Source of the DNA: Candidatus Poribacteria bacterium
GTDB taxonomy: Bacteria; Poribacteria; WGA-4E; WGA-3G
DNA length: 64,000 bases
NCBI GenBank assembly: GCA_009839745.1
Contig: VXPE01000003.1
Span: forward strand, 1 to 64,000
Direction: 5' to 3'
In this document: positions 1 to 64,000 of the stretch, in pieces
Layout: each line of letters opens with the position of its first letter
How positions within the stretch are numbered: the stretch's first letter is position 1
Notes under the pieces: model-generated
Seen by the model: only the letters and a program-made list of their open reading frames with translations
Told to the model about the DNA's origin: nothing
Database searches by the model: none
Position numbers and translations under genes: made by a program

Positions 1-101
1 TCTCTGTTGATTTTATAGCAAAACTCGTAAAAAGCACTTACTCTTGACATGAGCGATTTTTTCTTCTTCAGATCGGTTTCCCTTTCGTTGTAGGGTGAAT
101 C

Positions 102-130
102 TTGACTGACTTCACATTTTATGCTATACT
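102..130 (+). promoter_or_regulatory. Predicted sigma-70 promoter for the PhyH operon
   Basis: TTGACT (102-107) and TATACT (125-130) are separated by exactly 17 nt, one mismatch each from consensus. Transcription would start near 137, giving a leader of about 65 nt before the PhyH start at 201. A perfect AGGAGG at 141-146 lies in this leader. Bases 1-101 hold no gene that I can support. Confidence 0.7.
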
Positions 131-154
131 TTGAGAAAATAGGAGGCAGGGCAG

Positions 155-265
155 ATGATTTCTACTTCCTCAAAACCAAATAGAAGGGCAGGTGTAGCAC
201 ATGGAAACCACAGGACGAACAATCAATATTCCGAAACTGGAAATCTCCGATCAAGAACGTGCTGA
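155..265 (+). other. Possible 36-codon leader ORF overlapping the PhyH start
   Basis: An ATG at 155 sits 8 nt after a perfect AGGAGG (141-146) and opens a 36-codon frame ending at TGA 263-265. It is out of frame with the PhyH gene and overlaps its first 65 nt. The PhyH ATG itself has only a weak purine stretch before it. The strong ribosome site could therefore serve a leader peptide that couples translation, or it could be chance. The peptide shows no recognisable features. Confidence 0.25.
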
Positions 266-1022
266 AAACAAACTCACACCGGAAAGCGTCGAGGCAGGTG
301 AGCGTCTGTTGCGCGAGGCAGGATTGGTCGTCATTGAAAGCGTGCTTCCACGCGATTGGATAGCGGATCTCAATGTTGCTATGGAAAACGTCCTCCAGAA
401 CGAAGAAGAGGGACAGAACGGCGAAAACCCAATGCTGAAAATGCCGTTCATGGATGCCCGTATCATTGATAATCCGTTCGCAATGCCGATTCTGAAAGCG
501 GCAATGGGCGAACAAGTGTTCGCCTATCTGCCTTACGGTTGCAACTCAACCTGTCCAGGTAACGAAATCCAATGGATTCATCGGGATTCGGGACAACTCT
601 TCCCTGAACTGCCGTTTGCTCTACCCGTTTCAACGATTGTCGTTAACATTCCGCTTGTTGATTTCACAGTAGAGAACGGCGCAACAGAGGTGTGGCCGGG
701 TTCACATCTTATTGTTGATGATGAGGCGGTACGCAATACACCTTACAATGTGTGTGAGGAAGAGCGGGCGGCAAATTACCCATCATTTCAGTTAGAGATG
801 CCTGCCGGTTCAGTCGTTGTGCGGGATATGCGATGCTGGCATCGGGCAATGCCGAATCGGACAAAGGATACTGTCCGGCACATGCTTGCACTCGTCTATT
901 TTCGACGGTTTCATCATTCCCCCAACGCCCCGGGAATCTTCGGTGCACGGATTCCAAAAGAGATATGGAACGACATGTCTGAAGACGCACAAGAGGTATA
1001 CCGGTTTCAGACCCACGATTAA
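201..1022 (+). CDS. Phytanoyl-CoA dioxygenase (PhyH) family protein
   Basis: Probable cytoplasmic Fe(II)/2-oxoglutarate-dependent oxygenase of 273 aa. The iron-binding triad is visible: His127 and Asp129 in IHRDSG and distal His214 in CWHRAMP. Arg226 (TVRHML) is placed to bind the 2-oxoglutarate carboxylate. The WPGSH stretch after the first beta strands is typical of PhyH proteins. The substrate cannot be read from sequence; the family hydroxylates many small molecules besides phytanoyl-CoA. A glycosidase-like gene follows 11 nt downstream, so the pair probably acts in one catabolic or modifying route. No signal peptide is seen. The start at 201 is the first in-frame ATG giving full length, but its ribosome site is poor. 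Confidence 0.85.
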   Translation: METTGRTINIPKLEISDQERAENKLTPESVEAGERLLREAGLVVIESVLPRDWIADLNVAMENVLQNEEEGQNGENPMLKMPFMDARIIDNPFAMPILKAAMGEQVFAYLPYGCNSTCPGNEIQWIHRDSGQLFPELPFALPVSTIVVNIPLVDFTVENGATEVWPGSHLIVDDEAVRNTPYNVCEEERAANYPSFQLEMPAGSVVVRDMRCWHRAMPNRTKDTVRHMLALVYFRRFHHSPNAPGIFGARIPKEIWNDMSEDAQEVYRFQTHD

Positions 1023-1033
1023 ATAGGAGAACT

Positions 1034-1927
1034 ATGGAACGAACACTGCTCATCCATCCCGATATGCCTGAGATTGATAGGGAACACGGTTTCTCGAATA
1101 TCAATGGTCCCTCACTCGTTCGCGTGCCAGAATGGGTAAAAAATCCGCTGGGAAAATACTATCTCTACTTCGCACACCATCGCGGGGCTTATATCCGACT
1201 GGCGTATGCCGATGCTATCGAAGGACCCTACACCATCTATCACCCCGGTGCATTGCATCGTGATGCCACTGTTTTTCGGGGGTGTGACCACATCGCTTCG
1301 CCAGATGTACACATAGACGCAGAGAATCAGCGCTTTTTCATGTACTTCCACGGCAATCCCCGGGGTGGACAAGTAAGTAGTTGGGCGACCGCTACCGACG
1401 GTGTGAATTACACAGCCGCGGATACAATGGACAGGCGAAACAGTGCCTATTTTCGCGTCTTTTGGTGGAAGGGACACCCCTACGCGACGTATCATGGCTG
1501 GATAAGCCGCGCGGAAACACCGGAATGGACAGCAGGCTTCATTCAGCGGGATACCCCCCTCTTTCCACGTAAATCGGCTGAGGACAACACGGGTTTCCCG
1601 CGACATACAGCAAACCACCTTGAAGGCGATACTCTGACAGTCTATTATTCACTTTACGGCGATAGTCCAGAACGGATCCGTAAAAGCACCGTCCAGTTGA
1701 CAGACGACTGGAACGATTGGGATCCATCTGCGCCAATAGAGGTCATCGCGCCAAAATATGATTTTGAGGGTGTGGATTTACCGATTAGCCCCTCGACAGG
1801 TGGGTTGGATCGCGAACGCGTACATGAACTTCGCGATCCAGCAATCTATTGTGAGGATGGAAAAACGTGGTTGCTCTATTCGGTCGCAGGCGAACAGGGT
1901 CTTGCGATTATACAACTTGCCGATTAA
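1034..1927 (+). CDS. Glycosyl hydrolase family 43/32-like beta-propeller protein
   Basis: 297-aa protein with the look of a five-bladed beta-propeller glycosidase (GH43/GH32/GH117 clan): SNINGPSLVRVP near residue 22, GKYYLYFAHHRG, then repeated aromatic/Asp-rich blades, ending with ELRDPAIYCEDGKTWLLYS. The acidic residues in DPAIY and SPDVH are candidates for catalysis, but I cannot assign them securely. There is no signal peptide, so it is probably cytoplasmic. An AGGAG at 1025-1029 precedes the ATG. The gene lies 11 nt behind the PhyH gene in the same transcript. Its sugar substrate is unknown. Confidence 0.65.
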   Translation: MERTLLIHPDMPEIDREHGFSNINGPSLVRVPEWVKNPLGKYYLYFAHHRGAYIRLAYADAIEGPYTIYHPGALHRDATVFRGCDHIASPDVHIDAENQRFFMYFHGNPRGGQVSSWATATDGVNYTAADTMDRRNSAYFRVFWWKGHPYATYHGWISRAETPEWTAGFIQRDTPLFPRKSAEDNTGFPRHTANHLEGDTLTVYYSLYGDSPERIRKSTVQLTDDWNDWDPSAPIEVIAPKYDFEGVDLPISPSTGGLDRERVHELRDPAIYCEDGKTWLLYSVAGEQGLAIIQLAD

Positions 1928-1950
1928 TGCCCTTGTTCAAAATCAATTTT

Positions 1951-2205
1951 TTACAACAGAGATTCCAATAATTCATTCCAATACCATAAATGATATTCCA
2001 GGAGGTTTACTATATTGTCAATCGTTACTGCATCTGTTTGAGAGATTTGGGTAGAGGCTTCGCCAATTTCTTGAAATAAATTAAGATCAACCTGCGATTT
2101 TGCCATCAGGTTAATCAAGGAAGAGAACATCGCTTGCAGATATTTTTCCGGATCAGCTTGGTTTTCCTCAATATCATGGAGAATTTGAAGAAAAGCTTCC
2201 TTCAC
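1951..2205 (-). pseudogene. Remnant of an unknown gene next to a MITE-like element
   Basis: About 84 residues of protein-like sequence, acidic and helical, ending NLLEYHLWYWNELLESLL. The frame continues upstream only into the neighbouring inverted-repeat element, so the natural N-terminus is uncertain. A GTG at 2205 could start an 84-aa protein but has no well-placed ribosome site. I see no known domain. It may be the 3' part of a gene cut by the element at 2233-2400, or a short genuine gene. Confidence 0.35.
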
Positions 2206-2232
2206 TGTTCTGTTAAGAATCCTTCCTGGGTT

Positions 2233-2400
2233 AGGACTTACGCATTTTCTCTTAAAGTCCCCCTGATAAGGGGCGGGGAAGCCCACACGGGAGACCTCAT
2301 ACCCGGGGAAGTCCATACGGACTTCATACCGTTGATTCTGATTCTTTAGGGGGTTAAATCACGGAAATACACTGTTTTTTGCCCAATTTGCGTAAGTCCT
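2233..2400. mobile_element. MITE-like element with 12-bp terminal inverted repeats
   Basis: AGGACTTACGCA at 2233-2244 is matched in inverted orientation by TGCGTAAGTCCT at 2389-2400, enclosing 168 bp. GTT flanks both ends (2230-2232 and 2401-2403), consistent with a 3-bp target duplication. The interior is non-coding and also partly inverted (TTAAAGTCCCCCT near the left end, AGGGGGTTAAA near the right). No transposase is present, so it would need one acting in trans. The insertion adjoins the gene remnant at 1951-2205. Confidence 0.65.
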
Positions 2401-2411
2401 GTTGTTAATCC

Positions 2412-2594
2412 TTACTGACGTTTCTCAATGAGTCTTCCGACAAAAAAAACCAAAACCCCGAGTGTTAGGAAACCCATCTCAACGCCCATCGCTTTGGATT
2501 CACTGTAGCCATACGGATTGAAACACCCTAAATAGAGTCCGGCACCTAAACAGGCGATGCCCATCAGTTCCAAAGTTTTACCGATATAATACAC
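2412..2594 (-). CDS. Small membrane protein, unknown function
   Basis: 60-aa protein with two predicted membrane helices: one around LELMGIACLGAGLYLGCF and one around MGFLTLGVLVFFVGRLI, then a short basic tail. I chose the GTG at 2594 because GGAG lies 5 nt upstream. The frame stays open further upstream to a GTG at 2699, but that extra sequence is basic and unlike the rest. It lies downstream of the CBM9 gene on the same strand and may be co-transcribed. The family is unknown to me. Confidence 0.55.
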   Translation of the reverse strand: MYYIGKTLELMGIACLGAGLYLGCFNPYGYSESKAMGVEMGFLTLGVLVFFVGRLIEKRQ

Positions 2595-2671
2595 GAATTC
2601 TCCAGCGCTATGTGGTGGTGTTTTATTGAACCGTAGGGCGAGATTTTCACGCCTCCCCCTACGGCAGCAAA

Positions 2672-3385
2672 CTAATAGAGACGTTTGATATGTCCCCACT
2701 GGATTAATTTTTGTTGTCGAGTCGGTTCAATGCTCGCAGTGAAAACGAGATCGGGAAGGTAAGCATTCTCTTCCATAGTGTATCCTTCTGGAGCCCAAGC
2801 AATTTCCTGCCGAAGGTTCCCGCTATCGACATCGTTGTAGGCAATGAGGAACCCTATACTATTGCCCTTCCTCGCCAAGTTATCAATCCGGAAGCTCAAC
2901 TCACATGTCTGCCCATCGTTTCCCCACGCGACTCGCGTCAGGGGCGATTTTAACGTGCCCATGTCTTTTTCAATTGGGATCTCAAAACGGTAGAGATCGT
3001 CTGCGCGACCCGAATGATGTGGATCTACGTAAAGGATAAGATGATCCTCACGCAGCAGTTTTGCTTGTCGGTTTTCGAGTTGATCGTCTATTATTTTAAT
3101 AGCGACATACAGGAAACCGTTTCGCCACACCGCTGCGAAGGTTCCCGTAAAATCAGGAGATTCGCCCCTGCGTTCCCCGCTAATTAAGTCTTGCTCCAAT
3201 TTACCGGGAATCACTTTTGCCCACGCCGGATCGTCAAGGTATCCATCCACGATAGGCGCGACCGATGCGAGGTCGGCGTTATATTGAAAATTTTGAAGGT
3301 TTCTCCCTGTAACATGCCCTAATGCATGAGGCACCAGAGCCAGCAGAAGGATAATTGTCGCAAGTATTTGTCTGTTAAAATTCAT
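2672..3385 (-). CDS. Secreted protein with a CBM9-like carbohydrate-binding domain
   Basis: 237-aa exported protein. Residues 1-24 form a signal peptide (hydrophobic LATIILLLALVPHALG). The rest resembles the family 9 carbohydrate-binding/DOMON-like sandwich found in sugar-binding proteins and cytochrome-linked dehydrogenases: VDGYLDDPAWAKV, FLYVAIKIIDDQ, HLILYVDPHHSG, YRFEIPIE. A GGAGGAATTT just before the ATG is a strong ribosome site. No enzymatic domain is attached, so binding rather than catalysis is expected. The ligand is unknown. Confidence 0.75.
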   Translation of the reverse strand: MNFNRQILATIILLLALVPHALGHVTGRNLQNFQYNADLASVAPIVDGYLDDPAWAKVIPGKLEQDLISGERRGESPDFTGTFAAVWRNGFLYVAIKIIDDQLENRQAKLLREDHLILYVDPHHSGRADDLYRFEIPIEKDMGTLKSPLTRVAWGNDGQTCELSFRIDNLARKGNSIGFLIAYNDVDSGNLRQEIAWAPEGYTMEENAYLPDLVFTASIEPTRQQKLIQWGHIKRLY

Positions 3386-3664
3386 AAATTCCTCCTTTCC
3401 AGGATAGCCTGTAGGGTTGGATTTTATGTCCGGTTGATTTTCAAGGCACGCTATCTTACGCTTTATATGGGAGCTTTTAATCTATTTTATTACGATCGCG
3501 CCGGATCATCTCGTAAACATCCGAACGCCGTTCTAAATATTTTGTTGCACCTATTTGCTATTTCTTCATAATTATAGTATATCTTAAATTGCAATTATTT
3601 ATCTACTTAAAATTGCTATATCACCTATTTGTGATTCAGAAATAGACGATTTTTTTAAATTCAG
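3386..3664. other. AT-rich intergenic region between divergent genes
   Basis: About 280 nt separate the CBM9 gene (minus) from the ftsH promoter (plus). It becomes very AT-rich toward ftsH. I see no gene, no convincing hairpin and no clear promoter for the minus strand. Confidence 0.5.
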
Positions 3665-3693
3665 TTGAAATTTGAAAAAAAATCTGTTATACT
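3665..3693 (+). promoter_or_regulatory. Predicted sigma-70 promoter for ftsH-folP-acpS
   Basis: TTGAAA (3665-3670), 17-nt spacer, TATACT (3688-3693). The expected transcript begins near 3700, leaving about 80 nt of AT-rich leader before the GTG of ftsH. No heat-shock element is recognisable. Confidence 0.6.
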
Positions 3694-3780
3694 TTTAAAC
3701 TAAACAGCTTTTGATAAACTAATACGTTTTGAAATTAATTTTTTGTCAGTGCTCAGAATTTAACAGAGAGGCAATCGGTT

Positions 3781-5697
3781 GTGAATAAAAATACAAGAAG
3801 CATGGTGATTTGGTGGGTAGTTGTTGCCGGACTCGTTGTCCTCGGCATTTATCAGCTATTCAACCGCAGAGATCCAGTTTATCAACTTGCGACCTCTGAT
3901 TTTCATCAATACATAACACGCGGTTCATCCCTGTTTGAAGGGTATCTGGTTTTAGATGAAGAATGGGTTGAAGGACAGTTCAATAAAAACAGACTTCCCC
4001 AAATCCGCGAAGAAATTCTGCAGAGCGTGAATCCTGAAGAGCAAGAAACACACCTCCCCCCAAAATGGCAGGGCGAATTTAGAGCCAGCCGCGATGCGAT
4101 CGATGATTATGACATCCAAGCAAAACTTGACGAGTTTGAGATTAATTATAATGTCAAGCCCCCTTCTAAATTTCCGCAAGGTTTGCTGATTTTCGGGACG
4201 ACCGTTGTCCCGCTCCTCATTTTTTTAGGATTGATGATCTTCCTGTCGCGTCAGATGCAAGGCAGCGGGAATCGGGCCCTGTCCTTTGGTAAAAGCCGTG
4301 CCAGACTCCACTCCGAAAACCAAACCAAAGTGACATTCGAGGATGTTGCGGGTGTCGATGAAGCGAAAGAAGCCCTTGAGGAGGTCATCGAATTTCTGAA
4401 AGCCCCCAAAAAATTTGAGCGACTCGGGGGTAAAATTCCGAAAGGGGTGCTCCTCATGGGACCGCCCGGCACTGGAAAGACCATGCTTGCACAAGCCGTC
4501 GCAGGTGAAGCAGACGTGCCGTTCTATAGCATTAGTGGTTCCGATTTCGTCGAAATGTTCGTGGGGGTAGGGGCATCCCGGGTGAGAGACCTGTTTGAAA
4601 CTGGAAAGAAGAACGCACCCTGTATTATTTTTATTGATGAATTAGATGCTGTGGGTAGACACCGTGGCGCGGGTATCGGTGGCGGACACGATGAGCGTGA
4701 ACAAACCTTAAATCAATTACTCGTTGAGATGCAGGGGTTTGAAGCCTCTGAAGGTGTCATCCTCATTGCGGCAACAAACCGACCCGACGTTTTAGATCCA
4801 GCGCTCCTGCGTCCAGGGCGATTTGACCGACAGATTGTTGTTGACTTGCCGGACGTTCGGGGTAGGGAAGCAATCCTCAAGGTCCATACGAAAACCCCTT
4901 ATAAACTCGCTGAAAACGTCAATTTGGAAATCTTAGCGAAGGCAACTCCGGGCTTCTCCGGCGCAGACCTTGAGAATATGGCAAATGAAGCCGCACTCCT
5001 TGCCGCAAGGTGTGACAAAGAAGAAATTGACATGATGTGCTTTGACGAAGCTAAAGATCGCGTGCTTATGGGTCCCGAACGGCGTAGCCTCGTCATTAGC
5101 GACGAAGAGAGACGGGTTACGGCTTATCACGAAGCAGGACACGCCCTTATGCTACACTTTGTCCCAGAAAGTGACCCAAACTACAAGTGCACGATCGTTC
5201 CACGCGGTAGAGCCCTCGGTGTAACAGCGAAACTCCCTCTCGAAGAACGGCATAATATGAGCAAAAAACGTCTCTTGGCGCATATCATTTTTGCCCTCGG
5301 CGGTAGAGTGGCTGAGGAAATTATATTTGGTGAGCAAACCACCGGTGCCCAAAACGATTTTGAGCAAGCCACGAGTCTCGCACGCCGAATGGTTACACAA
5401 TGGGGTATGAGCCATATGGGACCTCTTACCTATGGTAAACGCGACGAACAGGTCTTTCTCGGTAAAGAATTAAGTGTCCATCAGGATTATAGTGAAAAAA
5501 CTGCCATTGAAATCGACAAGGCGGTCCATGACATTGTAACAGAGTGCTATAATAAAGCACGGGAAATCTTGGAAACCAACCTTGAAGGTTTAAAGTTACT
5601 CGCAGACGCCCTTTTAGAACGGGAAACGCTTGTCACTGAAGAGATTGACGAGATTCTCGGACCCCGGCCACAACTCCCCGCGAAACCGATCGTATGA
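3781..5697 (+). CDS. ftsH: ATP-dependent zinc metalloprotease FtsH
   Basis: Membrane-bound AAA+ protease that extracts and degrades membrane and short-lived cytosolic proteins as a hexamer. It is 638 aa, normal length. Order: TM1 (about 8-26), extracytoplasmic domain, TM2 (about 134-155), AAA domain with Walker A GPPGTGKT (227-234), Walker [12 protein letters not shown], second region of homology [19 protein letters not shown], then the zinc peptidase with H450-E-A-G-H454 and third ligand Asp526 (GAQNDFEQA). The GTG start at 3781 follows GAGAGG. Its last 4 nt overlap folP (ATGA), so the two are translationally coupled; this ftsH-folP neighbourhood is common in bacteria. Confidence 0.97.
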
Positions 5698-6518
5698 ACT
5701 GTCGCGGTAAATCGCTCACTTTAGGCTTACATACACATGTAATGGGCATCTTGAACGTCACACCCGACTCTTTTTCGGACGGTGGGTGCTATCTTGATGT
5801 CGAACAGGCGGTCACACATGCCGAACTGATGGTGGCGGAAGGTGCGACCCTTATTGATATTGGAGGAGAATCATCCCGCCCTGGGGCATCCCCGGTGTCT
5901 ACCAATGAAGAATTGACGCGAATCCTACCCGTCATTCGCGTTATTGCTGACACCGTTGATGTTCTTCTTTCCGTCGATACATATAAAGCTGAAGTGGCGC
6001 GGCGCGCGCTTGAAGCCGGTGCCCATCTCATCAATGACATCACGGCGTTACGCGGGGACCCTACAATGGCAGCGGTTGTATCAGAAATGGAAGCGGGACT
6101 CATTCTGATGCACATGAAAGGCACACCCCGCACGATGCAACACGCACCTGAGTATAACGACATCGTTAGTGAAATTTGTGATTCACTTCAGAAAAGTATC
6201 GAGACAGCTGAATCCGAAGGGATTACGCCGGATCGCATCATTATCGACCCAGGCATCGGATTTGGCAAAACGACAAAACACAACCTTGAAATCCTAAAAC
6301 GTCTTTCGGCATTCCGAAGGTTACACAAACCTCTGCTCATTGGGACTTCACGGAAATCATTTATCGGTAACATTTTAAACCTCCCTGTAACCGAGCGCGT
6401 TGAAGGAACAACCGCGACAGTGTGTTGGGCAATCGCACACGGCGCGGACATTGTGCGTGTCCACGATGTCAAAGCAAACGTTCGTGCTGCGCAAATAACG
6501 GATGCCCTCTATAGATAA
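5694..6518 (+). CDS. folP: Dihydropteroate synthase
   Basis: Condenses 6-hydroxymethyl-dihydropterin pyrophosphate with p-aminobenzoate in folate synthesis; cytoplasmic TIM barrel of 274 aa, the usual length. Visible family motifs: MGILNVTPDSFSDGG near the N-terminus (pterin/phosphate site), DIGGESSRPGA, DPGIGFGKTTKHN and GTSRKSFIG. The ATG overlaps the ftsH stop codon by 4 nt. acpS follows at once. No unusual residues are seen in the sulfonamide-sensitive loops, although I could not align them formally. Confidence 0.96.
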   Translation: MNCRGKSLTLGLHTHVMGILNVTPDSFSDGGCYLDVEQAVTHAELMVAEGATLIDIGGESSRPGASPVSTNEELTRILPVIRVIADTVDVLLSVDTYKAEVARRALEAGAHLINDITALRGDPTMAAVVSEMEAGLILMHMKGTPRTMQHAPEYNDIVSEICDSLQKSIETAESEGITPDRIIIDPGIGFGKTTKHNLEILKRLSAFRRLHKPLLIGTSRKSFIGNILNLPVTERVEGTTATVCWAIAHGADIVRVHDVKANVRAAQITDALYR

Positions 6519-6522
6519 TCTG

Positions 6523-6918
6523 ATGCACCAGCAAAAAATTCAGGGAATCGGCATTGATATTGTTGAAGTTGAACGGATCCGAGATGCGTCTCGCCGGTGG
6601 GGACCCCGTTTTGAACAACGGGTGTATACGCAGCAGGAACTCGCTTATTGCGGAGATGCCCCGTCTCGGTACTGGCGGCTTGCCGCTCGTTTTGCTGCGA
6701 AAGAGGCAACACTCAAGGCACTCGGCACAGGCTTGACCACAGGAATGCGATGGCAAGACGTAGAAATTCGGGCGAATACAATCGGAAAACCGGAACTCAT
6801 TCTACACGGCGAAGTGCAACGCTACGCACAGAAATGCAATATTAGCGCAGCGTTCGTCTCTATGTCACATACAAATGACTACGCTGTAGCACAAGTTACA
6901 CTCTGTTCCATGAGGTAA
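6523..6918 (+). CDS. acpS: Holo-[acyl-carrier-protein] synthase
   Basis: Transfers 4'-phosphopantetheine from CoA to acyl carrier protein, needed for fatty-acid synthesis. The 131-aa protein has the two family signatures: GIGIDIVEVERI (metal-binding Asp) near the start and RFAAKEATLKALGTG (metal-binding Glu) mid-protein. I prefer ATG 6523 over the upstream ATG 6502, because the family starts within about ten residues of GxGxDIVE and 6502 lies inside folP. It sits 4 nt behind folP, and PorV-like follows 3 nt after its stop, so all belong to one transcript. Confidence 0.93.
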   Translation: MHQQKIQGIGIDIVEVERIRDASRRWGPRFEQRVYTQQELAYCGDAPSRYWRLAARFAAKEATLKALGTGLTTGMRWQDVEIRANTIGKPELILHGEVQRYAQKCNISAAFVSMSHTNDYAVAQVTLCSMR

Positions 6919-6921
6919 GAA

Positions 6922-8034
6922 GTGAAATACGTCCAAAATTGTATAGCGACTGTCCTATCCTGCACAGTAAGCCTCTTTTTTGTTTTCAGTAGTACCGCCT
7001 CCATGTCAAACACCAGAGCATCCGCAGATGGGTTCCTCAAACAGTTGCTTGGCGCGGAACATTATGGGATGGGAGGTAGTTTCGTCGGCGCAACCCGCGG
7101 AGCACACGCCTTAGGGAGTAACCCCGCGGGTGTCAGTGAACCAACGGGGAACCGTTTCGTTATTCACGCGACCCGTTTCCCACGCACGATCGCCCTGCTT
7201 TCCAAACCGAACCTCAATGCCAATTATGAGGATTATAGTCGGTACGAGCAATACTCGTCGGGTGTTGAAACTTTAAATTGGGCGTTTCCAATGGGAAAAT
7301 TCGGTGCGCTTGGATTGGCACTTGCTTTTGAACAAGCCGGTGCGTTCCGTCGAGTAGACTACCTTGGAAAGGCTCTTAACAGTTTTCCTGAAAATAACCT
7401 CGCGATCGGACTCAGTTACGGCGTAAATTTGTTCGGTGGGACAATTGTGGGTGTTGATACGAAATGGTTGCGCTCTAAGGCAATTGACATGAATGGCAAG
7501 GAGGACTTCGGGCACGGATACGCCTATAATGTCGGTATTATCCAGCAGGTTGGAGAGACCATTCAGATAGGTGCTGTCATTCAAAATTTGAGCAACGGAC
7601 TCTCCTTCTCTGACCCGTCTATTCCAGATACAATGGAGCGCACGATTGTAACAGGTATCGCATACCAGCGCGAAATATCGGACGTGGCTTTGAGAGTTGG
7701 TTTAGACGCACATCCCCCTTTCCGCGATGGGATTCGAATAAATATAGGGGCTGAAGCGTGGTATCGTTACCGACTCGGAATTAGAATTGGGTACCTGAGA
7801 GACACACAAAAGCGTTACACATCGGTGCTCCTTTTGCAAGACGCTTTATTTGAAACGGAAGAACGGCTCTGGAAAGCAGAAGGGCTCTGCTTCGGGATCG
7901 GTTTCAGACTCGGAAACATCATTCTCAACGCAGCATATACACCGCAATTTACACCTGTCGTGGTAGATGAAGAACGCATTCACATTGTGCAAGGCAAAGC
8001 CGTGTATGCTTTTTCAATCGGACAAGCCTTTTAG
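6922..8034 (+). CDS. PorV/PorQ-family outer-membrane beta-barrel protein
   Basis: 370-aa predicted outer-membrane protein. A signal peptide (about 1-27) is followed by the family's conserved opening GAEHYGMGGSFVGATRGAHA and SNPAGVSEP, then alternating hydrophobic strands with many Gly and aromatic residues. PorV-type proteins (FadL-like barrels, UPF0164) act as shuttle or anchor proteins in type IX secretion in Bacteroidetes; many relatives have unknown roles. GTG start at 6922 with GGTAAG just upstream. A second relative begins at 62882. The link to secretion is inference, supported by Por-type tails on two peptidases in the window. Confidence 0.75.
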   Translation: MKYVQNCIATVLSCTVSLFFVFSSTASMSNTRASADGFLKQLLGAEHYGMGGSFVGATRGAHALGSNPAGVSEPTGNRFVIHATRFPRTIALLSKPNLNANYEDYSRYEQYSSGVETLNWAFPMGKFGALGLALAFEQAGAFRRVDYLGKALNSFPENNLAIGLSYGVNLFGGTIVGVDTKWLRSKAIDMNGKEDFGHGYAYNVGIIQQVGETIQIGAVIQNLSNGLSFSDPSIPDTMERTIVTGIAYQREISDVALRVGLDAHPPFRDGIRINIGAEAWYRYRLGIRIGYLRDTQKRYTSVLLLQDALFETEERLWKAEGLCFGIGFRLGNIILNAAYTPQFTPVVVDEERIHIVQGKAVYAFSIGQAF

Positions 8035-8133
8035 CAATCGGCAAAACGCAGTCGAACCCTTCCAAGCGAAACCCGAAGGTATTGGAATCGTTAAGTGATA
8101 GCACCTATCATATCTGATGTGAGGAGGTTGACG

Positions 8134-8574
8134 ATGGAAAACATTGAAATAAAATACACAACGACTCACGAATGGATTGAATTTCTCAATTCAAGGGTGT
8201 GTAATGTTGGAATCACAGAGCGGATTCAAGAGATCTACAGCAGTGTTATTTTCATAGAGTTACCAGTTCTCGGCGAATACGAACAGGGCGAAATTATCGG
8301 ACGCGTTGAAACATCAGAGGGGAGAAACTTCTATATTTATGCGCCTGTGACAGGTGAAATTTACGAAATCAACGCGGCTCTCGACGATGACATTGAGCTT
8401 CTGAATCGCTTTCCAGAGGGAGATGGATGGATTTGTAAATTCCGGCTTGAGAACCCAAATGAAATAGACACACTTCTGAGTCGGAGAGAATACGAGGTAC
8501 ATGAAGAGGAAGAACTCAACGAAGATGAGTACTTGCCAGAAACGAATTTTTACGATAACATTGAGGACTATTGA
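8134..8574 (+). CDS. GcvH-like protein without the lipoyl-lysine
   Basis: 146-aa protein that aligns along its length with glycine cleavage H protein: YTTTHEWIE, VGITERIQEIYSSVIFIELP, IYAPVTGEIYEINAALDD, LLNRFPEGDGWICKF. In true GcvH the lipoylated lysine lies in E-S-V-K-A just before the IYAPV strand; here that stretch is VETSEGRNFYIYAP, with Glu62 at the lysine position and no lysine nearby. It also has an acidic C-terminal tail of about 30 residues. It therefore cannot carry lipoate in the normal way and may be a scaffold or a repurposed lipoyl-like domain. ATG 8134 is chosen because GAGGAGG ends 6 nt upstream; a longer frame from 8095 lacks such a site. No gcvP or gcvT is nearby. Confidence 0.75.
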   Translation: MENIEIKYTTTHEWIEFLNSRVCNVGITERIQEIYSSVIFIELPVLGEYEQGEIIGRVETSEGRNFYIYAPVTGEIYEINAALDDDIELLNRFPEGDGWICKFRLENPNEIDTLLSRREYEVHEEEELNEDEYLPETNFYDNIEDY

Positions 8575-8623
8575 ATCCAAGTTCGTTCCAGTTGCCCGAA
8601 GTTCGGATACTATAGACAGTCCT

Positions 8624-9550
8624 TTATGCAACGACAGATGTGATGAAAATACGCCGGACAATGCTCAACTTTGGAACTGGTAGAACAGTCTCAATCTGGT
8701 AGCCAAGGTCGGTCAGTGTTTTACTGATATCCCGAAGGTCGATGAATGCGGCTTTCGGCGCACATGTTCGTAAATTTGACAAAATTTCTATCTCTTGCGT
8801 GCTATCTCTGACGAGATTAATGCCGTAGGGCAGGTCTGTTGCAATGGCGTCATACTGTTCATCGATGTGTCTCGCATCACCGAGTGTTACGTCTGCTGAT
8901 AGTTCGAAATGCTGCAGATTTTTCGTGGTCGCGCCTATCATGCGACGGTTGACATCGTAACCCGTTGCGTAGATACCGCTATGTGCGGCAGCCATCACAA
9001 TAGTGCCAGTTCCACAGCACGGGTCAAGTAGATGCTCCCCCGGGTGTGCTACTAAATTGACGAGCACACACGCAAGCCGAGCGGGTAGCGAACTTGAGGT
9101 CACGTAAGGGCGTTGATTATGGGCAAGCCAGACACCGTCAGACTCAGAAAGGAGTTGCCCGAACCACATTTTATCAGCCGTCACAACCGTTAGGAAAGTC
9201 GTCTGCGGCTGGCATAAATTCGCACTACCACCGATAGCAGTGCCGATGTCCCGCGCGAGGGTCATAGAGTTTACTTTTAGGTTGCGCGGCTTTTTTACGA
9301 CAGAAACCCGAAACTCGTCCGCATGTAAACCCCTCGCAGTGATCTTCGCGCAGAGTTCAGTGAGACTGCTCGTTTCAAAAAGGATTTCGCTGCAACTCTT
9401 GAGATACGCGCCTCGACGGACATCAACACACCTGTCTGAAATCGCGATGCCATCTGTATTTGGCGCAGATCCTGTCAGTGCAACGCATTCCGCACGCACT
9501 AATTCTGTGAGTCCATCTGGGGTGGCTGTGAGATAAAGATATTTAGGCAT
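8624..9550 (-). CDS. THUMP-domain RNA (guanine-N2) methyltransferase, Trm11/TrmG10-like
   Basis: 308-aa SAM-dependent RNA methyltransferase. The N-terminal half has THUMP-like features (MPKYLYLTATPDGLTELVRAE and SVVKKPRNLKVNS). The C-terminal Rossmann fold has motif I DPCCGTGTIVMAAA and catalytic motif IV DLPYG, the form used by enzymes that methylate the N2 of guanine in tRNA (Trm11, archaeal TrmG10) or in 23S rRNA. Which RNA and which position cannot be decided from sequence. It converges on the GcvH-like gene with about 50 nt between the stops. Confidence 0.8.
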   Translation of the reverse strand: MPKYLYLTATPDGLTELVRAECVALTGSAPNTDGIAISDRCVDVRRGAYLKSCSEILFETSSLTELCAKITARGLHADEFRVSVVKKPRNLKVNSMTLARDIGTAIGGSANLCQPQTTFLTVVTADKMWFGQLLSESDGVWLAHNQRPYVTSSSLPARLACVLVNLVAHPGEHLLDPCCGTGTIVMAAAHSGIYATGYDVNRRMIGATTKNLQHFELSADVTLGDARHIDEQYDAIATDLPYGINLVRDSTQEIEILSNLRTCAPKAAFIDLRDISKTLTDLGYQIETVLPVPKLSIVRRIFITSVVA

Positions 9551-9606
9551 TTTGATTATATTACTATCCGAAGAAAAACGACACTCCGATATTAAAAAGG
9601 AAGACT

Positions 9607-10446
9607 ATGTCACAGAGAGAAAAAATTCGGATTGGGCACAGCCCAGATTCCGATGATGCTTTCATGTTCTACGCGCTCGCCAAAGGGTTAATCCCGACGG
9701 ATCCGTATGAGATTGTTCATGTCATTGAAGACATTGAAACCCTGAATCAACGCGCACTTGCCGCTGAACTTGAGGTTACGGCAATCTCTGTTCACGCCTA
9801 CGCTTACGTCGCGAAGGATTATGTGTTCATGCCTTGTGGGGCGAGTATCGGCGATCAATACGGACCCCTCGTTGTTTCCAAGACACCCATAGACACACTT
9901 GCGGGTAAACGGATCGCTATTCCCGGCAAAATGACGACCGCCTATCTTACACTTAGCCTCTTCCAACCAAATTTTGAGGCAGAGACCCGTCCCTTTGATA
10001 AAATATTAGACGCCGTCCAACAGGATGAAGTCGATGCCGGGCTCATTATTCATGAAGGACAATTAACCTACGCACGCGAAGGACTTCACAAAGTCATCGA
10101 CTTGGGCGAGTGGTGGTATGAGGAAACAGGACTCCCGTTGCCTCTCGGTGCGAATGTAATTCGTCGTAACCTCGGCACCCCAAAAATTCGTGAGATAACA
10201 GCATTACTCAAGCAGAGCATCCAGTACTCATTGGAACACCGAGAACGCGGGTTAGCATACGCAATGACTTACGCACGCGATATGGAAACCGCGCTCGCCG
10301 ATAAATTTGTAGGGATGTACGTCAATGACTACACGCTTGATTACGGAGAAAAGGGTAGAGCAGGCGTGCGGGAATTGCTTCACCGTGGCACCATTGCTGG
10401 GATTATTCCGCACGGTGTAGAGGCTGATTTTGTCTCGCTTGAATAG
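9607..10446 (+). CDS. mqnD: 1,4-dihydroxy-6-naphthoate synthase (futalosine pathway)
   Basis: Converts cyclic dehypoxanthinyl futalosine to 1,4-dihydroxy-6-naphthoate in the alternative menaquinone route. The 279-aa protein has a periplasmic-binding-protein fold. The hallmark HSPDSDDAFMFYAL lies at the N-terminus; MqnD enzymes share HSPDPDDAFM here, which separates them from MqnA. AISVHAYAY, GPLVVSK and GLIIHEGQLTY are further family stretches. AAGGAAG precedes the ATG. It starts just after the divergent methyltransferase gene. It implies menaquinone-based respiration; the other mqn genes are not in the window. Confidence 0.9.
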   Translation: MSQREKIRIGHSPDSDDAFMFYALAKGLIPTDPYEIVHVIEDIETLNQRALAAELEVTAISVHAYAYVAKDYVFMPCGASIGDQYGPLVVSKTPIDTLAGKRIAIPGKMTTAYLTLSLFQPNFEAETRPFDKILDAVQQDEVDAGLIIHEGQLTYAREGLHKVIDLGEWWYEETGLPLPLGANVIRRNLGTPKIREITALLKQSIQYSLEHRERGLAYAMTYARDMETALADKFVGMYVNDYTLDYGEKGRAGVRELLHRGTIAGIIPHGVEADFVSLE

Positions 10447-10469
10447 CCTCTTCGATTTATTTCTCTCAA

Positions 10470-10490
10470 GGTGAGGTTCTATACCTCACC
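10470..10490 (+). terminator. Hairpin downstream of mqnD
   Basis: GGTGAGGT (10470-10477) pairs perfectly with ACCTCACC (10483-10490) around a 5-nt loop. Only a short CCTTT follows, so it would be a weak intrinsic terminator or an mRNA-stabilising hairpin. Confidence 0.45.
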
Positions 10491-10513
10491 CCTTTGGTAT
10501 ACCCACAAACATC

Positions 10514-10765
10514 ATGGATGCAAAACGCCGCAGATATTTCCAATTAGAAAATGCCGATGGTAAGAGACTCGCCGATGGGATTCTCTATGATGAAGGAAAC
10601 GTCCAGATTCTGTGGCGCGACGATTGTGGTCATACCGCAGAACAGTACGCATCCATCAACCTGGTATTAGATTTAGTACCGGGGGTTACTGTGTTGCGCC
10701 TTGAAGGCACTGCAGCAGAAAACGACAGAGAAGAGAACAGTGAATTAGAAGTATCAAGAAACTGA
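10514..10765 (+). CDS. Small hypothetical protein
   Basis: 83-aa protein, rich in Asp, Glu and Arg, with alternating short strands (RRYFQLENADGKRLADGILY, GNVQILWRDD) suggesting a small beta fold. There is no signal peptide or membrane segment. The ATG has no clear ribosome site. It follows the mqnD hairpin by 23 nt, and the stop lies 11 nt from the convergent propeller gene. Coding-like composition and tight packing support it; I do not recognise the family. Confidence 0.55.
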   Translation: MDAKRRRYFQLENADGKRLADGILYDEGNVQILWRDDCGHTAEQYASINLVLDLVPGVTVLRLEGTAAENDREENSELEVSRN

Positions 10766-10776
10766 AGTATCTTCAT

Positions 10777-11649
10777 TCACCGGAGCCGCCGATCCGCCAA
10801 TTTGATAATTTTCCCGTTCTCCTGTGCGAGATACATATAACCGAGTCCGTCTAACACAATCCCTTCCTGTTCGTCACCGGGTAAGAGATATTGTCTGAGA
10901 ATAGTGCCTTCCCGTTTAAGTTCCACGAAGAGGTTTGTTGTATCGCTGATTAATACCAGAAAATCGCCTTGCGTATCGTAAGCCAATCCTGAAATGTCAA
11001 TGAAGTCCATTTTGTAGGCGCGGATAATCGTGCCGTCTGACTGTTTCGCTGTTGAGGAACGCAGGGGCACTACGACTTCGCACACGACCGAGGGCTCATC
11101 TTTCGCTTTGAGACTAAAGGATTGATTACCGACCCAAAACGTGCCCCCTTCTGGGTGTGAGGCATCTGGCACGAAAGCGATCGCTTCAATGCCCATGCCT
11201 CCTTTTCTCAAGAGTTGTTCGCCTTTATAATTCCTACCGATTCTAAATTCCCTTTGAATGGCGAGATCTTTTGGGTCAAGCTCAAGGATCGCCTCGTCGT
11301 CTTCAACAGCCGCGTAAAGTAAACCCGTATCCGGATTCACGGTAATTCCTTCAATATCCCGTTCGTTTAATCCTCCCGACTGAATGAGCCTACCCTCCAA
11401 GCTTACTTCATGGACACTCCCTGAATCGTCAGCCAAGAATAGACTCCGTCGAGTCGGATGGTAGGTGATACCAGAGGGTTCCGCTATTTGTGATTGCGTT
11501 ATACTCCCGATCCAATTATACGGTAGCGTGACGGGACGTGATGCTCCCGTTTCTTTTTTCACCGATTGCTCCATCCGGACCAAAAAATATACCAATACGA
11601 TGCTGATAATTGTGATCGCAAAAATAAGAACTACTCTTTTGTAAGACAT
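10777..11649 (-). CDS. SdiA-regulated-like beta-propeller, membrane anchored
   Basis: 290-aa protein with one N-terminal membrane helix (VVLIFAITIISIVLVYFLV) and a large exported beta-propeller resembling the SdiA-regulated/YjiK family: EPSGITYHPTRRSLFLADD, ERDIEGITVNPDTGLLYAAVED, GIEAIAFVPD, DISGLAYD, EQEGIVLDGLGYMYLAQENG. The role in characterised relatives is obscure; NHL/phytase-like propellers bind ligands or hydrolyse phosphates. I chose the ATG at 11649, 7 nt from GGAGG, over the GTG one codon upstream. It diverges from the crystallin-like gene. Confidence 0.75.
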   Translation of the reverse strand: MSYKRVVLIFAITIISIVLVYFLVRMEQSVKKETGASRPVTLPYNWIGSITQSQIAEPSGITYHPTRRSLFLADDSGSVHEVSLEGRLIQSGGLNERDIEGITVNPDTGLLYAAVEDDEAILELDPKDLAIQREFRIGRNYKGEQLLRKGGMGIEAIAFVPDASHPEGGTFWVGNQSFSLKAKDEPSVVCEVVVPLRSSTAKQSDGTIIRAYKMDFIDISGLAYDTQGDFLVLISDTTNLFVELKREGTILRQYLLPGDEQEGIVLDGLGYMYLAQENGKIIKLADRRLR

Positions 11650-11751
11650 CACAGCGCCTCCATCTTACACTGCTAAAGCGTTCTTTCCCAAACTCTTACT
11701 CTATACTTTATCATATTCTTTCCAGATATTCAAGAAAATTGAAAGTTTCGC

Positions 11752-11781
11752 TTGACAAACCGCTTCTGCTAATGATATTTT
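11752..11781 (+). promoter_or_regulatory. Predicted promoter for the crystallin-like gene
   Basis: A consensus TTGACA (11752-11757) is followed after 18 nt by TATTTT (11776-11781). The transcript would begin near 11788, about 47 nt before the chosen ATG at 11835. Confidence 0.5.
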
Positions 11782-11834
11782 AATTAAACCTGCAATCTCG
11801 TTTGGAAGTTATGCCTGAAAACAAGGAGCGAGTT

Positions 11835-13250
11835 ATGACCAACATGCCAAGGCTTGTCGTTGAAGTCTTTGAACATGTGAACTTTCATGGACGCAAGGTT
11901 ACGCTTGTTGAATCGATCCCGAACACTGCAGAGATTGGTGCCCAAGATATCATTTCTTCCATTAAAATCTACAAGGGACCCGGGTTCAACGCGTCGCCCA
12001 ACTACAAAGCCATCTTTCATGAGCATGAGGACTACGCAGGCCGCCGGCTGGTGCTTGCTCCAGGGTTCTATCCAAACATTCATGACATCCCTTACAACTT
12101 CGGGGACGCGATTACATCTATCAGTTTCAGTCCATCAGCGCATCCAACACCGCCGGAATATGGAGCAGTCCCGGTCATCATTGAGGTGTTCCGGGACGTA
12201 GACTATACCGGTCAACGGAGTGTTATCATGCGGGATGTCAGTTCAATGTTTGATATCGGGATGAACGATACGGTTTCGTCAATCCGAATCCAGCGGGGTC
12301 CGAGTTTTCCGTTCAGCGGATGTCATATTATTTTCTACGAGCACGCTAACTTTGAAGGTCGGCGATTGAACCTAAGCCTCAGTTCACAAGAATTTCAATT
12401 GGCACTTCGGAACCTTAGAGCACATCCACATTCGCAATCATTTTCAGATATTATCTCTTCTATAAAAATTGTGCCGTTAGGTGTATTTCGTGTGCTGATT
12501 GTTGTAGGCGATAGCGCAACAGGCGAGCCAGCAATATTGGAGTCCCTCACCTCTGTTGAAGGATTAGAATTTCAGTTTACGACTGTCCACATTAATGACA
12601 ATCCTGACAATCGTGGGGATCCCAACAATGCGATCAAACTCTCAAGCATCACGCTTTCAGAGTACGACATCATCTGGTTTACTTGGAACGCAACGGGACA
12701 TAATGGTGAATATTTCGTTGAAGATGCCGATCAAGCAATTCGAGAGTTCGTTCGTAAGGGCGGAATTGTTTGGGCTTCCGCAATGGATAACAATATCACA
12801 CCCCCGGATGGTGTCCATACGACCGAGCCTGCCTGGCGTGGCGATTGGTTGCCAGTGAATCAGCACCCGATTCGCGTGGTTAATTCCAAAGATGGAAACG
12901 TCAAGATCACCGACGACGGACAAAAAACGGGTATGTTTACCTGGCCTCATAAGGTAAATGTCGACACGCTCGTAACCGACGATCATTGGGTGACAGACGA
13001 CAGGAGTTACCGAAGATTGGCTGTTAGAGAGGATAACGGAGATCCGATCAGTGTGCAGTTACAATGGGGAGATGGGTATTATGTCGCTTTTGCAGTTGAT
13101 ACCCGTGATGCCTATCGGACGACTATAGCGAAACCTCTCATTGAGAATGCGCTCTGTTACTTAGCAAATCTCGCGTGGCAGACGTCCCCCCGTCAACCGC
13201 TCAAAGGGCGATACCGGACACATCTCAGCAGCGAGACCATTTTCCGGTAG
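11835..13250 (+). CDS. Beta-gamma-crystallin repeats fused to a ThuA/GATase1-like domain
   Basis: 471-aa protein without a signal peptide. Residues about 1-215 hold four Greek-key motifs, two crystallin domains. Each opens with an F/Y-E/R-H/D-x-x-(F/Y)-x-G-R type stretch (VFEHVNFHGR, FHEHEDYAGR, VFRDVDYTGQ, FYEHANFEGR) and closes with the microbial calcium-binding motif (N/D)xx(S/T)S: QDIISS, GDAITS, NDTVSS, SDIISS. From FRVLIVVGDSATG a class I glutamine-amidotransferase-like/ThuA-like domain follows (YDIIWFTWNATGHNG, AIREFVRKGGIVWASAMDN). AAGGAG lies 6 nt before ATG 11835; an earlier ATG at 11802 has no such site. I infer Ca2+ binding; function is unknown. Confidence 0.75.
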   Translation: MTNMPRLVVEVFEHVNFHGRKVTLVESIPNTAEIGAQDIISSIKIYKGPGFNASPNYKAIFHEHEDYAGRRLVLAPGFYPNIHDIPYNFGDAITSISFSPSAHPTPPEYGAVPVIIEVFRDVDYTGQRSVIMRDVSSMFDIGMNDTVSSIRIQRGPSFPFSGCHIIFYEHANFEGRRLNLSLSSQEFQLALRNLRAHPHSQSFSDIISSIKIVPLGVFRVLIVVGDSATGEPAILESLTSVEGLEFQFTTVHINDNPDNRGDPNNAIKLSSITLSEYDIIWFTWNATGHNGEYFVEDADQAIREFVRKGGIVWASAMDNNITPPDGVHTTEPAWRGDWLPVNQHPIRVVNSKDGNVKITDDGQKTGMFTWPHKVNVDTLVTDDHWVTDDRSYRRLAVREDNGDPISVQLQWGDGYYVAFAVDTRDAYRTTIAKPLIENALCYLANLAWQTSPRQPLKGRYRTHLSSETIFR

Positions 13251-13255
13251 GGAAT

Positions 13256-13346
13256 AGTTATCAGTCTTAGGTTTTCAGTTTTCGGTTAAAAGTGTGCGGG
13301 CAAACACCGTGTCCGTCACAAACGAGTGCCTGACACCTGATAACTG
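13256..13346. repeat. Inverted repeat, possibly a small interspersed element
   Basis: AGTTATCAGT (13256-13265) and CCTGATAACT (13336-13345) are inverted copies with one mismatch and enclose about 70 nt of non-coding sequence between the crystallin-like and flotillin-like genes. It could be a MITE or a folding leader. Confidence 0.4.
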
Positions 13347-13367
13347 ACAACGAAAAAGGAGAACTGA

Positions 13368-15668
13368 ATGCGTTTCATTGCTGTTATCGTTTTCTTAATA
13401 GCTGTTGCAGTCGCTGTTGGTTGGTTTGCATATCAAAATCTCGACCGCTTTGGACAGAACGAAGTCATACGGTGGTTGACAGCAATTCTCTTTGTATTAT
13501 TCGCGAGTTTAGCAACTTTCGCTGCTACAGTGATCCGCTATCGTATACCGAAAGCCGATGTCGCACTCGTCCGAACAGGGGGTGCAAGAGAGAAAATTCG
13601 TATCACGGGGGGTCTCTGGGTTAACACGATTATCCATGAAATCAAAGAAATCTCTCTGAATACCATGCGCATTGAGGTCATACGAGAGGGTCCAGAGGCT
13701 TTGATTACCTACGACTTTAACCGCGGTGATGTCGAAGTTGTTTTCTACCTTAAAGTTGAACCCGAAGAAACCGACATCCTACGCGCTGCACAAGCCCTTG
13801 GCGATAAATCTATGACCCCTGAGACCGTGCGCGAATTAATTGAACCGAAACTCGAGGGTGCGTTGCGAAGTGTCGCAGCCGAAAGTGATATTCAAGATCT
13901 CCTCCAGAAACGCCAAGAGTTTGCCGACAAGGTCCAAGGAGCGTGCGGTGAGGATCTGGAAATCCAGAACGGTTTAACCCTTGAAACCGTATCTATTATT
14001 CGGGTAGATCAGACCCCCGTTGAAACGCTTGATGCCGAAAACCGATTCGATGCAGTTGGTATTCGAGAAATCACCGAAATCACAGCCGAGCAGGACCGAG
14101 AAAAAGAACGGATTGTCAAAGAAAAAGAGGTCGCCATCGTTCAGATTGAGGTCGACGCTCGGATACAGAAACTCGAAGCCGAACAGCAGCAAGCATGGGC
14201 AGAATCCGATCAGCAAAAAAATATTGCTATCTATGCCGCGGAACGGCAAGCCGAGACCCTTAAATTCCAATTTGAGATGGAACAGGGCGTGCAAGAACGT
14301 GAATACGAGATGAAGCAGGAGGTCGAGCGCGCACGTATTAGACAGGAACAGGTTATCCAAGAACGCGAAATCGAGATGAACCGTGACATCGAAGTCGCTC
14401 GCGTCCAACAGGAACAGATTGTCGCCGAACGTGAAATTGAAAAGAACCTCATCGTTGAAACACAACAGATTGAGCAATCCAAAGTTGTCCAACTCGCCGA
14501 AATTGAGCAACATCTCATCGTTCAAATGCAGAGAATCGCACAGGAACAAGCGATTGCGGTTCGCGACATAGAGAAAGTATTGACAGTAGAGAAAGCCCGT
14601 ATTGCACAAGAAGAAGGGGTTATGCTACGGGATATTGCGCGCGATTTGGCAGTCCAAACCACACGTTTCAGTCAAGAACAACAGGTCCAACAGCGTGAAA
14701 TCGAGAAAAACCTCGTCGTCGAAACCGCACAAATCGATCAGGTGCGCCAAGTCGAACTCGCAGAAGTTGCCAAAATTTTGGCAGTAGAGATAGCACGCAT
14801 CGCACAAGCGCAACAGGTTGAAACCCGTGACATTGAGAAGGAACTCATCGTAGACAAAGCACGCATCGCACAAGAAGAAGGGGTTATGCTACGGGATATT
14901 GCGCGCGATTTGGCAGTCCAAACCACACGTTTCAGTCAAGAACAACAGGTCCAACAGCGTGAAATCGAGAAAAACCTCGTCGTCGAAACCGCACAGATCG
15001 ATCAGGTTCGACAGGTCTCCCTCGCAGAAATTGCCAAAATCTTGACAGTAGAACAGACCCGTATCAATCAGGAATTACAGGTTGCCTTAACCGACGAAGA
15101 CCGGAAAATTGAGGTTGCGAATAAGCAGCAGGTAACGGCACTTGCAGAGAAAGAGCAGTTAGTAGCGGAAGCTGAACGTATGGGCGCAGAAGTGGGTGTG
15201 ACGGCAACAGAACAGGTGAAAGAAGCTGAATGGCAGCGTGAGGTGGCAATCATTGGTGCCGAAGCCCAAGCACAGCCGATCGAACGTCTTGCCGATGCTG
15301 TGCTTGCCGAGGCGCGAGCGAAAGCACAAGGCGAGATGGCAGAATACGAAGCTCGAAATGTCGCTGAACAACGCGTCCTCGTCCAAGAAGCAATCTTAGA
15401 ACTCATTGATGAAGCCCCTGATATTCTTGAGGAACTCATGAAACCTGTCGAGAAAATCGACAGTATCAAGATCCTGGATATGGGTAACAACGATGGACAA
15501 GGGGGGCTCAACCGCAGCAATATGGGGCGGCTCGCAAATGCGTTGCTTGATACGGGTGCTATTTCCCCTATGCTTAAGGAACTGTTTAACTTCGCGGATG
15601 TAGACGCCCAACAGATTACAGACAAAATTGCTGAATATCTATCTGATCTCGTCAATCGTCCGAGTTAA
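13368..15668 (+). CDS. Flotillin-like SPFH-domain membrane scaffold with 22-residue repeats
   Basis: 766-aa membrane protein. Two N-terminal helices (about 1-22 and 35-58) are followed by an SPFH/Band-7 domain (about 60-240) of flotillin type, then a very long coiled coil. Residues 311-596 consist of about thirteen 22-residue repeats with consensus-like units REIEKNLVVETAQIDQ and RDIEKxLxVExARIAQEE. An 88-residue block of four repeats is duplicated almost exactly. An Ala/Glu-rich flotillin tail and a C-terminal helical region complete it. Ordinary flotillins are about 400-520 aa, so this coil is greatly expanded. Flotillins organise membrane microdomains as oligomers; the long rod may set spacing or bind partners. 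AAAGGAG precedes the ATG. Confidence 0.85.
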   Translation: MRFIAVIVFLIAVAVAVGWFAYQNLDRFGQNEVIRWLTAILFVLFASLATFAATVIRYRIPKADVALVRTGGAREKIRITGGLWVNTIIHEIKEISLNTMRIEVIREGPEALITYDFNRGDVEVVFYLKVEPEETDILRAAQALGDKSMTPETVRELIEPKLEGALRSVAAESDIQDLLQKRQEFADKVQGACGEDLEIQNGLTLETVSIIRVDQTPVETLDAENRFDAVGIREITEITAEQDREKERIVKEKEVAIVQIEVDARIQKLEAEQQQAWAESDQQKNIAIYAAERQAETLKFQFEMEQGVQEREYEMKQEVERARIRQEQVIQEREIEMNRDIEVARVQQEQIVAEREIEKNLIVETQQIEQSKVVQLAEIEQHLIVQMQRIAQEQAIAVRDIEKVLTVEKARIAQEEGVMLRDIARDLAVQTTRFSQEQQVQQREIEKNLVVETAQIDQVRQVELAEVAKILAVEIARIAQAQQVETRDIEKELIVDKARIAQEEGVMLRDIARDLAVQTTRFSQEQQVQQREIEKNLVVETAQIDQVRQVSLAEIAKILTVEQTRINQELQVALTDEDRKIEVANKQQVTALAEKEQLVAEAERMGAEVGVTATEQVKEAEWQREVAIIGAEAQAQPIERLADAVLAEARAKAQGEMAEYEARNVAEQRVLVQEAILELIDEAPDILEELMKPVEKIDSIKILDMGNNDGQGGLNRSNMGRLANALLDTGAISPMLKELFNFADVDAQQITDKIAEYLSDLVNRPS
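14604..14995 (+). repeat. Exact 128-bp internal duplication in the flotillin-like gene
   Basis: Bases 14604-14731 recur without a mismatch at 14868-14995. The offset is 264 nt, exactly 88 codons or four 22-residue units, so the frame is kept. Flanking units are similar but not identical. This is recent internal duplication or gene conversion in the repeat rod. Confidence 0.9.
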
Positions 15669-15700
15669 TCCTCTTCATTGCTCCTCTTTTTGGAAGAAAC

Positions 15701-16996
15701 ATGCGACATCAACGCTATCAAACTTCAAACAGAAAGCCTAAACGCCAACGATGTCGAACGTGTCGCTCAGATAGTGGCAAACGGATCTGTCCGGCACTTA
15801 ACGGTATGTTAATTTGCCCGGAATGTTGTAGAGCTAAGCGTGCCAAGATCCCCGGTTGTGATGAAAACTGCCGATATTACGCGCCCCTTATTGTCTCCAG
15901 TAGAACGCATAAATCACCTGATTTCCCGTTGCATCGCTGTTTAATCAGTCGTTCTAAGGATACCGGTATGTTAATCGTAGTTGGGACCCGAAAGCGTCCA
16001 GATGGTAACCTAAAAGCGATGTTCCTCCTCCTGGATCTCTGGAAGAAAGGCATTCGAGATTGCTTTTTCGATGCCAAACTTTCTGAGAAACAGTTTGAGA
16101 AGGTCTCACAACGGATTGCGAAGAATTATAATCTCATGGAACCTACAGAACCGGATAACGATGAACCTAAAGAACTCATTCGCCTACCGAAGGATACACT
16201 CGTTATTGAAGCAGATGCCGCAATCCATCTCGATAAAGGGGTGAGACCGGTTGAGAACGCAGAAGCCTCTGGTGGAAGAGCGATTGACAGTTTGAAAGGG
16301 GCGCGGGCAATACACGAAATTTATATCCCTAAGACAGGGAAGTGGTACCTTTGGGCGCGCGTCTTCTTTGAATGGAGTAAAGATTCCTATTGGATAGGTA
16401 TGGATGATGCACTTGCAAACCCCTGGGATCGGGATGGAGGTCCAGGGGCAATTCGCATTTGTCCCGATCCGGATGATACTTCTAAATGGCACCGCTGGTT
16501 ATGGAACACCGGACCCGACAGTGTCGTAAATACCAAACAAGGCATCAACCCAGCCTTTTTCCAGATTAAACGGGCAGGCTACTACCGTCTCTGGTCTAAA
16601 GGCAGGGAAGGCGGTTCACGCTTAGACCAGATTTTGCTTACCCGTACGCGCGATTTCAACACGCAAACCGAAACAGAAGGGAACTCACTTCCCGTTAAAC
16701 ATGCACTGCACCCTTATGAGCCTGCTTCCATCGGCGAATGTCAAAAACTCATTCACCACGCTGTCCAGATCGCAACTGCTGTCAACACCGAACTCCCTTG
16801 GGAATTTAAATACTGGCTTCAGGATATCTGGGGAGACCTCACCGAATTCCCAGCAACAGAAGGCTCCCTCTATAAATGCCCCAAATGTGCAGCAGATCTG
16901 CCGCAACAGGCAGTCGATCTCATGACACAACACGCCCAATCCGATGACATCCAGTTCTATATTTTGTGCAGGAAGTGTGGAGGAGAGTTTGATTAA
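15701..16996 (+). CDS. Zinc-finger protein with an embedded CBM-like sandwich
   Basis: 431-aa protein of unknown function without a signal peptide. The N-terminus carries a Cys cluster (C18, C21, C30, C39, C42, C43, C53, C57) of the CxxC...CPAL...CPxCC...CxxxC type seen in various bacterial proteins. The middle (about 165-340) reads like a CBM6/malectin-type beta sandwich: IEADAAIHLD, ASGGRAI, GKWYLWARVFFEW, FQIKRAGYYRLW, LDQILLT. The C-terminus has a zinc ribbon, CPKC and CRKC about 30 residues apart. A sugar-binding-type fold flanked by intracellular zinc modules is unusual. It starts 32 nt after the flotillin-like gene and overlaps the next gene. Confidence 0.6.
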   Translation: MRHQRYQTSNRKPKRQRCRTCRSDSGKRICPALNGMLICPECCRAKRAKIPGCDENCRYYAPLIVSSRTHKSPDFPLHRCLISRSKDTGMLIVVGTRKRPDGNLKAMFLLLDLWKKGIRDCFFDAKLSEKQFEKVSQRIAKNYNLMEPTEPDNDEPKELIRLPKDTLVIEADAAIHLDKGVRPVENAEASGGRAIDSLKGARAIHEIYIPKTGKWYLWARVFFEWSKDSYWIGMDDALANPWDRDGGPGAIRICPDPDDTSKWHRWLWNTGPDSVVNTKQGINPAFFQIKRAGYYRLWSKGREGGSRLDQILLTRTRDFNTQTETEGNSLPVKHALHPYEPASIGECQKLIHHAVQIATAVNTELPWEFKYWLQDIWGDLTEFPATEGSLYKCPKCAADLPQQAVDLMTQHAQSDDIQFYILCRKCGGEFD

Positions 16997-19151
16997 GCCT
17001 GTTTTAGTTCTACATTATCATCCGTCTTCGTCCATACGAATAATCTTGCTGAGTTTAACGATTGGTGTCCTTACCCTTGTTCACTTTCCTTCGCTCAGTA
17101 TCGCTGCGCCGCCAAATCCGTATCTCTATTTTAACCAAGATTCAGAGAGCGGTGGATTCGTGCCTAAAACACCTGAAAGCAGGGTGGATTTTCTTGAGGC
17201 GCTTGAAGGATGCTGCTTCGTCAGAGAGCAAGGCGTCCTGCAGTCAGATGGCATAGAGTATGTTCTCGCTTTGAAAATAGATTTTGCTGATATGCCCGGC
17301 CAGAGAGCAGGTGCCGCTTTCGATCAATACCTTTTTGCAACAGAAGGCATCTCCCTCAAAACGTATTATCGTGAAAATTCTTATGGACAGATGGATGTTC
17401 AGCCGGGTCCAATCGGTGGCGTTTTCCCAAGAGGTAACACATGGATTCGTGCCAGAAAACCGATGACCTATTACGGCGAAGGCGTGAGAATTCTTGAACG
17501 CTATCGGGAGTTGGTTCGCGAAGCGTGCGACGCTGCGGACGCAATCGTTGACTTTTCACAATATGACAGGGACGACGACGGTGTCGTTGACCATGTTTTC
17601 CTAATTCATTCAGGAAACGATCAGGCTTCAAGTGGCATCATAGAGGATATTGCATCCCTGCTAATACCCGCCGTTAATGCTGTTCATGATGGTGTCCGGG
17701 TCAATACCGCCGCCGTTGTTGCCGAGGAACCCGATTTTGAACATCCACACTTAGGCATCTATTTCCACGAGTTCTTTCACGACTTCGGTGCCCCTGATGT
17801 TTACGGATTCGACTTCACAGATGCCCGTGATCACAAATGGGGCTTGATGAGCCAATTCGGTCCCTACCAAGGTCCGACTGAATTAGGGATCGGGAACGGG
17901 TTACAACCGAGCCATATTATGGGATACCTCAAATGGGACTTCGACGCGCGCCCTGAAAACGGTCGCCTTGGCTGGATTCAACCCGTTCAGATAACACAAA
18001 ACCAACAGATTGATGTCCCGAGCTTTGAACTCGGACCCACAGATAATATACTTTTCAAGATTGATATCCATTCGTCAGCAACACCCGTTCGCGGAGAAGC
18101 ACCAGAGTTCTTCCTCATAGAAAATCGAAACAAAACGTCAGGGGCGACTTTTGATACCCACCTCCCTGAATCGGGCATCCTGATTTGGCATATCGACGAG
18201 ACGAATCCTTATCCGCTTGGGACGTTTGATGCCTCTCAACAGATTTGGCTTGAAGACCCAGCAGATCCCGAACACCGCGGCACCTATCAACAGAATGATG
18301 TTGAATTTATAGATGTGCAAACGATCACCGATGGGGCGGCTTACTCTGCGGATGATGAACAGACTGCCTTTACACCCGGGACTGTGCCAAATAGTAACGC
18401 CAACGACGGCACTGTAACCGGCATTTCTATCACGAATATCGGACCGGAAGGTCGGACGATTCCTCTTCTTGTGTCGTTCGGCGATACTTACGAACCAAAC
18501 GATACACTTGCGACTGCGTTCCCTATTACATACGGACAGACGTATGAATCTTTTCTTTTCGATTTAGGCGATACACGTGATGTTTACAAAGTAGAAGCGA
18601 CTCGTGACATCACGATTTTGGTGACGTTGGCTGACATTCCGCCAGGCAAAAACTACCGTTTGTCCCTGCATGCAGCAACGGGTGAGATGATCGCTACTGG
18701 AGAAAATGCCACCGACATCGGCGGATTGAAACTCATTTATCAACCCGATACGACAGATATATTCTACATCATCGTAGAATCAGATGGTGGCTTCAGTCGG
18801 ATTGATTCTTACCGCTTGCATGTAGATCAACTTCAAGCAGGAGATTTCGCACTTGATGAGATAAAAGTATATCCAAACCCTTTCCTTACCGGGGATACAG
18901 CAGTGACATTTGCCTATCGGTTGTCTGCTTCACAGATCGCCGATAACATTCGTCTTGAGATTTTCATACCGGCGGGGGATCTTGTCTATAGCGAAACGCG
19001 AGAAACTGTAGGGACGCAAGGTAAATTTGAATGGCAGGCTGTAACTGGGAACGGCATCCCGCTTGCACCGGGAATTTATATCTATCGTATTTCCGCAAGG
19101 CAGGCAGATGCGCTTGTTCAAGAAATTGGGAAGTTGAGCATTGTAAAGTGA
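16989..19151 (+). CDS. Secreted M6-family metallopeptidase with Por-type C-terminal tail
   Basis: 720-aa secreted zinc protease of the immune-inhibitor-A (M6) type. A signal peptide ends near SLSIAAPP. The catalytic motif HEFFHDFGAPDVYG fits HExxHxxGxPDxYG. A Ca-binding-like DFSQYDRDDDGVVDHVF lies upstream of it. After a pre-peptidase-like beta domain, the C-terminus (VYPNPF, then IYIYRISARQA and GKLSIVK) resembles FlgD-Ig/type IX sorting domains. I chose TTG 16989, with GGAGG 5 nt upstream and an 8-nt overlap with the preceding stop; an ATG at 16944 would add 15 residues unlike a signal peptide. Confidence 0.85.
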   Translation: MIKPVLVLHYHPSSSIRIILLSLTIGVLTLVHFPSLSIAAPPNPYLYFNQDSESGGFVPKTPESRVDFLEALEGCCFVREQGVLQSDGIEYVLALKIDFADMPGQRAGAAFDQYLFATEGISLKTYYRENSYGQMDVQPGPIGGVFPRGNTWIRARKPMTYYGEGVRILERYRELVREACDAADAIVDFSQYDRDDDGVVDHVFLIHSGNDQASSGIIEDIASLLIPAVNAVHDGVRVNTAAVVAEEPDFEHPHLGIYFHEFFHDFGAPDVYGFDFTDARDHKWGLMSQFGPYQGPTELGIGNGLQPSHIMGYLKWDFDARPENGRLGWIQPVQITQNQQIDVPSFELGPTDNILFKIDIHSSATPVRGEAPEFFLIENRNKTSGATFDTHLPESGILIWHIDETNPYPLGTFDASQQIWLEDPADPEHRGTYQQNDVEFIDVQTITDGAAYSADDEQTAFTPGTVPNSNANDGTVTGISITNIGPEGRTIPLLVSFGDTYEPNDTLATAFPITYGQTYESFLFDLGDTRDVYKVEATRDITILVTLADIPPGKNYRLSLHAATGEMIATGENATDIGGLKLIYQPDTTDIFYIIVESDGGFSRIDSYRLHVDQLQAGDFALDEIKVYPNPFLTGDTAVTFAYRLSASQIADNIRLEIFIPAGDLVYSETRETVGTQGKFEWQAVTGNGIPLAPGIYIYRISARQADALVQEIGKLSIVK

Positions 19152-19178
19152 TTGCAATAAATTCTTCTTACTTATTTC

Positions 19179-19207
19179 TTGACTAAAAATTGCAGTTATG
19201 CTATTCT
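19179..19207 (+). promoter_or_regulatory. Predicted promoter for the lipoprotein gene
   Basis: TTGACT (19179-19184), 17-nt spacer, TATTCT (19202-19207). Transcription from here would leave an unusually long leader of about 185 nt before the ATG at 19398. Confidence 0.55.
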
Positions 19208-19213
19208 AAAATC

Positions 19214-19397
19214 ACAGCATCAATTTTGATGCACCATTTTTATCGAATTTCCCGAGTCTAAAGCCGCCAATTTCGATAGGTGGATACAGATTCGCTTTCG
19301 TGAATAAATCTATGGCATTTTGGATTTGTAAGAGTGACTCTCAATAGTCAACAGTTTTGCCATTCGGAGAATGGTAACCAAGGAGGCAACATTATAA
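19214..19397 (+). other. Long 5' leader with a possible nested hairpin
   Basis: The leader contains CCGCC (19265-19269) that can pair with GGTGG (19280-19284), nested within AAAGC and GCTTT. It ends with AGGAGG about 11 nt before the ATG. I could not match it to any riboswitch class I know. It may be an unknown structured leader or simple untranslated sequence. Confidence 0.3.
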
Positions 19398-20450
19398 ATG
19401 AAATGGTTGAATAAATTCACAGCACTCAATCTTGGGCTGCTATTTGCGCTCGTCTTTAGCGTTGCGGGTTGTGGTACGTCACTCAGTAACTTATCACCCA
19501 TTCAACCCGTGCATAACATAGCGGCAGCAGTGGAGTTACAGAGTAAGAATCCGACTGAAGAGGTAGTTGTACCCGCTGTCCCTTCTGAGGCACTCGCGAA
19601 ACCAGTGCTCGACAAGCACGGTATAAACACTGTCGGATTCCGAGTTGGAAAAGCACGTGATGCCAACATGGAAGCCGTAACCTACATCTTCGCATTCAAC
19701 GAATATGCCCATGCCGAGGATCAGTGGAGTGAATTCCTCAACGATTGGACGGATACCCAAACTGAGATTGAAAGGGGCAGCGGTGAAGATAGGAAGGTTG
19801 TTGACGTCCTCATGCTATCTGACCACCCGCGACTGTTTGAGGTTCAATCAAGACAGCCAATCCTAACGAAGACTAAGGATGGAATTACCGTCTCTATCGC
19901 GTATTGGCGGCGGCCAGACCTCGACCGAAAGTACAATCGCGGCAACGCTTTTTCACCTTTTTATGAGACTGAAGCACTCCATCAAGGCGATAAAACAGAT
20001 GTGTTTTATGTGAAGATTACTAACAATCGGAGCGAAAACATCATCTTTGATGTCAAAAAATGCACAATCGTCGATCAAGGTGAGAACGTCTATGGCGGTA
20101 TGAATTTTAATGATTTAAAGGAGCGCTTTACATATATGGCGCGCGCAACAGGGCTTTATGTTACAAACGGACTCGAAACTGCCCGGCGGATTCTCATAGA
20201 GAAACGGATGCCTATCGTTGAAAAACAGGTGGGGACACGTCGAACAGGAATACCTCCCGGTAAAAGTTCCGAGGGTTTCCTTCCATTCACACAAACCAAG
20301 TTGAATGCCCTCGAACTGAAGGTTATACTCCCGATTGAGAAAGCTCCTCCGCCAGGTGCAGCACAACGCTATCAAACGATAGAATTTGAATTCCCTTTCA
20401 CGCATGATCGAGGGATTCGCGTCGCGCAGCCATCTCCGAGACGCTATTAA
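19398..20450 (+). CDS. Putative lipoprotein, unknown function
   Basis: 350-aa envelope lipoprotein. The signal peptide LGLLFALVFSVAGC ends in a lipobox with the acylated Cys near residue 25. The mature part is a globular mixed alpha/beta protein without a domain that I recognise; the stretch FYVKITNNRSENIIFDVKKCTIVDQ resembles an immunoglobulin-like or DUF-type domain of surface lipoproteins. It has its own promoter and is closed by a strong terminator, so it is probably monocistronic. Confidence 0.7.
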   Translation: MKWLNKFTALNLGLLFALVFSVAGCGTSLSNLSPIQPVHNIAAAVELQSKNPTEEVVVPAVPSEALAKPVLDKHGINTVGFRVGKARDANMEAVTYIFAFNEYAHAEDQWSEFLNDWTDTQTEIERGSGEDRKVVDVLMLSDHPRLFEVQSRQPILTKTKDGITVSIAYWRRPDLDRKYNRGNAFSPFYETEALHQGDKTDVFYVKITNNRSENIIFDVKKCTIVDQGENVYGGMNFNDLKERFTYMARATGLYVTNGLETARRILIEKRMPIVEKQVGTRRTGIPPGKSSEGFLPFTQTKLNALELKVILPIEKAPPPGAAQRYQTIEFEFPFTHDRGIRVAQPSPRRY

Positions 20451-20506
20451 TGACAGGAACGTTCACACACAGAAAATAGCATTTCGGACACTTCGCAAGC
20501 ATTAAG

Positions 20507-20542
20507 ATGCCCGTGGACATACATACCACGGGCATTTTTTTT
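20507..20542 (+). terminator. Intrinsic terminator of the lipoprotein gene
   Basis: Perfect 10-bp stem ATGCCCGTGG (20507-20516) and CCACGGGCAT (20526-20535), 9-nt loop, then eight T (20535-20542). It lies between convergent genes. The opposite strand has no T run, so it acts mainly on the plus strand. Confidence 0.9.
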
Positions 20543-22529
20543 ATCCCTCCACAATTTCGCAGTCCGGGAGTGATTCTAAAAATTGTTTTCCGTAATTCGT
20601 GGTTTTTATCCGTGGGTCGAGAATCACGACGATTCCCTCGTCAGTCTGTGTTCGGATGAGCCGTCCAAATCCCTGCTTTAAGCGTAATATCGCCTCTGGT
20701 AAACTGAATTCAAAGAACTCGTTTCCGCCCTCTTCCTTAATCTGTTTCACGCGCGCCTCCATCACGGGATGCGTTGGAACTTCAAAGGGGAGCCTTGTAA
20801 TGATAACATTACTGAGCGATGCGCCGCGAACGTCAACACCCTCCCAGAAACTGGACGTCCCAAATAGGACTGAGTCTGTATTCTCACGAAACGCCTGAAG
20901 CATCGCTGTTCGCGAAAGCTCACCCCCTTGTTTGAAAGTCTCAATCCCTATTTCCTCCAAACCAGGAGCGACAGCATCGTAAACTTCGTCCATCATTCTG
21001 TAGCTTGTGAAAAGCACAAACGCTTTGCCATGCGTCAGTTTGAGGTAGTGTTTAATCTGTTCAATCGCCGCTGGCACAAAGCGATGACTGTTCGGATGCG
21101 GCATATTACGGGGAATATGGATCTGAACTTGCCGTTTAAAATCAAATGGCGAATGGACAAGAAGTTCACGACATCCGCTTATCCCGACCCGTTTTTTAAA
21201 GTAAGCGAAATTGCGATTTGTAGAAAGCGTAGCACTCGTCATCACAACGCTATTTTTTACCGTGAACAGATGATCTTGCAACATCTGATTCACATTGGCG
21301 GGTGTGGCGTTGAGGAGGATACGAGGGGTTCGTCCGCGGGTCGATATCTCAGCCCAATAGACGTAATTCGGATCAGTCTGCCGAATGATCATATCCAATT
21401 CATCACGAAGGCGTTGACAATAATGTTGATGCGCTGTAATTTCCTGCTCATCATCGTCCGTCATAGCATCGTCGCGGAGGCGTTTCAAAGTTTTTTCAAT
21501 ATCGGCAAGAGGGGTATCCAGGACGTTACTGACAAAATTGCTTTTATGGATGCGCGGTGTCAGCACGTTCCCATTCTCCTCACTGTCGATTTCTTCTTGC
21601 ACAGTCTCAATAATCGTTCTGAAGAGAGTATTTGCCTGCTGGCGCGCCGTTTCGACTTGCGCCTCAAGTCGTGGTGAATCGAACTGTTTCGCTAACCCCT
21701 CTTTACTTCGTTCATTATACAGAGAATCAAGAAGCCATTTGACGCGAGTATTGCTGAAGTCGATGCTGGCGTGGTTTGTGGCTGTCGCTTCCAGGTGGTG
21801 TGCTTCATCAATGATGAGATAATCGTAATCCGGTAGCACCCCCATCGTCGCCTCACTCTCCTTACGGATAGCGAGATCGCTAAAGAGTAAATGATGATTC
21901 ACAATAAGCAAGTCGGCGTTGTACATTTCTCTTCGGGCTTTGAAATAGAAACAAATATCGTAAGTTTCGCAATTACGTCCAAGGCAATTATCTCTATCGG
22001 AGACAACCTTATCCCACACCTGTGGTTGCGGTTGCCAAGGCAGATCAGCCCTGCTGCCATCTACTGTTCGATCCACCCATGCCTTAATCTCTGCGATTTC
22101 TTCTACTTCTTCACGCGTATCAAACAGTCCGCGTTCATAACTCATCAAATTTTTGAGTCTTCTTCGTGAGAGATAATTACGTCGTCCCTTCGCCAGAACT
22201 ACACTGAAATCGCGAGGGAGCACACGCTGAAGGAACGGAATATCTTTCGTTACGAGTTGCTCCTGTAGACTGATGGTATTTGTCGAAATGACAACTTTCT
22301 GTTCCGACTTCAGTGCGAGGGAAATTGCGGGAATCAGATAAGCAAAACTTTTACCAACACCTGTTCCAGCCTCAACAATCAGATGCTCGGACGCGGTAAA
22401 GGCACGAGCTACCTCGTGTGCCATCTGTAATTGTTCGTGGCGAAATTCGTATGCGTCAAGTTGTTGTGCAATAAGACCGCCGGGACTAAAGATGTCTCTG
22501 AGAGTGATGTTTTGTGATGTTTCTGCCAT
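20541..22529 (-). CDS. DinG/YoaA-type ATP-dependent DNA helicase
   Basis: 662-aa superfamily 2 helicase of the XPD/DinG group, acting on forked or damaged DNA with 5'-3' polarity in known members. Walker A is VEAGTGVGKSFAYL; Walker B is LIIDEAHHLEA. A cysteine cluster (DNCLGRNCETYDICFYF) between them marks the 4Fe-4S domain. Motif VI is GFGRLIRTQTDEG. No N-terminal exonuclease domain is present, unlike some Firmicute DinG proteins. It starts 30 nt after the htrA-like stop on the same strand, so both may be co-transcribed. No good ribosome site precedes the ATG. Confidence 0.88.
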   Translation of the reverse strand: MAETSQNITLRDIFSPGGLIAQQLDAYEFRHEQLQMAHEVARAFTASEHLIVEAGTGVGKSFAYLIPAISLALKSEQKVVISTNTISLQEQLVTKDIPFLQRVLPRDFSVVLAKGRRNYLSRRRLKNLMSYERGLFDTREEVEEIAEIKAWVDRTVDGSRADLPWQPQPQVWDKVVSDRDNCLGRNCETYDICFYFKARREMYNADLLIVNHHLLFSDLAIRKESEATMGVLPDYDYLIIDEAHHLEATATNHASIDFSNTRVKWLLDSLYNERSKEGLAKQFDSPRLEAQVETARQQANTLFRTIIETVQEEIDSEENGNVLTPRIHKSNFVSNVLDTPLADIEKTLKRLRDDAMTDDDEQEITAHQHYCQRLRDELDMIIRQTDPNYVYWAEISTRGRTPRILLNATPANVNQMLQDHLFTVKNSVVMTSATLSTNRNFAYFKKRVGISGCRELLVHSPFDFKRQVQIHIPRNMPHPNSHRFVPAAIEQIKHYLKLTHGKAFVLFTSYRMMDEVYDAVAPGLEEIGIETFKQGGELSRTAMLQAFRENTDSVLFGTSSFWEGVDVRGASLSNVIITRLPFEVPTHPVMEARVKQIKEEGGNEFFEFSLPEAILRLKQGFGRLIRTQTDEGIVVILDPRIKTTNYGKQFLESLPDCEIVEG

Positions 22530-22559
22530 TTTGATAAATTAAAAATTTCCAAGTTTCCG

Positions 22560-23906
22560 TTAATTTCCGAGTTTAACAGTTAGCCGCTCTTCACCATGAC
22601 TGCTTTTAATGTCAAGGATTAATTCCTCAGCGCCCTGCTTCGCCTGAAGAAATGCCTCGAAAGCCTGCACATTTGTGACTTTCTGGTCATTGATGGCGAC
22701 GATAAGCGCGCCATTGGGTATCCTCGCCTTGTATCCGGGGGCATCTACCTTAACCATTTCAACAATAACACCCTGATCTTCATCAGTCAGGTACGTATAC
22801 CTCTCAAAATCTCCGGCTTGTAATTTCCGCACGGATAAACCGAGTATTTCCCAAGCCACAGACTTAATTTCAACAGTCTGTCCCGCCAATTCAGGCGGCA
22901 TTTCTCCAATCGTCACATTGAGTATTCTTTCATGCCCTTGCCTTAAAACTTTGATGACAGACCTCTCACCGACTTGTGATTCTGCGACGAGCATTTGGAG
23001 TTCAACAACTTTTTTCACCGCATTGCCGTTGTATTCAAAAATAATATCGTTGCGTCGCAAACCGCCAAGGTATGCCGGGGCATCCCTAATGATACGTCTA
23101 ACGCGAATGCCCCCTCTCGCTGGTCGCATCTCTATACCGAGGTACCCCCGGATGACCCGCCCATTTGCAATGAGTTGATCGCCAATGCTCTTAACAAGGT
23201 TCATTGGAATAGCGAACCCTGCGCCTGCCATCGCCGGAGCGGGTGTATTTTCATTGTTACCAATACGCCGAATGAGTGCGTTCATCCCAATAACCTCACC
23301 TCGGATGTTCAGTAACGGACCTCCACTACTCCCCGTATTAATCCAAGCGTCTGTTTGGATAAAGTCTTGGTATCGAACAAAACTGAAACCTCGGAGAATC
23401 GAACGACTCTTACCACTCACAACGCCTGTTGTCACAGTGTAATCGAGTCTAAACGGATTGCCGATAGCAATAGCAAATTGCCCCACCCGAACTCTTGAGG
23501 AATCAGCCAAAGGAATGACAGGAAACGCTTCGTCTCGTTCAATCTTTAGAACTGCGACATCAGTGTTATGATCCGTTCCAACGAGCTCTGCCTCAAATCG
23601 ACCACCATCTAACAACATTACCCTTATATCTCTCGCATCGTGAACAACATGATGGTTGGTAAGAATGTAACCCTCTTTGCGAAAAATAAAGCCTGACCCC
23701 ACGCGATCTTGAGATTGAGACCCTTCCATTGACAAAACCTCAACACGAACAATCGCCGGCTTGCTTCGAGCCACAACATTCACAAACGCGTTTTCAAAAG
23801 AGGTCAACAGATCCAGGTCGCGCTGTTGGTTAATCGGTTGGGCACAAGAAGAGACTAAGACCACAGTAGATACCAAAAGAATACAGAGATCTATACTTTT
23901 CCTCAT
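22560..23906 (-). CDS. HtrA/DegP-type serine protease, lipoprotein
   Basis: 448-aa envelope protease for protein quality control. The signal peptide ends in a lipobox (LVSSC, Cys about 21), so it is probably membrane-tethered rather than a free periplasmic DegP. Catalytic triad: His in ILTNHHVVHD, Asp in HNTDVAVLKI, Ser in NTGSSGGPLL. Two PDZ domains follow (GYLGIEMRPARGGIRVRRI... and the region after EILGLSVRKLQ). AAGGAG stands 8 nt before the ATG, and a promoter lies about 115 nt upstream. Confidence 0.92.
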   Translation of the reverse strand: MRKSIDLCILLVSTVVLVSSCAQPINQQRDLDLLTSFENAFVNVVARSKPAIVRVEVLSMEGSQSQDRVGSGFIFRKEGYILTNHHVVHDARDIRVMLLDGGRFEAELVGTDHNTDVAVLKIERDEAFPVIPLADSSRVRVGQFAIAIGNPFRLDYTVTTGVVSGKSRSILRGFSFVRYQDFIQTDAWINTGSSGGPLLNIRGEVIGMNALIRRIGNNENTPAPAMAGAGFAIPMNLVKSIGDQLIANGRVIRGYLGIEMRPARGGIRVRRIIRDAPAYLGGLRRNDIIFEYNGNAVKKVVELQMLVAESQVGERSVIKVLRQGHERILNVTIGEMPPELAGQTVEIKSVAWEILGLSVRKLQAGDFERYTYLTDEDQGVIVEMVKVDAPGYKARIPNGALIVAINDQKVTNVQAFEAFLQAKQGAEELILDIKSSHGEERLTVKLGN

Positions 23907-24020
23907 CGCATCGTCTCCTTACACGCAATTAAGTCTGTTCCGTTGGGACAGGTGTCCAGTTTATGCCTTGTCTGTTCAATCAGGGTTCGATCTTCCTTTA
24001 TCTCCATTTCTGTATAGTCT

Positions 24021-24050
24021 ATTTTAGCATAGTTTCTTAGTAATTGTCAA
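24021..24050 (-). promoter_or_regulatory. Predicted promoter for the htrA-like gene
   Basis: Read on the minus strand: TTGACA (24050-24045), 18-nt spacer, TAAAAT (24026-24021), with TGC directly before the -10 (extended -10). It lies between the M28 gene and the htrA-like gene, so the protease need not depend on readthrough. Confidence 0.6.
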
Positions 24051-24061
24051 AGTGTTCTTCA

Positions 24062-25657
24062 CTACCGAAAAATCGCCAACTTCTCCAGATACGTATACGT
24101 CTCTCCCTTTGAAACAACCGAAATATGGCAGATATAAACACCAGGAGATACTGCCAACCCGTAGGAGGTTTGCTGATTCCACCACGTCCGCCAGATACGT
24201 TGATCCAGTCTGTCAGCGACCCCTTCAATCCGCTTTATCAAATTACCCCCCGAATCATAGATAAGAATCCGTAGGTCTGTTATATCTACACTTGCGGCAA
24301 CTCGAAATTCAGTCAAACCGTCTGAACGCGTCGGGTTCGGAAACACAATTACATCTTCCCAAGCAAACGGCTGCGTCAAAATAACGGACCTGTCGACTGA
24401 GACCGCCCCCAGTGGATATCGCACTGTCGCGCGAAGCGCGTTCTCTCCAGGGCTTAACGGCACTGTCGCAGTATAAGTTTGCGTCTCTCGATCCAAAACC
24501 GCCAGTGTCTGGCTCGGATAGACGATAATATCAATTGGAAAACCTGAACGAAACGTCCCCTTAATTTCCAATTGATTTTCTTTGGTGGTCAATGGAACCT
24601 CTAATGTTACCTGTGGAATCTGTCGCGTCGGATGGAACATAGATGTGAGCAGCCCGTCCACCGTAACAAGCACAAGTTGCGTTACCTTTCTCACCAAACC
24701 GAAATTAACCTTATCCGCAGTATCGTGAGATGTGTGATAAAAAGGATTGGCACCGTAGTTTTGAGAATCTCGCCACGGCGTGGAGCTTTCCGTTAAAGTG
24801 ACTGCATTGTAATCCCCATCCCAGAACGATTTGTGAGAGGAGACATCAACGAATTCATCTTGGGTGCGACGAATCTTCAAGCCAACATTATACCATGTGT
24901 TCGCAATTATGAGGGCACGGCCTATCCATGCTGAATCGTTGTTGGTAATAATTTCAACAAGGTCGGTTTTCCAATTGAAGCCCAACATGTCCAGATTAAA
25001 AACACCAATGATCTTCTCGCGAATAGCGTCAGTCTCATCATTCCCGCTTGTTGTGAAAGCCTCCCGAACGTAGTGCCGGCTCCCAAGAAAACCGAGTTCC
25101 TCACCCCCGAACGCGATAAATCGTATTTCGTGTTCATATTCATAACGACTCAAAAGATAAGCGATTTCCAGCATCGCAGCGACCCCTGTCCCATTATCAT
25201 TCGCTCCCGGGGCAGTGGAGGTTAATGGATTCCAATTCGGTTCACGTACGGCTTGCGTGTCATAATGTGCACATACAATGAAGATGCGTTTACTGGATGA
25301 AGTCGGCATCGCTGGCAAGACAGCCGTTACGTTTCTAATGCCCCCAAATACCTGCTCACTGACTTTCAAACGTGGAGATCGGCGAAACTGACGCATAATG
25401 TAATGCACAATGTCATCCGTTGCCTCGCGGTGGTGTGCGTTACGCGTGCGATGGGGTCGCAAGTTACGTCCGGATGCCCAGTTCTCCTGCAACGCCATGA
25501 CCTGTGCTTCCAGCGCATCGGATTGCACCAACGTGAGCAGTTCATCACCACGAGTCAACACTTCCGCCATCACAGGAAAGGGAATAGATACAATAAGGAG
25601 GAGAATTAGGAGGCTTTTCAGCGTCGCGTGTAAGCTCTGTTTTAATTGCCTTGACAT
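24062..25657 (-). CDS. Secreted M28-family aminopeptidase with Por-type C-terminal tail
   Basis: About 531-aa exported zinc peptidase. A signal peptide (LLILLLIVSIPFPVMA) comes first. Di-zinc ligands fit the M28 pattern: His-x-Asp in VCAHYDT, Asp in PGANDNGTG, Glu pair in FGGEELGF, and a late His in FYHTSHDTADK. The C-terminal 90 residues (VIVFPNPTRSDG, VSPGVYICHISV, YLEKLAIFR) match the FlgD-Ig/type IX sorting style tail also found on the M6 peptidase. ATG 25657 or the GTG two codons earlier may be the start; neither has a clear ribosome site. Confidence 0.85.
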   Translation of the reverse strand: MSRQLKQSLHATLKSLLILLLIVSIPFPVMAEVLTRGDELLTLVQSDALEAQVMALQENWASGRNLRPHRTRNAHHREATDDIVHYIMRQFRRSPRLKVSEQVFGGIRNVTAVLPAMPTSSSKRIFIVCAHYDTQAVREPNWNPLTSTAPGANDNGTGVAAMLEIAYLLSRYEYEHEIRFIAFGGEELGFLGSRHYVREAFTTSGNDETDAIREKIIGVFNLDMLGFNWKTDLVEIITNNDSAWIGRALIIANTWYNVGLKIRRTQDEFVDVSSHKSFWDGDYNAVTLTESSTPWRDSQNYGANPFYHTSHDTADKVNFGLVRKVTQLVLVTVDGLLTSMFHPTRQIPQVTLEVPLTTKENQLEIKGTFRSGFPIDIIVYPSQTLAVLDRETQTYTATVPLSPGENALRATVRYPLGAVSVDRSVILTQPFAWEDVIVFPNPTRSDGLTEFRVAASVDITDLRILIYDSGGNLIKRIEGVADRLDQRIWRTWWNQQTSYGLAVSPGVYICHISVVSKGETYTYLEKLAIFR

Positions 25658-25793
25658 AAGCACGAAAATTGGGTATCCTATTTAAGAATTGCACCACATT
25701 ATAACAGATTCTTTTGAGATTGTAAATAGCGCGTTTATTCGTCCAGAACCGACGCTTACTGAACCTGTGCACATGACGATGGAAGTGGTCAAA

Positions 25794-26747
25794 ATGCCAG
25801 CAAATCTACCCCCGACCTACTATAAACTCAAGCACCAGCACGAAGCCGCCAAAACAGATGAAGAGCGATTGAGCCTGTTAGAGGAGATGTTGCGCATCAT
25901 TCCGAAACATAAAGGTTCAGAGAAGGTGGTATCTGATCTCCGTCGCCGTATTGCCAGTTACAAAAGAGGGGCTTCAGAAAAAGGAGGCAAGGGATCCAGT
26001 AAAAGAAGTCATAGCGAACACATTCCTAAGCAGGGCGCCGGGCAGATCGTCCTCATAGGACCCCCGAACGGGGGTAAATCACAAATCCTATTAAACTTTA
26101 CGAACGCCAAAATAGAGGTCTCACCAACACCCTATACAACGACCTTGCCAACCATCGGAATGCTACGCTATGAAAACATCCAATTTCAACTCATTGATAC
26201 ACCCTCCCTTATGTTGGACTTCATCCCATCAACACTCCTGACGCTCGCTCGCAATGCTGACCTGGTCCTGCTGATTGTAAGCCTCGCGAGCGATAACCTA
26301 TTGGATGACCTCGATATGGTGGAGGCGTTCCTGAAAGAAGCAAACTGCAACACCCCAGAAAATGGACATCTCATTGTCGCCAATCAACTCGATGCGGCGG
26401 GGGCAGAAGAGCGACTGGAAATTCTCAAAGAATTCTACGATGGGACGTTTCAGATTCATCCGATTTCTGCCGAAACTGATGTAGGCAAAGAGACTTTATC
26501 GCAAGCGATCTATACAGAATTGGATATTTTGCGCGTCTATCCCAAAGCACCCGGTAAAGCGATAGAACGCGATGATCCCATTGTTCTCCCTATAGGTTCA
26601 ACCGTGCTTGACGCGGCGATGGAGTTACACAAAGATTTTGCCGAATTCAGGTTCGCGCGGATATGGGGTCCCCACTGGCACGATGGACAATCTGTCAGTC
26701 GCAATGATGTCATTTACGATGGAGATGTAGTTGAATTTCATTTGTAG
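25794..26747 (+). CDS. DRG/Obg-like GTPase with C-terminal TGS domain
   Basis: 317-aa translation-factor-type GTPase. The N-terminal helical domain begins MPANLPPTYYKLKHQHEAAK, which I recall from DRG-like relatives and which decides the start; an upstream ATG at 25689 would add 35 unrelated residues. G1 is GPPNGGKS, switch I TPYTTTLPTIG, G3 IDTPS and G4 ANQLD (Gln in place of the usual Lys). The last about 75 residues form a TGS domain (VLDAAMELHKDFAEFRFARI, YDGDVVEFHL), linked to ribosome or nucleotide signalling. Exact role unknown. Confidence 0.82.
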   Translation: MPANLPPTYYKLKHQHEAAKTDEERLSLLEEMLRIIPKHKGSEKVVSDLRRRIASYKRGASEKGGKGSSKRSHSEHIPKQGAGQIVLIGPPNGGKSQILLNFTNAKIEVSPTPYTTTLPTIGMLRYENIQFQLIDTPSLMLDFIPSTLLTLARNADLVLLIVSLASDNLLDDLDMVEAFLKEANCNTPENGHLIVANQLDAAGAEERLEILKEFYDGTFQIHPISAETDVGKETLSQAIYTELDILRVYPKAPGKAIERDDPIVLPIGSTVLDAAMELHKDFAEFRFARIWGPHWHDGQSVSRNDVIYDGDVVEFHL

Positions 26748-26781
26748 TTATAGAGAAGAAGACAAGCCATAGGTTGATGCA

Positions 26782-28353
26782 ATGAGAAATAGAAGAACAC
26801 CTTTATATCTAATATACTCACTCATCATCCACGGCACGCTGCTACTCATAATGTGGTGGGTAGCTCCCCAGCAAGTTCCTGTGCTACCGTTCCATGATGA
26901 GATAGAGGTTGCGATAAGCCACGTTGAACGACCGCCACTACCGATTAAACAATTACCCATTGTTGAACCTGCTACACCTCTTGTAGCCGAAAAAGAGAAA
27001 CCCGAACCACCCCCGAAACCGAAAGCAGGTTTGAGCACAACATGGCAGTTGGAACCCAAAGACGTATCAGAAGTTTCAAAACCCGATACACGCAGGCAAG
27101 AAAACGTAAATCGAGCGCGAGAGATCGGAGATGGATTATCACAATTGAATCCTATCGTAGGGAAGCCAACTAACTATGCCCCCGAAAACCGATTGGCAGT
27201 GAAATCTCTCGATCAACCAACGGTTACCTTACCCTCCAGACCAGAAACAGACTACGTGGCACCACAAGGAGAAACCAGACCAGTTTCTCTAAATACTGAT
27301 GATACCTTATTAGCTGGCTCCTCACCCACTGTTGACGCGCCGAAGATTCACTACGGCAGCGAACGCGGGGATGCACTTCGGGCTACCGGCATGGGTAACT
27401 CTTGGGGAGGCGGGGGTGGCTCTGGTGGCGGCAATGTAGGTGGCGTTTTCGTCTATATGATGAAAGACATCGCTCGGACGCTTGCAGAAGCCAGCATGAC
27501 GCAAAAAGTAGATGTTGTTTTTGTGCTTGATGAAACGGCAAGTATGACAGATAACATCCGCGGTATTCGTGCTTACGTCGATTTTTTATTTGAAGCGTTC
27601 GACCGAGAAGGACGTGATGCCACTTTTGGATTGGTAACCTTCAGGGATGAAACACGAACATACGGACGCACTGACGATCTCGGCACCTTCAAAAACTGGC
27701 TTTTTAAAATAGGTGTTGACGGGGGTGGAGACATCGCAGAAGCCGGTTTAGACGGACTCATGACTGCGGTAACAGAGACCCAATTCCGAAAAGACGCGCA
27801 GCGGTTCATTGTGCTGGCGAGTGATGGTGCTTTTCACGATGCTGACTACGATGGTAAGTCTGCTTACAGTTTGGATCAGGTTATTGAAACCTTACAAAAC
27901 GCACACGTTCGTGTCGATGTCATCGGAATCGATTATTTACCGATTCGACAGATCGCACTCGCAACAGGTGGCACATGGCGAGCGATTCCCGGTAGAGGCT
28001 ATCTGGAATACGTGCCACCACTCACCTTGACAGTGAAGTTGTTCTCAAAATTGGGCACACTTAACCTCGAAAACGGACAGATGGACGATAAAATCACTGT
28101 CTATATCAATAATCCGCCGCGTCCTAAACAACTCACATTGACATGGAAAGTGCTTAACCCGCTCGGAGAAAGATGTTACGGTCCATTCACTGAGAGAAAA
28201 ATGATCCCAGATGATGGTTCAACACAGGTAGAATTGAGACCTGAACTGAATAGCGAGGTCTTTCAGACGATACCGGGGATTTATACAATCATCTATCGAC
28301 TTGAAAATGAACAAGGACACCAAAGTATCCTGCGCCGGACATTGACATTTTAA
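26782..28353 (+). CDS. TonB-like N-terminus fused to a von Willebrand factor A domain
   Basis: 523-aa membrane-anchored protein. A single N-terminal helix (LIYSLIIHGTLLLIMWWV) is followed by a proline/lysine-rich linker (EKEKPEPPPKPKAG), the layout of TonB/TolA energy transducers. A Gly-rich stretch then leads to a VWA domain with MIDAS motif DETAS (VVFVLDETASM) and later conserved parts (FGLVTFRDET, RFIVLASDGAF). A C-terminal beta domain follows. VWA domains bind metal and protein partners. I infer a periplasmic interaction protein; no ExbB/ExbD genes are nearby. It follows the GTPase by 34 nt. Confidence 0.72.
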   Translation: MRNRRTPLYLIYSLIIHGTLLLIMWWVAPQQVPVLPFHDEIEVAISHVERPPLPIKQLPIVEPATPLVAEKEKPEPPPKPKAGLSTTWQLEPKDVSEVSKPDTRRQENVNRAREIGDGLSQLNPIVGKPTNYAPENRLAVKSLDQPTVTLPSRPETDYVAPQGETRPVSLNTDDTLLAGSSPTVDAPKIHYGSERGDALRATGMGNSWGGGGGSGGGNVGGVFVYMMKDIARTLAEASMTQKVDVVFVLDETASMTDNIRGIRAYVDFLFEAFDREGRDATFGLVTFRDETRTYGRTDDLGTFKNWLFKIGVDGGGDIAEAGLDGLMTAVTETQFRKDAQRFIVLASDGAFHDADYDGKSAYSLDQVIETLQNAHVRVDVIGIDYLPIRQIALATGGTWRAIPGRGYLEYVPPLTLTVKLFSKLGTLNLENGQMDDKITVYINNPPRPKQLTLTWKVLNPLGERCYGPFTERKMIPDDGSTQVELRPELNSEVFQTIPGIYTIIYRLENEQGHQSILRRTLTF

Positions 28354-28458
28354 TCTACACTTTTCAAAACTCAGCTTGGAACGAAGTGGAAAGCGACTCT
28401 TAAGAAACACGCGTCAAAGTCTAAAACCATGTTGTTCTCCCGAAGGTAAATTAAAAAT

Positions 28459-29655
28459 ATGAAAGACCAAATTTTTGAACAGTGCCGCCGTCATTTCAAT
28501 GACATCGTCGCCATCCGACGCGACATCCATCAATATCCTGAATTGGGGTTTGATGTCCACCGGACAGCGGGTATCGCCGCTGATGCCCTGCGAGCACTCG
28601 AAATCCCCGTTAAAACAGGAATCGGTAGGACAGGCGTTGTCGGGGATTTGGAAGTGCCGGGAGCAACCAAACGGATAGCCTTACGCGCAGATATGGACGC
28701 ACTCCCGATCCAAGAACTCACCGATGTTCCCTTTAAATCTAAGATTGATGGGAAAGCACACCTCTGTGGGCACGATGCACACACGGCGATGCTCATCGGC
28801 ACAGCCCGAATCCTTTCAGCGTTTCGAAGTAGTCTCAAAACGCACGTTAGATTTATCTTTCAACCGAGCGAGGAGGCATTACCTGGCGGCGCACCTGCGA
28901 TGATCGCAGATGGGGCTTTGGAAGACGTAGATGAAATCTACGGGATACACGTCTTTCCACTTTTTGCTGTTGGAGAATACGCGACGTGCCCGGGTCCAAT
29001 GCTTGCACAGTCTGATACGTTTCAGATCACACTCACAGGCAGAGGCGGACACGCTGCGTTTCCACACCTCACTGTCGATCCGATTGTGATAAGCGCACAG
29101 TTTGTGACGGCACTCCAGTCTATCATTTCGAGAAACGTGAATCCACTGGACTCAGCAGTAATCAGCGTCACACAATTCCATGGAGGGGATGCAAACTTGC
29201 AAAACGGGCTCACGGGTGCTGCCCTTAACGTTATTCCTCCTAAAGTCCTGATCGGTGGAACAGTCCGCACACTCCAAAAAGCGGTACAGACACGCGTCCG
29301 AGAACAATTAGAGAGCCTTCTTGCGGGATTAGCAGATGCACACGACGCAATTTATACATTCGATTATCAAGAAGGGTACCCGGTAACCTACAACCACGAA
29401 CCCTGTGTCAACACAGTTATCTCCACAGCAAGAGAGTTGGTTGGTGAGGACAATCTCATATTTCCAATGTCGCCGATACTTGGCGGCGAGGATTTCGGAT
29501 ACTACTCACAGGAGATTCCAGCGTGTTTCGTGATGGTAGGTGCGGGCAACGAAGAAAAAGGTATTGTGAACATGTGCCACCACCCCCAGTTCGACATTGA
29601 CGAAAATAGTATGATTTACGGTATGGCATTGCTCACAAATCTTGCTTTGCTCTAA
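28459..29655 (+). CDS. M20-family amidohydrolase (N-acyl amino acid hydrolase type)
   Basis: 398-aa cytoplasmic metallohydrolase similar to hippurate hydrolase, IAA-amino acid hydrolase and N-acetyl-diaminopimelate deacetylase. Typical stretches in order: RRDIHQYPELGF, LRADMDALPIQE, LCGHDAHTAMLIG, PSEEALPGGA, TGRGGHAAFPH (dimerisation-domain His), GGTVRTLQ, GGEDFGYYSQEIP. Metal ligands are the Cys and His of CGHDAH, the Glu of PSEE and a late His. The acyl and amino parts of the substrate cannot be assigned. The stop lies 28 nt before the broken cyclase start. Confidence 0.88.
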   Translation: MKDQIFEQCRRHFNDIVAIRRDIHQYPELGFDVHRTAGIAADALRALEIPVKTGIGRTGVVGDLEVPGATKRIALRADMDALPIQELTDVPFKSKIDGKAHLCGHDAHTAMLIGTARILSAFRSSLKTHVRFIFQPSEEALPGGAPAMIADGALEDVDEIYGIHVFPLFAVGEYATCPGPMLAQSDTFQITLTGRGGHAAFPHLTVDPIVISAQFVTALQSIISRNVNPLDSAVISVTQFHGGDANLQNGLTGAALNVIPPKVLIGGTVRTLQKAVQTRVREQLESLLAGLADAHDAIYTFDYQEGYPVTYNHEPCVNTVISTARELVGEDNLIFPMSPILGGEDFGYYSQEIPACFVMVGAGNEEKGIVNMCHHPQFDIDENSMIYGMALLTNLALL

Positions 29656-29683
29656 TGGCCGAGTCTTTGGAAAATCTGGAACG

Positions 29684-29965
29684 ATGGATATGAAGAAGGA
29701 TAATTCTGTGTCAACACACAATGCACAGCCACATTCGTTAGTCGGCACCCGCACCTTGATGTTTACTGACATCGAAGGTTCAACACTACTTTGGGAGGCG
29801 CACGGCAATGAGGTTATGACGGAGGTCATCAATACACATAACACGATTTTGCGGACTGAAAATTCGGCGTGGGGTGGCACAGAGATGGGAAATGAAGGCG
29901 ATGCTCTTTTCTTTGCTTTTCCTACGGCAAGTGCCGCCATTAGAGATGGAAACGCGAACGCTTGA
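29684..29965 (+). pseudogene. Truncated class III adenylate/guanylate cyclase domain
   Basis: 93 residues that begin a class III nucleotide cyclase domain: TLMFTDIEGSTLLWE holds the metal-binding Asp, and GGTEMGNEGDALFFAFPTAS matches the second catalytic stretch (usually VGD or GDA with Phe). A full domain needs about 170 residues; this stops after AAIRDGNANA, before the substrate-binding Lys/Asp and transition-state Asn/Arg region. I see no continuation in other frames downstream. It is most likely a decayed fragment. Confidence 0.7.
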
Positions 29966-30045
29966 GGAGATAGTTAACACGTGTCTATCCGGATAAGACT
30001 ACGCAAGCACAGTTCTTACAGATTAAGACATAACACCCAATAAAA

Positions 30046-32367
30046 ATGGACGCTACAATGCAACAACGAATCATCTTTCTTTCTATTTTATTTTTATTGT
30101 TTCTTATGACACTTGGGAATAGTTTATATACTTCCGCCCAAATCCAAGTGCCTGGGACCCCTCCAAGCGTTACGCCTATGTTAGATCCAGTAGAATCCGC
30201 GCATGACCATTACCACGAAAAACGGTATGCGGAAGCGATTAAAGCATATGAAGCGTTGATTGAAAACGGCATTCCTCGGCCTGATGGCACTTATACCCCG
30301 CTTCGGCAAAGTCAAAGGGACTCGATCCGATTGATGTTAGGGCAAAGTTACGCCAAGGTCAGCGAGGATCCGGCAGCACAGCGAGTCTTCAAAGAAATTA
30401 TTGACGAAAATCCGAGCGGTTCTTATGCGACCCAGGCTGTTCATCGGTTGGGAAACCTCTATTGGCAGCGCTATCAGTTCAAAGCAGCAATTAGGCAGTG
30501 CAAGCAGATTCTCCAACAACACCCGAACACAACTTCTGCCGCCACGGCTGCTTATCTCCTTGGAAAATATCAGCAAATGGAGGGGACATCCGAGGAAGCA
30601 ATAGATAGCTACAAGTATTTTCTTGACAATTTTCCGAGTTCACCGTATCGCGTCAGTGCCATCAATAGCCTTATCCAACTTTATATGACGAACCAACGCT
30701 ACGCAGCGGCTGAAAAACTGATTCAAGAACGGATGCAAGACTATCCTGACGATACTACGCTCTTAGAACAATTAGCAGAACTTTATCAACAACAAAACGC
30801 CCATTCGAAAGCACTTGAACTCTATCGTAAGGCGATTGAACGGGACCCCAACAACACAACACTCCGCAGGAAATTGGGCGCGCTCTATGCTGAAATCGGT
30901 AAAACCACACAAGCCGTGACCGAATGGAAAAAGATGGTCGAGGAGGAGGTCAACCAAGTCGATCAACAGAAGCAACTCGGCGCGATCTATCTGTCCCATA
31001 AGATGTATCCAGAGGCAATCGCAGCATATCAGCAGGCGATACGCTTAAGCCCGAAAAATAGTTATCTCTACACGCAATTGGCAGCGGCATATAAAATACA
31101 AGGACAGATTGAACAAGCCGCTGAGGTTTATATTGACGCTTTACAACGGATCGGGCTTACAAGGAACCAACGCGAAGCAATTTGGAATGCGATGCTTGAA
31201 ATTTATGAAGACGATCTCCATAAACCTATCCGTGATAAACTCGTTGCGCAACTTGAGAAACGACGCGCACAAAATCCACAAAACGCTAACACCGTTATGA
31301 CTTTGGGAGAACTCTATTTCCATGCTGGAAAAGTGCCCCAAGCCCTCGAAACGTTCACACAACTCCATCGAAACTATCCGACTCACATTGACATGGCATT
31401 AGAGACATACACTCGAATGTTGGAACGCACCGAAAACCCACACGCCATAGATTTCTACAAGACCTTGATAGCAGCATCAGTAGACGGCATACGCATAAGA
31501 AACGCCCGTTCTAAACTTGCAGCACTCTACGAAAAAATGGAGCAGTGGAACGATGCCATCATGCTTTTAGAAGCGTTAGTTTCTAACGGTGAGGCTTCTG
31601 TTAAAGATAGATTGTTACTTGGACAGATGCAACTGCACGGTATAAACGCACCGAGAATCGCTCAGAAAACTTTCCAAGCGCTGCTCACCCAACGCTTGCT
31701 TACTACCCAATTGGTAGAAGCACAACTGGGTCTGGCAGAATGTCACATCCTATTGAAACGCTATACACTTGCGAGAGAAGTCCTTGAACCTATTGCCAAC
31801 CGTCCACACATCTTCCGTGCCGTTGCCCGAAAACTGGTTGGCGATTCCTATTTCTTTTCTGCCAATTTCGAGCAAGCCACGAAAGAATACAAGGAGGTTA
31901 TCCGAATCTCAAAATCCGATCAACTCACAAACGATGCCCTTGAACGGATTGTCCTCATCCAGAATCATTCCGATTACCTCAAAATTCCGCTCACGGATTA
32001 TGCCACTGCTGTGCGACTCTATCTCAATGGACAGACTACGGAGGCACTACAACAGTGTGAACGAAGTCTTGAAACCTATCCGCAAGCAACTATCGTTGAT
32101 GCGGTGTGGCTTCTCATTGGTGATATTTACCGCGAAAACGCCAAAGATACCGAAGCAATCAACGCATACGAACAAGTCGTTGCGCGGGCAAGCCTGAGTG
32201 TCCCGAAGGCACTCGTAAATATCGCCGAGATTTACCGACAAAAAGCCGACTTCGCCAACGCCGCTGCGACTTACACCACACTCATTACAGATTATCCTGA
32301 AAGCGTTATCGTCGTCCATGCTCGTCAGCAACTCGATGAAATTATGAAACTGATGAACCATCAGTAA
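30046..32367 (+). CDS. Exported TPR-repeat protein
   Basis: 773-aa protein made almost wholly of tetratricopeptide repeats after an N-terminal signal sequence (RIIFLSILFLLFLMTLG). Repeat signatures recur throughout, such as YAEAIKAYEALIENG, HSKALELYRKAIERDPNN, YPEAIAAYQQAIRLSPKN, VPQALETFTQLHRNYP and DTEAINAYEQVVARA. A YfgC/BamD-like scaffold role in the envelope is possible, but no catalytic domain is seen. The ATG at 30058 could also be the start; neither has a ribosome site. It stands alone ahead of the aconitase promoter. Confidence 0.78.
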   Translation: MDATMQQRIIFLSILFLLFLMTLGNSLYTSAQIQVPGTPPSVTPMLDPVESAHDHYHEKRYAEAIKAYEALIENGIPRPDGTYTPLRQSQRDSIRLMLGQSYAKVSEDPAAQRVFKEIIDENPSGSYATQAVHRLGNLYWQRYQFKAAIRQCKQILQQHPNTTSAATAAYLLGKYQQMEGTSEEAIDSYKYFLDNFPSSPYRVSAINSLIQLYMTNQRYAAAEKLIQERMQDYPDDTTLLEQLAELYQQQNAHSKALELYRKAIERDPNNTTLRRKLGALYAEIGKTTQAVTEWKKMVEEEVNQVDQQKQLGAIYLSHKMYPEAIAAYQQAIRLSPKNSYLYTQLAAAYKIQGQIEQAAEVYIDALQRIGLTRNQREAIWNAMLEIYEDDLHKPIRDKLVAQLEKRRAQNPQNANTVMTLGELYFHAGKVPQALETFTQLHRNYPTHIDMALETYTRMLERTENPHAIDFYKTLIAASVDGIRIRNARSKLAALYEKMEQWNDAIMLLEALVSNGEASVKDRLLLGQMQLHGINAPRIAQKTFQALLTQRLLTTQLVEAQLGLAECHILLKRYTLAREVLEPIANRPHIFRAVARKLVGDSYFFSANFEQATKEYKEVIRISKSDQLTNDALERIVLIQNHSDYLKIPLTDYATAVRLYLNGQTTEALQQCERSLETYPQATIVDAVWLLIGDIYRENAKDTEAINAYEQVVARASLSVPKALVNIAEIYRQKADFANAAATYTTLITDYPESVIVVHARQQLDEIMKLMNHQ

Positions 32368-32421
32368 AGAAGTTCTGGTAAACTCTTACGGAGAGGCAAC
32401 CCACTCGCCAACAGAGAACCA

Positions 32422-32451
32422 TTGAAATATAGCATCGACTTGTGGTAGAAT
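32422..32451 (+). promoter_or_regulatory. Predicted promoter for aconitase
   Basis: TTGAAA (32422-32427), 18-nt spacer, TAGAAT (32446-32451), followed by about 34 nt of leader with AAAGGAG before the ATG at 32491. Confidence 0.5.
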
Positions 32452-32490
32452 AATAACAAGAAACAATGAACAACGTAAAGGAGTTAGCAG

Positions 32491-35163
32491 ATGCCCCAAC
32501 CTGCTCACAATTTATTTAATACACACCGACCCCTTGAAGGCGAAGGGTTCGCGTGCACCTACTATTCGCTGCCTGCCTTAGAAGCAGCCGGTATCGGTTC
32601 AACAACCACCTTGCCCATCAGTCTCCGTATTTTACTCGAATCATTGCTGCGAAATTACGATGGACACCAAATTACCGAAGAGGATATTGTAAATTTGGCA
32701 AATTGGGACGCGCACTCCCCAAAAGCCTTGGAGATTCCTTTCAAACCGGCACGCGTGGTAGCACAAGATTTCACAGGCGTTCCGCTCGTTGTCGATATTG
32801 CTGCGATGCGTTCCGCTGTGGCAGCGCTTGGCGGTGATGCTGGTATGATAGAACCTCTCGTCCCTGTTGATTTAGTCATCGATCACTCCATCCAAGTCGA
32901 TGCTTACGGTTCAGAGAACGCATTTCAATTTAATACCGAACGGGAATTTGAACGCAACAAGGAGCGTTATGAGTTCCTTAAGTGGGGACAGCAGGCGTTT
33001 GAAAAATTCAATATCATCCCGCCCTCTATCGGCATTGTCCATCAAGTGAATCTGGAATATCTCGCCAAAGTGGTTATGACAGAAGATTCGCTTGCCTATC
33101 CAGATACTGTTGTCGGGACCGACTCGCATACCACAATGATTAACGGCTTAGGTATCGTCGGATGGGGTGTAGGCGGCATAGAAGCGGAAGCCGCGATGTT
33201 AGGGCAACCCGTTTATATTTTGACCCCCGAAGTCCTCGGGGTTCATTTGAAAGGCAAACTTCGTGAGGGTGTAACCGCAACAGATTTGGTGCTGACTGTG
33301 ACGCAACGCCTCAGAGCCGCTGCAGTCGTTGACAAGTTCGTGGAATTCTTTGGGGCAGGCGTAGAAGCCCTCTCTCTACCGGATCGGGCGACGCTCTCTA
33401 ATATGTGTCCAGAATACGGTGCGACTATCGGATTCTTCCCACCCGATGCGGAGACGATGCGATACCTTCGTCTCACCGGGCGCGACGAAACGCACGTTGA
33501 CATGGTAGAGGCTTATCTGAAAGCGCAAGGCATCTTCGGTATCCCACGCCTCGGAGATGTTACATACTCCGATGTCATTGAAATTGATCTCGCGGATATT
33601 GAACCGAGTATCGCGGGTCCGAAACGCCCCCAAGATCGGATCGCCTTGTCGGATGTCAAAAATACCTTTACTGAACTCCTTACACGTCCCGTCGCGGAAG
33701 ATGGATTCGGTGTAACAGCGGACGTAAACGATAGCGACGGGATAACCCATGGATCGGTGGCCATCTCGGCAATTACCAGCTGCACGAACACGAGTAATCC
33801 TTCCGTGATGATCGGGGCAGGGTTGCTCGCGAAAAAGGCTGTGGAAAAAGGGTTGCGTGTTCCCGACTATGTTAAGACCAGTTTAGCCCCCGGCTCGCGC
33901 GTGGTCACTGAGTATCTACAGAATACCGGCTTACTGCCGTATCTGGAAGAACTCGGCTACAACGTGGTAGGTTATGGCTGCACGACCTGTATCGGCAACA
34001 GTGGACCGCTCAATGACGTGGTTCAAGCGGCACTTGACACAGGAAACCTCGTTACCGCAAGCGTCCTGAGTGGTAACAGGAATTTCGAGGCGCGCGTGCA
34101 TCCAGAGATAAAAGCCAATTTCCTCATGTCTCCACCACTTGTCGTCGCTTATGGTGTCGCAGGACGGATTGATATAGATTTCGCTACTGAACCGCTTGGA
34201 CATAACGAGGCAGGAGAGGCTGTTTACCTGAAGGACATCTGGCCCACCCGACAAGAGATCGCGGAGATGACCGCTGCCGCAGTTGATCGACGGACGTTCC
34301 GAGAGATGTATAAATCCATCGGTAATCAAGCACCGGAATGGGAAGAACTCGCAGGTGCAACGGGGGTACTCTATCCGTGGAACGCGAGAAGCACTTACGT
34401 CCAGCATCCTCCGTTCTTTGAAGGGTTTGCCCGCGAACCTGTCCCCATTGCAGACATTGTGGATGCCCGTATCCTCGGCATCTTTGGGGATTCCGTCACC
34501 ACCGACCATATCTCCCCAGCAGGTGCGATTGCAGCCGCAAGTCCAGCAGGGGAATATCTCCAAGAACACGGTGTAGAGACGCGAGATTTCAACACCTACG
34601 GTTCCAGACGCGGGAACGACCGTGTGATGAGCCGTGGCACGTTCGCCAATCGACGTGTCCGAAACTTGATGACCCCGGATGTAGAGGGTGGTTATACACT
34701 TCAGTATCCTGAAGGCACACAAACGACTATCTACGAAGCAGCCCTCGACTACAGCGAAAACGGAGTTTCCACCGTTATTTTCGCCGGACAGGATTACGGG
34801 ATGGGAAGTTCGCGCGACTGGGCAGCGAAGGGACCTAAACTTTTGGGGGTCAAGGCTGTCGTTGTAGAGAGTTTTGAGCGGATTCACCGCAGTAATCTTA
34901 TCGGCATGGGGGTTTTACCGTTGCAGTTCAAATCGGATGAGAATGTCCAGACGCTCAACCTTGACGGCAGCGAGATTATCAGCATCACAGGCTTTGCCGA
35001 GGATCTCCAGCCGGGACAGATGGCAACGCTGAAAATCGTCCGAGCAAACGGCGAAACGCAGACGACGGAGTTGTTGATTAGAATTGATTCACCTGTAGAA
35101 GTGGAATATTACAAACACGGTGGGATTCTGGATTACGTCATTCGGAATTTCCTGTCTGCCTAA
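32491..35163 (+). CDS. acnA: Aconitate hydratase (AcnA/IRP type)
   Basis: 890-aa cytoplasmic enzyme that interconverts citrate and isocitrate in the TCA cycle. Its size and order match AcnA/IRP1. The 4Fe-4S cluster cysteines are in [18 protein letters not shown] and [14 protein letters not shown]. The substrate-binding [11 protein letters not shown] and [15 protein letters not shown] (swivel domain) are intact. AAAGGAG is well placed before the ATG. It has its own promoter and no TCA neighbour in the window. Confidence 0.96.
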
Positions 35164-35183
35164 TTGATTTTCCCAACTATGGT

Positions 35184-35239
35184 AGGTGCGGTTTTACGGC
35201 GTACTCGCCCAAATGCGCCCTGCATTCCCAACCGCACCT
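35184..35239. repeat. Inverted repeat AGGTGCGGTT/AACCGCACCT
   Basis: AGGTGCGGTT (35184-35193) and AACCGCACCT (35230-35239) are perfect inverted copies 36 nt apart, just after acnA. The same core GGTGCGGTT/AACCGCACC recurs as a tight hairpin at 36573-36593, so it is an interspersed family. Confidence 0.65.
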
Positions 35240-35274
35240 TATTAAAGCCTAATAATAAACGGAGAATTTTGAAA

Positions 35275-35601
35275 ATGACAGAAACAATTGAAACCTTAGC
35301 CGAACGGTTAGATCGATTGGAAAAAGCGTTAGAAAAGGTAACCCTGCAACTCTCTTATCTTGTTGATGCATTGGTGCCGAACGCGCCAGAGCATTGCAAG
35401 AGCGAGGCGCCAATACCTACGTCTACTACAACGGAAGATAAGAAAGAAGGCGCGAGAATTATGAATGAACTCCTTGAAAAAATGGGAATTGTAGATGTGG
35501 AACCAATTCCTGTTGCAGAACTCCGTAAAAGTATGGCAAGTCGCATTCGCGCCGAGGATAACGAGTTTAGTCGTGCAATTATCGAAGAACGTGAGAAATA
35601 G
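35275..35601 (+). CDS. Small coiled-coil protein
   Basis: 108-aa soluble protein. It opens with a heptad-like coiled coil (TIETLAERLDRLEKALEKVT), then a Thr/Ser/Glu linker and a charged C-terminal helix (MNELLEKMGIVDVEPIPVAELRK). ATG 35275 has GGAG 9 nt upstream; the open frame reaches back to 35164, but that part covers the repeat sequence. No known domain is recognised. It might be an antitoxin-like or adaptor protein, but nothing supports this directly. Confidence 0.55.
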   Translation: MTETIETLAERLDRLEKALEKVTLQLSYLVDALVPNAPEHCKSEAPIPTSTTTEDKKEGARIMNELLEKMGIVDVEPIPVAELRKSMASRIRAEDNEFSRAIIEEREK

Positions 35602-35683
35602 TTGTCTCTTTTTTCATCTAAAATACGGACGTTCGATATATAAAATATAGTTGAAATCTGTACATAGAATATGTTATCGTTTA

Positions 35684-35711
35684 TTGACACGCGGACTTAG
35701 TTTTCTACAAT
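35684..35711 (+). promoter_or_regulatory. Predicted promoter for the 45-aa basic protein
   Basis: TTGACA (35684-35689), 16-nt spacer, TACAAT (35706-35711); the start codon of the small gene is about 58 nt beyond the expected start site. Confidence 0.55.
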
Positions 35712-35775
35712 TTAAACGATAACCCACTCATGGCAATAGAACGAGACTTCCTTAGAAAAAAGGGGGTGAACCCAA

Positions 35776-35913
35776 ATGGCCCGTAAAAGAGCTGTGACTA
35801 CCCAAATTGGTCGTGACGCAAAAACAGGTCGATTTATACCTGTCAAAGATGCCAAACGGCGTAAAAGTACGGCAGTGGTTGAGACTATTAAGCGTAAGGG
35901 AAAAGGTAAATAA
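35776..35913 (+). CDS. Small basic protein, 45 aa
   Basis: A 45-codon gene, MARKRAVTTQIG..., with the central stretch GRDAKTGRFIPVKDAKRRK and STAVVETIKRKGKGK. AGGGGG lies 9 nt before the ATG, and a good promoter lies upstream. I recall short bacterial proteins with the same GR(D/S)AKTGxFVP...TTVVETIKR layout, often labelled hypothetical or wrongly as transporter. The high charge suggests nucleic-acid or ribosome contact, but no function is known to me. Confidence 0.7.
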   Translation: MARKRAVTTQIGRDAKTGRFIPVKDAKRRKSTAVVETIKRKGKGK

Positions 35914-35959
35914 ACAAAGTTTGTTTGAGTTGTTTTTGTTAACACATCTAATGTGATGT

Positions 35960-36105
35960 TGTAGCAGTGCCTATGAGGTTTCGTGTCTAACTGCTTCTCA
36001 GGGCACTGTCTACATAGAATCTTTTATGATTCTTATACGATCGCCTCGTATTTTCATACATTCTGCTAATTAACACGAGGGACAGGCAATCTATCGTTCT
36101 GTCCC
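35960..36105 (+). ncRNA. Cluster of three hairpins, candidate structured RNA
   Basis: The gap after the 45-aa gene holds (a) an imperfect long hairpin, TGTAG CAGTGCC and TGAG at 35960-35977 pairing with CTCA and GGCACTG T CTACA at 35997-36014; (b) a short AGAATC/GATTCT hairpin near 36016-36033; and (c) GGGACAG (36079-36085) with CTGTCCC (36099-36105). Together they could form an untranslated RNA or an elaborate 3' end. I recognise no known RNA family. Confidence 0.35.
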
Positions 36106-36196
36106 TTCAATTGATATCCTTTCTTAGCAAAAAGTAGTGTCTTAGAGAAAAGTGAATGTTCCTCGGGCTGTTGTGATTAAAACCCAGCAGAATAGA

Positions 36197-36530
36197 ATGA
36201 AAAAAGGGCAATTTTTAATAAAACGGATACTCTCAATTCTGTTAATTTCCTTCTCCATCACTATTGGATGTGGAAGCGACTCGGAATGCAAGAACCCGTG
36301 TCACGGATATTGGATTTCACGGTGCGGTGGTAATACTGAAATTCTCATTATAGGACCCTATAGAACAGAGTGTCCAAGTTTTTCTGGATCAGATTGCTAT
36401 ACTGAAAGTCAGTCTTCACGAGTACAGCGGAGACATCCAAGATGTAGGAAAGTATGAGTATCGACTCATAGAGGTGTTGAGCAAAGAAGAGGCATCGGTA
36501 GATGAAGAACCGCCGCGGATCCCGAGTTGA
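36197..36530 (+). pseudogene. Frameshifted small lipoprotein
   Basis: The first frame starts at ATG 36197 with a signal peptide and lipobox (ILLISFSITIGC), continues through CGSDSECKNPCHGYW to about 36365, and then turns into unlikely sequence ending at 36457. A second frame is open from 36354 to TGA 36528-36530 and reads like normal protein (VFLDQIAILKVSLHEYSGD, YEYRLIEVLSKEE). One indel between about 36354 and 36369 would join them into a protein of about 110 aa. It is either a decayed gene or an assembly error. Confidence 0.6.
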
Positions 36531-36572
36531 AGCACAGCTTGCTCCTATAGGGAGGGTTGATTTAGCGTATGG

Positions 36573-36593
36573 GGTGCGGTTAGAAACCGCACC
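36573..36593. repeat. Palindromic hairpin GGTGCGGTT-AGA-AACCGCACC
   Basis: Perfect 9-bp stem with a 3-nt loop, located between the frameshifted lipoprotein and the aldo/keto reductase. It shares its stem with the inverted repeat after acnA. Confidence 0.7.
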
Positions 36594-36613
36594 TACCAGT
36601 GGAAAGAATTTGA

Positions 36614-37435
36614 CTATCGCCCGTGAACCGCTCGTAGATCTAAGCGTCCATCGACATTATCGGAGACGGCGTTTGTCCAATCTACATCGTCAACGCTTTG
36701 CAGGCTCATGAGTGCGACATTTACCATCGGGTTTGAGAGAGAATAGTTGAGCAGGAAACTATCTACATCAACATTCGCCATCTCATTCGGAAAGCAGTGT
36801 TTCATGAGATTTTGGAACGCATTACTGGTGGTAGAGCGCATCAGCACAATCCCCATCTCTTGTGCAACAGCGTCAGGAATGACCCCGCGTCTGCCAAATG
36901 CGTCGCAGGTGCTTTGATACATTAGATTGTAATGGATTTGCATCATGTCGAACTCGCCAGTGGCAATCAATTGCTCTGTGCCACCGGAAGGACCGTCTGC
37001 CGAAAATCCGATAAATCGGACCTTCCCTTCCGCCTTCAGCTTGAGATACGCTGCCAACCCACCACGGTTCAGAATTATTTCTATATCGTCCGCATAGAAC
37101 CATCCACCGTGGAATTGCAGGACATCAATATAATCAGTACCAAGGCGTTGCAGGCTTCCTTCGACATCTTTAGCGATGCCATCTGGATCATAGGCTTCCG
37201 TCTTCGTTGCGATAATACATGACTCCCGCCGTCCGGCGATCGCTTTACCGATAATCGTTTCGCTGTAGCCACCCCCATAGTCGGGAGCAGTATCAAGATA
37301 GTTAAGCCCAGCATCCATGGCGTAATGGAGCATGTTGACGAGTCCTGTTTCATTGTGCTCTGGGCGGACCCTACCACCGCCATACCCAATTTCTGATACG
37401 CTGAGTCCTGTTTTACCAAGTGTGCGGTACTGCAT
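36614..37435 (-). CDS. Aldo/keto reductase family oxidoreductase
   Basis: 273-aa NADPH-dependent oxidoreductase with a TIM-barrel fold. The family opening YRTLGKTGLSVSEIGYGGG is present. The catalytic tetrad is visible: Asp in NYLDTAPDYGGG, Tyr in the same stretch, Lys in IATKTEAYD and His in VLQFHGGW. It is somewhat shorter than usual; the C-terminal NADP-binding end (PMVNVALMSLQSVDDVD) is present but ends soon after, close to interspersed repeat DNA. The substrate is unknown. Confidence 0.85.
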   Translation of the reverse strand: MQYRTLGKTGLSVSEIGYGGGRVRPEHNETGLVNMLHYAMDAGLNYLDTAPDYGGGYSETIIGKAIAGRRESCIIATKTEAYDPDGIAKDVEGSLQRLGTDYIDVLQFHGGWFYADDIEIILNRGGLAAYLKLKAEGKVRFIGFSADGPSGGTEQLIATGEFDMMQIHYNLMYQSTCDAFGRRGVIPDAVAQEMGIVLMRSTTSNAFQNLMKHCFPNEMANVDVDSFLLNYSLSNPMVNVALMSLQSVDDVDWTNAVSDNVDGRLDLRAVHGR

Positions 37436-37446
37436 TTTTTAATTTT

Positions 37447-37641
37447 TCCTTGCGGGAAAACAACGTGAATTTGCGTCTTTGACGCGCTTTCCTCATATTC
37501 GCCTGCGTGTTTTTGCGAATCAACGGTATGAATGCCGTGTGGCATTCCCCGGGGTGTTTCTGCGTATTGTTGCAGGCTACGGTTTTGGTTCTACGCTTAA
37601 GTTTCCTTGCCGGAAAACAACGTGAATTTGCGTCTTTGACG
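37447..37641. repeat. Two 38-bp direct repeats between dnaE and the reductase
   Basis: A 38-nt sequence at 37447-37484 recurs at 37604-37641 with one mismatch. It begins TCCTTGCGGGAAAAC and ends GCGTCTTTGACG. Between them lies GTTGCAGGCTAC. Both TTTCCTTGCGG and TTGCAGGCTAC recur in the 46.2-46.5 kb repeats, so this is one interspersed family. The spacer contains no gene. Confidence 0.75.
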
Positions 37642-37645
37642 GGAA

Positions 37646-40600
37646 TTACACAAAATCCATATGTGAGGTCTGGCTTTTGTTTCCACGTATCGTAAGGTTG
37701 CTCGGCTTGACGCTATTTTCGCCAAATAACCCTTCAACCTGCTCAATAACCTGTGGTGTGTATGCCACACTATACTTTTGAGCGCACCGTGCGATCACTT
37801 CACCGTAGTGAGGACTGATGAGACGCAGAATCAGATCCAAATCCCCTTTGTTAGCACGGACAATTTCTTTCAGCCTTTCCAGTTTCTCAACATTCTCAAC
37901 GTCGGATTCTGGAATCGTCACCTCAAGCGCAGAGGTCTGTTGCTCACTCACAGATTCAATATCTATGACCCGATCTGCCTGTATTTGGCGTTCTTCCCTC
38001 TCGGCATCGCCATTTTCAGCCCGCCGATTCCTGCTATTCTGGTTGACATTGACCTTCCCACGAATCCAAACGACCCTACCTTCACCGAGGTCCCCCGCTG
38101 TTTTATACGCGTCTGGGAAAATGACGACCTCTATGGCACCCTCTAAATCCTCTAATCCGATCACCGCCATCGGATCCCCTTTTCTGGTGGTGATATTTTT
38201 AACTTCCGTTATCATGCCCACCACATCGACTTCGGAATCAATACGATGTCCAATGAGCGTTTGGGTGCTTGCGCTCGTGTAACTCTCAATGATGTCGCTA
38301 TATTCTTCAAGTGGGTGTCCAGAAACATAGAACCCAAGTTGTTCCTTTTCACGCATCAGGCGTTCCAATGGATCATATTCCGGGGCATCGGTAAGCGTTA
38401 CCGTTGCTGTTGGTGCTTCCTCTCCATTGCCAAAGAGGCTCATCTGTCCACGATCCCGTTCTGCTTGTGCGTTTTGTGCCACTCTCATGATATTATCCAA
38501 GTTGTCAATATGCTGCGCACGGTGTCCTTCAAGTGAATCAAATGCCCCGCTGAGAATTAGGCTTTCCACAGCGCGTTTATTCACTTGCTTTGTATCTACG
38601 CGTTCACAGAAATCCTGTAACGATTTGAAGGAACCGCCTTGTCCTCGTGCGTCTACGATTGCATCTATGGCACCATCCCCGACCCCTTTGACGGCAACAA
38701 GTCCGAAACAAATATCGTTGCCATCTACCGTGAACGCTCTGCTGCTACTGTTGACATCCGGTGGAATCAGATTGATGTCTACCTCCAGAAATTCAGCGAG
38801 TTTCTTACATTCAGCGCGGTATCGGGTAATCTTCAATGAATCGGCTGCCTCTCCCGTCATCATTGCCGCCATAAATTCGTGTGGATAGTGCGCTTTCAGA
38901 TATGCCATGCGATATGCTAACATCGAATACGCAACGGTGTGCGACTTGTTGAAGGCATAGCCAGCAAAAGGCTCCAACTGTGTAAATACGTTCTCTGCCT
39001 CCTGCTGCGTGATACCGTTTTCGACTGCCCCTTCAATAAATTTATCACGTTGCGCTTGGAGCAGTGCGGCGTCCTTCTTTCCCATAGCGGAGCGGAGTAT
39101 ATCTGCTTCGCCAAGCGTAAAGCCCGCCATGTCCCGTGCGATTTGCATGACCTGTTCCTGATAGACGCAAACCCCGTAAGTGTTTTGGAGCGCGCTTTCA
39201 AGGGATGGATGGATATATTGCACCGGCTTCAACCGATTTTTTCGATCGATGAAATCCTGCATCGTCCCGCTTTCAAGGGGACCCGGTCGGTAAAGTGCCG
39301 GAATCGTAGTGAACTGCTCAAAGTTATCTGGCTTCATCTGTGTAACAACCCGATACATGCCAGAGGAGGTTTCAAGTTGAAACAAGCCAGCAATTAAGCC
39401 TCTACTAATAAGTGAATAGGTTTTTTTATCATCAAAGGGAATATCCTCTAACTTGATATCCTTGCCGTGGTTCGCCTTAACCATCTGAAGGCAGTCGTAT
39501 ATCTCGGTAAGGCTCCGTAGGCCGAGTGAATCGAATTTAACGATACCGACATCTTCAACCGTTTTCCCTTCAAACTGTGTCGCAACTTGATCATGTTTAT
39601 CCTTGAAGAGCGGGGCGAAGTTCGTTAACGGACCGTTTGAGACAACGATTGCGGAGGCGTGACAAGAGACGTGCCGTTTCATACCTTCGACGGATCTGCT
39701 GAGATCCATCAACTCTTTATTTTCAGGACGTTCCGCGAGTGCCTGAAATTCCGGCACCTTTTCCAAGGCTTCATCAAGTGTTATCCCAGGGATAGTTGGG
39801 ATCAGTTCCGTCAACTTTGCGACATCTTCGAGAGGGACTTCAAGGGCCCGACCGACATCTTTAATCGCGGCTTTGGCACCCAATGTTGCAAAGGTGGCGA
39901 CTTTACCCACAGAATCTTCACCGTATTTTTCTCTGAGATAATTAATAACATGCTCACGCGCACGGTCAGCGAAGTCAATATCAATATCTGGGGGGCTGAT
40001 ACGTTCAAGGTTTAGAAACCGCTCAAAGAGACAGTCGTAATCCATCGGATTGAAGGTAATCACGTCAAGGGCGTAAAGCACGAGGCTACTCGCAGCAGAG
40101 CCGCGGGCGGAAAGTGGATAGCCCTGTTTGTGGGCGTATTTAACGTAATCCCACACGATGAGAAAATACCCGGAGTAGTCAGTTTTGCTAATAGTATCCA
40201 GTTCGTAATCGAGTCTCTGCCGAATAGGTTCGGAGAGCTGCCCGCCATATTTTTCTTTCAAGCCTTGGTAGCACAATTCTTTGAGGTAACTGTCATTTGT
40301 ATGCCCCTCGGGTACTTCATACCTCGGCATTACACTCTCACCATAATCGAGTTTAAGGTTACACCGGTTCGCGATTTCAAGTGTGTTGCTGATGGCTTCA
40401 GGTGGGTAGTCCTTGAGTGCCTCCCGCATTTCATCAACACTTTTAAAATAGAAATGGTTATCGAACCGCAGCCGATTTTGCTCTTTGACAGTCCTTCTCG
40501 TCTGTATACAAAGGAGCACATCGTGCATTTCGTGGTCGGATTTGTGGAGATAGTGGCAATCATTTGTGGCAACGAGGGGGAGATTGAACTCTTTCGCCAA

Positions 40601-41176
40601 CTGAGCCATCACTGGATATGCTTCAAGTTCCTTGTCTATATAGTGATTCTGCACCTCAACGTAGAGGTTATCTTTCCCCATTATCTCCATCAGTGTTTTG
40701 AAGTTTTGGATACCTTCTTCTCGCCGATTTGAACAGAGGAGTTGCGGCACTTGTCCTTGGATGCATCCTGTCAACGCGATAATTCCAGCGTGGTATTCAC
40801 GCAAGATTTCCATGTCAACACGGGGTCTACTGTAGAACCCCTCTGTATATCCGAGCGATACTAATTTTAGGAGATTCTGGTAACCGGTTGCGTCCTCTGC
40901 AAGTAGTGTGAGGTGATAAGGTCCCCCTTGCCCCTTCTTCTTTTCTCTTCGGCTGCCGGGTGCGACGTACACCTCACAACCGACGATTGGGTTGACCCCT
41001 GCCTTTGTCGCTTTACTGTATAATTCCCATGCTCCGAACATGTTGCCATGATCCGTAAGTGCGACAGCGGGTGCGCCATTTTCAACCGCCCACTTGATCA
41101 TGTCCTCAATGCGACACGCGCCATCCAACATGCTATACTCGCTATGATTATGTAAATGAACAAATTCGGTTGCCAT
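37646..41176 (-). CDS. dnaE: DNA polymerase III alpha subunit
   Basis: Replicative polymerase of 1176 aa, close to the usual DnaE length. In order: PHP domain with intact metal motifs (HLHNHSEYS, LTDHGNM), palm with catalytic PPDIDIDFADR and the earlier SARGSAASSLVLY stretch, fingers, helix-hairpin-helix (GDGAIDAIVDARGQGG), an OB-fold region (VVGMITEVKNITTRKG) and a C-terminal domain. The intact PHP residues fit intrinsic proofreading, as in bacteria that lack a separate epsilon subunit. GGAG stands 5 nt before the ATG. It is a single gene, with repeats after its stop. Confidence 0.97.
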   Translation of the reverse strand: MATEFVHLHNHSEYSMLDGACRIEDMIKWAVENGAPAVALTDHGNMFGAWELYSKATKAGVNPIVGCEVYVAPGSRREKKKGQGGPYHLTLLAEDATGYQNLLKLVSLGYTEGFYSRPRVDMEILREYHAGIIALTGCIQGQVPQLLCSNRREEGIQNFKTLMEIMGKDNLYVEVQNHYIDKELEAYPVMAQLAKEFNLPLVATNDCHYLHKSDHEMHDVLLCIQTRRTVKEQNRLRFDNHFYFKSVDEMREALKDYPPEAISNTLEIANRCNLKLDYGESVMPRYEVPEGHTNDSYLKELCYQGLKEKYGGQLSEPIRQRLDYELDTISKTDYSGYFLIVWDYVKYAHKQGYPLSARGSAASSLVLYALDVITFNPMDYDCLFERFLNLERISPPDIDIDFADRAREHVINYLREKYGEDSVGKVATFATLGAKAAIKDVGRALEVPLEDVAKLTELIPTIPGITLDEALEKVPEFQALAERPENKELMDLSRSVEGMKRHVSCHASAIVVSNGPLTNFAPLFKDKHDQVATQFEGKTVEDVGIVKFDSLGLRSLTEIYDCLQMVKANHGKDIKLEDIPFDDKKTYSLISRGLIAGLFQLETSSGMYRVVTQMKPDNFEQFTTIPALYRPGPLESGTMQDFIDRKNRLKPVQYIHPSLESALQNTYGVCVYQEQVMQIARDMAGFTLGEADILRSAMGKKDAALLQAQRDKFIEGAVENGITQQEAENVFTQLEPFAGYAFNKSHTVAYSMLAYRMAYLKAHYPHEFMAAMMTGEAADSLKITRYRAECKKLAEFLEVDINLIPPDVNSSSRAFTVDGNDICFGLVAVKGVGDGAIDAIVDARGQGGSFKSLQDFCERVDTKQVNKRAVESLILSGAFDSLEGHRAQHIDNLDNIMRVAQNAQAERDRGQMSLFGNGEEAPTATVTLTDAPEYDPLERLMREKEQLGFYVSGHPLEEYSDIIESYTSASTQTLIGHRIDSEVDVVGMITEVKNITTRKGDPMAVIGLEDLEGAIEVVIFPDAYKTAGDLGEGRVVWIRGKVNVNQNSRNRRAENGDAEREERQIQADRVIDIESVSEQQTSALEVTIPESDVENVEKLERLKEIVRANKGDLDLILRLISPHYGEVIARCAQKYSVAYTPQVIEQVEGLFGENSVKPSNLTIRGNKSQTSHMDFV

Positions 41177-41344
41177 GTTTTCTCCAGTGTTTAATAAGTT
41201 TAATTTTTGTGTGTATTAAGAACTATGAAACCAATTTTATAATACCAAAAACGGCGTAAAATTGCCACAATAAATTTCTTTAAATGCAAGAAAATTTTCC
41301 AACCCTATCCGGTGAAATTCGATATCGAACCCTTCGCTTTTAAG

Positions 41345-41373
41345 TTGACAGGCACGCCCCCTACTGCTATAAT
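41345..41373 (+). promoter_or_regulatory. Perfect consensus sigma-70 promoter before the MFS gene
   Basis: TTGACA (41345-41350), exactly 17 nt, then TATAAT (41368-41373): both hexamers and the spacer are ideal. The transcript would start near 41380, leaving about 88 nt of leader. The rest of 41177-41467 is AT-rich without other features. Confidence 0.85.
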
Positions 41374-41467
41374 AAATACTATTATGTTTATTAACTCGCT
41401 CCTGGATCGCACCGATGGAGTAGAAAAGGTGTGTATTTTTCGCTGCGGCTTTTCGCGTTCATCTTAG

Positions 41468-42649
41468 ATGGAAAAATCAAGACTTCTCTTTCTGTTCTTA
41501 ACCCTATTCTTCGTGATGCTCGGGTTTGGCATCATCATTCCGAATCTCGCTTATTACGCTAAAGATACTGGGGCAACCACCACTGAAATCGCCATATTGA
41601 TGTCCATCTATTCTGGGATGCAACTGCTGTTCGCGCCGATCTGGGGTAGACTATCGGACAAGCACGGCAGAAAACCGATGATCTTACTTGGATTGCTTGG
41701 AAATGCCGCCGCTTTAGTCGGTTTCGGATTGGTAAAAGATTACGTCTATCTTCTCACGGCGCGCGGCGCAGCCGGTATCGCTTCAGCGGCGGTGCTGCCG
41801 AGTGTAATGGCTTATGTGGCAGATATAACCACGTCAGAAGAACGTGGCAGAGGGATGGGACTCATGGGGGCGGCGATGGGTCTTGGTTTCATCCTTGGAC
41901 CTGCGATCGGGGGTGTCATGGGTAGCCATGATATACCCTTCTTTGTTGCAGGCGGTTTGTCTATACTCAACTTCCTCTTTGCGCTTATCCTGTTGCCAGA
42001 ATCTTTGCAGAAAGACATCGCCGATGAAACAGCCGGAGACCCGCATGAATGGATCTCTCCAGGCGAGATATTCCGTCGGACCACCTTGAAATCCCCACTG
42101 ACGCCGCTTTTTCTTGTTGCGTTTTTCTCAACCTTCAGCTTCGCAGGATTGGAGATGACGTTTCCACTGTTCATTGAGGACCGTTGGAATTACGGAGAGA
42201 GGGAAATGGGGTGGATGTTCATGTTTATGGGAGCGATCGTAGTGCCCCTACAGGGCGGCCTGCTCGGAAGACTCATCAATAGGCTGGGGGAACGCCGTAT
42301 CATCCTCATCGGGTTACTCCTCAGCGCGATAGGTATGGCACTTTTGCTCAACGCTTATTCTTTCGTGACACTCACGGTGTATCTTACCATTGCTGGCGTT
42401 GGCAATCAACTCATCCGTCCAACGAATGCCTCATGGATTTCCAAACAGACCCAGATTGGTCAAGGCACGGCTATCGGTATCATGGACGCCTTCTTAAGTT
42501 TGGGGCGCATTCTGGGTCCCCTCCTCGGGGGTTGGCTCTACGCAAAAGAGGCATACCCGTATGTAGTGCTGGCGGGGATTTTGGTTCTTACAACGTTTTG
42601 CTTATACATCCCTCTACGACGCATTAGGGAAACGCATCCGACAAATTAG
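41468..42649 (+). CDS. MFS transporter, DHA1 (drug/H+ antiporter) type
   Basis: 393-aa inner-membrane protein with about 12 predicted helices. Motif A is present after helix 2 (GRLSDKHGRKPMILLG), and a GPAIGGVMG-type motif C lies in helix 5 (GLGFILGPAIGG), typical of antiporters. Closest in style to tetracycline/multidrug exporters such as TetA or Bmr. The substrate is unknown. The ATG follows an in-frame stop, so it is the first possible start, yet it has no ribosome site. It sits behind a perfect promoter, which suggests high expression or control by a repressor. Confidence 0.88.
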   Translation: MEKSRLLFLFLTLFFVMLGFGIIIPNLAYYAKDTGATTTEIAILMSIYSGMQLLFAPIWGRLSDKHGRKPMILLGLLGNAAALVGFGLVKDYVYLLTARGAAGIASAAVLPSVMAYVADITTSEERGRGMGLMGAAMGLGFILGPAIGGVMGSHDIPFFVAGGLSILNFLFALILLPESLQKDIADETAGDPHEWISPGEIFRRTTLKSPLTPLFLVAFFSTFSFAGLEMTFPLFIEDRWNYGEREMGWMFMFMGAIVVPLQGGLLGRLINRLGERRIILIGLLLSAIGMALLLNAYSFVTLTVYLTIAGVGNQLIRPTNASWISKQTQIGQGTAIGIMDAFLSLGRILGPLLGGWLYAKEAYPYVVLAGILVLTTFCLYIPLRRIRETHPTN

Positions 42650-42660
42650 CGTTGTCTCTC

Positions 42661-45600
42661 TCATTCTATTACATCATTCAACGGCGGCAATCGGTGTTCG
42701 ACGCGTCGTGTGTTGTATTCACGCTGATACCGCCGATGCGCTTCATCGTTGGGGTAGTGTTCAGTATCGGGATACGGATAGCTGGACATCCCATGAAACG
42801 GTAGGGGTTCAACCGTTTGGGATGTGAGCGTATTGATGTCGCCATCTTTATCCCATCCGTCGCTGTAGAGGATAAAATCGCGCACCCATCCTGCTTTCAA
42901 TGTCGGTAGGCGTGACGCCTCAAATTCCACTGTGATTTCGTCCCCTGCATTGAGGATAACATACATGTCGTCAACTTCCTGTAATAGAGGATTAACATCG
43001 CCATAACGGGTGTAAAAACCTGCCAAGTCGCGCCATTGTGCAGCCTTTGTAACCTTTTGGTAATCAAACAGGTGCGGGGCATGTGGATTCGGACGATACA
43101 TCTCAGAAAAGCCTCGGTAGTGTAAATCCGCGCTATCTGGGTTCAGGGTTGTCACTTCCATCGGGACCGTCTGTGTGCCGACAGTGAAAAACGCTGTATC
43201 CCAGTAAATCTGCATATCGGTTTCAACTCGAACGCGTCGATCCTCCGACAGAAATTTACCCGTCACGTCAACGGTGATTGTCTTATTTTTCCCTGCGGGG
43301 AGTCCAATCATATCGATGATGGTTTTCCATTCGCCTGCCTTATCTTTCACAGCAACCGACGGGAAACTGGGGTTGATTGCTGGATTCTGGAACAGGGCAA
43401 CATTGATGCTGGTATCCGTCGGGAAGATCCATCCACCGAGGAAGAGCGTCAGCGGTGCGTCGTTTGGGACATCACCGAGATCGAGAACAACGGCGTGCGG
43501 CTCCACAACGCCTTGATAGGGACCGGGTGTATGTTCAACGGCATAGCGGTAATCAAACGCTTTTAAAGCATCGGACACATCTTTACCGTTATGATCAACA
43601 GCGGATTTCGGGAACCGTTTTTCTGCGACACCATAGATTTTGAACGCTGCAAACGGGGGCGGCGTATACTGTTCATTCACAAAAATATCAGTATCTTTTG
43701 GATGATCAACCGCAATCAGTTTGACTTCATCAAAATAGGCGGTTTCCCACAACTCCTCCGTAATCTGAATCGAATATTTGCCGGACTTCGGTTGCATTTG
43801 CGCTCCCGATATTTTCACGAAATCCTTTGTTTCATCCGGGGCGACGAATCCCATGGATGTGACGAGTCCCAACGGCGCACGCCAGAGCAAGTCTGTGATG
43901 AATTGATACGCTTCACCGTCGTATACATATAGGAATGGACAAGAGCCTTTTAGGACCTGTTTTTCCAAAATTCGCTGTCTCACGTGTGGTTTGACGACGT
44001 TTTGTGGAACACCGTTTGTCCAAACGACGCGAACGACATCTGCAGCCTCATAAGCCCCTAACCCGAAATGGGATACCTGTCCGGTTACATATTGTAGTTG
44101 ATACAGATCCCCGACCTTCACCTCCAGTTTCGAGCCGATGCCGTCTCTATTCACTTTGTTGTTTCCTGCAGTAATACCTTCCAACTGCACCTGTATCCAG
44201 TTGTTTTGATTGCCACCGTCGTTTTGCAATGCGCGCAGTTGTCCCTCGGTATTGATGAAAAAGAGATCGAGATCGCCATCATTGTCATAATCACCCACAG
44301 TCCCAGCCCTTGCGTCTTGGAGAAGTGCTCCTTCGGTGGGGGTGATCGATCCGATCAATGGATAGGGTTCATTAAACGCACCACCGCCATCGTTCCGAAA
44401 CAGGAACATTCCGTCTTGCCCACTCACCCAAATATCAACTTCCCCATCGTTATCGTAATCCAAATTTTTCAATAAATCAACCGGCAAGTCAAGGGCACTC
44501 GCCTCTAAATTCGGTGCGTCGACAAAACTCGCATCCCCTCTATTACGATAGAGATGGAGGCGCTCTGCTGTCGCCAAAAAGAGGTCAAAGGTGCCATCGT
44601 TGTCGTAATCGCCAGTGGCAGCGGCAGTATAACGCACATCCTGTGGGATTCCTGTTTCACTGGAAATCGCTCGGAGTTTTCCTTGGCGCAGGTTATCAAA
44701 AAGTGTGCATCCGGTTTCTTCATGTATCACAAAAATATCTATATCCCCGTCGTCATCAAAATCAGCAGCGTGTGCCTCAATAGGGGCACCTTGCGCGCCA
44801 AAAGCGTCGCTCGCCTCAGTTGCTATAAAGGTCTGTTCACTCACATCGGTAAACGTTAAATTTCCATTATTGTCTTTGTGATTGTGATTCCGATACATCG
44901 TGAGACTGGTGCGTCCCGACAAAAGGTCGAGATCCCCATCATGGTCAAAATCAACAGGCAGCAGCAGACCTGTTTCGTATACCGACTTCTGCAGTTGAAC
45001 GAGGGGTGATGTCCCCCAATTTCCATCTGCATCCATGTGAAGGGACGTTATTCCTTCGCGGGTTTGGAGTAAAAATTCCTGTATCCCATCTTTATCCAGA
45101 TCTACCAACGCGACGGCGTGCGGTAGTAAAGCCTGCTGTTCCAGTATCTCTTGAACCTCTCGGACAGGGATAAACTGCTCACCCGTATTTTGAAAGAGCA
45201 TCCCCGTGAGTGTTGTATAGAGATCCAAATCGCCATCGCCATCGTAGTCGCTCAGCAAAACATCTACGAAACGCAAAGGCACCCCTTCGACGTTACCGAG
45301 TCCAAGTTCTTCGGTAACATCCACAAAATCTACTGTAATCGGGGTTCTCTTTTTGGCTGTAATCCGAGTCTTGAATCCTGGACGAAACATTTCTATGGGA
45401 TGTCCGAGGATGTCGGTAACCAGTTCACCGATGCCCTGTTGATAACGTGGGCTCGCCCGTTGCACATTCTCAAAAATTCGGATGTTTCGAGTAGCGATTT
45501 TCAGGTCGCCTTGTTGTATCGCAGTTATCCCTTGTGTGAGATATTTCAGTTTTTCTGGGTCAATATCGCCTAAAAGGAGCATCAACTCTTGACAAAGATT

Positions 45601-46167
45601 TTCGGCATCTTCAAGTTTCTCCTGTGCCAAAAGTCCTTGTGTCAATTTCAACAGCACAACGATATTTACCGGAGAACGTGCGTGGAGTTCCTGCAGATGT
45701 CGAACTGCTTCCTGCTGCGCTTCCGGATCGTTGCGTTGTGCCAGATAATGGCGGATCAGTTTATAGCGAAACTCCAACTCATCGGGTGCCAACCGCACGG
45801 CTTCCTTCATCGCCTTCACGGCTAATTCGCTCTGTCCTTGGAGTTGATAGACTTCGGACAAGATGAAGTGTAATTGACTGTCCATCGGTGCGACAGCGAT
45901 TCCACGTTTGACCCATTCTTCAGCGGTATCTGCCTGCTGTAGACGTAGGTATGCGACAGCGAGGTTGCCGTAACCGATCGCTTCATCGGGAAGCAGTTTA
46001 ATAAGTGCCGTAAACGCCTCGACTGCTTTCGAGGGCTGCGATTCTTCGAGATACGCCAACCCTAAATTCTGGTGTCGGATCGCATCCTCGATGATTTGCG
46101 TGCTTTTCATCTCTTGGGCATTTACCGTCCAAACGGCAAAAAACCCTATCAAGAGCAGTATATACAT
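42661..46167 (-). CDS. Large exported TPR / FG-GAP (VCBS) / ASPIC-UnbV protein
   Basis: 1168-aa secreted protein. A signal peptide (YILLLIGFFAVWTVNA) is followed by TPR repeats (about 20-240). Then comes a beta-propeller of FG-GAP/VCBS repeats with Ca-binding DxDxDGDxD loops (DYDGDGDLDLY, DFDHDGDLDLL, DYDNDGTFDLF, DYDNDGDLDLF). An ASPIC/UnbV-like domain (GIGSKLEVKVGDLYQ, SHFGLGAYEAADVVRVVW) and a long beta-rich C-terminus complete it. CRTAC1-type proteins of this sort are usually surface-exposed with unknown roles. I chose ATG 46167; the frame extends to 46296, but only through repeat sequence. Confidence 0.85.
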   Translation of the reverse strand: MYILLLIGFFAVWTVNAQEMKSTQIIEDAIRHQNLGLAYLEESQPSKAVEAFTALIKLLPDEAIGYGNLAVAYLRLQQADTAEEWVKRGIAVAPMDSQLHFILSEVYQLQGQSELAVKAMKEAVRLAPDELEFRYKLIRHYLAQRNDPEAQQEAVRHLQELHARSPVNIVVLLKLTQGLLAQEKLEDAENLCQELMLLLGDIDPEKLKYLTQGITAIQQGDLKIATRNIRIFENVQRASPRYQQGIGELVTDILGHPIEMFRPGFKTRITAKKRTPITVDFVDVTEELGLGNVEGVPLRFVDVLLSDYDGDGDLDLYTTLTGMLFQNTGEQFIPVREVQEILEQQALLPHAVALVDLDKDGIQEFLLQTREGITSLHMDADGNWGTSPLVQLQKSVYETGLLLPVDFDHDGDLDLLSGRTSLTMYRNHNHKDNNGNLTFTDVSEQTFIATEASDAFGAQGAPIEAHAADFDDDGDIDIFVIHEETGCTLFDNLRQGKLRAISSETGIPQDVRYTAAATGDYDNDGTFDLFLATAERLHLYRNRGDASFVDAPNLEASALDLPVDLLKNLDYDNDGEVDIWVSGQDGMFLFRNDGGGAFNEPYPLIGSITPTEGALLQDARAGTVGDYDNDGDLDLFFINTEGQLRALQNDGGNQNNWIQVQLEGITAGNNKVNRDGIGSKLEVKVGDLYQLQYVTGQVSHFGLGAYEAADVVRVVWTNGVPQNVVKPHVRQRILEKQVLKGSCPFLYVYDGEAYQFITDLLWRAPLGLVTSMGFVAPDETKDFVKISGAQMQPKSGKYSIQITEELWETAYFDEVKLIAVDHPKDTDIFVNEQYTPPPFAAFKIYGVAEKRFPKSAVDHNGKDVSDALKAFDYRYAVEHTPGPYQGVVEPHAVVLDLGDVPNDAPLTLFLGGWIFPTDTSINVALFQNPAINPSFPSVAVKDKAGEWKTIIDMIGLPAGKNKTITVDVTGKFLSEDRRVRVETDMQIYWDTAFFTVGTQTVPMEVTTLNPDSADLHYRGFSEMYRPNPHAPHLFDYQKVTKAAQWRDLAGFYTRYGDVNPLLQEVDDMYVILNAGDEITVEFEASRLPTLKAGWVRDFILYSDGWDKDGDINTLTSQTVEPLPFHGMSSYPYPDTEHYPNDEAHRRYQREYNTRRVEHRLPPLNDVIE

Positions 46168-46183
46168 TGTGTATTTTCTTATT

Positions 46184-46440
46184 TTAATTTTTCCTTGCGG
46201 TTCGGTCAGGAACGTTAGAACGTTTCCGTCCCTTTGCGTATATCCGCCTGCGCCGTTGTTGCAGGCTACATTTTCGTTTGTATCCTTAAATATCATTTCT
46301 TAATTTTTCCTTGCGGTTCGGTCAGGAACGTTAGAACGTTTCCGTCCCTTTGCGTATATCCGCCTGCGCCGTTGTTGCAGGCTACATTTTCGTTTGTATC
46401 CTTAAATATCATTTCTTAACTTTTCCTTGCGGTTCGGTCA
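46184..46440. repeat. 116-bp tandem repeat, two full copies and a partial third
   Basis: 46184-46299 and 46300-46415 are identical; a third copy starts at 46416 and diverges after about 25 nt (46440), though later parts (TTTCAGGCTACAT) still resemble it. Each unit contains GGAACGTT-AG-AACGTTTCC and GCCTGC...GCAGGC, both able to form hairpins. It lies directly upstream of the giant TPR/FG-GAP gene (minus strand) and so forms its leader or promoter zone. Confidence 0.9.
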
Positions 46441-46525
46441 AGGGGATTGAAAAAATAAATAACCTCTCCGTAGACCCGCCTTCCATTACGTTTCAGGCTA
46501 CATCTTTGTTTGTATTTTTTCATTT

Positions 46526-46780
46526 TTATTCTTTCTGAATGTCTTCTGCGGCATCTCGGATTGCCTGTCGTATGCTGTTCCGTCGGAGTCTGAGTGAATC
46601 TTCCAGCTGCTTGAGGTGCAGCAGCCACGACTCCTTAGAATCACCTTCTTCTGTGCCAAATCCATCTGTAATGGAAAGGCGAATATATTTTAAGCGTTCT
46701 GTCTGTAGGACCTTCATTTGCGCATCGTAGTCCTCGATCCCGGATTCTAACAGAGAGATCAGTTCCCGAATCTTTTCCAA
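46526..46780 (-). CDS. Small coiled-coil protein
   Basis: 84-aa helical protein with heptad-like charge patterns (KIRELISLLESGIEDYDAQMKVLQTERLKYI, LLHLKQLEDSLRLRRNSIRQAIRDAAEDI). It starts with TTG at 46780; GGAG lies 7 nt upstream, which supports this choice. No domain is known to me. It is isolated among repeats, at the edge of the accessory region. Confidence 0.55.
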   Translation of the reverse strand: MEKIRELISLLESGIEDYDAQMKVLQTERLKYIRLSITDGFGTEEGDSKESWLLHLKQLEDSLRLRRNSIRQAIRDAAEDIQKE

Positions 46781-47033
46781 TGTCCGGCTCCTTTTTTTAA
46801 TTTATGGTCCTCTGGGCTGCGCTCCATTACATTACGCGCAGGTTCTTGGTGCAATTCACGCAAGACAGGTTCGTTGAAACCCTTTTGTAATAATTAACCA
46901 AAAACCACCGCGTAACATTGTTCCGTGGGGTCCCTATGGAGAAAACCTGCACCAGAAGGCCATAGGAAAAATGTCAGCAACGAGGATTGAGAAATTAGTT
47001 TATCTTATTTTACGTTTGCAATCAAACAAAAAT

Positions 47034-47082
47034 CTGAATTGCGGATGATCGCGGATGATACAGATTACGCGGATTTGGGGTA
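47034..47082. repeat. GCGGAT-type short repeat cluster
   Basis: CTGAATTGCGGATGATCGCG followed by a degenerate run of GATNAC/GCGGATTT units. The same kind of sequence recurs three times at 51.6-51.8 kb on the far side of the methyltransferase gene. It is non-coding. The remainder of 46781-47033 shows nothing that I can identify. Confidence 0.6.
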
Positions 47083-47097
47083 TGTCTATAACGCCTC

Positions 47098-47366
47098 TAT
47101 GCCGCTCCTACGGAGCTCAAAAGAGGTGGGTCTCTTTTTTCTATAAACATAGCGTTCCTACGGAACTCAAGAGGTTCGATGCCTCTGTCTTGAGGGTCTT
47201 TAGTCCTGTAAGGACGTTATGTTTATAGCAGCGTTTTCCTTAGAACCACAGGTTCCCTATAAGGGGCATGTCTATAACTGCTATATGCCGCTCCTACGGA
47301 GCTCAAAAGAGGGGTCTCTTTTTTCTATAAACATAGCGTTCCTACGGAACTCAAGAGGTTCGATGG
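47098..47366. repeat. Duplicated palindromic element with triloop hairpins
   Basis: An 80-nt segment at about 47098-47182 recurs at about 47284-47366 with a 2-nt deletion. It contains GCTCC-TAC-GGAGC (47104-47116), a terminator-like AAAAGAG...CTCTTTTTT hairpin, CTATAAACATA and GTTCC-TAC-GGAAC (47154-47166). In the first copy CTATAAACATA (47141-47151) is answered by TATGTTTATAG (47218-47228), so 47141-47228 is an 88-bp inverted-repeat element that also holds GTCCT-GTA-AGGAC. Confidence 0.8.
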
Positions 47367-47403
47367 CATCAGAAATGAATTTGGAGGAAAAATATGGGGG
47401 CTA

Positions 47404-48111
47404 TCACCATTCTTGGGGCGTATATGTGGCGTGTAGGCTTGCGACACCTGATAGCTTTGTCTCCAGTGTTTTGAGAGAGATAAATAATTTCATCAATTGT
47501 TGTTCTTCCTTCATCCGGACGTTATACCACTTGAGAAGCGACTGATCTGTGGCGTGGAGCCTTCGGAAACAGTCGTCGCGTTCCCCTGGCAGTAGGGCTT
47601 CTGCGTATTCCGTCTGGTAATGGCTATGCTGTTCGTGTAGGTGGTCGATGCGGGTATCAATTTTTTGTAGACGCTTGGTCTGTGCCTCAACACGGGTGAG
47701 GAGTGTATCCTTCAACTTGCTGTCTATCCGGTCATACGTATGTCCGAGTGTCTGACGGACGTGTTCTTGGTGGAGATTGTAAAGGGTCTTATACCGGGAA
47801 TGTGCGAAGACAGCACTGGTGGGGTCACAGGTTCGGAGTCGATCGGAGAGTCTTTTTCTGAAAGTATCGTCTGCGTCGGCCTGCTCTTGCAGCTTGGGGA
47901 ACGTCTCAATCAGTATGAGGACGACATCCCCCCGTGCGAAACCTCTGGCAAACAAACTGATGGCAAATTCGATCTCATCGGGTGAGAGATGGATCGGTGG
48001 CAAGGCTGCGATTTCTCGGACCTCTTCAAGTTGCATGTCGTCATAAACAATTGGTTTCTCTTCAACGGCGCGTGGCAACTGTGGGTTTTGGTTCTGGTGT
48101 TTTTTGCTCAT
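47404..48111 (-). CDS. Unknown protein with possible HTH and coiled coil
   Basis: 235-aa soluble protein that I do not recognise. An N-terminal helical part (HLSPDEIEFAISLFARGFARGDVVLILIETFP) might be a helix-turn-helix. The rest is long, charged helices (LTRVEAQTKRLQKIDTRIDHLHEQH) consistent with a coiled coil. AAGGAG stands 7 nt before the ATG and lies inside a 45-bp tandem duplication. Flanking repeats and the neighbouring restriction genes suggest an accessory, possibly phage-derived or defence-linked gene; this is inference. Confidence 0.55.
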   Translation of the reverse strand: MSKKHQNQNPQLPRAVEEKPIVYDDMQLEEVREIAALPPIHLSPDEIEFAISLFARGFARGDVVLILIETFPKLQEQADADDTFRKRLSDRLRTCDPTSAVFAHSRYKTLYNLHQEHVRQTLGHTYDRIDSKLKDTLLTRVEAQTKRLQKIDTRIDHLHEQHSHYQTEYAEALLPGERDDCFRRLHATDQSLLKWYNVRMKEEQQLMKLFISLKTLETKLSGVASLHATYTPQEW

Positions 48112-48114
48112 TTT

Positions 48115-48204
48115 TTAGCTCCTTTAGCGAAATGCTGCGAATTACAGCGAAAAATATCGTTAGCTCCTTTAGCGAAATGCTGCGAATTACAGCGAAAAAT
48201 ATCG
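48115..48204. repeat. 45-bp tandem duplication carrying a ribosome-binding site
   Basis: 48115-48159 and 48160-48204 are identical. On the minus strand each copy contains AAAGGAGCTAA, so the ribosome site of the 235-aa gene exists twice, but only the proximal one is followed by ATG at working distance. Each copy also contains CGCTGTAATTCGCAGC, able to fold. Confidence 0.85.
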
Positions 48205-48848
48205 TCTCCTCGATTTTTGTAGGAGGATCGGTGATCTATAGAAATCACAATTCAGCGTGTAAAAAAGCAGGTAACGTATGCGTCTAACTCTCAACGCGTT
48301 GGTTACCAGATGATGCGTCTGCCTCGTGAGATTCTCACAGAGTTGTCGCGTCAAATATAGCACAAGCACAGGAGACCAACGGTTTCCTATGCTACAATTG
48401 TCCAAAGTTCACGAGTGGTACTAAATAACGATTTGTAAAATATTAATTCACATAAGAATAACGTTTTGTCCGCAATTCTCATATATGGATATGATTTTAG
48501 TCCCGTAGGGTTTATTTGCTTGGGTATTTCTTCAATATGTTTATAGAAATGCGTCATTAACACCTCTTTTTAGTCCGGTAGGGACGGTATGTTTATGGGA
48601 TAATATCAATATCTGTGAAAATAATAAAAACAATGAGTTAATTGGCACAAGCCGTAAAACTTAGTAATAATATTGTATCCAAAAACATATTTTTAGTCAA
48701 CATAAAAATAGATATTCTACAGAATGATTCAGTCTTAGAAATTTATCAGATTTTTTGGAATGTGAAGGTTGTTTTCGCAGGATCGGGGTTCCTAACATTC
48801 GGCGAAAAAATGGAAAACTAAAGAGCTCTCCCTAATTTTTCGTATCTA
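48205..48848. other. AT-rich gene-free stretch with two short palindromes
   Basis: About 640 nt without a supportable gene. It holds two members of the triloop palindrome family: TCCC-GTA-GGG near 48498-48508 and GTCC-GGTAG-GGAC (48574-48586), the latter followed by TATGTTTATGG. Elsewhere I see only AT-rich sequence. Confidence 0.55.
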
Positions 48849-48877
48849 TTGCAACGATCTCATATTCGTGTTAATAT
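48849..48877 (+). promoter_or_regulatory. Predicted promoter for the type III mod gene
   Basis: TTGCAA (48849-48854), 17-nt spacer, TAATAT (48872-48877), 35 nt before the chosen ATG at 48913. Because a second promoter starts the downstream res operon, Mod and Res can be expressed separately. Confidence 0.5.
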
Positions 48878-48912
48878 GTGTAGTATCATGTAGCACGAGA
48901 GGAGAAGACACA

Positions 48913-51573
48913 ATGCCGAAAAAACCGATTGAGCATTATGAACACCCAGACACACTTCCGAACAACCCGACACAAGAATTGAGTGGTTTCGCCGAAGATG
49001 AGGAATATGCACCCACCCGTTACCCACGTGATACTGCATTAGACCCGCAACTGGTCTGGAAAGGCAAGGACCAACAGAACGATAGCGATCTTGAGGTTCA
49101 AACTGTCCCTATCTACACACAAGAACACATCCAACCGCAAGCGATTATTGAAAATCTGCGGGCACAAAAACGGCGGGAATCCGATCAAACCGAAATGCTG
49201 TTTGAAGGGTTCAACGACCTTGACTTTTCCCAAAAGATTGAGTTCTATCAGCACGAGCAGAATTGGCACAACCGCTTTATCCTGGGAGATTCACTCGCGG
49301 TGATGAACTCCCTCGCTGAAAAGGAACATCTCAAGGGACAGGTGCAGATGATTTACCTTGACCCGCCTTACGGTATCAAATTTAGTAGTAATTGGCAGGT
49401 TAGCACCCGAAAGCGTGAAGTCAGTGATACGAAAGTAGAAGACGTTACACCGCAGCCAGAACAAGTGAAAGCGTTTCGTGATACGTGGGAACTCGGCATT
49501 CATTCTTACCTTACTTACCTCCGCGATCGCCTAACTGTTGCTTATGAACTGCTCGCGAATAGTGGCAGTATCTTTGTTCAGATTAGTGATGAGAACGTCC
49601 ACCGCGTGAGATGCTTATTAGATGAGGTATTTGGAAGTGAAAACTTTGTAGGAGAGATTGTTTTTAAAACCCGTAGTACATCTACGAGCAAGCATCTGTC
49701 AATTCTAAATGATTTCATCCTTTGGTATGCAAAAGATCGCGAGCAGTTAAAATTTTACCCTTTATTTATGAAAAAGGAGCTCAGTTCAAGGTTTTCTACA
49801 GCAGAACTACCGAATAGCAAAACAGTCCCTGCTTTTTCTAATGGAAATCCAATCGTGGATCTTCCTGAAGGCACTAATTTTTTCTCCAGTAGCAGCTTAG
49901 CCTCTACCTCTGGGAGTGGAATAGCCACCTTACCTTTTATATTTCGCAATCAGGAATACAACCCGGCAACAGGCCGGGGCTGGCGATGCAGCTCTGACGG
50001 ATTATCACGATTGGCAAAATCAGATAGGATAATTTCGACTGATGCAACCATCCGTTATAAATTTTACTTTTCCGATTTTCCTTACATGGAGCTAGGAAAT
50101 CTTTGGACTGATCAGCTTTCTGCTCAAGATAAAAGTTATATTGTTCAAACAAATGCAACTGTTCTTCAACGCTGCATGCTGATGACAACCGACCCCGGCG
50201 ATCTCGTCTTGGATCCAACCTGTGGCAGTGGCACGACCGCATATGTCGCTGAACAGTGGGGTAGACGCTGGATAACAGTAGATACGTCCCGCGTCGCGCT
50301 CGCGTTAGCACGCACTCGTCTTATGGCTGCTCAGTATCCCTATTATCAGCTTGAGGATGCAAACGACATCAAGCAAGGATTTGCCTATCAAACCGCACCG
50401 CATGTCACTCTCTCAGACATAGCAAATAATACAGAGATTGACGACATCCATACTGAATATGCGAAGAAATTGGATCCGCTGCGTGCAGCAATGAACCACC
50501 TTATCGGGCAGAACTGGGAGGAATGGGAAGTTCCGATCGAAATTAACCCAAAGTCGGATGCGGAGTTCCAGAAGTTGCATCGTCAATGGCTCTCTCTCAA
50601 GCGTGAGCGGCAACAGGAAATGGATGCCTCCACCGCCCGGCGTGTCAAAAATGAAATCCTCTACGATTGGCCTTATGAAGATAGAAAACGGGTTCGTGTT
50701 ACAGGTCCCTTTACCATGGAGAGCCTATCGCCACACCTCGTTTTGGATCCTTCGGATACTGAAGATACTGCACCAAAGACCACTTCTTCCAAAACTTCGC
50801 AGGATTACCATCAACATATTCTTGAGCATCTTAAAACAGCCGGTGTGCAAACTCGTCTCAAGGATCAGCGCATCACCTTCGACTGGTTGGAATCACTTCC
50901 CGGTGAATGGTTACATGCGGAAGGCGTGCATACGGGTGAGAACGGCGAAACGCAAAGTGTTGCCATTAGTATCGGGCCGGAGTATGATACGGTGGGTCGT
51001 CAATGGATAAAAGAAGCTGCTAAAGCAGCAATACGCCGCATTCCTAAATTTGACATGCTGATTGTTGTTGGGTTTGCCTTTGAAGGCTACACGGCTGATG
51101 AAAGCACGCGCATGGGGCCTCTTACGATTCTACCTGTCAAGATGAGTCCGGAACTCTTAGTGCGTGAACTCAAAAATACGGGGGACGGGAACCTGTTCAT
51201 GGTGTTCGGAGAGCCAGATATTGAGATTGTAGAGCATGAAGATGACACCGTCTCTGTAAAACTCTTGGGTGTAGATGTATATGACCCCAAAAAAGGGTTA
51301 GCTCGTTCCAATACACCGGACGATATTGCGTGTTGGTTTATTGACACTGCCTATACGGGTGAGGCATTTTTCGTAAGACATGCGTATTTCACTGGGGCAG
51401 ATGAACCCTATAAACAACTGCAACGCGCGTTGAATTCGGAGATTGACGCGGAGGCGTGGGAAGCACTCTATCGAACGGAGAGTCTTCCGTTTCCGAAGCC
51501 TGAGACGGGTAAGATTGCGGTGAAGGTTATCAATCACTACGGGGATGAGGTGATGAAGGAGTATAAGGTGTAG
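48913..51573 (+). CDS. Type III restriction-modification methyltransferase (Mod)
   Basis: 886-aa DNA N6-adenine methyltransferase of the beta class, as used by type III systems. Catalytic motif IV DPPYG lies at 150-154; SAM-binding motif I DPTCGSGTT comes later, at 434-442. The target-recognition part lies between them, and a long C-terminal region follows that should contact Res. ATG 48913 follows AGAGGAG; an open frame from 48868 lacks a ribosome site. Bases about 49630-50170, the recognition region, are visibly more AT-rich than the rest, as if exchanged. Res is not adjacent: two ATPase-PIN cassettes lie between. Confidence 0.88.
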   Translation: MPKKPIEHYEHPDTLPNNPTQELSGFAEDEEYAPTRYPRDTALDPQLVWKGKDQQNDSDLEVQTVPIYTQEHIQPQAIIENLRAQKRRESDQTEMLFEGFNDLDFSQKIEFYQHEQNWHNRFILGDSLAVMNSLAEKEHLKGQVQMIYLDPPYGIKFSSNWQVSTRKREVSDTKVEDVTPQPEQVKAFRDTWELGIHSYLTYLRDRLTVAYELLANSGSIFVQISDENVHRVRCLLDEVFGSENFVGEIVFKTRSTSTSKHLSILNDFILWYAKDREQLKFYPLFMKKELSSRFSTAELPNSKTVPAFSNGNPIVDLPEGTNFFSSSSLASTSGSGIATLPFIFRNQEYNPATGRGWRCSSDGLSRLAKSDRIISTDATIRYKFYFSDFPYMELGNLWTDQLSAQDKSYIVQTNATVLQRCMLMTTDPGDLVLDPTCGSGTTAYVAEQWGRRWITVDTSRVALALARTRLMAAQYPYYQLEDANDIKQGFAYQTAPHVTLSDIANNTEIDDIHTEYAKKLDPLRAAMNHLIGQNWEEWEVPIEINPKSDAEFQKLHRQWLSLKRERQQEMDASTARRVKNEILYDWPYEDRKRVRVTGPFTMESLSPHLVLDPSDTEDTAPKTTSSKTSQDYHQHILEHLKTAGVQTRLKDQRITFDWLESLPGEWLHAEGVHTGENGETQSVAISIGPEYDTVGRQWIKEAAKAAIRRIPKFDMLIVVGFAFEGYTADESTRMGPLTILPVKMSPELLVRELKNTGDGNLFMVFGEPDIEIVEHEDDTVSVKLLGVDVYDPKKGLARSNTPDDIACWFIDTAYTGEAFFVRHAYFTGADEPYKQLQRALNSEIDAEAWEALYRTESLPFPKPETGKIAVKVINHYGDEVMKEYKV

Positions 51574-52040
51574 GACGGGTGGTTGTCTGAATCGCGGATT
51601 TACACGGATTAGCATTTGTAGCGTAAACTTTTAGTTTGCGTGCATTATGGGGATCAGTATAAGGGGCGTGTGCTATTTGTCTGAATCGCGGATTATCGCG
51701 GAGGACACGGAGGACGCGGATTTTAAGAGGACGTTCATTGTCTGAATCGCGGATTTACACAGATTATGCGGATTATCACGGATTTTAAGAGACGTTTTCT
51801 GCAAATCCATATCTTTCCACAGTTTAGGGGTGTATAAATATTTTGGCAGCGTCCCCGAGTCCCTCAGACATAGCACTCCGCTGGAGTGCCGTGGTTTGGG
51901 CATTCCGAGTTCTATAGACATATCACACCTTTGGTGTGAAGAGATCCTGACTTATCAAGAGGGGCCTCTTTGCTCCAGCGGAGCAATATGTCTATAGAAA
52001 AATGTGCGTCATGTACCCGCACTCCAGCGGAGTGCTATGT
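51574..52040. repeat. Dense mix of GCGGAT repeats and triloop palindromes
   Basis: Three GAATCGCGGATT-type runs (about 51589, 51680-51733, 51740-51796) are followed by palindromes CACTCC-GCT-GGAGTG (51873-51889 with flanking G/C), CACACC-TTT-GGTGTG (51924-51938), TTGCTCC-AGC-GGAGCAA (51970-51986) and CACTCC-AGC-GGAGTG (52020-52034). TCTATAGACATAT or its inverse accompanies two of them. No gene is present. It separates mod from the ATPase operon. Confidence 0.75.
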
Positions 52041-52108
52041 AAACCAACCCAACATAACAAAAAAATCAATGCTTTGTCAAAACCTTTATACACCCGTTTA
52101 GATTTACC

Positions 52109-52137
52109 TTGAATTGCCTTGAGAAACTGCGTATAAT
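52109..52137 (+). promoter_or_regulatory. Predicted promoter of the ATPase-PIN-Res operon
   Basis: TTGAAT (52109-52114), 17-nt spacer, consensus TATAAT (52132-52137). The transcript would start near 52144, only about 15 nt before the ATG at 52159, with GGAGG in between. Confidence 0.7.
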
Positions 52138-52158
52138 AGGGATAAATGGAGGCAAAAA

Positions 52159-53478
52159 ATGATTACGCATATACGGGTAAAGAACTTCAAATCGTGGAAA
52201 GATAGCGGGCAGGTGGACCTCGCGCCATTGACGGGCTTTTTTGGCACGAACAGTTCTGGGAAAAGTAGTTTGTTGCAGATGCTGTTGTTGCTTAAACAGA
52301 CTGTTGGGAGCGACCAGATTCTCTTCTTGGGTGACGAAACCTCTCTTGTTAATCTTGGCAGTTTCGATGAAGTCATTCATAGGCACAATTCAGAGGTAAC
52401 GCTTGGGTTGGAGTTCGGATGTAAACTTCAAGAGCCATTAACTATAATGACCCTTCAAGAACACGATAGATACATAGGAAGTTATGACTTGGTTCCGTTG
52501 GATATTGATAGTTTCACTTTCGACACTGCTATCAGTGGAAGTAAGGTCGATAGGACTCTTGAACACTTTTCTTACACAGTTGGACCTGAGGCGATTCAGA
52601 GAATAGCATACCGAAAATGGCACCTTTATTATGGAGATATAAAGAAGGCACCAATAGGAATAAAAAACTGCTATATGACATCGGAAGGACTATCAGATGA
52701 ATTTTTAGGTCCGCTTTCTGCTGTGTTTGAAGAACTATTTGCCGGTGTCTATTATCTTGGACCAACTCGCGTTCACCCGCAGCGCTATTATTATTGGGAA
52801 AAGACACATCCTAAGGAGGTAGATCTGTGGGGGAATAAAGCGGTTGACGCGCTACTCTCTGCGCGCGTTCAACAATTAACAACCGCCTACAATGGAAAAA
52901 GTGTCCCAATTGAGGAGCGGATATCTAAATGGCTTCAAAAGATGGAACTCGCTCACTCTTTTCGGCTTATTCCGATCGGGGACCTTGATGATAACAATTA
53001 CGAAATTCGCATCCGAAAAACCCCGAGTAGCGCAGAAGTCACGTTAGCCGACCTGGGGCATGGAGTCGGTGATTTGTTCCCTTTGCTGGTGCATTGTTGT
53101 TATGTACCAGAAGGATCAACGCTAATTTTGGAGCAACCCGGCATCCATCTTCACCCGATGGCACAAGCCGATCTTGCAGATTTATTTTTAGAGGTTATCA
53201 GGGAGCGCAATTTGCAAATTTTGGTAGAGAGCCATAGCGAACATCTCTTAACCCGTCTCCAACGCCGAATCGCTGAAAAGGAGATTGATCAGAACGATGT
53301 CGCCCTCTATTTCTGCCGGAATATCGACGGGGAGTCAACCAAAGAGCGGCTGGAAGTAACTGAATCAGGGGACATCAAAAACTGGCCCGACAACTTCTTT
53401 GGCGATGTGATGGGTGATATGTTTGCTATGACTGACAAACAGGCCGAACACCTAAACGACCAGGATCCGGAGGGTTAA
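52159..53478 (+). CDS. SMC/OLD-like AAA ATPase, copy 1 (DUF3696 type)
   Basis: 439-aa ABC-fold ATPase of the kind found in OLD, Gabija, Septu and PARIS defence systems, here without a TOPRIM domain. Walker A is GTNSSGKS (29-36). The signature-like region reads LADLGHGVGDLFP (296-308), and Walker B LILEQPGIHLHP has Glu325-Gln326 where copy 2 has Glu-Glu. The conserved VESHSEHLLTRLQRR with switch His follows. GGAGG precedes the ATG. Its stop overlaps the PIN-like gene start as TAATG, so production is coupled. The middle (about 95-200) differs strongly from copy 2. Confidence 0.8.
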   Translation: MITHIRVKNFKSWKDSGQVDLAPLTGFFGTNSSGKSSLLQMLLLLKQTVGSDQILFLGDETSLVNLGSFDEVIHRHNSEVTLGLEFGCKLQEPLTIMTLQEHDRYIGSYDLVPLDIDSFTFDTAISGSKVDRTLEHFSYTVGPEAIQRIAYRKWHLYYGDIKKAPIGIKNCYMTSEGLSDEFLGPLSAVFEELFAGVYYLGPTRVHPQRYYYWEKTHPKEVDLWGNKAVDALLSARVQQLTTAYNGKSVPIEERISKWLQKMELAHSFRLIPIGDLDDNNYEIRIRKTPSSAEVTLADLGHGVGDLFPLLVHCCYVPEGSTLILEQPGIHLHPMAQADLADLFLEVIRERNLQILVESHSEHLLTRLQRRIAEKEIDQNDVALYFCRNIDGESTKERLEVTESGDIKNWPDNFFGDVMGDMFAMTDKQAEHLNDQDPEG

Positions 53479-53984
53479 TGGACGCTGTTATAATTGATAC
53501 GAATGTGATGGTGGTTGCAAATGGGAAAGCCGCTGCACCGCAGGCGCGTTGCAAATGCATTATCCGTTGTCGGGCGCGGCTCGCTGAGATCCTCCGGGAA
53601 TCTGAAAGAGTTCTCCTTGATGATAAAAAACGAATAATTCAAGAGTACCGAAGAAACCTGAATAAAAAGGGGCGCGGATTTGGAGATCGGTTTTGGCAAG
53701 AATTGGTAAGAAGGATGTGGAATTCAGAGAAAGTTATTAGAGTGCCAATCACACCCTTGGCTGGAAACGGTACCGATTTTGAAGAATTTCCGAATGATGA
53801 TGCATCACTAAAAGGCTTTCATAAAAAGGACCGGAAATTTGTGGCGGTTGCGCTTGCATACCAGTCCGACACTGGACAAGAGGCACCAATTCTAAAAGCG
53901 GAGGACAGTGGCTGGGAGGAATTTCGGGAAGCACTTGCTGCCTATGGTGTCCGAGTTGATTCCATCTGTGAAGAGGATAGTTAG
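53478..53984 (+). CDS. PIN-like nuclease, copy 1
   Basis: 168-aa protein with the PIN-fold layout of metal-dependent nucleases. IDTNV with Asp7 comes first, an acidic helix (Asp48/Asp49, Glu56) lies mid-protein, and DRKFVAVALAY with Asp118 and AEDSGWEEF with Asp143 sit near the end. These match the four acidic positions of VapC-type RNases. It is translated in a 1-nt overlap with the ATPase, as a dedicated partner. There is no antitoxin-like gene; the ATPase presumably controls it. Another similar pair follows 26 nt downstream. Confidence 0.7.
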   Translation: MDAVIIDTNVMVVANGKAAAPQARCKCIIRCRARLAEILRESERVLLDDKKRIIQEYRRNLNKKGRGFGDRFWQELVRRMWNSEKVIRVPITPLAGNGTDFEEFPNDDASLKGFHKKDRKFVAVALAYQSDTGQEAPILKAEDSGWEEFREALAAYGVRVDSICEEDS

Positions 53985-54010
53985 GATCCACACCAAAGAG
54001 GAATAGGAAA

Positions 54011-55318
54011 ATGATTACGCACATACGGTTAAAGAACTTCAAAGCATGGAAGGACAGCGGTGAGGTAGAACTTGCACCGTTGACGGGTTTTTTTGGGACG
54101 AATAGTTCTGGAAAGAGCAGTCTGTTGCAGATGCTGTTGCTGCTTAAACAGACTGTTGGGAGTAAAGAAGTTATCTTCTTCGGTGATGAAAATTCGCTCA
54201 TCAATCTCGGGAACTTTCGCGAAGTGATTCATGGACATAAAGATGCGAAACAACTTGAATTAGCATTTGGATGTAAATTCCCGGAATCAACAACAATCAG
54301 AATTTCTCAATACGGGTTGAAGCCCGATGAAGTAACATTCGACTCTTTTAATTTTGAGACTACTATCCAGAAATATGGTAACTCACAGACTGTGAATCGT
54401 ATTTGTTATGACATCGGTGGTAGGATTAAAAAAATAAAATTAGAGGGCAACGATATTCTCTATCAGGATAAACGGTTATTCACAGGAAGCTATAAAAACT
54501 GCTATAGTATAGAAGAGACAACAAACGATTTTCCGGGGTCAAACGACTTTTTAAACTTGCTTTCCTCTAAATTTGAGGAAATGTTTTCTCACATCTACTA
54601 TATTGTCTCAACCCGCGCCCATCCTAAACGTCATTATCATTGGGAAGGAAATTACCCTGAGGACACTGGACAGTGGGGTAATCAAACCATTGATGCCCTG
54701 CTCTCGGCGCGTGTAGATCAGCGAATGACCCCTTATAAAGGGAAAGATGTCCCAATTGAGGAGAGAATCTCGGCATGGCTCCAAAAAATGGAACTAGCAT
54801 ACGGATTTTGGTTTCAGCGAATAGGCTTGCGGAATGAAAGGAGCTATGAGATGCGCATCCAAAAAAGCCTTAATAGTGCCAGAGTAACGTTGGCAGACAT
54901 AGGATATGGAGTAGCACAATTTTTACCGATTCTCGTTTTGTGTTATTATGTTCCAATAGGATCAACGCTGATTCTGGAAGAACCTGGTACTCATCTGCAT
55001 CCCAAAGCACAAGCTGATCTTGCGGACCTGCTGATAGAGGTTATCACAGAGCGCAGTCTTCAGATTCTGGTAGAGAGCCACAGCGAACACCTACTAACGC
55101 GCCTGCAACTGCGTATCGCGGAACAGCAGATCGCTGCAAAGGATACAGCTCTCTATTTTTGTGAAAATGAAAACGGGGTTTCTACCATCAAATCATTAGA
55201 GGTAGATGAGATCGGTAACATCAGAAATTGGCCGAAAGATTTCTTTGGTAATGTCCGAGGCGACCTCGTTAAGATGGCACGAGAACAGATGAAACGCCAG
55301 AAGAAAGCAGAGGATTAA
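54011..55318 (+). CDS. SMC/OLD-like AAA ATPase, copy 2 (DUF3696 type)
   Basis: 435-aa paralogue of the preceding ATPase. The first 51 residues match copy 1 at 47 positions, including Walker A GTNSSGKS. The C-terminal half is also closely similar, but the middle third is not. Here the signature-like motif is GYGVAQFLP and Walker B is LILEEPGTHLHP (Glu323-Glu324), the more canonical forms. VESHSEHLLTRLQ is intact. The stop overlaps the second PIN-like gene (TAATG). AAAGAGGAATAGGAAAATG provides the ribosome site. It most likely senses a distinct trigger and controls its own PIN partner. Confidence 0.82.
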   Translation: MITHIRLKNFKAWKDSGEVELAPLTGFFGTNSSGKSSLLQMLLLLKQTVGSKEVIFFGDENSLINLGNFREVIHGHKDAKQLELAFGCKFPESTTIRISQYGLKPDEVTFDSFNFETTIQKYGNSQTVNRICYDIGGRIKKIKLEGNDILYQDKRLFTGSYKNCYSIEETTNDFPGSNDFLNLLSSKFEEMFSHIYYIVSTRAHPKRHYHWEGNYPEDTGQWGNQTIDALLSARVDQRMTPYKGKDVPIEERISAWLQKMELAYGFWFQRIGLRNERSYEMRIQKSLNSARVTLADIGYGVAQFLPILVLCYYVPIGSTLILEEPGTHLHPKAQADLADLLIEVITERSLQILVESHSEHLLTRLQLRIAEQQIAAKDTALYFCENENGVSTIKSLEVDEIGNIRNWPKDFFGNVRGDLVKMAREQMKRQKKAED

Positions 55319-55866
55319 TGAACGCTGTTGTCATAGATACAAACGTTATTTTAACCGCAAAAGGCATGTCTGAACAGGCATGGAACGAATGCGTAACTGC
55401 ATGTCAAGAACGATTAGATGAGATTATTGAAGGTCCTGAAAGAGTGGTTATTGATGACGATTGGATAATTCTCCGTGAGTACATAAACTATCTTGAAGAC
55501 GACGATTCAACGACAGACCCGCGAAACGGTGGGTCCTTTTTGGAATGGTTCATCCGCAATTATGAGAATCCAGAGGAATGCGTGCAAGTGTCTCTCACAC
55601 CATTTGAACATGGAACTGGTTTTGAAGAATTACCCGGTACTTTCAGGGGCTTTGACTCGGACGATAAGAAATTTATTGCTGTAGCAGTTGTGTACGAGCA
55701 GGTGTATCAGCAACAAGCAACGCTTCTACAATCGGTAGATAGTCAATGGTATGGCTCTCGAAACCTATTCATTGAGAATGGCTTAATAGTTGAATTTATC
55801 TGTGAGGAGAACATCCGCGATTTGCATGAACGCCGTGAGAAAAGACGACAGTCACGAACCGAATAG
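55318..55866 (+). CDS. PIN-like nuclease, copy 2
   Basis: 182-aa PIN-like protein, paralogous to 53478-53984 but clearly more divergent than the ATPases are. Acidic positions are kept: Asp7 in VIDTNV, Glu54 in ILREYINYL, Asp116 in DDKKFIAVAV and Asp141 in SVDSQWYG. A basic C-terminal tail (ERREKRRQSR) may bind nucleic acid. It overlaps the ATPase stop by 1 nt and ends 11 nt before res. I infer an RNase or DNase effector. Confidence 0.7.
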   Translation: MNAVVIDTNVILTAKGMSEQAWNECVTACQERLDEIIEGPERVVIDDDWIILREYINYLEDDDSTTDPRNGGSFLEWFIRNYENPEECVQVSLTPFEHGTGFEELPGTFRGFDSDDKKFIAVAVVYEQVYQQQATLLQSVDSQWYGSRNLFIENGLIVEFICEENIRDLHERREKRRQSRTE

Positions 55867-55877
55867 AAGGTATCTAC

Positions 55878-58874
55878 ATGTCAAAAGTTACCATAGAAAA
55901 CCCAGTTATCAACAGCCCATTTGAAGAACCAGAACGGCATTTCAAATTCAATGCGCGCGGTATCACGGAAGAGATTGCCGATGGCAGACGTAGAAGTGAA
56001 TACTTCATGCCCTTTCCGAAACCGAAAAAACGGTCAGGGCAGGACCAGATGCAATTTGAACTTCCCGACCAAGATCTCCGGCAGGCAAACGCCTTTATCA
56101 ATAGCGTGCGGACACAAGTAACGGCGTGGCGCAACAGCGGCTACCCTGGCGTAACGCCGACGACGAGACGACTCCTTGAGCATTGGAATAATCCAGAAAA
56201 TGAACCTCGCCTCTTTTTCTGTCAACATGAAGCCGTGGAGACTGCTATCTATCTCAATGAATGTGACAACAAACAGCGAAATGATTCACTTCACGGACAA
56301 CTTGTAAGAGCGAATGCGGAGGCAAACCCCGATCTTTTCCGAATCGCTTTCAAGATGGCGACAGGTAGTGGTAAAACAGTTGTGATGGCGATGCTCATTG
56401 TGTATCATACACTGAACAAAATCGCGAGTCCCAAAAGAACCATTTTCGCTGACGCGTTTCTCATCGTTGCTCCCGGTGTTACAATTCGAGATCGGCTTCA
56501 GGTTCTCTATCCAGAAAAATCTGACAACGACTATCAGAAAATGAATTTGGTTCCACGTGGGGACTATGACGCACTCTGTCAGGCGAAAATCGTTGTTACG
56601 AACTATCATGCCTTCCAACGCCGGAAGAAGGACGAATTAAGCAGAATAGGCGAAAAGGTCCTCGGTGAGGGTGCTAAAAACTTCACAGAAACGCCGGAAG
56701 AGATGGTAATACGGGTCTGTCGGGGGCTCGGTAAGAAAAAGAATATCATTGTCCTAAACGATGAAGCACACCATTGCTACCGTCCGAAAAAAGAGCAAAA
56801 ATCCGAATCAAAGGAAGATGAGGCACGTTTGTGGATAAACGGACTTGAAGCCGTGAAAGCAAAAATCGGTGTAAAGCAGGTCTATGATTTATCGGCTACG
56901 CCTTTCTTCCTAAAAGGGTCAGGATATGCCACAACGACACCAACTGGAAAGAAACTCAATGAGGGGGTGTTGTTTCCGTGGGTGGTCTCCGATTTTGCGT
57001 TAATCGATGCGATCGAATGTGGTATCGCGAAAGTGCCTCGCGTGCCGGTGGCTGACGATGCAATGAAAGAGGATCCGATTTATCGCCGTCTCTGGGATAC
57101 TGTCCGTCCGAAACTCAGCAAAATCGTTTCTGAGGGTGAACCGCAGCTGCCACAAGAATTAGAAACAGCACTTCAAAGCCTCTATAGCAATTATGAAAAA
57201 TCTTATGATTTGTGGCAAAAAGACCCGCATGGGTTAACCCCACCTGTCCTGATTGTTGTTTGTAATAACACAAAAGTTTCCAAACTCGTTTACGACTGGA
57301 TCGCTGGGTGGGAGAAAAAGACTCCCGATGGGGAAAATATAGTTGTTAAAGGCAATCTTTCGATATTCAATAACGAGGACAACGGTGTATGGAGCGATCA
57401 ATTGAACACAATTCTGATTGATAGCAAGCAATTGGAGTCCGGTGAGGCACTTAGCAACACCTTCAAGAGAGCCGCTCGAACGCAGATTGAACAATTCAGG
57501 CGCAAGATGAACGTAGAGAAAGTTACAGATGGGGATCTATTGCGCGAAGTGATGAACACTGTCGGCAAGAAAGGTGAACTCGGTGAGCAGATAAAGTGTG
57601 TCGTCTCCGTTTCAATGCTGAGTGAAGGGTGGGATGCGAAGCGTGTGACGCATATCCTTGGCGTGCGCGCCTTTAGCACGCAGCTGCTCTGTGAACAGGT
57701 CGTCGGCAGAGGCTTGCGCCGCTCCAGTCACGATGTAGAACAGACAACTGTTCATGTCAACGGAGAACAGGTTGCGTTGGAGACGTTTCCACCGGAATAT
57801 GCAGAAGTCTACGGTGTGCCGTTCTCATTTATCCCAGCAACGGGCAGCGGAAGGGCAATACGTCCAGGTTCTGTAACAGAAGTGGAAGCACTCCCCGAAC
57901 GGCAGGCAGCGTGTGAAATCACATTTCCAATAATTGCCGGTTACCGTCGCCACCGCCCCCCTGAAAAAATTGAGGCTATTTTCACCCCAGAGTCTCGTTA
58001 TGAACTCTCCACCGCGGAGATCCCGGCACGTGTCGAAATCCAGGACCTAACTGGGGAAAGTAAAGAAGTTGAACTACCTTATCTAACGAGATTTCGAGAA
58101 CAAGAAACCGAGTATTCTCTCGCGAATATGGTCATGGAGAGACATCTTCGCGACGATGATAACGATGCAAAGTGGTGGCTGTTTCCGCAAGTGCTTCGTA
58201 TCACGCGCCGTTGGATGAAAGAATGCGTTACCTATAAAGACAACATGTATCCTCAGTATTTTCATATTGGAGAGATTGCACGAAAAGGCGCGTTTCGGAT
58301 TTATCAAGCAATTCTCAGGGGAGAATCACAAACCCAAAACAGTGATTCCGAAAAGGACGCTGAACCTAAAACTTTCCTTCCAATTTTCCGAGACAAGGAG
58401 CGTACCGGATCCACAGAAGGGGTGGCGTTTGAGACGACGCAACCCACATGGGAAACGCGACCGGATAAATGCCATATTTCACATGTCGTCGCGGATACAG
58501 ATTCGTGGGAACAGAAAACCGCACAGGCACTGGAGCAGATGGATGAAGTTGTTGCTTATGTCAAGAACCACAACTTGGATTTCACCATTCCGTATACCAA
58601 CCACAATGGAATGAGCTGGCAATATGTTCCCGATTTCATTACCCGCATCCGAAAGCCCGGCGATAATTCTGGCGATAATATCGTGCACCTGATTCTTGAA
58701 ACTTCAGGTAGGGAACGGGAAGACAAACTGCAAAAAGTAAATACTGTCGAAAATATGTGGTTGCCGGCTGTGAATAGCCATAGTGACTTTGGAGAATGGG
58801 CGTTTCTTGAAATTACCGATCCATGGGATATGCAGAACACCATCCGTGAGTTCATGAGCGAATATGCGTCGTAA
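55878..58874 (+). CDS. Type III restriction endonuclease subunit (Res), unusual nuclease motif
   Basis: 998-aa SF2 helicase-nuclease like the BPTD_3080-type Res proteins. Helicase motifs: Walker A MATGSGKT (160-167), DEAH (295-298) in VLNDEAHHCY, LSATPFF, and motif VI VVGRGLRRSS. The C-terminal nuclease has YVPDF (Asp919), then LILETSG with Glu941-Thr-Ser943. In relatives, as I recall them, this strand reads LILEVKG, so the catalytic Lys of PD-(D/E)xK seems replaced by Ser. A Lys at 950 might substitute. The rest is full length. The C-terminus overlaps the next permease gene by 11 nt. Confidence 0.85.
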   Translation: MSKVTIENPVINSPFEEPERHFKFNARGITEEIADGRRRSEYFMPFPKPKKRSGQDQMQFELPDQDLRQANAFINSVRTQVTAWRNSGYPGVTPTTRRLLEHWNNPENEPRLFFCQHEAVETAIYLNECDNKQRNDSLHGQLVRANAEANPDLFRIAFKMATGSGKTVVMAMLIVYHTLNKIASPKRTIFADAFLIVAPGVTIRDRLQVLYPEKSDNDYQKMNLVPRGDYDALCQAKIVVTNYHAFQRRKKDELSRIGEKVLGEGAKNFTETPEEMVIRVCRGLGKKKNIIVLNDEAHHCYRPKKEQKSESKEDEARLWINGLEAVKAKIGVKQVYDLSATPFFLKGSGYATTTPTGKKLNEGVLFPWVVSDFALIDAIECGIAKVPRVPVADDAMKEDPIYRRLWDTVRPKLSKIVSEGEPQLPQELETALQSLYSNYEKSYDLWQKDPHGLTPPVLIVVCNNTKVSKLVYDWIAGWEKKTPDGENIVVKGNLSIFNNEDNGVWSDQLNTILIDSKQLESGEALSNTFKRAARTQIEQFRRKMNVEKVTDGDLLREVMNTVGKKGELGEQIKCVVSVSMLSEGWDAKRVTHILGVRAFSTQLLCEQVVGRGLRRSSHDVEQTTVHVNGEQVALETFPPEYAEVYGVPFSFIPATGSGRAIRPGSVTEVEALPERQAACEITFPIIAGYRRHRPPEKIEAIFTPESRYELSTAEIPARVEIQDLTGESKEVELPYLTRFREQETEYSLANMVMERHLRDDDNDAKWWLFPQVLRITRRWMKECVTYKDNMYPQYFHIGEIARKGAFRIYQAILRGESQTQNSDSEKDAEPKTFLPIFRDKERTGSTEGVAFETTQPTWETRPDKCHISHVVADTDSWEQKTAQALEQMDEVVAYVKNHNLDFTIPYTNHNGMSWQYVPDFITRIRKPGDNSGDNIVHLILETSGREREDKLQKVNTVENMWLPAVNSHSDFGEWAFLEITDPWDMQNTIREFMSEYAS

Positions 58875-59721
58875 CTACCACCTCCTTATCCTCCTTTTCC
58901 CTGTTGTATTCTGGCTTGTCTGCTTCTTTCTGCTTCCACTTGTATCGGTATTTATTTATAGTTTCATAGAGCGCGGCACATACGGCGGGGTGCGGTGGCA
59001 CTTCACATGGGAAAACTACCAACGTCTGTTTGATGGATTGTATCTCGGTATTCTCTGGCGTTCGGTATCGACAGCGTTGGTCTGCACTGCAGTCTGTCTA
59101 CTCCTCGGTTATCCGTTCGCTTACTATCTGGCACGCTATAAACCGAAACATCGAAACGTCTTGTTACTGCTCGTGGTCGTTCCATTCTGGACGAACTTCC
59201 TCATTCGGACCTACGCGTGGATCCTGATACTACGAACAGAAGGACTCCTGAACAACCTCTTGGGAGCCGTCCTCCCGAATTGGAGTCCGTTAGAACTGCT
59301 GAACACACCCCTCGCTGTCCAAATAGGACTCGTTTATGGATACCTGCCGTTCATGATACTCCCACTCTATGCTGCTTTGGAGCAATTGGATGTGTCGCTG
59401 TTAGAAGCCGCACAGGACTTAGGCGCACCGCCACGCCGGGCGTTCTGGCACATAACCGTGCCGCTGAGTTTGCCCGGTATCCTTGCGGGTTCGATGTTAG
59501 TCTTTATTCCGACGGTAGGTGCGTTTCTAACGCCGGATCTTCTCGGTGGTGGAAAAGTGAGTTATATCGGGAACGTCATTGAGCGGCAATTCAAAACGGC
59601 ACGGGATTGGCCCTTCGGATCGGCACTCTCGTTCATGCTGATGGGCATCGTTCTGGTCGGCACCGTGCTATATTTCCGCGCGTTACAACAAAACGAGGAA
59701 CAACCTGACAGTCCGCGTTAG
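58864..59721 (+). CDS. Polyamine-type ABC transporter permease (PotB-like)
   Basis: 285-aa inner-membrane permease with about six helices, starting RRNYHLLILLFPVVFWLVCFF. The EAA loop that contacts the ATPase is EAAQDLGAPPRRAFWHITVPLSLPGI. It belongs to the spermidine/putrescine PotB family, although related permeases carry other small cations or iron. It overlaps the res stop by 11 nt in another frame, so it is probably transcribed with res, at least in part. The partner permease follows in 14 nt. No ATPase (PotA) or binding protein (PotD) is adjacent. Confidence 0.85.
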   Translation: MRRNYHLLILLFPVVFWLVCFFLLPLVSVFIYSFIERGTYGGVRWHFTWENYQRLFDGLYLGILWRSVSTALVCTAVCLLLGYPFAYYLARYKPKHRNVLLLLVVVPFWTNFLIRTYAWILILRTEGLLNNLLGAVLPNWSPLELLNTPLAVQIGLVYGYLPFMILPLYAALEQLDVSLLEAAQDLGAPPRRAFWHITVPLSLPGILAGSMLVFIPTVGAFLTPDLLGGGKVSYIGNVIERQFKTARDWPFGSALSFMLMGIVLVGTVLYFRALQQNEEQPDSPR

Positions 59722-59735
59722 GGCAGAATTTAAAA

Positions 59736-60524
59736 ATGAAACGTGTTTTCGAAGCCAATATAGGGGTGGTTTACCTCTTTTTATATATGCCGATTTTAGC
59801 GGTTGTGGTGTTCTCATTCAACAGTGGCGAACAGATCTCCGTTTGGGAAGGCTTTACATTCAACTGGTATGCAAGACTGTTTGAAGATGCAGCATTGTGG
59901 CGGGCGTGTTGTAATAGTTTGATGGTAGCAGGCGTTGCGACTGTGATCGCTACCGTTATCGGGACAGCAGCGGCACTCGCTATAGAACGACACCACTTCC
60001 GTTTCCGAACCGCCCTTGTCCGAGTGCTCTATCTTCCGATTATTATCCCTGACATCGTGTTGGCGATTGCGTTGTTGACCTTTTACGTACAAGTCAGGAT
60101 TCCACTCGGCTTAATTACCGTCATCATCGCGCACGGTGTTTTCAACATCGCATACGTTACGATTGTCGTGCGGGCACGCCTGCAAGGTTACGATAACACC
60201 TTAGAAGAAGCAGCGCGCGACCTCGGCGCGAACGAATGGCAGACCTTTTGGCGGATAACACTCCCTCTGATCGCCCCTGGAATTATTGGCGGTGCGCTGC
60301 TCGCCTTCACGCTCTCTATTGATGACTTTGTTATCACGTTCTTTACGGCTGGTGTGGGTTATACGACGCTCTCTGTGCATATCTATTCGCTGCTGAAATT
60401 CGGGATTACACCGAAGATTAATGCCATCTCAACGATGCTGTTGGCGAACTCCATTGTATTTATCCTGCTGTTCTTGTGGTTCCAAGGGGGTGCTACTTCC
60501 TCCCAAAAGCAAGAAACACAGTAG
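59736..60524 (+). CDS. Polyamine-type ABC transporter permease (PotC-like)
   Basis: 262-aa inner-membrane permease, partner of the PotB-like protein. The N-terminus (VYLFLYMPILAVVVFSFN) and the EAA loop EEAARDLGANEWQTFWRITL fit PotC. About six helices are expected. It ends the run of plus-strand genes. ATPase and substrate-binding protein must be encoded elsewhere, because the next genes are a repeat region and alr. Confidence 0.85.
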   Translation: MKRVFEANIGVVYLFLYMPILAVVVFSFNSGEQISVWEGFTFNWYARLFEDAALWRACCNSLMVAGVATVIATVIGTAAALAIERHHFRFRTALVRVLYLPIIIPDIVLAIALLTFYVQVRIPLGLITVIIAHGVFNIAYVTIVVRARLQGYDNTLEEAARDLGANEWQTFWRITLPLIAPGIIGGALLAFTLSIDDFVITFFTAGVGYTTLSVHIYSLLKFGITPKINAISTMLLANSIVFILLFLWFQGGATSSQKQETQ

Positions 60525-60590
60525 CACGGCTATTCGCGCAGATCTGAAATTCCTGTTAGATATAGTCTCAACCTGGGGTCAACCCCGTTC

Positions 60591-60654
60591 GTAGTAAGGC
60601 AATTCATTGCCTGTTCTTCTCATTGCGAGGCAGTGCGATGAATCGCACTACTAC
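60591..60654. repeat. Nested palindromes GGCAAT-TC-ATTGCC and GTGCGAT-GA-ATCGCAC
   Basis: Two perfect hairpins, 60598-60611 and 60633-60648, are enclosed by GTAGTA (60591-60596) and TACTAC (60649-60654). They look like two inverted, stem-divergent copies of one unit. The spacer between potC-like and alr has no gene. Confidence 0.75.
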
Positions 60655-60711
60655 AAACTAACCCTAAAATTCAAAATGAACGAAACACAACTCGTAAATT
60701 TGTGTAAATTG

Positions 60712-60720
60712 TGATATAAT
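60712..60720 (+). promoter_or_regulatory. Extended -10 promoter for alr
   Basis: TGA followed by TATAAT (60715-60720), a TGnTATAAT extended -10. The -35 region is poor, as is usual with extended -10 promoters. The alr ATG follows 33 nt later. Confidence 0.5.
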
Positions 60721-60752
60721 TTTCGTGTTGACGCAGCAAGGTAAAAAACAAC

Positions 60753-61859
60753 ATGCCTTATTTCCGAACACACACAGAAATCGATCTACTGGCAATCAAA
60801 CACAACGCTGAAGCAATCAAGAGACACACAGGTAAACAGTTGATTGCGGTTGTGAAAGCAGATGCTTATGGTCATGGCGCAGTGCGTGTAGCAGAAATAC
60901 TGCGTCCAATCGCTGATATATTTGCAGTCGCAACGGTCGAAGAAGGCATTGAACTACGTCAAGCGGATATACGCACACCGATTCTTATCCTCTTTAGTTG
61001 TTTGCCTACGCAGGTTAAACACATCGTTGAATTCAGTCTGACACCATCAATAGGGAATTGGGAATTCGCGACAGCATTGAATGAAATTGCCTCAGAGACC
61101 GCGCCTACGAAGGTTCACGTCAATGTAAACACTGGAATGAATCGGAGTGGTGTGTGTTGGACAGAAGCCTCGCAGTTTCTGGATAGATTGCAGACGCTGC
61201 CACGGCTTGAAACTGAAGGGCTTTTTACACACCTTGCCACCGCGGATGAGGCAGATAAAAGTTTTGTTTCTGTTCAGTTAAAGCGGTTTTCATCTCTGCT
61301 TGCGGACAACAACGAGAGAATAGTGCATGTAGCAAACAGCGCAGCATCGTTGTTGGTGCCTGAATCCCATTTCGATGCCGTCCGTCCTGGTTTGAGTCTA
61401 TATGGAGTCTACCCGACAACTGAAAAACCTATCCCATTAAAACCGGCACTTACATGGAAGTCCTGTATCGGTTGGACGGGTTTTATTCCCGAAGGGGAGG
61501 GTGTCAGCTACGGATTGACGTATAAAGCGCCTTATCCGACGCGTGTGGCGATGGTGCAGATAGGTTACGGGGACGGCTATTCGCGCTCACTGTCTGGTAT
61601 CGGCGAGGTGTTAATTGGGGGGATGCGTCGCCCGATTATCGGGAGGGTTTGCATGGACGTAAGTGTGGTGCAGTTAGAGCCTTCGGACAAGGTATCTATT
61701 GGTGATGAAGTGGTGCTGATCGGGAAACAGGGAAACGCCGAAATCACGGTCGATGAAGTTGCCCAGCGTGCTGGAACAATTTCCTATGAAATCTTAACGC
61801 AGATAGGTCCCCGTGTAAAAAGGACCTTTCGTCCGGTTAATCATAACAACGAACACTAA
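60753..61859 (+). CDS. alr: Alanine racemase
   Basis: 368-aa PLP enzyme making D-alanine for peptidoglycan. The PLP lysine is Lys35 in VVKADAYGHGAV; the catalytic Tyr lies in GVSYGLTYKAPYPTRV. Other family stretches are GMNRSGV, HVANSAASL, VRPGLSLYGV and GRVCMDVSVVQL. Length is normal. It is the first gene of a new plus-strand group that continues with an ABC ATPase 27 nt downstream. Confidence 0.95.
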   Translation: MPYFRTHTEIDLLAIKHNAEAIKRHTGKQLIAVVKADAYGHGAVRVAEILRPIADIFAVATVEEGIELRQADIRTPILILFSCLPTQVKHIVEFSLTPSIGNWEFATALNEIASETAPTKVHVNVNTGMNRSGVCWTEASQFLDRLQTLPRLETEGLFTHLATADEADKSFVSVQLKRFSSLLADNNERIVHVANSAASLLVPESHFDAVRPGLSLYGVYPTTEKPIPLKPALTWKSCIGWTGFIPEGEGVSYGLTYKAPYPTRVAMVQIGYGDGYSRSLSGIGEVLIGGMRRPIIGRVCMDVSVVQLEPSDKVSIGDEVVLIGKQGNAEITVDEVAQRAGTISYEILTQIGPRVKRTFRPVNHNNEH

Positions 61860-61886
61860 ATCTCATCGGAAACCAGATTGGCCTAT

Positions 61887-62828
61887 ATGAAGATGTTGAT
61901 TGAAGTAAAGAATGTCTCACTTTTATTTGGCACGACAACCGCATTAGATAACCTTTCACTGCAGGTAGAAGGCGGTGCTGTTGGTTTACTCGGACCGAAT
62001 GGGGCAGGGAAAAGCACACTGATTAAGACACTTCTCGGCTTCCTCAAACCGAATGAAGGGGCAGCTACTGTATTCGGATTGGATGCGCAGACGCATCCAT
62101 TGGAAATTCGGAAACAGGTTGGGTACATGCCGGAAGATGAGTGTTTAATACCGGGTATGACCGCTGTCCAATTCGTCTCTTATGCAGGAGAACTCTGTGG
62201 AATGCCGAGACGCGATGCACTGCAACGGGCACACGAAGTGCTCTATTACGTGGGTTTAGATGAAGAACGGTATCGCACCGTGGACGGATACTCCGCAGGT
62301 ATGAAACAACGTGTGAAGTTAGCACAAGCACTCGTCCATGACCCAACACTCTTGCTTCTTGATGAACCCACAAATGGGATGGATACCAGCGGTAGAGAAG
62401 AGATGCTCGAACTCGTTAAAGACATCGCAACCGATAAGAACATCAATGTTATCTTGTCTTCACATTTGCTCCCCGATGTGGAGTTCGCATGTAAAGAAAT
62501 AGTTGCTTTATCACACGGCAGTGTTGCTATCCAAGGACAGATAGAAACACTCAAAGAGAACAAAGGACAATCTTTCGATCTGAAGATCGTAGGTGACAGT
62601 GATGCTTACATCACCGCTTTGGAACGTCATAACTTTCAGGTCGAACTGCACCCCGATAAACGGCTGCGTGTTACGTCCGCACATCAGGAGCAGACGGAGA
62701 CGACATTCTTTTTCAAACTCGCTTACGATACAGGTGTGCAGCTTCGCCAGCTTCGTGGGGTGAAACATACGTTAGAGGATATTTTCGCCGAGGTGATGAG
62801 TGTGGATTCACAATTTTCTAACGATTAA
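61887..62828 (+). CDS. ABC-2-type transporter ATP-binding protein
   Basis: 313-aa ATPase that energises an export-type ABC transporter (ABC-2/multidrug class). Walker A GPNGAGKST, Q-loop GYMPEDECLIPGM, signature YSAGMKQRVKLAQAL, Walker B LLLLDEPTNGMD and switch His in ILSSHLLPDVEF are all present. After the core there is the extra C-terminal region common in these proteins. ATG 61887 is chosen; a TTG three codons earlier is possible. No permease gene follows, since the next gene is an outer-membrane protein, so its partner lies elsewhere. Confidence 0.88.
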   Translation: MKMLIEVKNVSLLFGTTTALDNLSLQVEGGAVGLLGPNGAGKSTLIKTLLGFLKPNEGAATVFGLDAQTHPLEIRKQVGYMPEDECLIPGMTAVQFVSYAGELCGMPRRDALQRAHEVLYYVGLDEERYRTVDGYSAGMKQRVKLAQALVHDPTLLLLDEPTNGMDTSGREEMLELVKDIATDKNINVILSSHLLPDVEFACKEIVALSHGSVAIQGQIETLKENKGQSFDLKIVGDSDAYITALERHNFQVELHPDKRLRVTSAHQEQTETTFFFKLAYDTGVQLRQLRGVKHTLEDIFAEVMSVDSQFSND

Positions 62829-62881
62829 ATCTGAGCTGCTGCGGACGTTGTCCTTGCAGATATTTTTTAGCGGACAGCAAC

Positions 62882-64000
62882 ATGGTGTTAGTGAAGTGTC
62901 TTAACGTCCGACATTTTACGGCTATCTTAACACTCGGCATCTTAACTGCCGTTATATCTTTACCCAGTGCAGCGAATGAGATACTTCGCATTGCTGGGAT
63001 GGGAGGCACCCGTATCGCAACGGCTGCGGAGGACGCAGGCATATTTGGGAATCCAGCATCGCTTGTGGGTGTAAAACACCATAACCTCGCGTTGGGTGCT
63101 ACGGCTGAAAATATCCACTGGGCAGAACTCCCGAAACACGGAACTGTGCAATTCGCGACTGAAGCCAATATCGATATTTCGCCAGCGTTCTACTATTCAC
63201 ACGCATTTGGTAAATGGGGGACGAGTGCTGGATATGCTGCACGATTTACAAATTTTGTGGACTTCACACTTGAAAGGACCCATGCCGAATATCGTCGAAA
63301 CTTACGACAATTTTCCGCTACAACCGATCTGTTCACACGCTATGACTTGCTCCAAGAAAGGAGTTGGACAATAGGGATCAGCCGTGAACTCGGAAAATCC
63401 GCAACGGGTCTGCGCCTTAGATTGTTAAAGCAGGTCGTAAACCGAGGAATGACGATCTCAACTTTAAATTTGGAAGCACGCCACGGACCCGAAGTAGACG
63501 TAGATGTGCCTGAAGAATTGATTGAGGCAATCGTCGAAGAACTACAATTCGGGGACAGAGTCCGAGACATCGTCCATGAACACCAACCGACCCTTGAAAG
63601 AACAGTCAACCGATTAGAACTGGACATCGGGTTTCAACGTCCAATATGGTTTGACCCAAAGCAGACGAATCCGCCGTTGTTGGTAGGTGTCCTTTTTGAA
63701 AATCTCCTGAGAGCAGACTTGGTAGAACCGCACCCTTTCCGAGTTGGTATGGGTGCTGCGTATGAGCCGCTGGAATGGCTTACAGTCGCAGCGGATCTTT
63801 GGCGGGATTTTGGGCAAAAAGGAATAAGTTTCGCGGTTGGCAGCGAATTTCAGAAAACATGGACTGAAATGGCACCAAAAACGGTGGCACTCCGACTCGG
63901 TGCGGGACGGACAGATGCAACGCTGCATTTCTCATTCGGTGTTGGACTCAGACTTGGAACCACGTATTTGGAATACGCCCTGATGCTCGGAAATTTCACA
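62882..64000 (+). CDS. PorV/PorQ-family outer-membrane protein, runs off the window
   Basis: An open frame of 373 codons from ATG 62882 to the window end, without a stop. A signal peptide (AILTLGILTAVISLPSAANE) is followed by the family opening LRIAGMGGTRIATAAEDAGIFGNPASL, which matches the opening of the 6922-8034 protein (GMGGSFVGATRGAHALGSNPAG). Alternating strands with barrel character follow, interrupted by a helical insert around VPEELIEAIVEEL. It is a second, distant member of the same family. The C-terminus is missing. Confidence 0.72.
   Translation, partial: MVLVKCLNVRHFTAILTLGILTAVISLPSAANEILRIAGMGGTRIATAAEDAGIFGNPASLVGVKHHNLALGATAENIHWAELPKHGTVQFATEANIDISPAFYYSHAFGKWGTSAGYAARFTNFVDFTLERTHAEYRRNLRQFSATTDLFTRYDLLQERSWTIGISRELGKSATGLRLRLLKQVVNRGMTISTLNLEARHGPEVDVDVPEELIEAIVEELQFGDRVRDIVHEHQPTLERTVNRLELDIGFQRPIWFDPKQTNPPLLVGVLFENLLRADLVEPHPFRVGMGAAYEPLEWLTVAADLWRDFGQKGISFAVGSEFQKTWTEMAPKTVALRLGAGRTDATLHFSFGVGLRLGTTYLEYALMLGNFT

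Follow-up and report, generated by a model that had tools for sequence, protein, structure and literature searches.

The window analysed here, 64,000 nucleotides from a sponge-associated Candidatus Poribacteria, carries on its forward strand an open reading frame (13368-15668) that encodes a 766-residue flotillin/SPFH2 protein. The gene, its parts and its neighbours are as follows:

11802-13250, + strand: upstream neighbour with two beta/gamma-crystallin stretches (Pfam), beside the flotillin gene in 54 of 55 loci
13368-15668, + strand: giant SPFH2/flotillin gene (open reading frame; Pfam Band_7 and Flot), with a match in 58 of 59 family genomes
13371-13544, + strand: two N-terminal hydrophobic helices, residues 2-26 and 31-59, probable membrane anchor (sequence; AlphaFold helices of low confidence)
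13545-14099, + strand: SPFH/Band_7 domain, residues 60-244 (Pfam PF01145; identity to E. coli YqiK)
14085-15182, + strand: predicted single wall helix, residues 240-605, 366 residues, about 55 nm (AlphaFold, low confidence)
14298-14561, + strand: block I, units 1-4, residues 311-398, diverged (profile scan)
14562-14825, + strand: block II, units 5-8, residues 399-486 (profile scan)
14604-14731, + strand: 128-nt tract, block II copy (exact run at 264-nt offset)
14826-15089, + strand: block III, units 9-12, residues 487-574 (profile scan)
14868-14995, + strand: 128-nt tract, block III copy, identical to that of block II and the likelier conversion recipient (exact run; cross-genome differences)
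15090-15155, + strand: degenerate thirteenth unit, residues 575-596, missed by the unit profile
15204-15413, + strand: predicted second helix past a break, residues 613-682, placed as the flotillin cap helix (AlphaFold, low confidence; analogy with PMC11260169)
15258-15590, + strand: Flot C-terminal domain, residues 631-741 (Pfam PF15975)
15701-16996, + strand: downstream neighbour, 431 residues, directly after the flotillin gene and present in 52 of 55 loci

The flotillin-like identity given to this protein in the original prediction is well founded: (i), the Band_7 profile (PF01145) matches with an E-value of 3.4e-15 (57 bits, cut-off 23.6); (ii), the SPFH domain lies C-terminal to two hydrophobic N-terminal helices, the anchor arrangement of flotillin/SPFH2 proteins; and (iii), the Flot profile (PF15975) matches at 4.5e-18 (66 bits, cut-off 27). 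E. coli YqiK is 35% identical to it across residues 31-395. The protein is akin to FloT yet is not FloT, the NCBIfam equivalog NF058507 giving 38 bits against a curated cut-off of 700. Its expanded coiled coil places it with the giant SPFH2 proteins, its 766 residues being slightly below the range of about 800-1000 quoted for them; orthologs measure 678-948 residues within the family, and 1223 and 1304 residues in another family of the class. A phmmer search of the PDB returned a weak match to human flotillin-1 only (6e-4), a PDB search with the alignment profile returned none at 1e-3, and PHROGs gave no match. The same genome encodes a second flotillin of 614 residues with three recognisable units (contig C103). 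The 431-residue downstream protein has no match in Pfam or NCBIfam. The YqiJ-YqiK (NfeD2-SPFH2) operon arrangement is not found: no NfeD/YqiJ partner adjoins the flotillin gene, YqiJ_OB has no match anywhere in the genome, and NfeD occurs on contig C70 only.

Thirteen 22-residue repeats had been proposed at residues 311-596, and twelve of them stand. These clear units, each composed of two hendecads, fill residues 311-574 and score 48-58 bits with a 22-position profile (99th percentile of maxima in region shuffles, 19.5); because the profile was built from the same twelve units, these scores chiefly show the register, and units of other genomes also match it. The claimed thirteenth unit (residues 575-596, TDEDRKIEVANKQQVTALAEKE) is degenerate and scores below 8. 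The description of the units as hendecad pairs in tandem agrees with a hydrophobic pattern that is that of hendecads and not of heptads. A higher order is evident as well: the units form three 88-residue blocks of four, blocks II and III being near-duplicates and block I having diverged from both (mean DNA identity 0.57-0.58, 42 genomes). The autocorrelation of the protein (residues 245-596) peaks at 88, 44, 22 and 66 residues, and TRF finds a period of 264 nt (1.9 copies, 88% matches, 14586-15084). A perfect repeat of 128 nt at a 264-nt offset had been reported, and we recovered exactly this run as the longest at that offset (14604-14731 versus 14868-14995); the longest exact runs at offsets of 66, 132 and 198 nt are 17, 9 and 9 nt.

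Tandem repeats also occur elsewhere in the window. A 116-bp repeat (46184-46515; 2.2 copies at 99%, about 2.9 counting a diverged third) overlaps the start region of a 1211-residue open reading frame on the reverse strand (42661-46296), whose true start may lie further in because 116 is not divisible by three. A 45-bp sequence is perfectly duplicated in direct tandem (48115-48205) just upstream of a 235-residue open reading frame (47404-48111, reverse strand).

Comparison of one genome per species shows that array length varies between species, almost only by 88-residue steps. Among 54 intact orthologs, twelve units are present in 42, eight in seven, sixteen in three and twenty in one, while L061 has twelve units minus 11 residues, a loss of one hendecad; exact multiples of four units (8, 12, 16, 20) are thus found in 53 of the 54. 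Three families of the order share the twelve-unit form: f1, f3 (L061, L065) and f4 (L066, L099 = G083), L098 being the same contig as L066 and counted once. Another family of the same class holds 32 units in L089 and about 36 in L091, whose first unit is below threshold. The repeat number therefore does differ among related genomes, as had been anticipated, from 8 to about 36 units. A gene tree from the non-array part of the protein requires at least eight changes of array length, and if 22-residue steps were equally likely the chance that eight changes would all be multiples of four is, as a rough figure, about (1/4)^8.

Could the exact duplication be a false repeat, produced in the assembly of a metagenome-derived genome? 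This draft genome consists of 141 contigs, and three relatives (L076, L077, L100) have N gaps within this very array. However, twelve units are also found in orthologs of 84-98% identity, including six genomes of one to three contigs (G003, G054-G058; five within the genus and one of a sister genus), and blocks II and III differ beyond the 128-nt tract, so that we consider an artefact highly improbable. Length variation is likewise not purely an assembly effect, because genomes of one to a few contigs carry twelve units, eight (L085; G021) or twenty (L067; G002), and single draft genomes with eight units may be collapsed repeats. The arrays of L076, L077 and L100 were not taken to carry true frameshifts: the N gaps lie at those places and these loci consequently give no evidence of broken genes. 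In L080 (1988-4232) the flotillin array spans two frames without an N run, which is due to a genuine frameshift or to misassembly.

The near identity of the blocks had been ascribed to a recent, frame-preserving expansion. The expansion did preserve the frame, but it was not recent: twelve units (in one case minus 11 residues) are present in 43 of the 54 intact orthologs and are common to three families, which rules out a recent local expansion. Judged by these sequence comparisons, the array is old and its exact identity alone is young. The near identity instead points to homogenisation within the gene. Simple divergence after an old duplication would leave blocks II and III as similar within a genome as between genomes, whereas DNA identity is 0.79 within the same genome and 0.69 across genomes, the within-genome value being the greater one in 41 of the 42 genomes (Wilcoxon p 7e-13, the genomes not being independent). 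The same contrast is seen at third codon positions (0.63 versus 0.46) and in the median longest exact run (53.5 versus 17 nt). The excess peaks in hendecads 2-4, and there is none in hendecad 8, which adjoins unique downstream sequence. In the sister genome L034, whose protein is 98% identical, the longest run is only 28 nt. The 128-nt tract was likely, though not certainly, copied from block II into block III, because it is nearer to block II than to block III in L073 (8 versus 18 differences), L037 (13 versus 33) and L006 (17 versus 24) but not in L035, L036 and L038.

The composition of the units bears on how the array may pack. Over 639 units, large hydrophobic residues occupy positions 3, 9, 14 and 20 in 98-100% of cases and position 7 in 86%. 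An 11-residue wheel groups them into two seams, one near 65 degrees and one near 196-229 degrees (about 130-165 degrees apart), with V9/V20 on one face and I3/I14 plus L7 on the other. Hydrophobic power is found at 2.75, 5.5, 2.2 and 3.67 residues; the proposed check for 11-residue periodicity thus revealed hendecad periods (3.67, 5.5, 2.75), and the 3.5-residue heptad period of classical coiled coils has no power in the array (p about 0.7). The single-chain AlphaFold model, which draws the array within one continuous helix, is weak (mean pLDDT 55, pTM 0.21). With a rise of 0.15 nm per residue in an alpha-helix, the computed helix length is about 42 nm for 8 units, 55 nm for 12, 81 nm for 20 and 134 nm for 36.

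The original prediction had interpreted the array as a rod. A flotillin-like anchor bearing a free two- or few-stranded hendecad coiled coil, acting as a tether or spacer off the membrane and forming no closed cage wall, would account for the long continuous predicted helix with its hendecad phase, and tether-like proteins often differ in repeat number. A two-stranded rod, however, needs a single seam where two are present, and the SPFH and Flot domains, one at each end, belong to cage-forming proteins (PMC11260169). We thus hold this architecture to be unlikely and the rod reading probably wrong: the two-seam pattern is better suited to one stave of a helical barrel, the role that we infer for the array.

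We propose, with a probability of roughly 60%, that the protein is a giant SPFH2 (YqiK-like) flotillin whose array is a cage-wall helix, setting the height of the cage in 88-residue blocks of about 13 nm and homogenised by recombination. Cage assembly and function are both inferred here. The proteins would assemble side by side into a flotillin-type cage on the cytoplasmic membrane face, with the array as the wall helix; each hydrophobic seam would pack against one neighbouring stave, and the hendecad phase would produce a near-straight, right-handed packing, as in human flotillin. Array length would set the height of the wall, each 88-residue block contributing about 13 nm of helix. Homologous recombination at the 264-nt offset would add or remove whole blocks. 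Because recombination needs DNA identity, which is present solely at this offset, changes would occur almost only by 88-residue blocks, steps that maintain reading frame as well as helical phase. The same recombination, acting as gene conversion, would keep blocks II and III alike within each genome.

A purely mutational origin of the quantised length seems fairly unlikely. Any in-frame block would then serve, neither length nor height would have a function and the twelve units would merely be inherited. Length changes do recur on the tree, and long DNA identity (128 nt) at the 264-nt offset alone, against 9-17 nt at the other offsets, would yield 88-residue steps by recombination without further cause. 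Nevertheless, twelve units are kept in most lineages of three families despite recombinogenic repeats, and a distant protein from Yoonia (see below) shares the 44- and 88-residue autocorrelation, which hints at a structural reason. If the array is a cage wall, the fact that most lineages stay at twelve units despite recombination suggests that selection maintains one particular wall length. It is tempting, if quite speculative, to view the 88-residue block itself as the selected quantum, a molecular ruler for cage height or for an inter-membrane gap in steps of about 13 nm. Should this be true, the helix would extend from about 40 nm (8 units) to more than 130 nm (about 36 units), far past the SPFH walls of 44-189 residues compared in the flotillin structure paper (PMC11260169).

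Our literature search, which covered few subscription journals, found no papers joining hendecads with SPFH or flotillin proteins, or Poribacteria with flotillin. The array had been considered peculiar with respect to ordinary flotillins; as a class it is not, since prokaryotic giant SPFH2 (SPFH2b) flotillins of about 800-1000 residues whose coiled coil is strongly expanded were already noted in 2009 (Hinderhofer et al. 2009, PMC2636767) and a comparable array exists in an alphaproteobacterium. The window protein shares this expanded coiled coil; the consulted text of that paper describes length rather than 22-residue units, 88-residue quanta or homogenisation; the NfeD2 partners usual with giant SPFH2 proteins according to the same text are absent beside the window gene. 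E. coli YqiK (SPFH2) resembles the window protein in its membrane anchor, SPFH domain, long helix and Flot domain, but it is 553 residues long without a clear 22-residue array and sits with YqiJ, whose OB domain is unmatched in the genome of the window.

The human flotillin-1/2 cage likewise combines an SPFH domain, a long non-heptad wall helix and then a cap helix (PMC11260169), features that are predicted in the window protein. In the human wall, helices of 186 residues without heptads stand side by side as a single-layer, right-handed barrel; the helix predicted here has 366 residues. SPFH cage size is believed to vary with the length of the wall helix (PMC11260169). Our periodicity test detected no 5.5-residue hydrophobic alternation in the human flotillin-1 wall, and the packing of the two proteins therefore need not match. 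The comparable alphaproteobacterial array is that of the 1129-residue plasmid flotillin of the alphaproteobacterium Yoonia sp. SS1-5 (NZ_CP151764.1, L116 554-3943), which has SPFH and Flot domains in the same order and a hendecad array with autocorrelation at 44 and 88 residues. Its unit sequence differs from that of the window array (about 30% identity), and the Yoonia array may have expanded independently, possibly by convergence. What seems new, then, is the resolved 22-residue unit, the 88-residue quantisation across the sampled families of the phylum, the span of array lengths (8 to about 36 units) and the concerted evolution of the blocks, a clean example of this process within a single bacterial gene. 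Natural variants of one protein whose predicted wall differs by whole blocks allow a direct test of how helix length relates to cage height and function.
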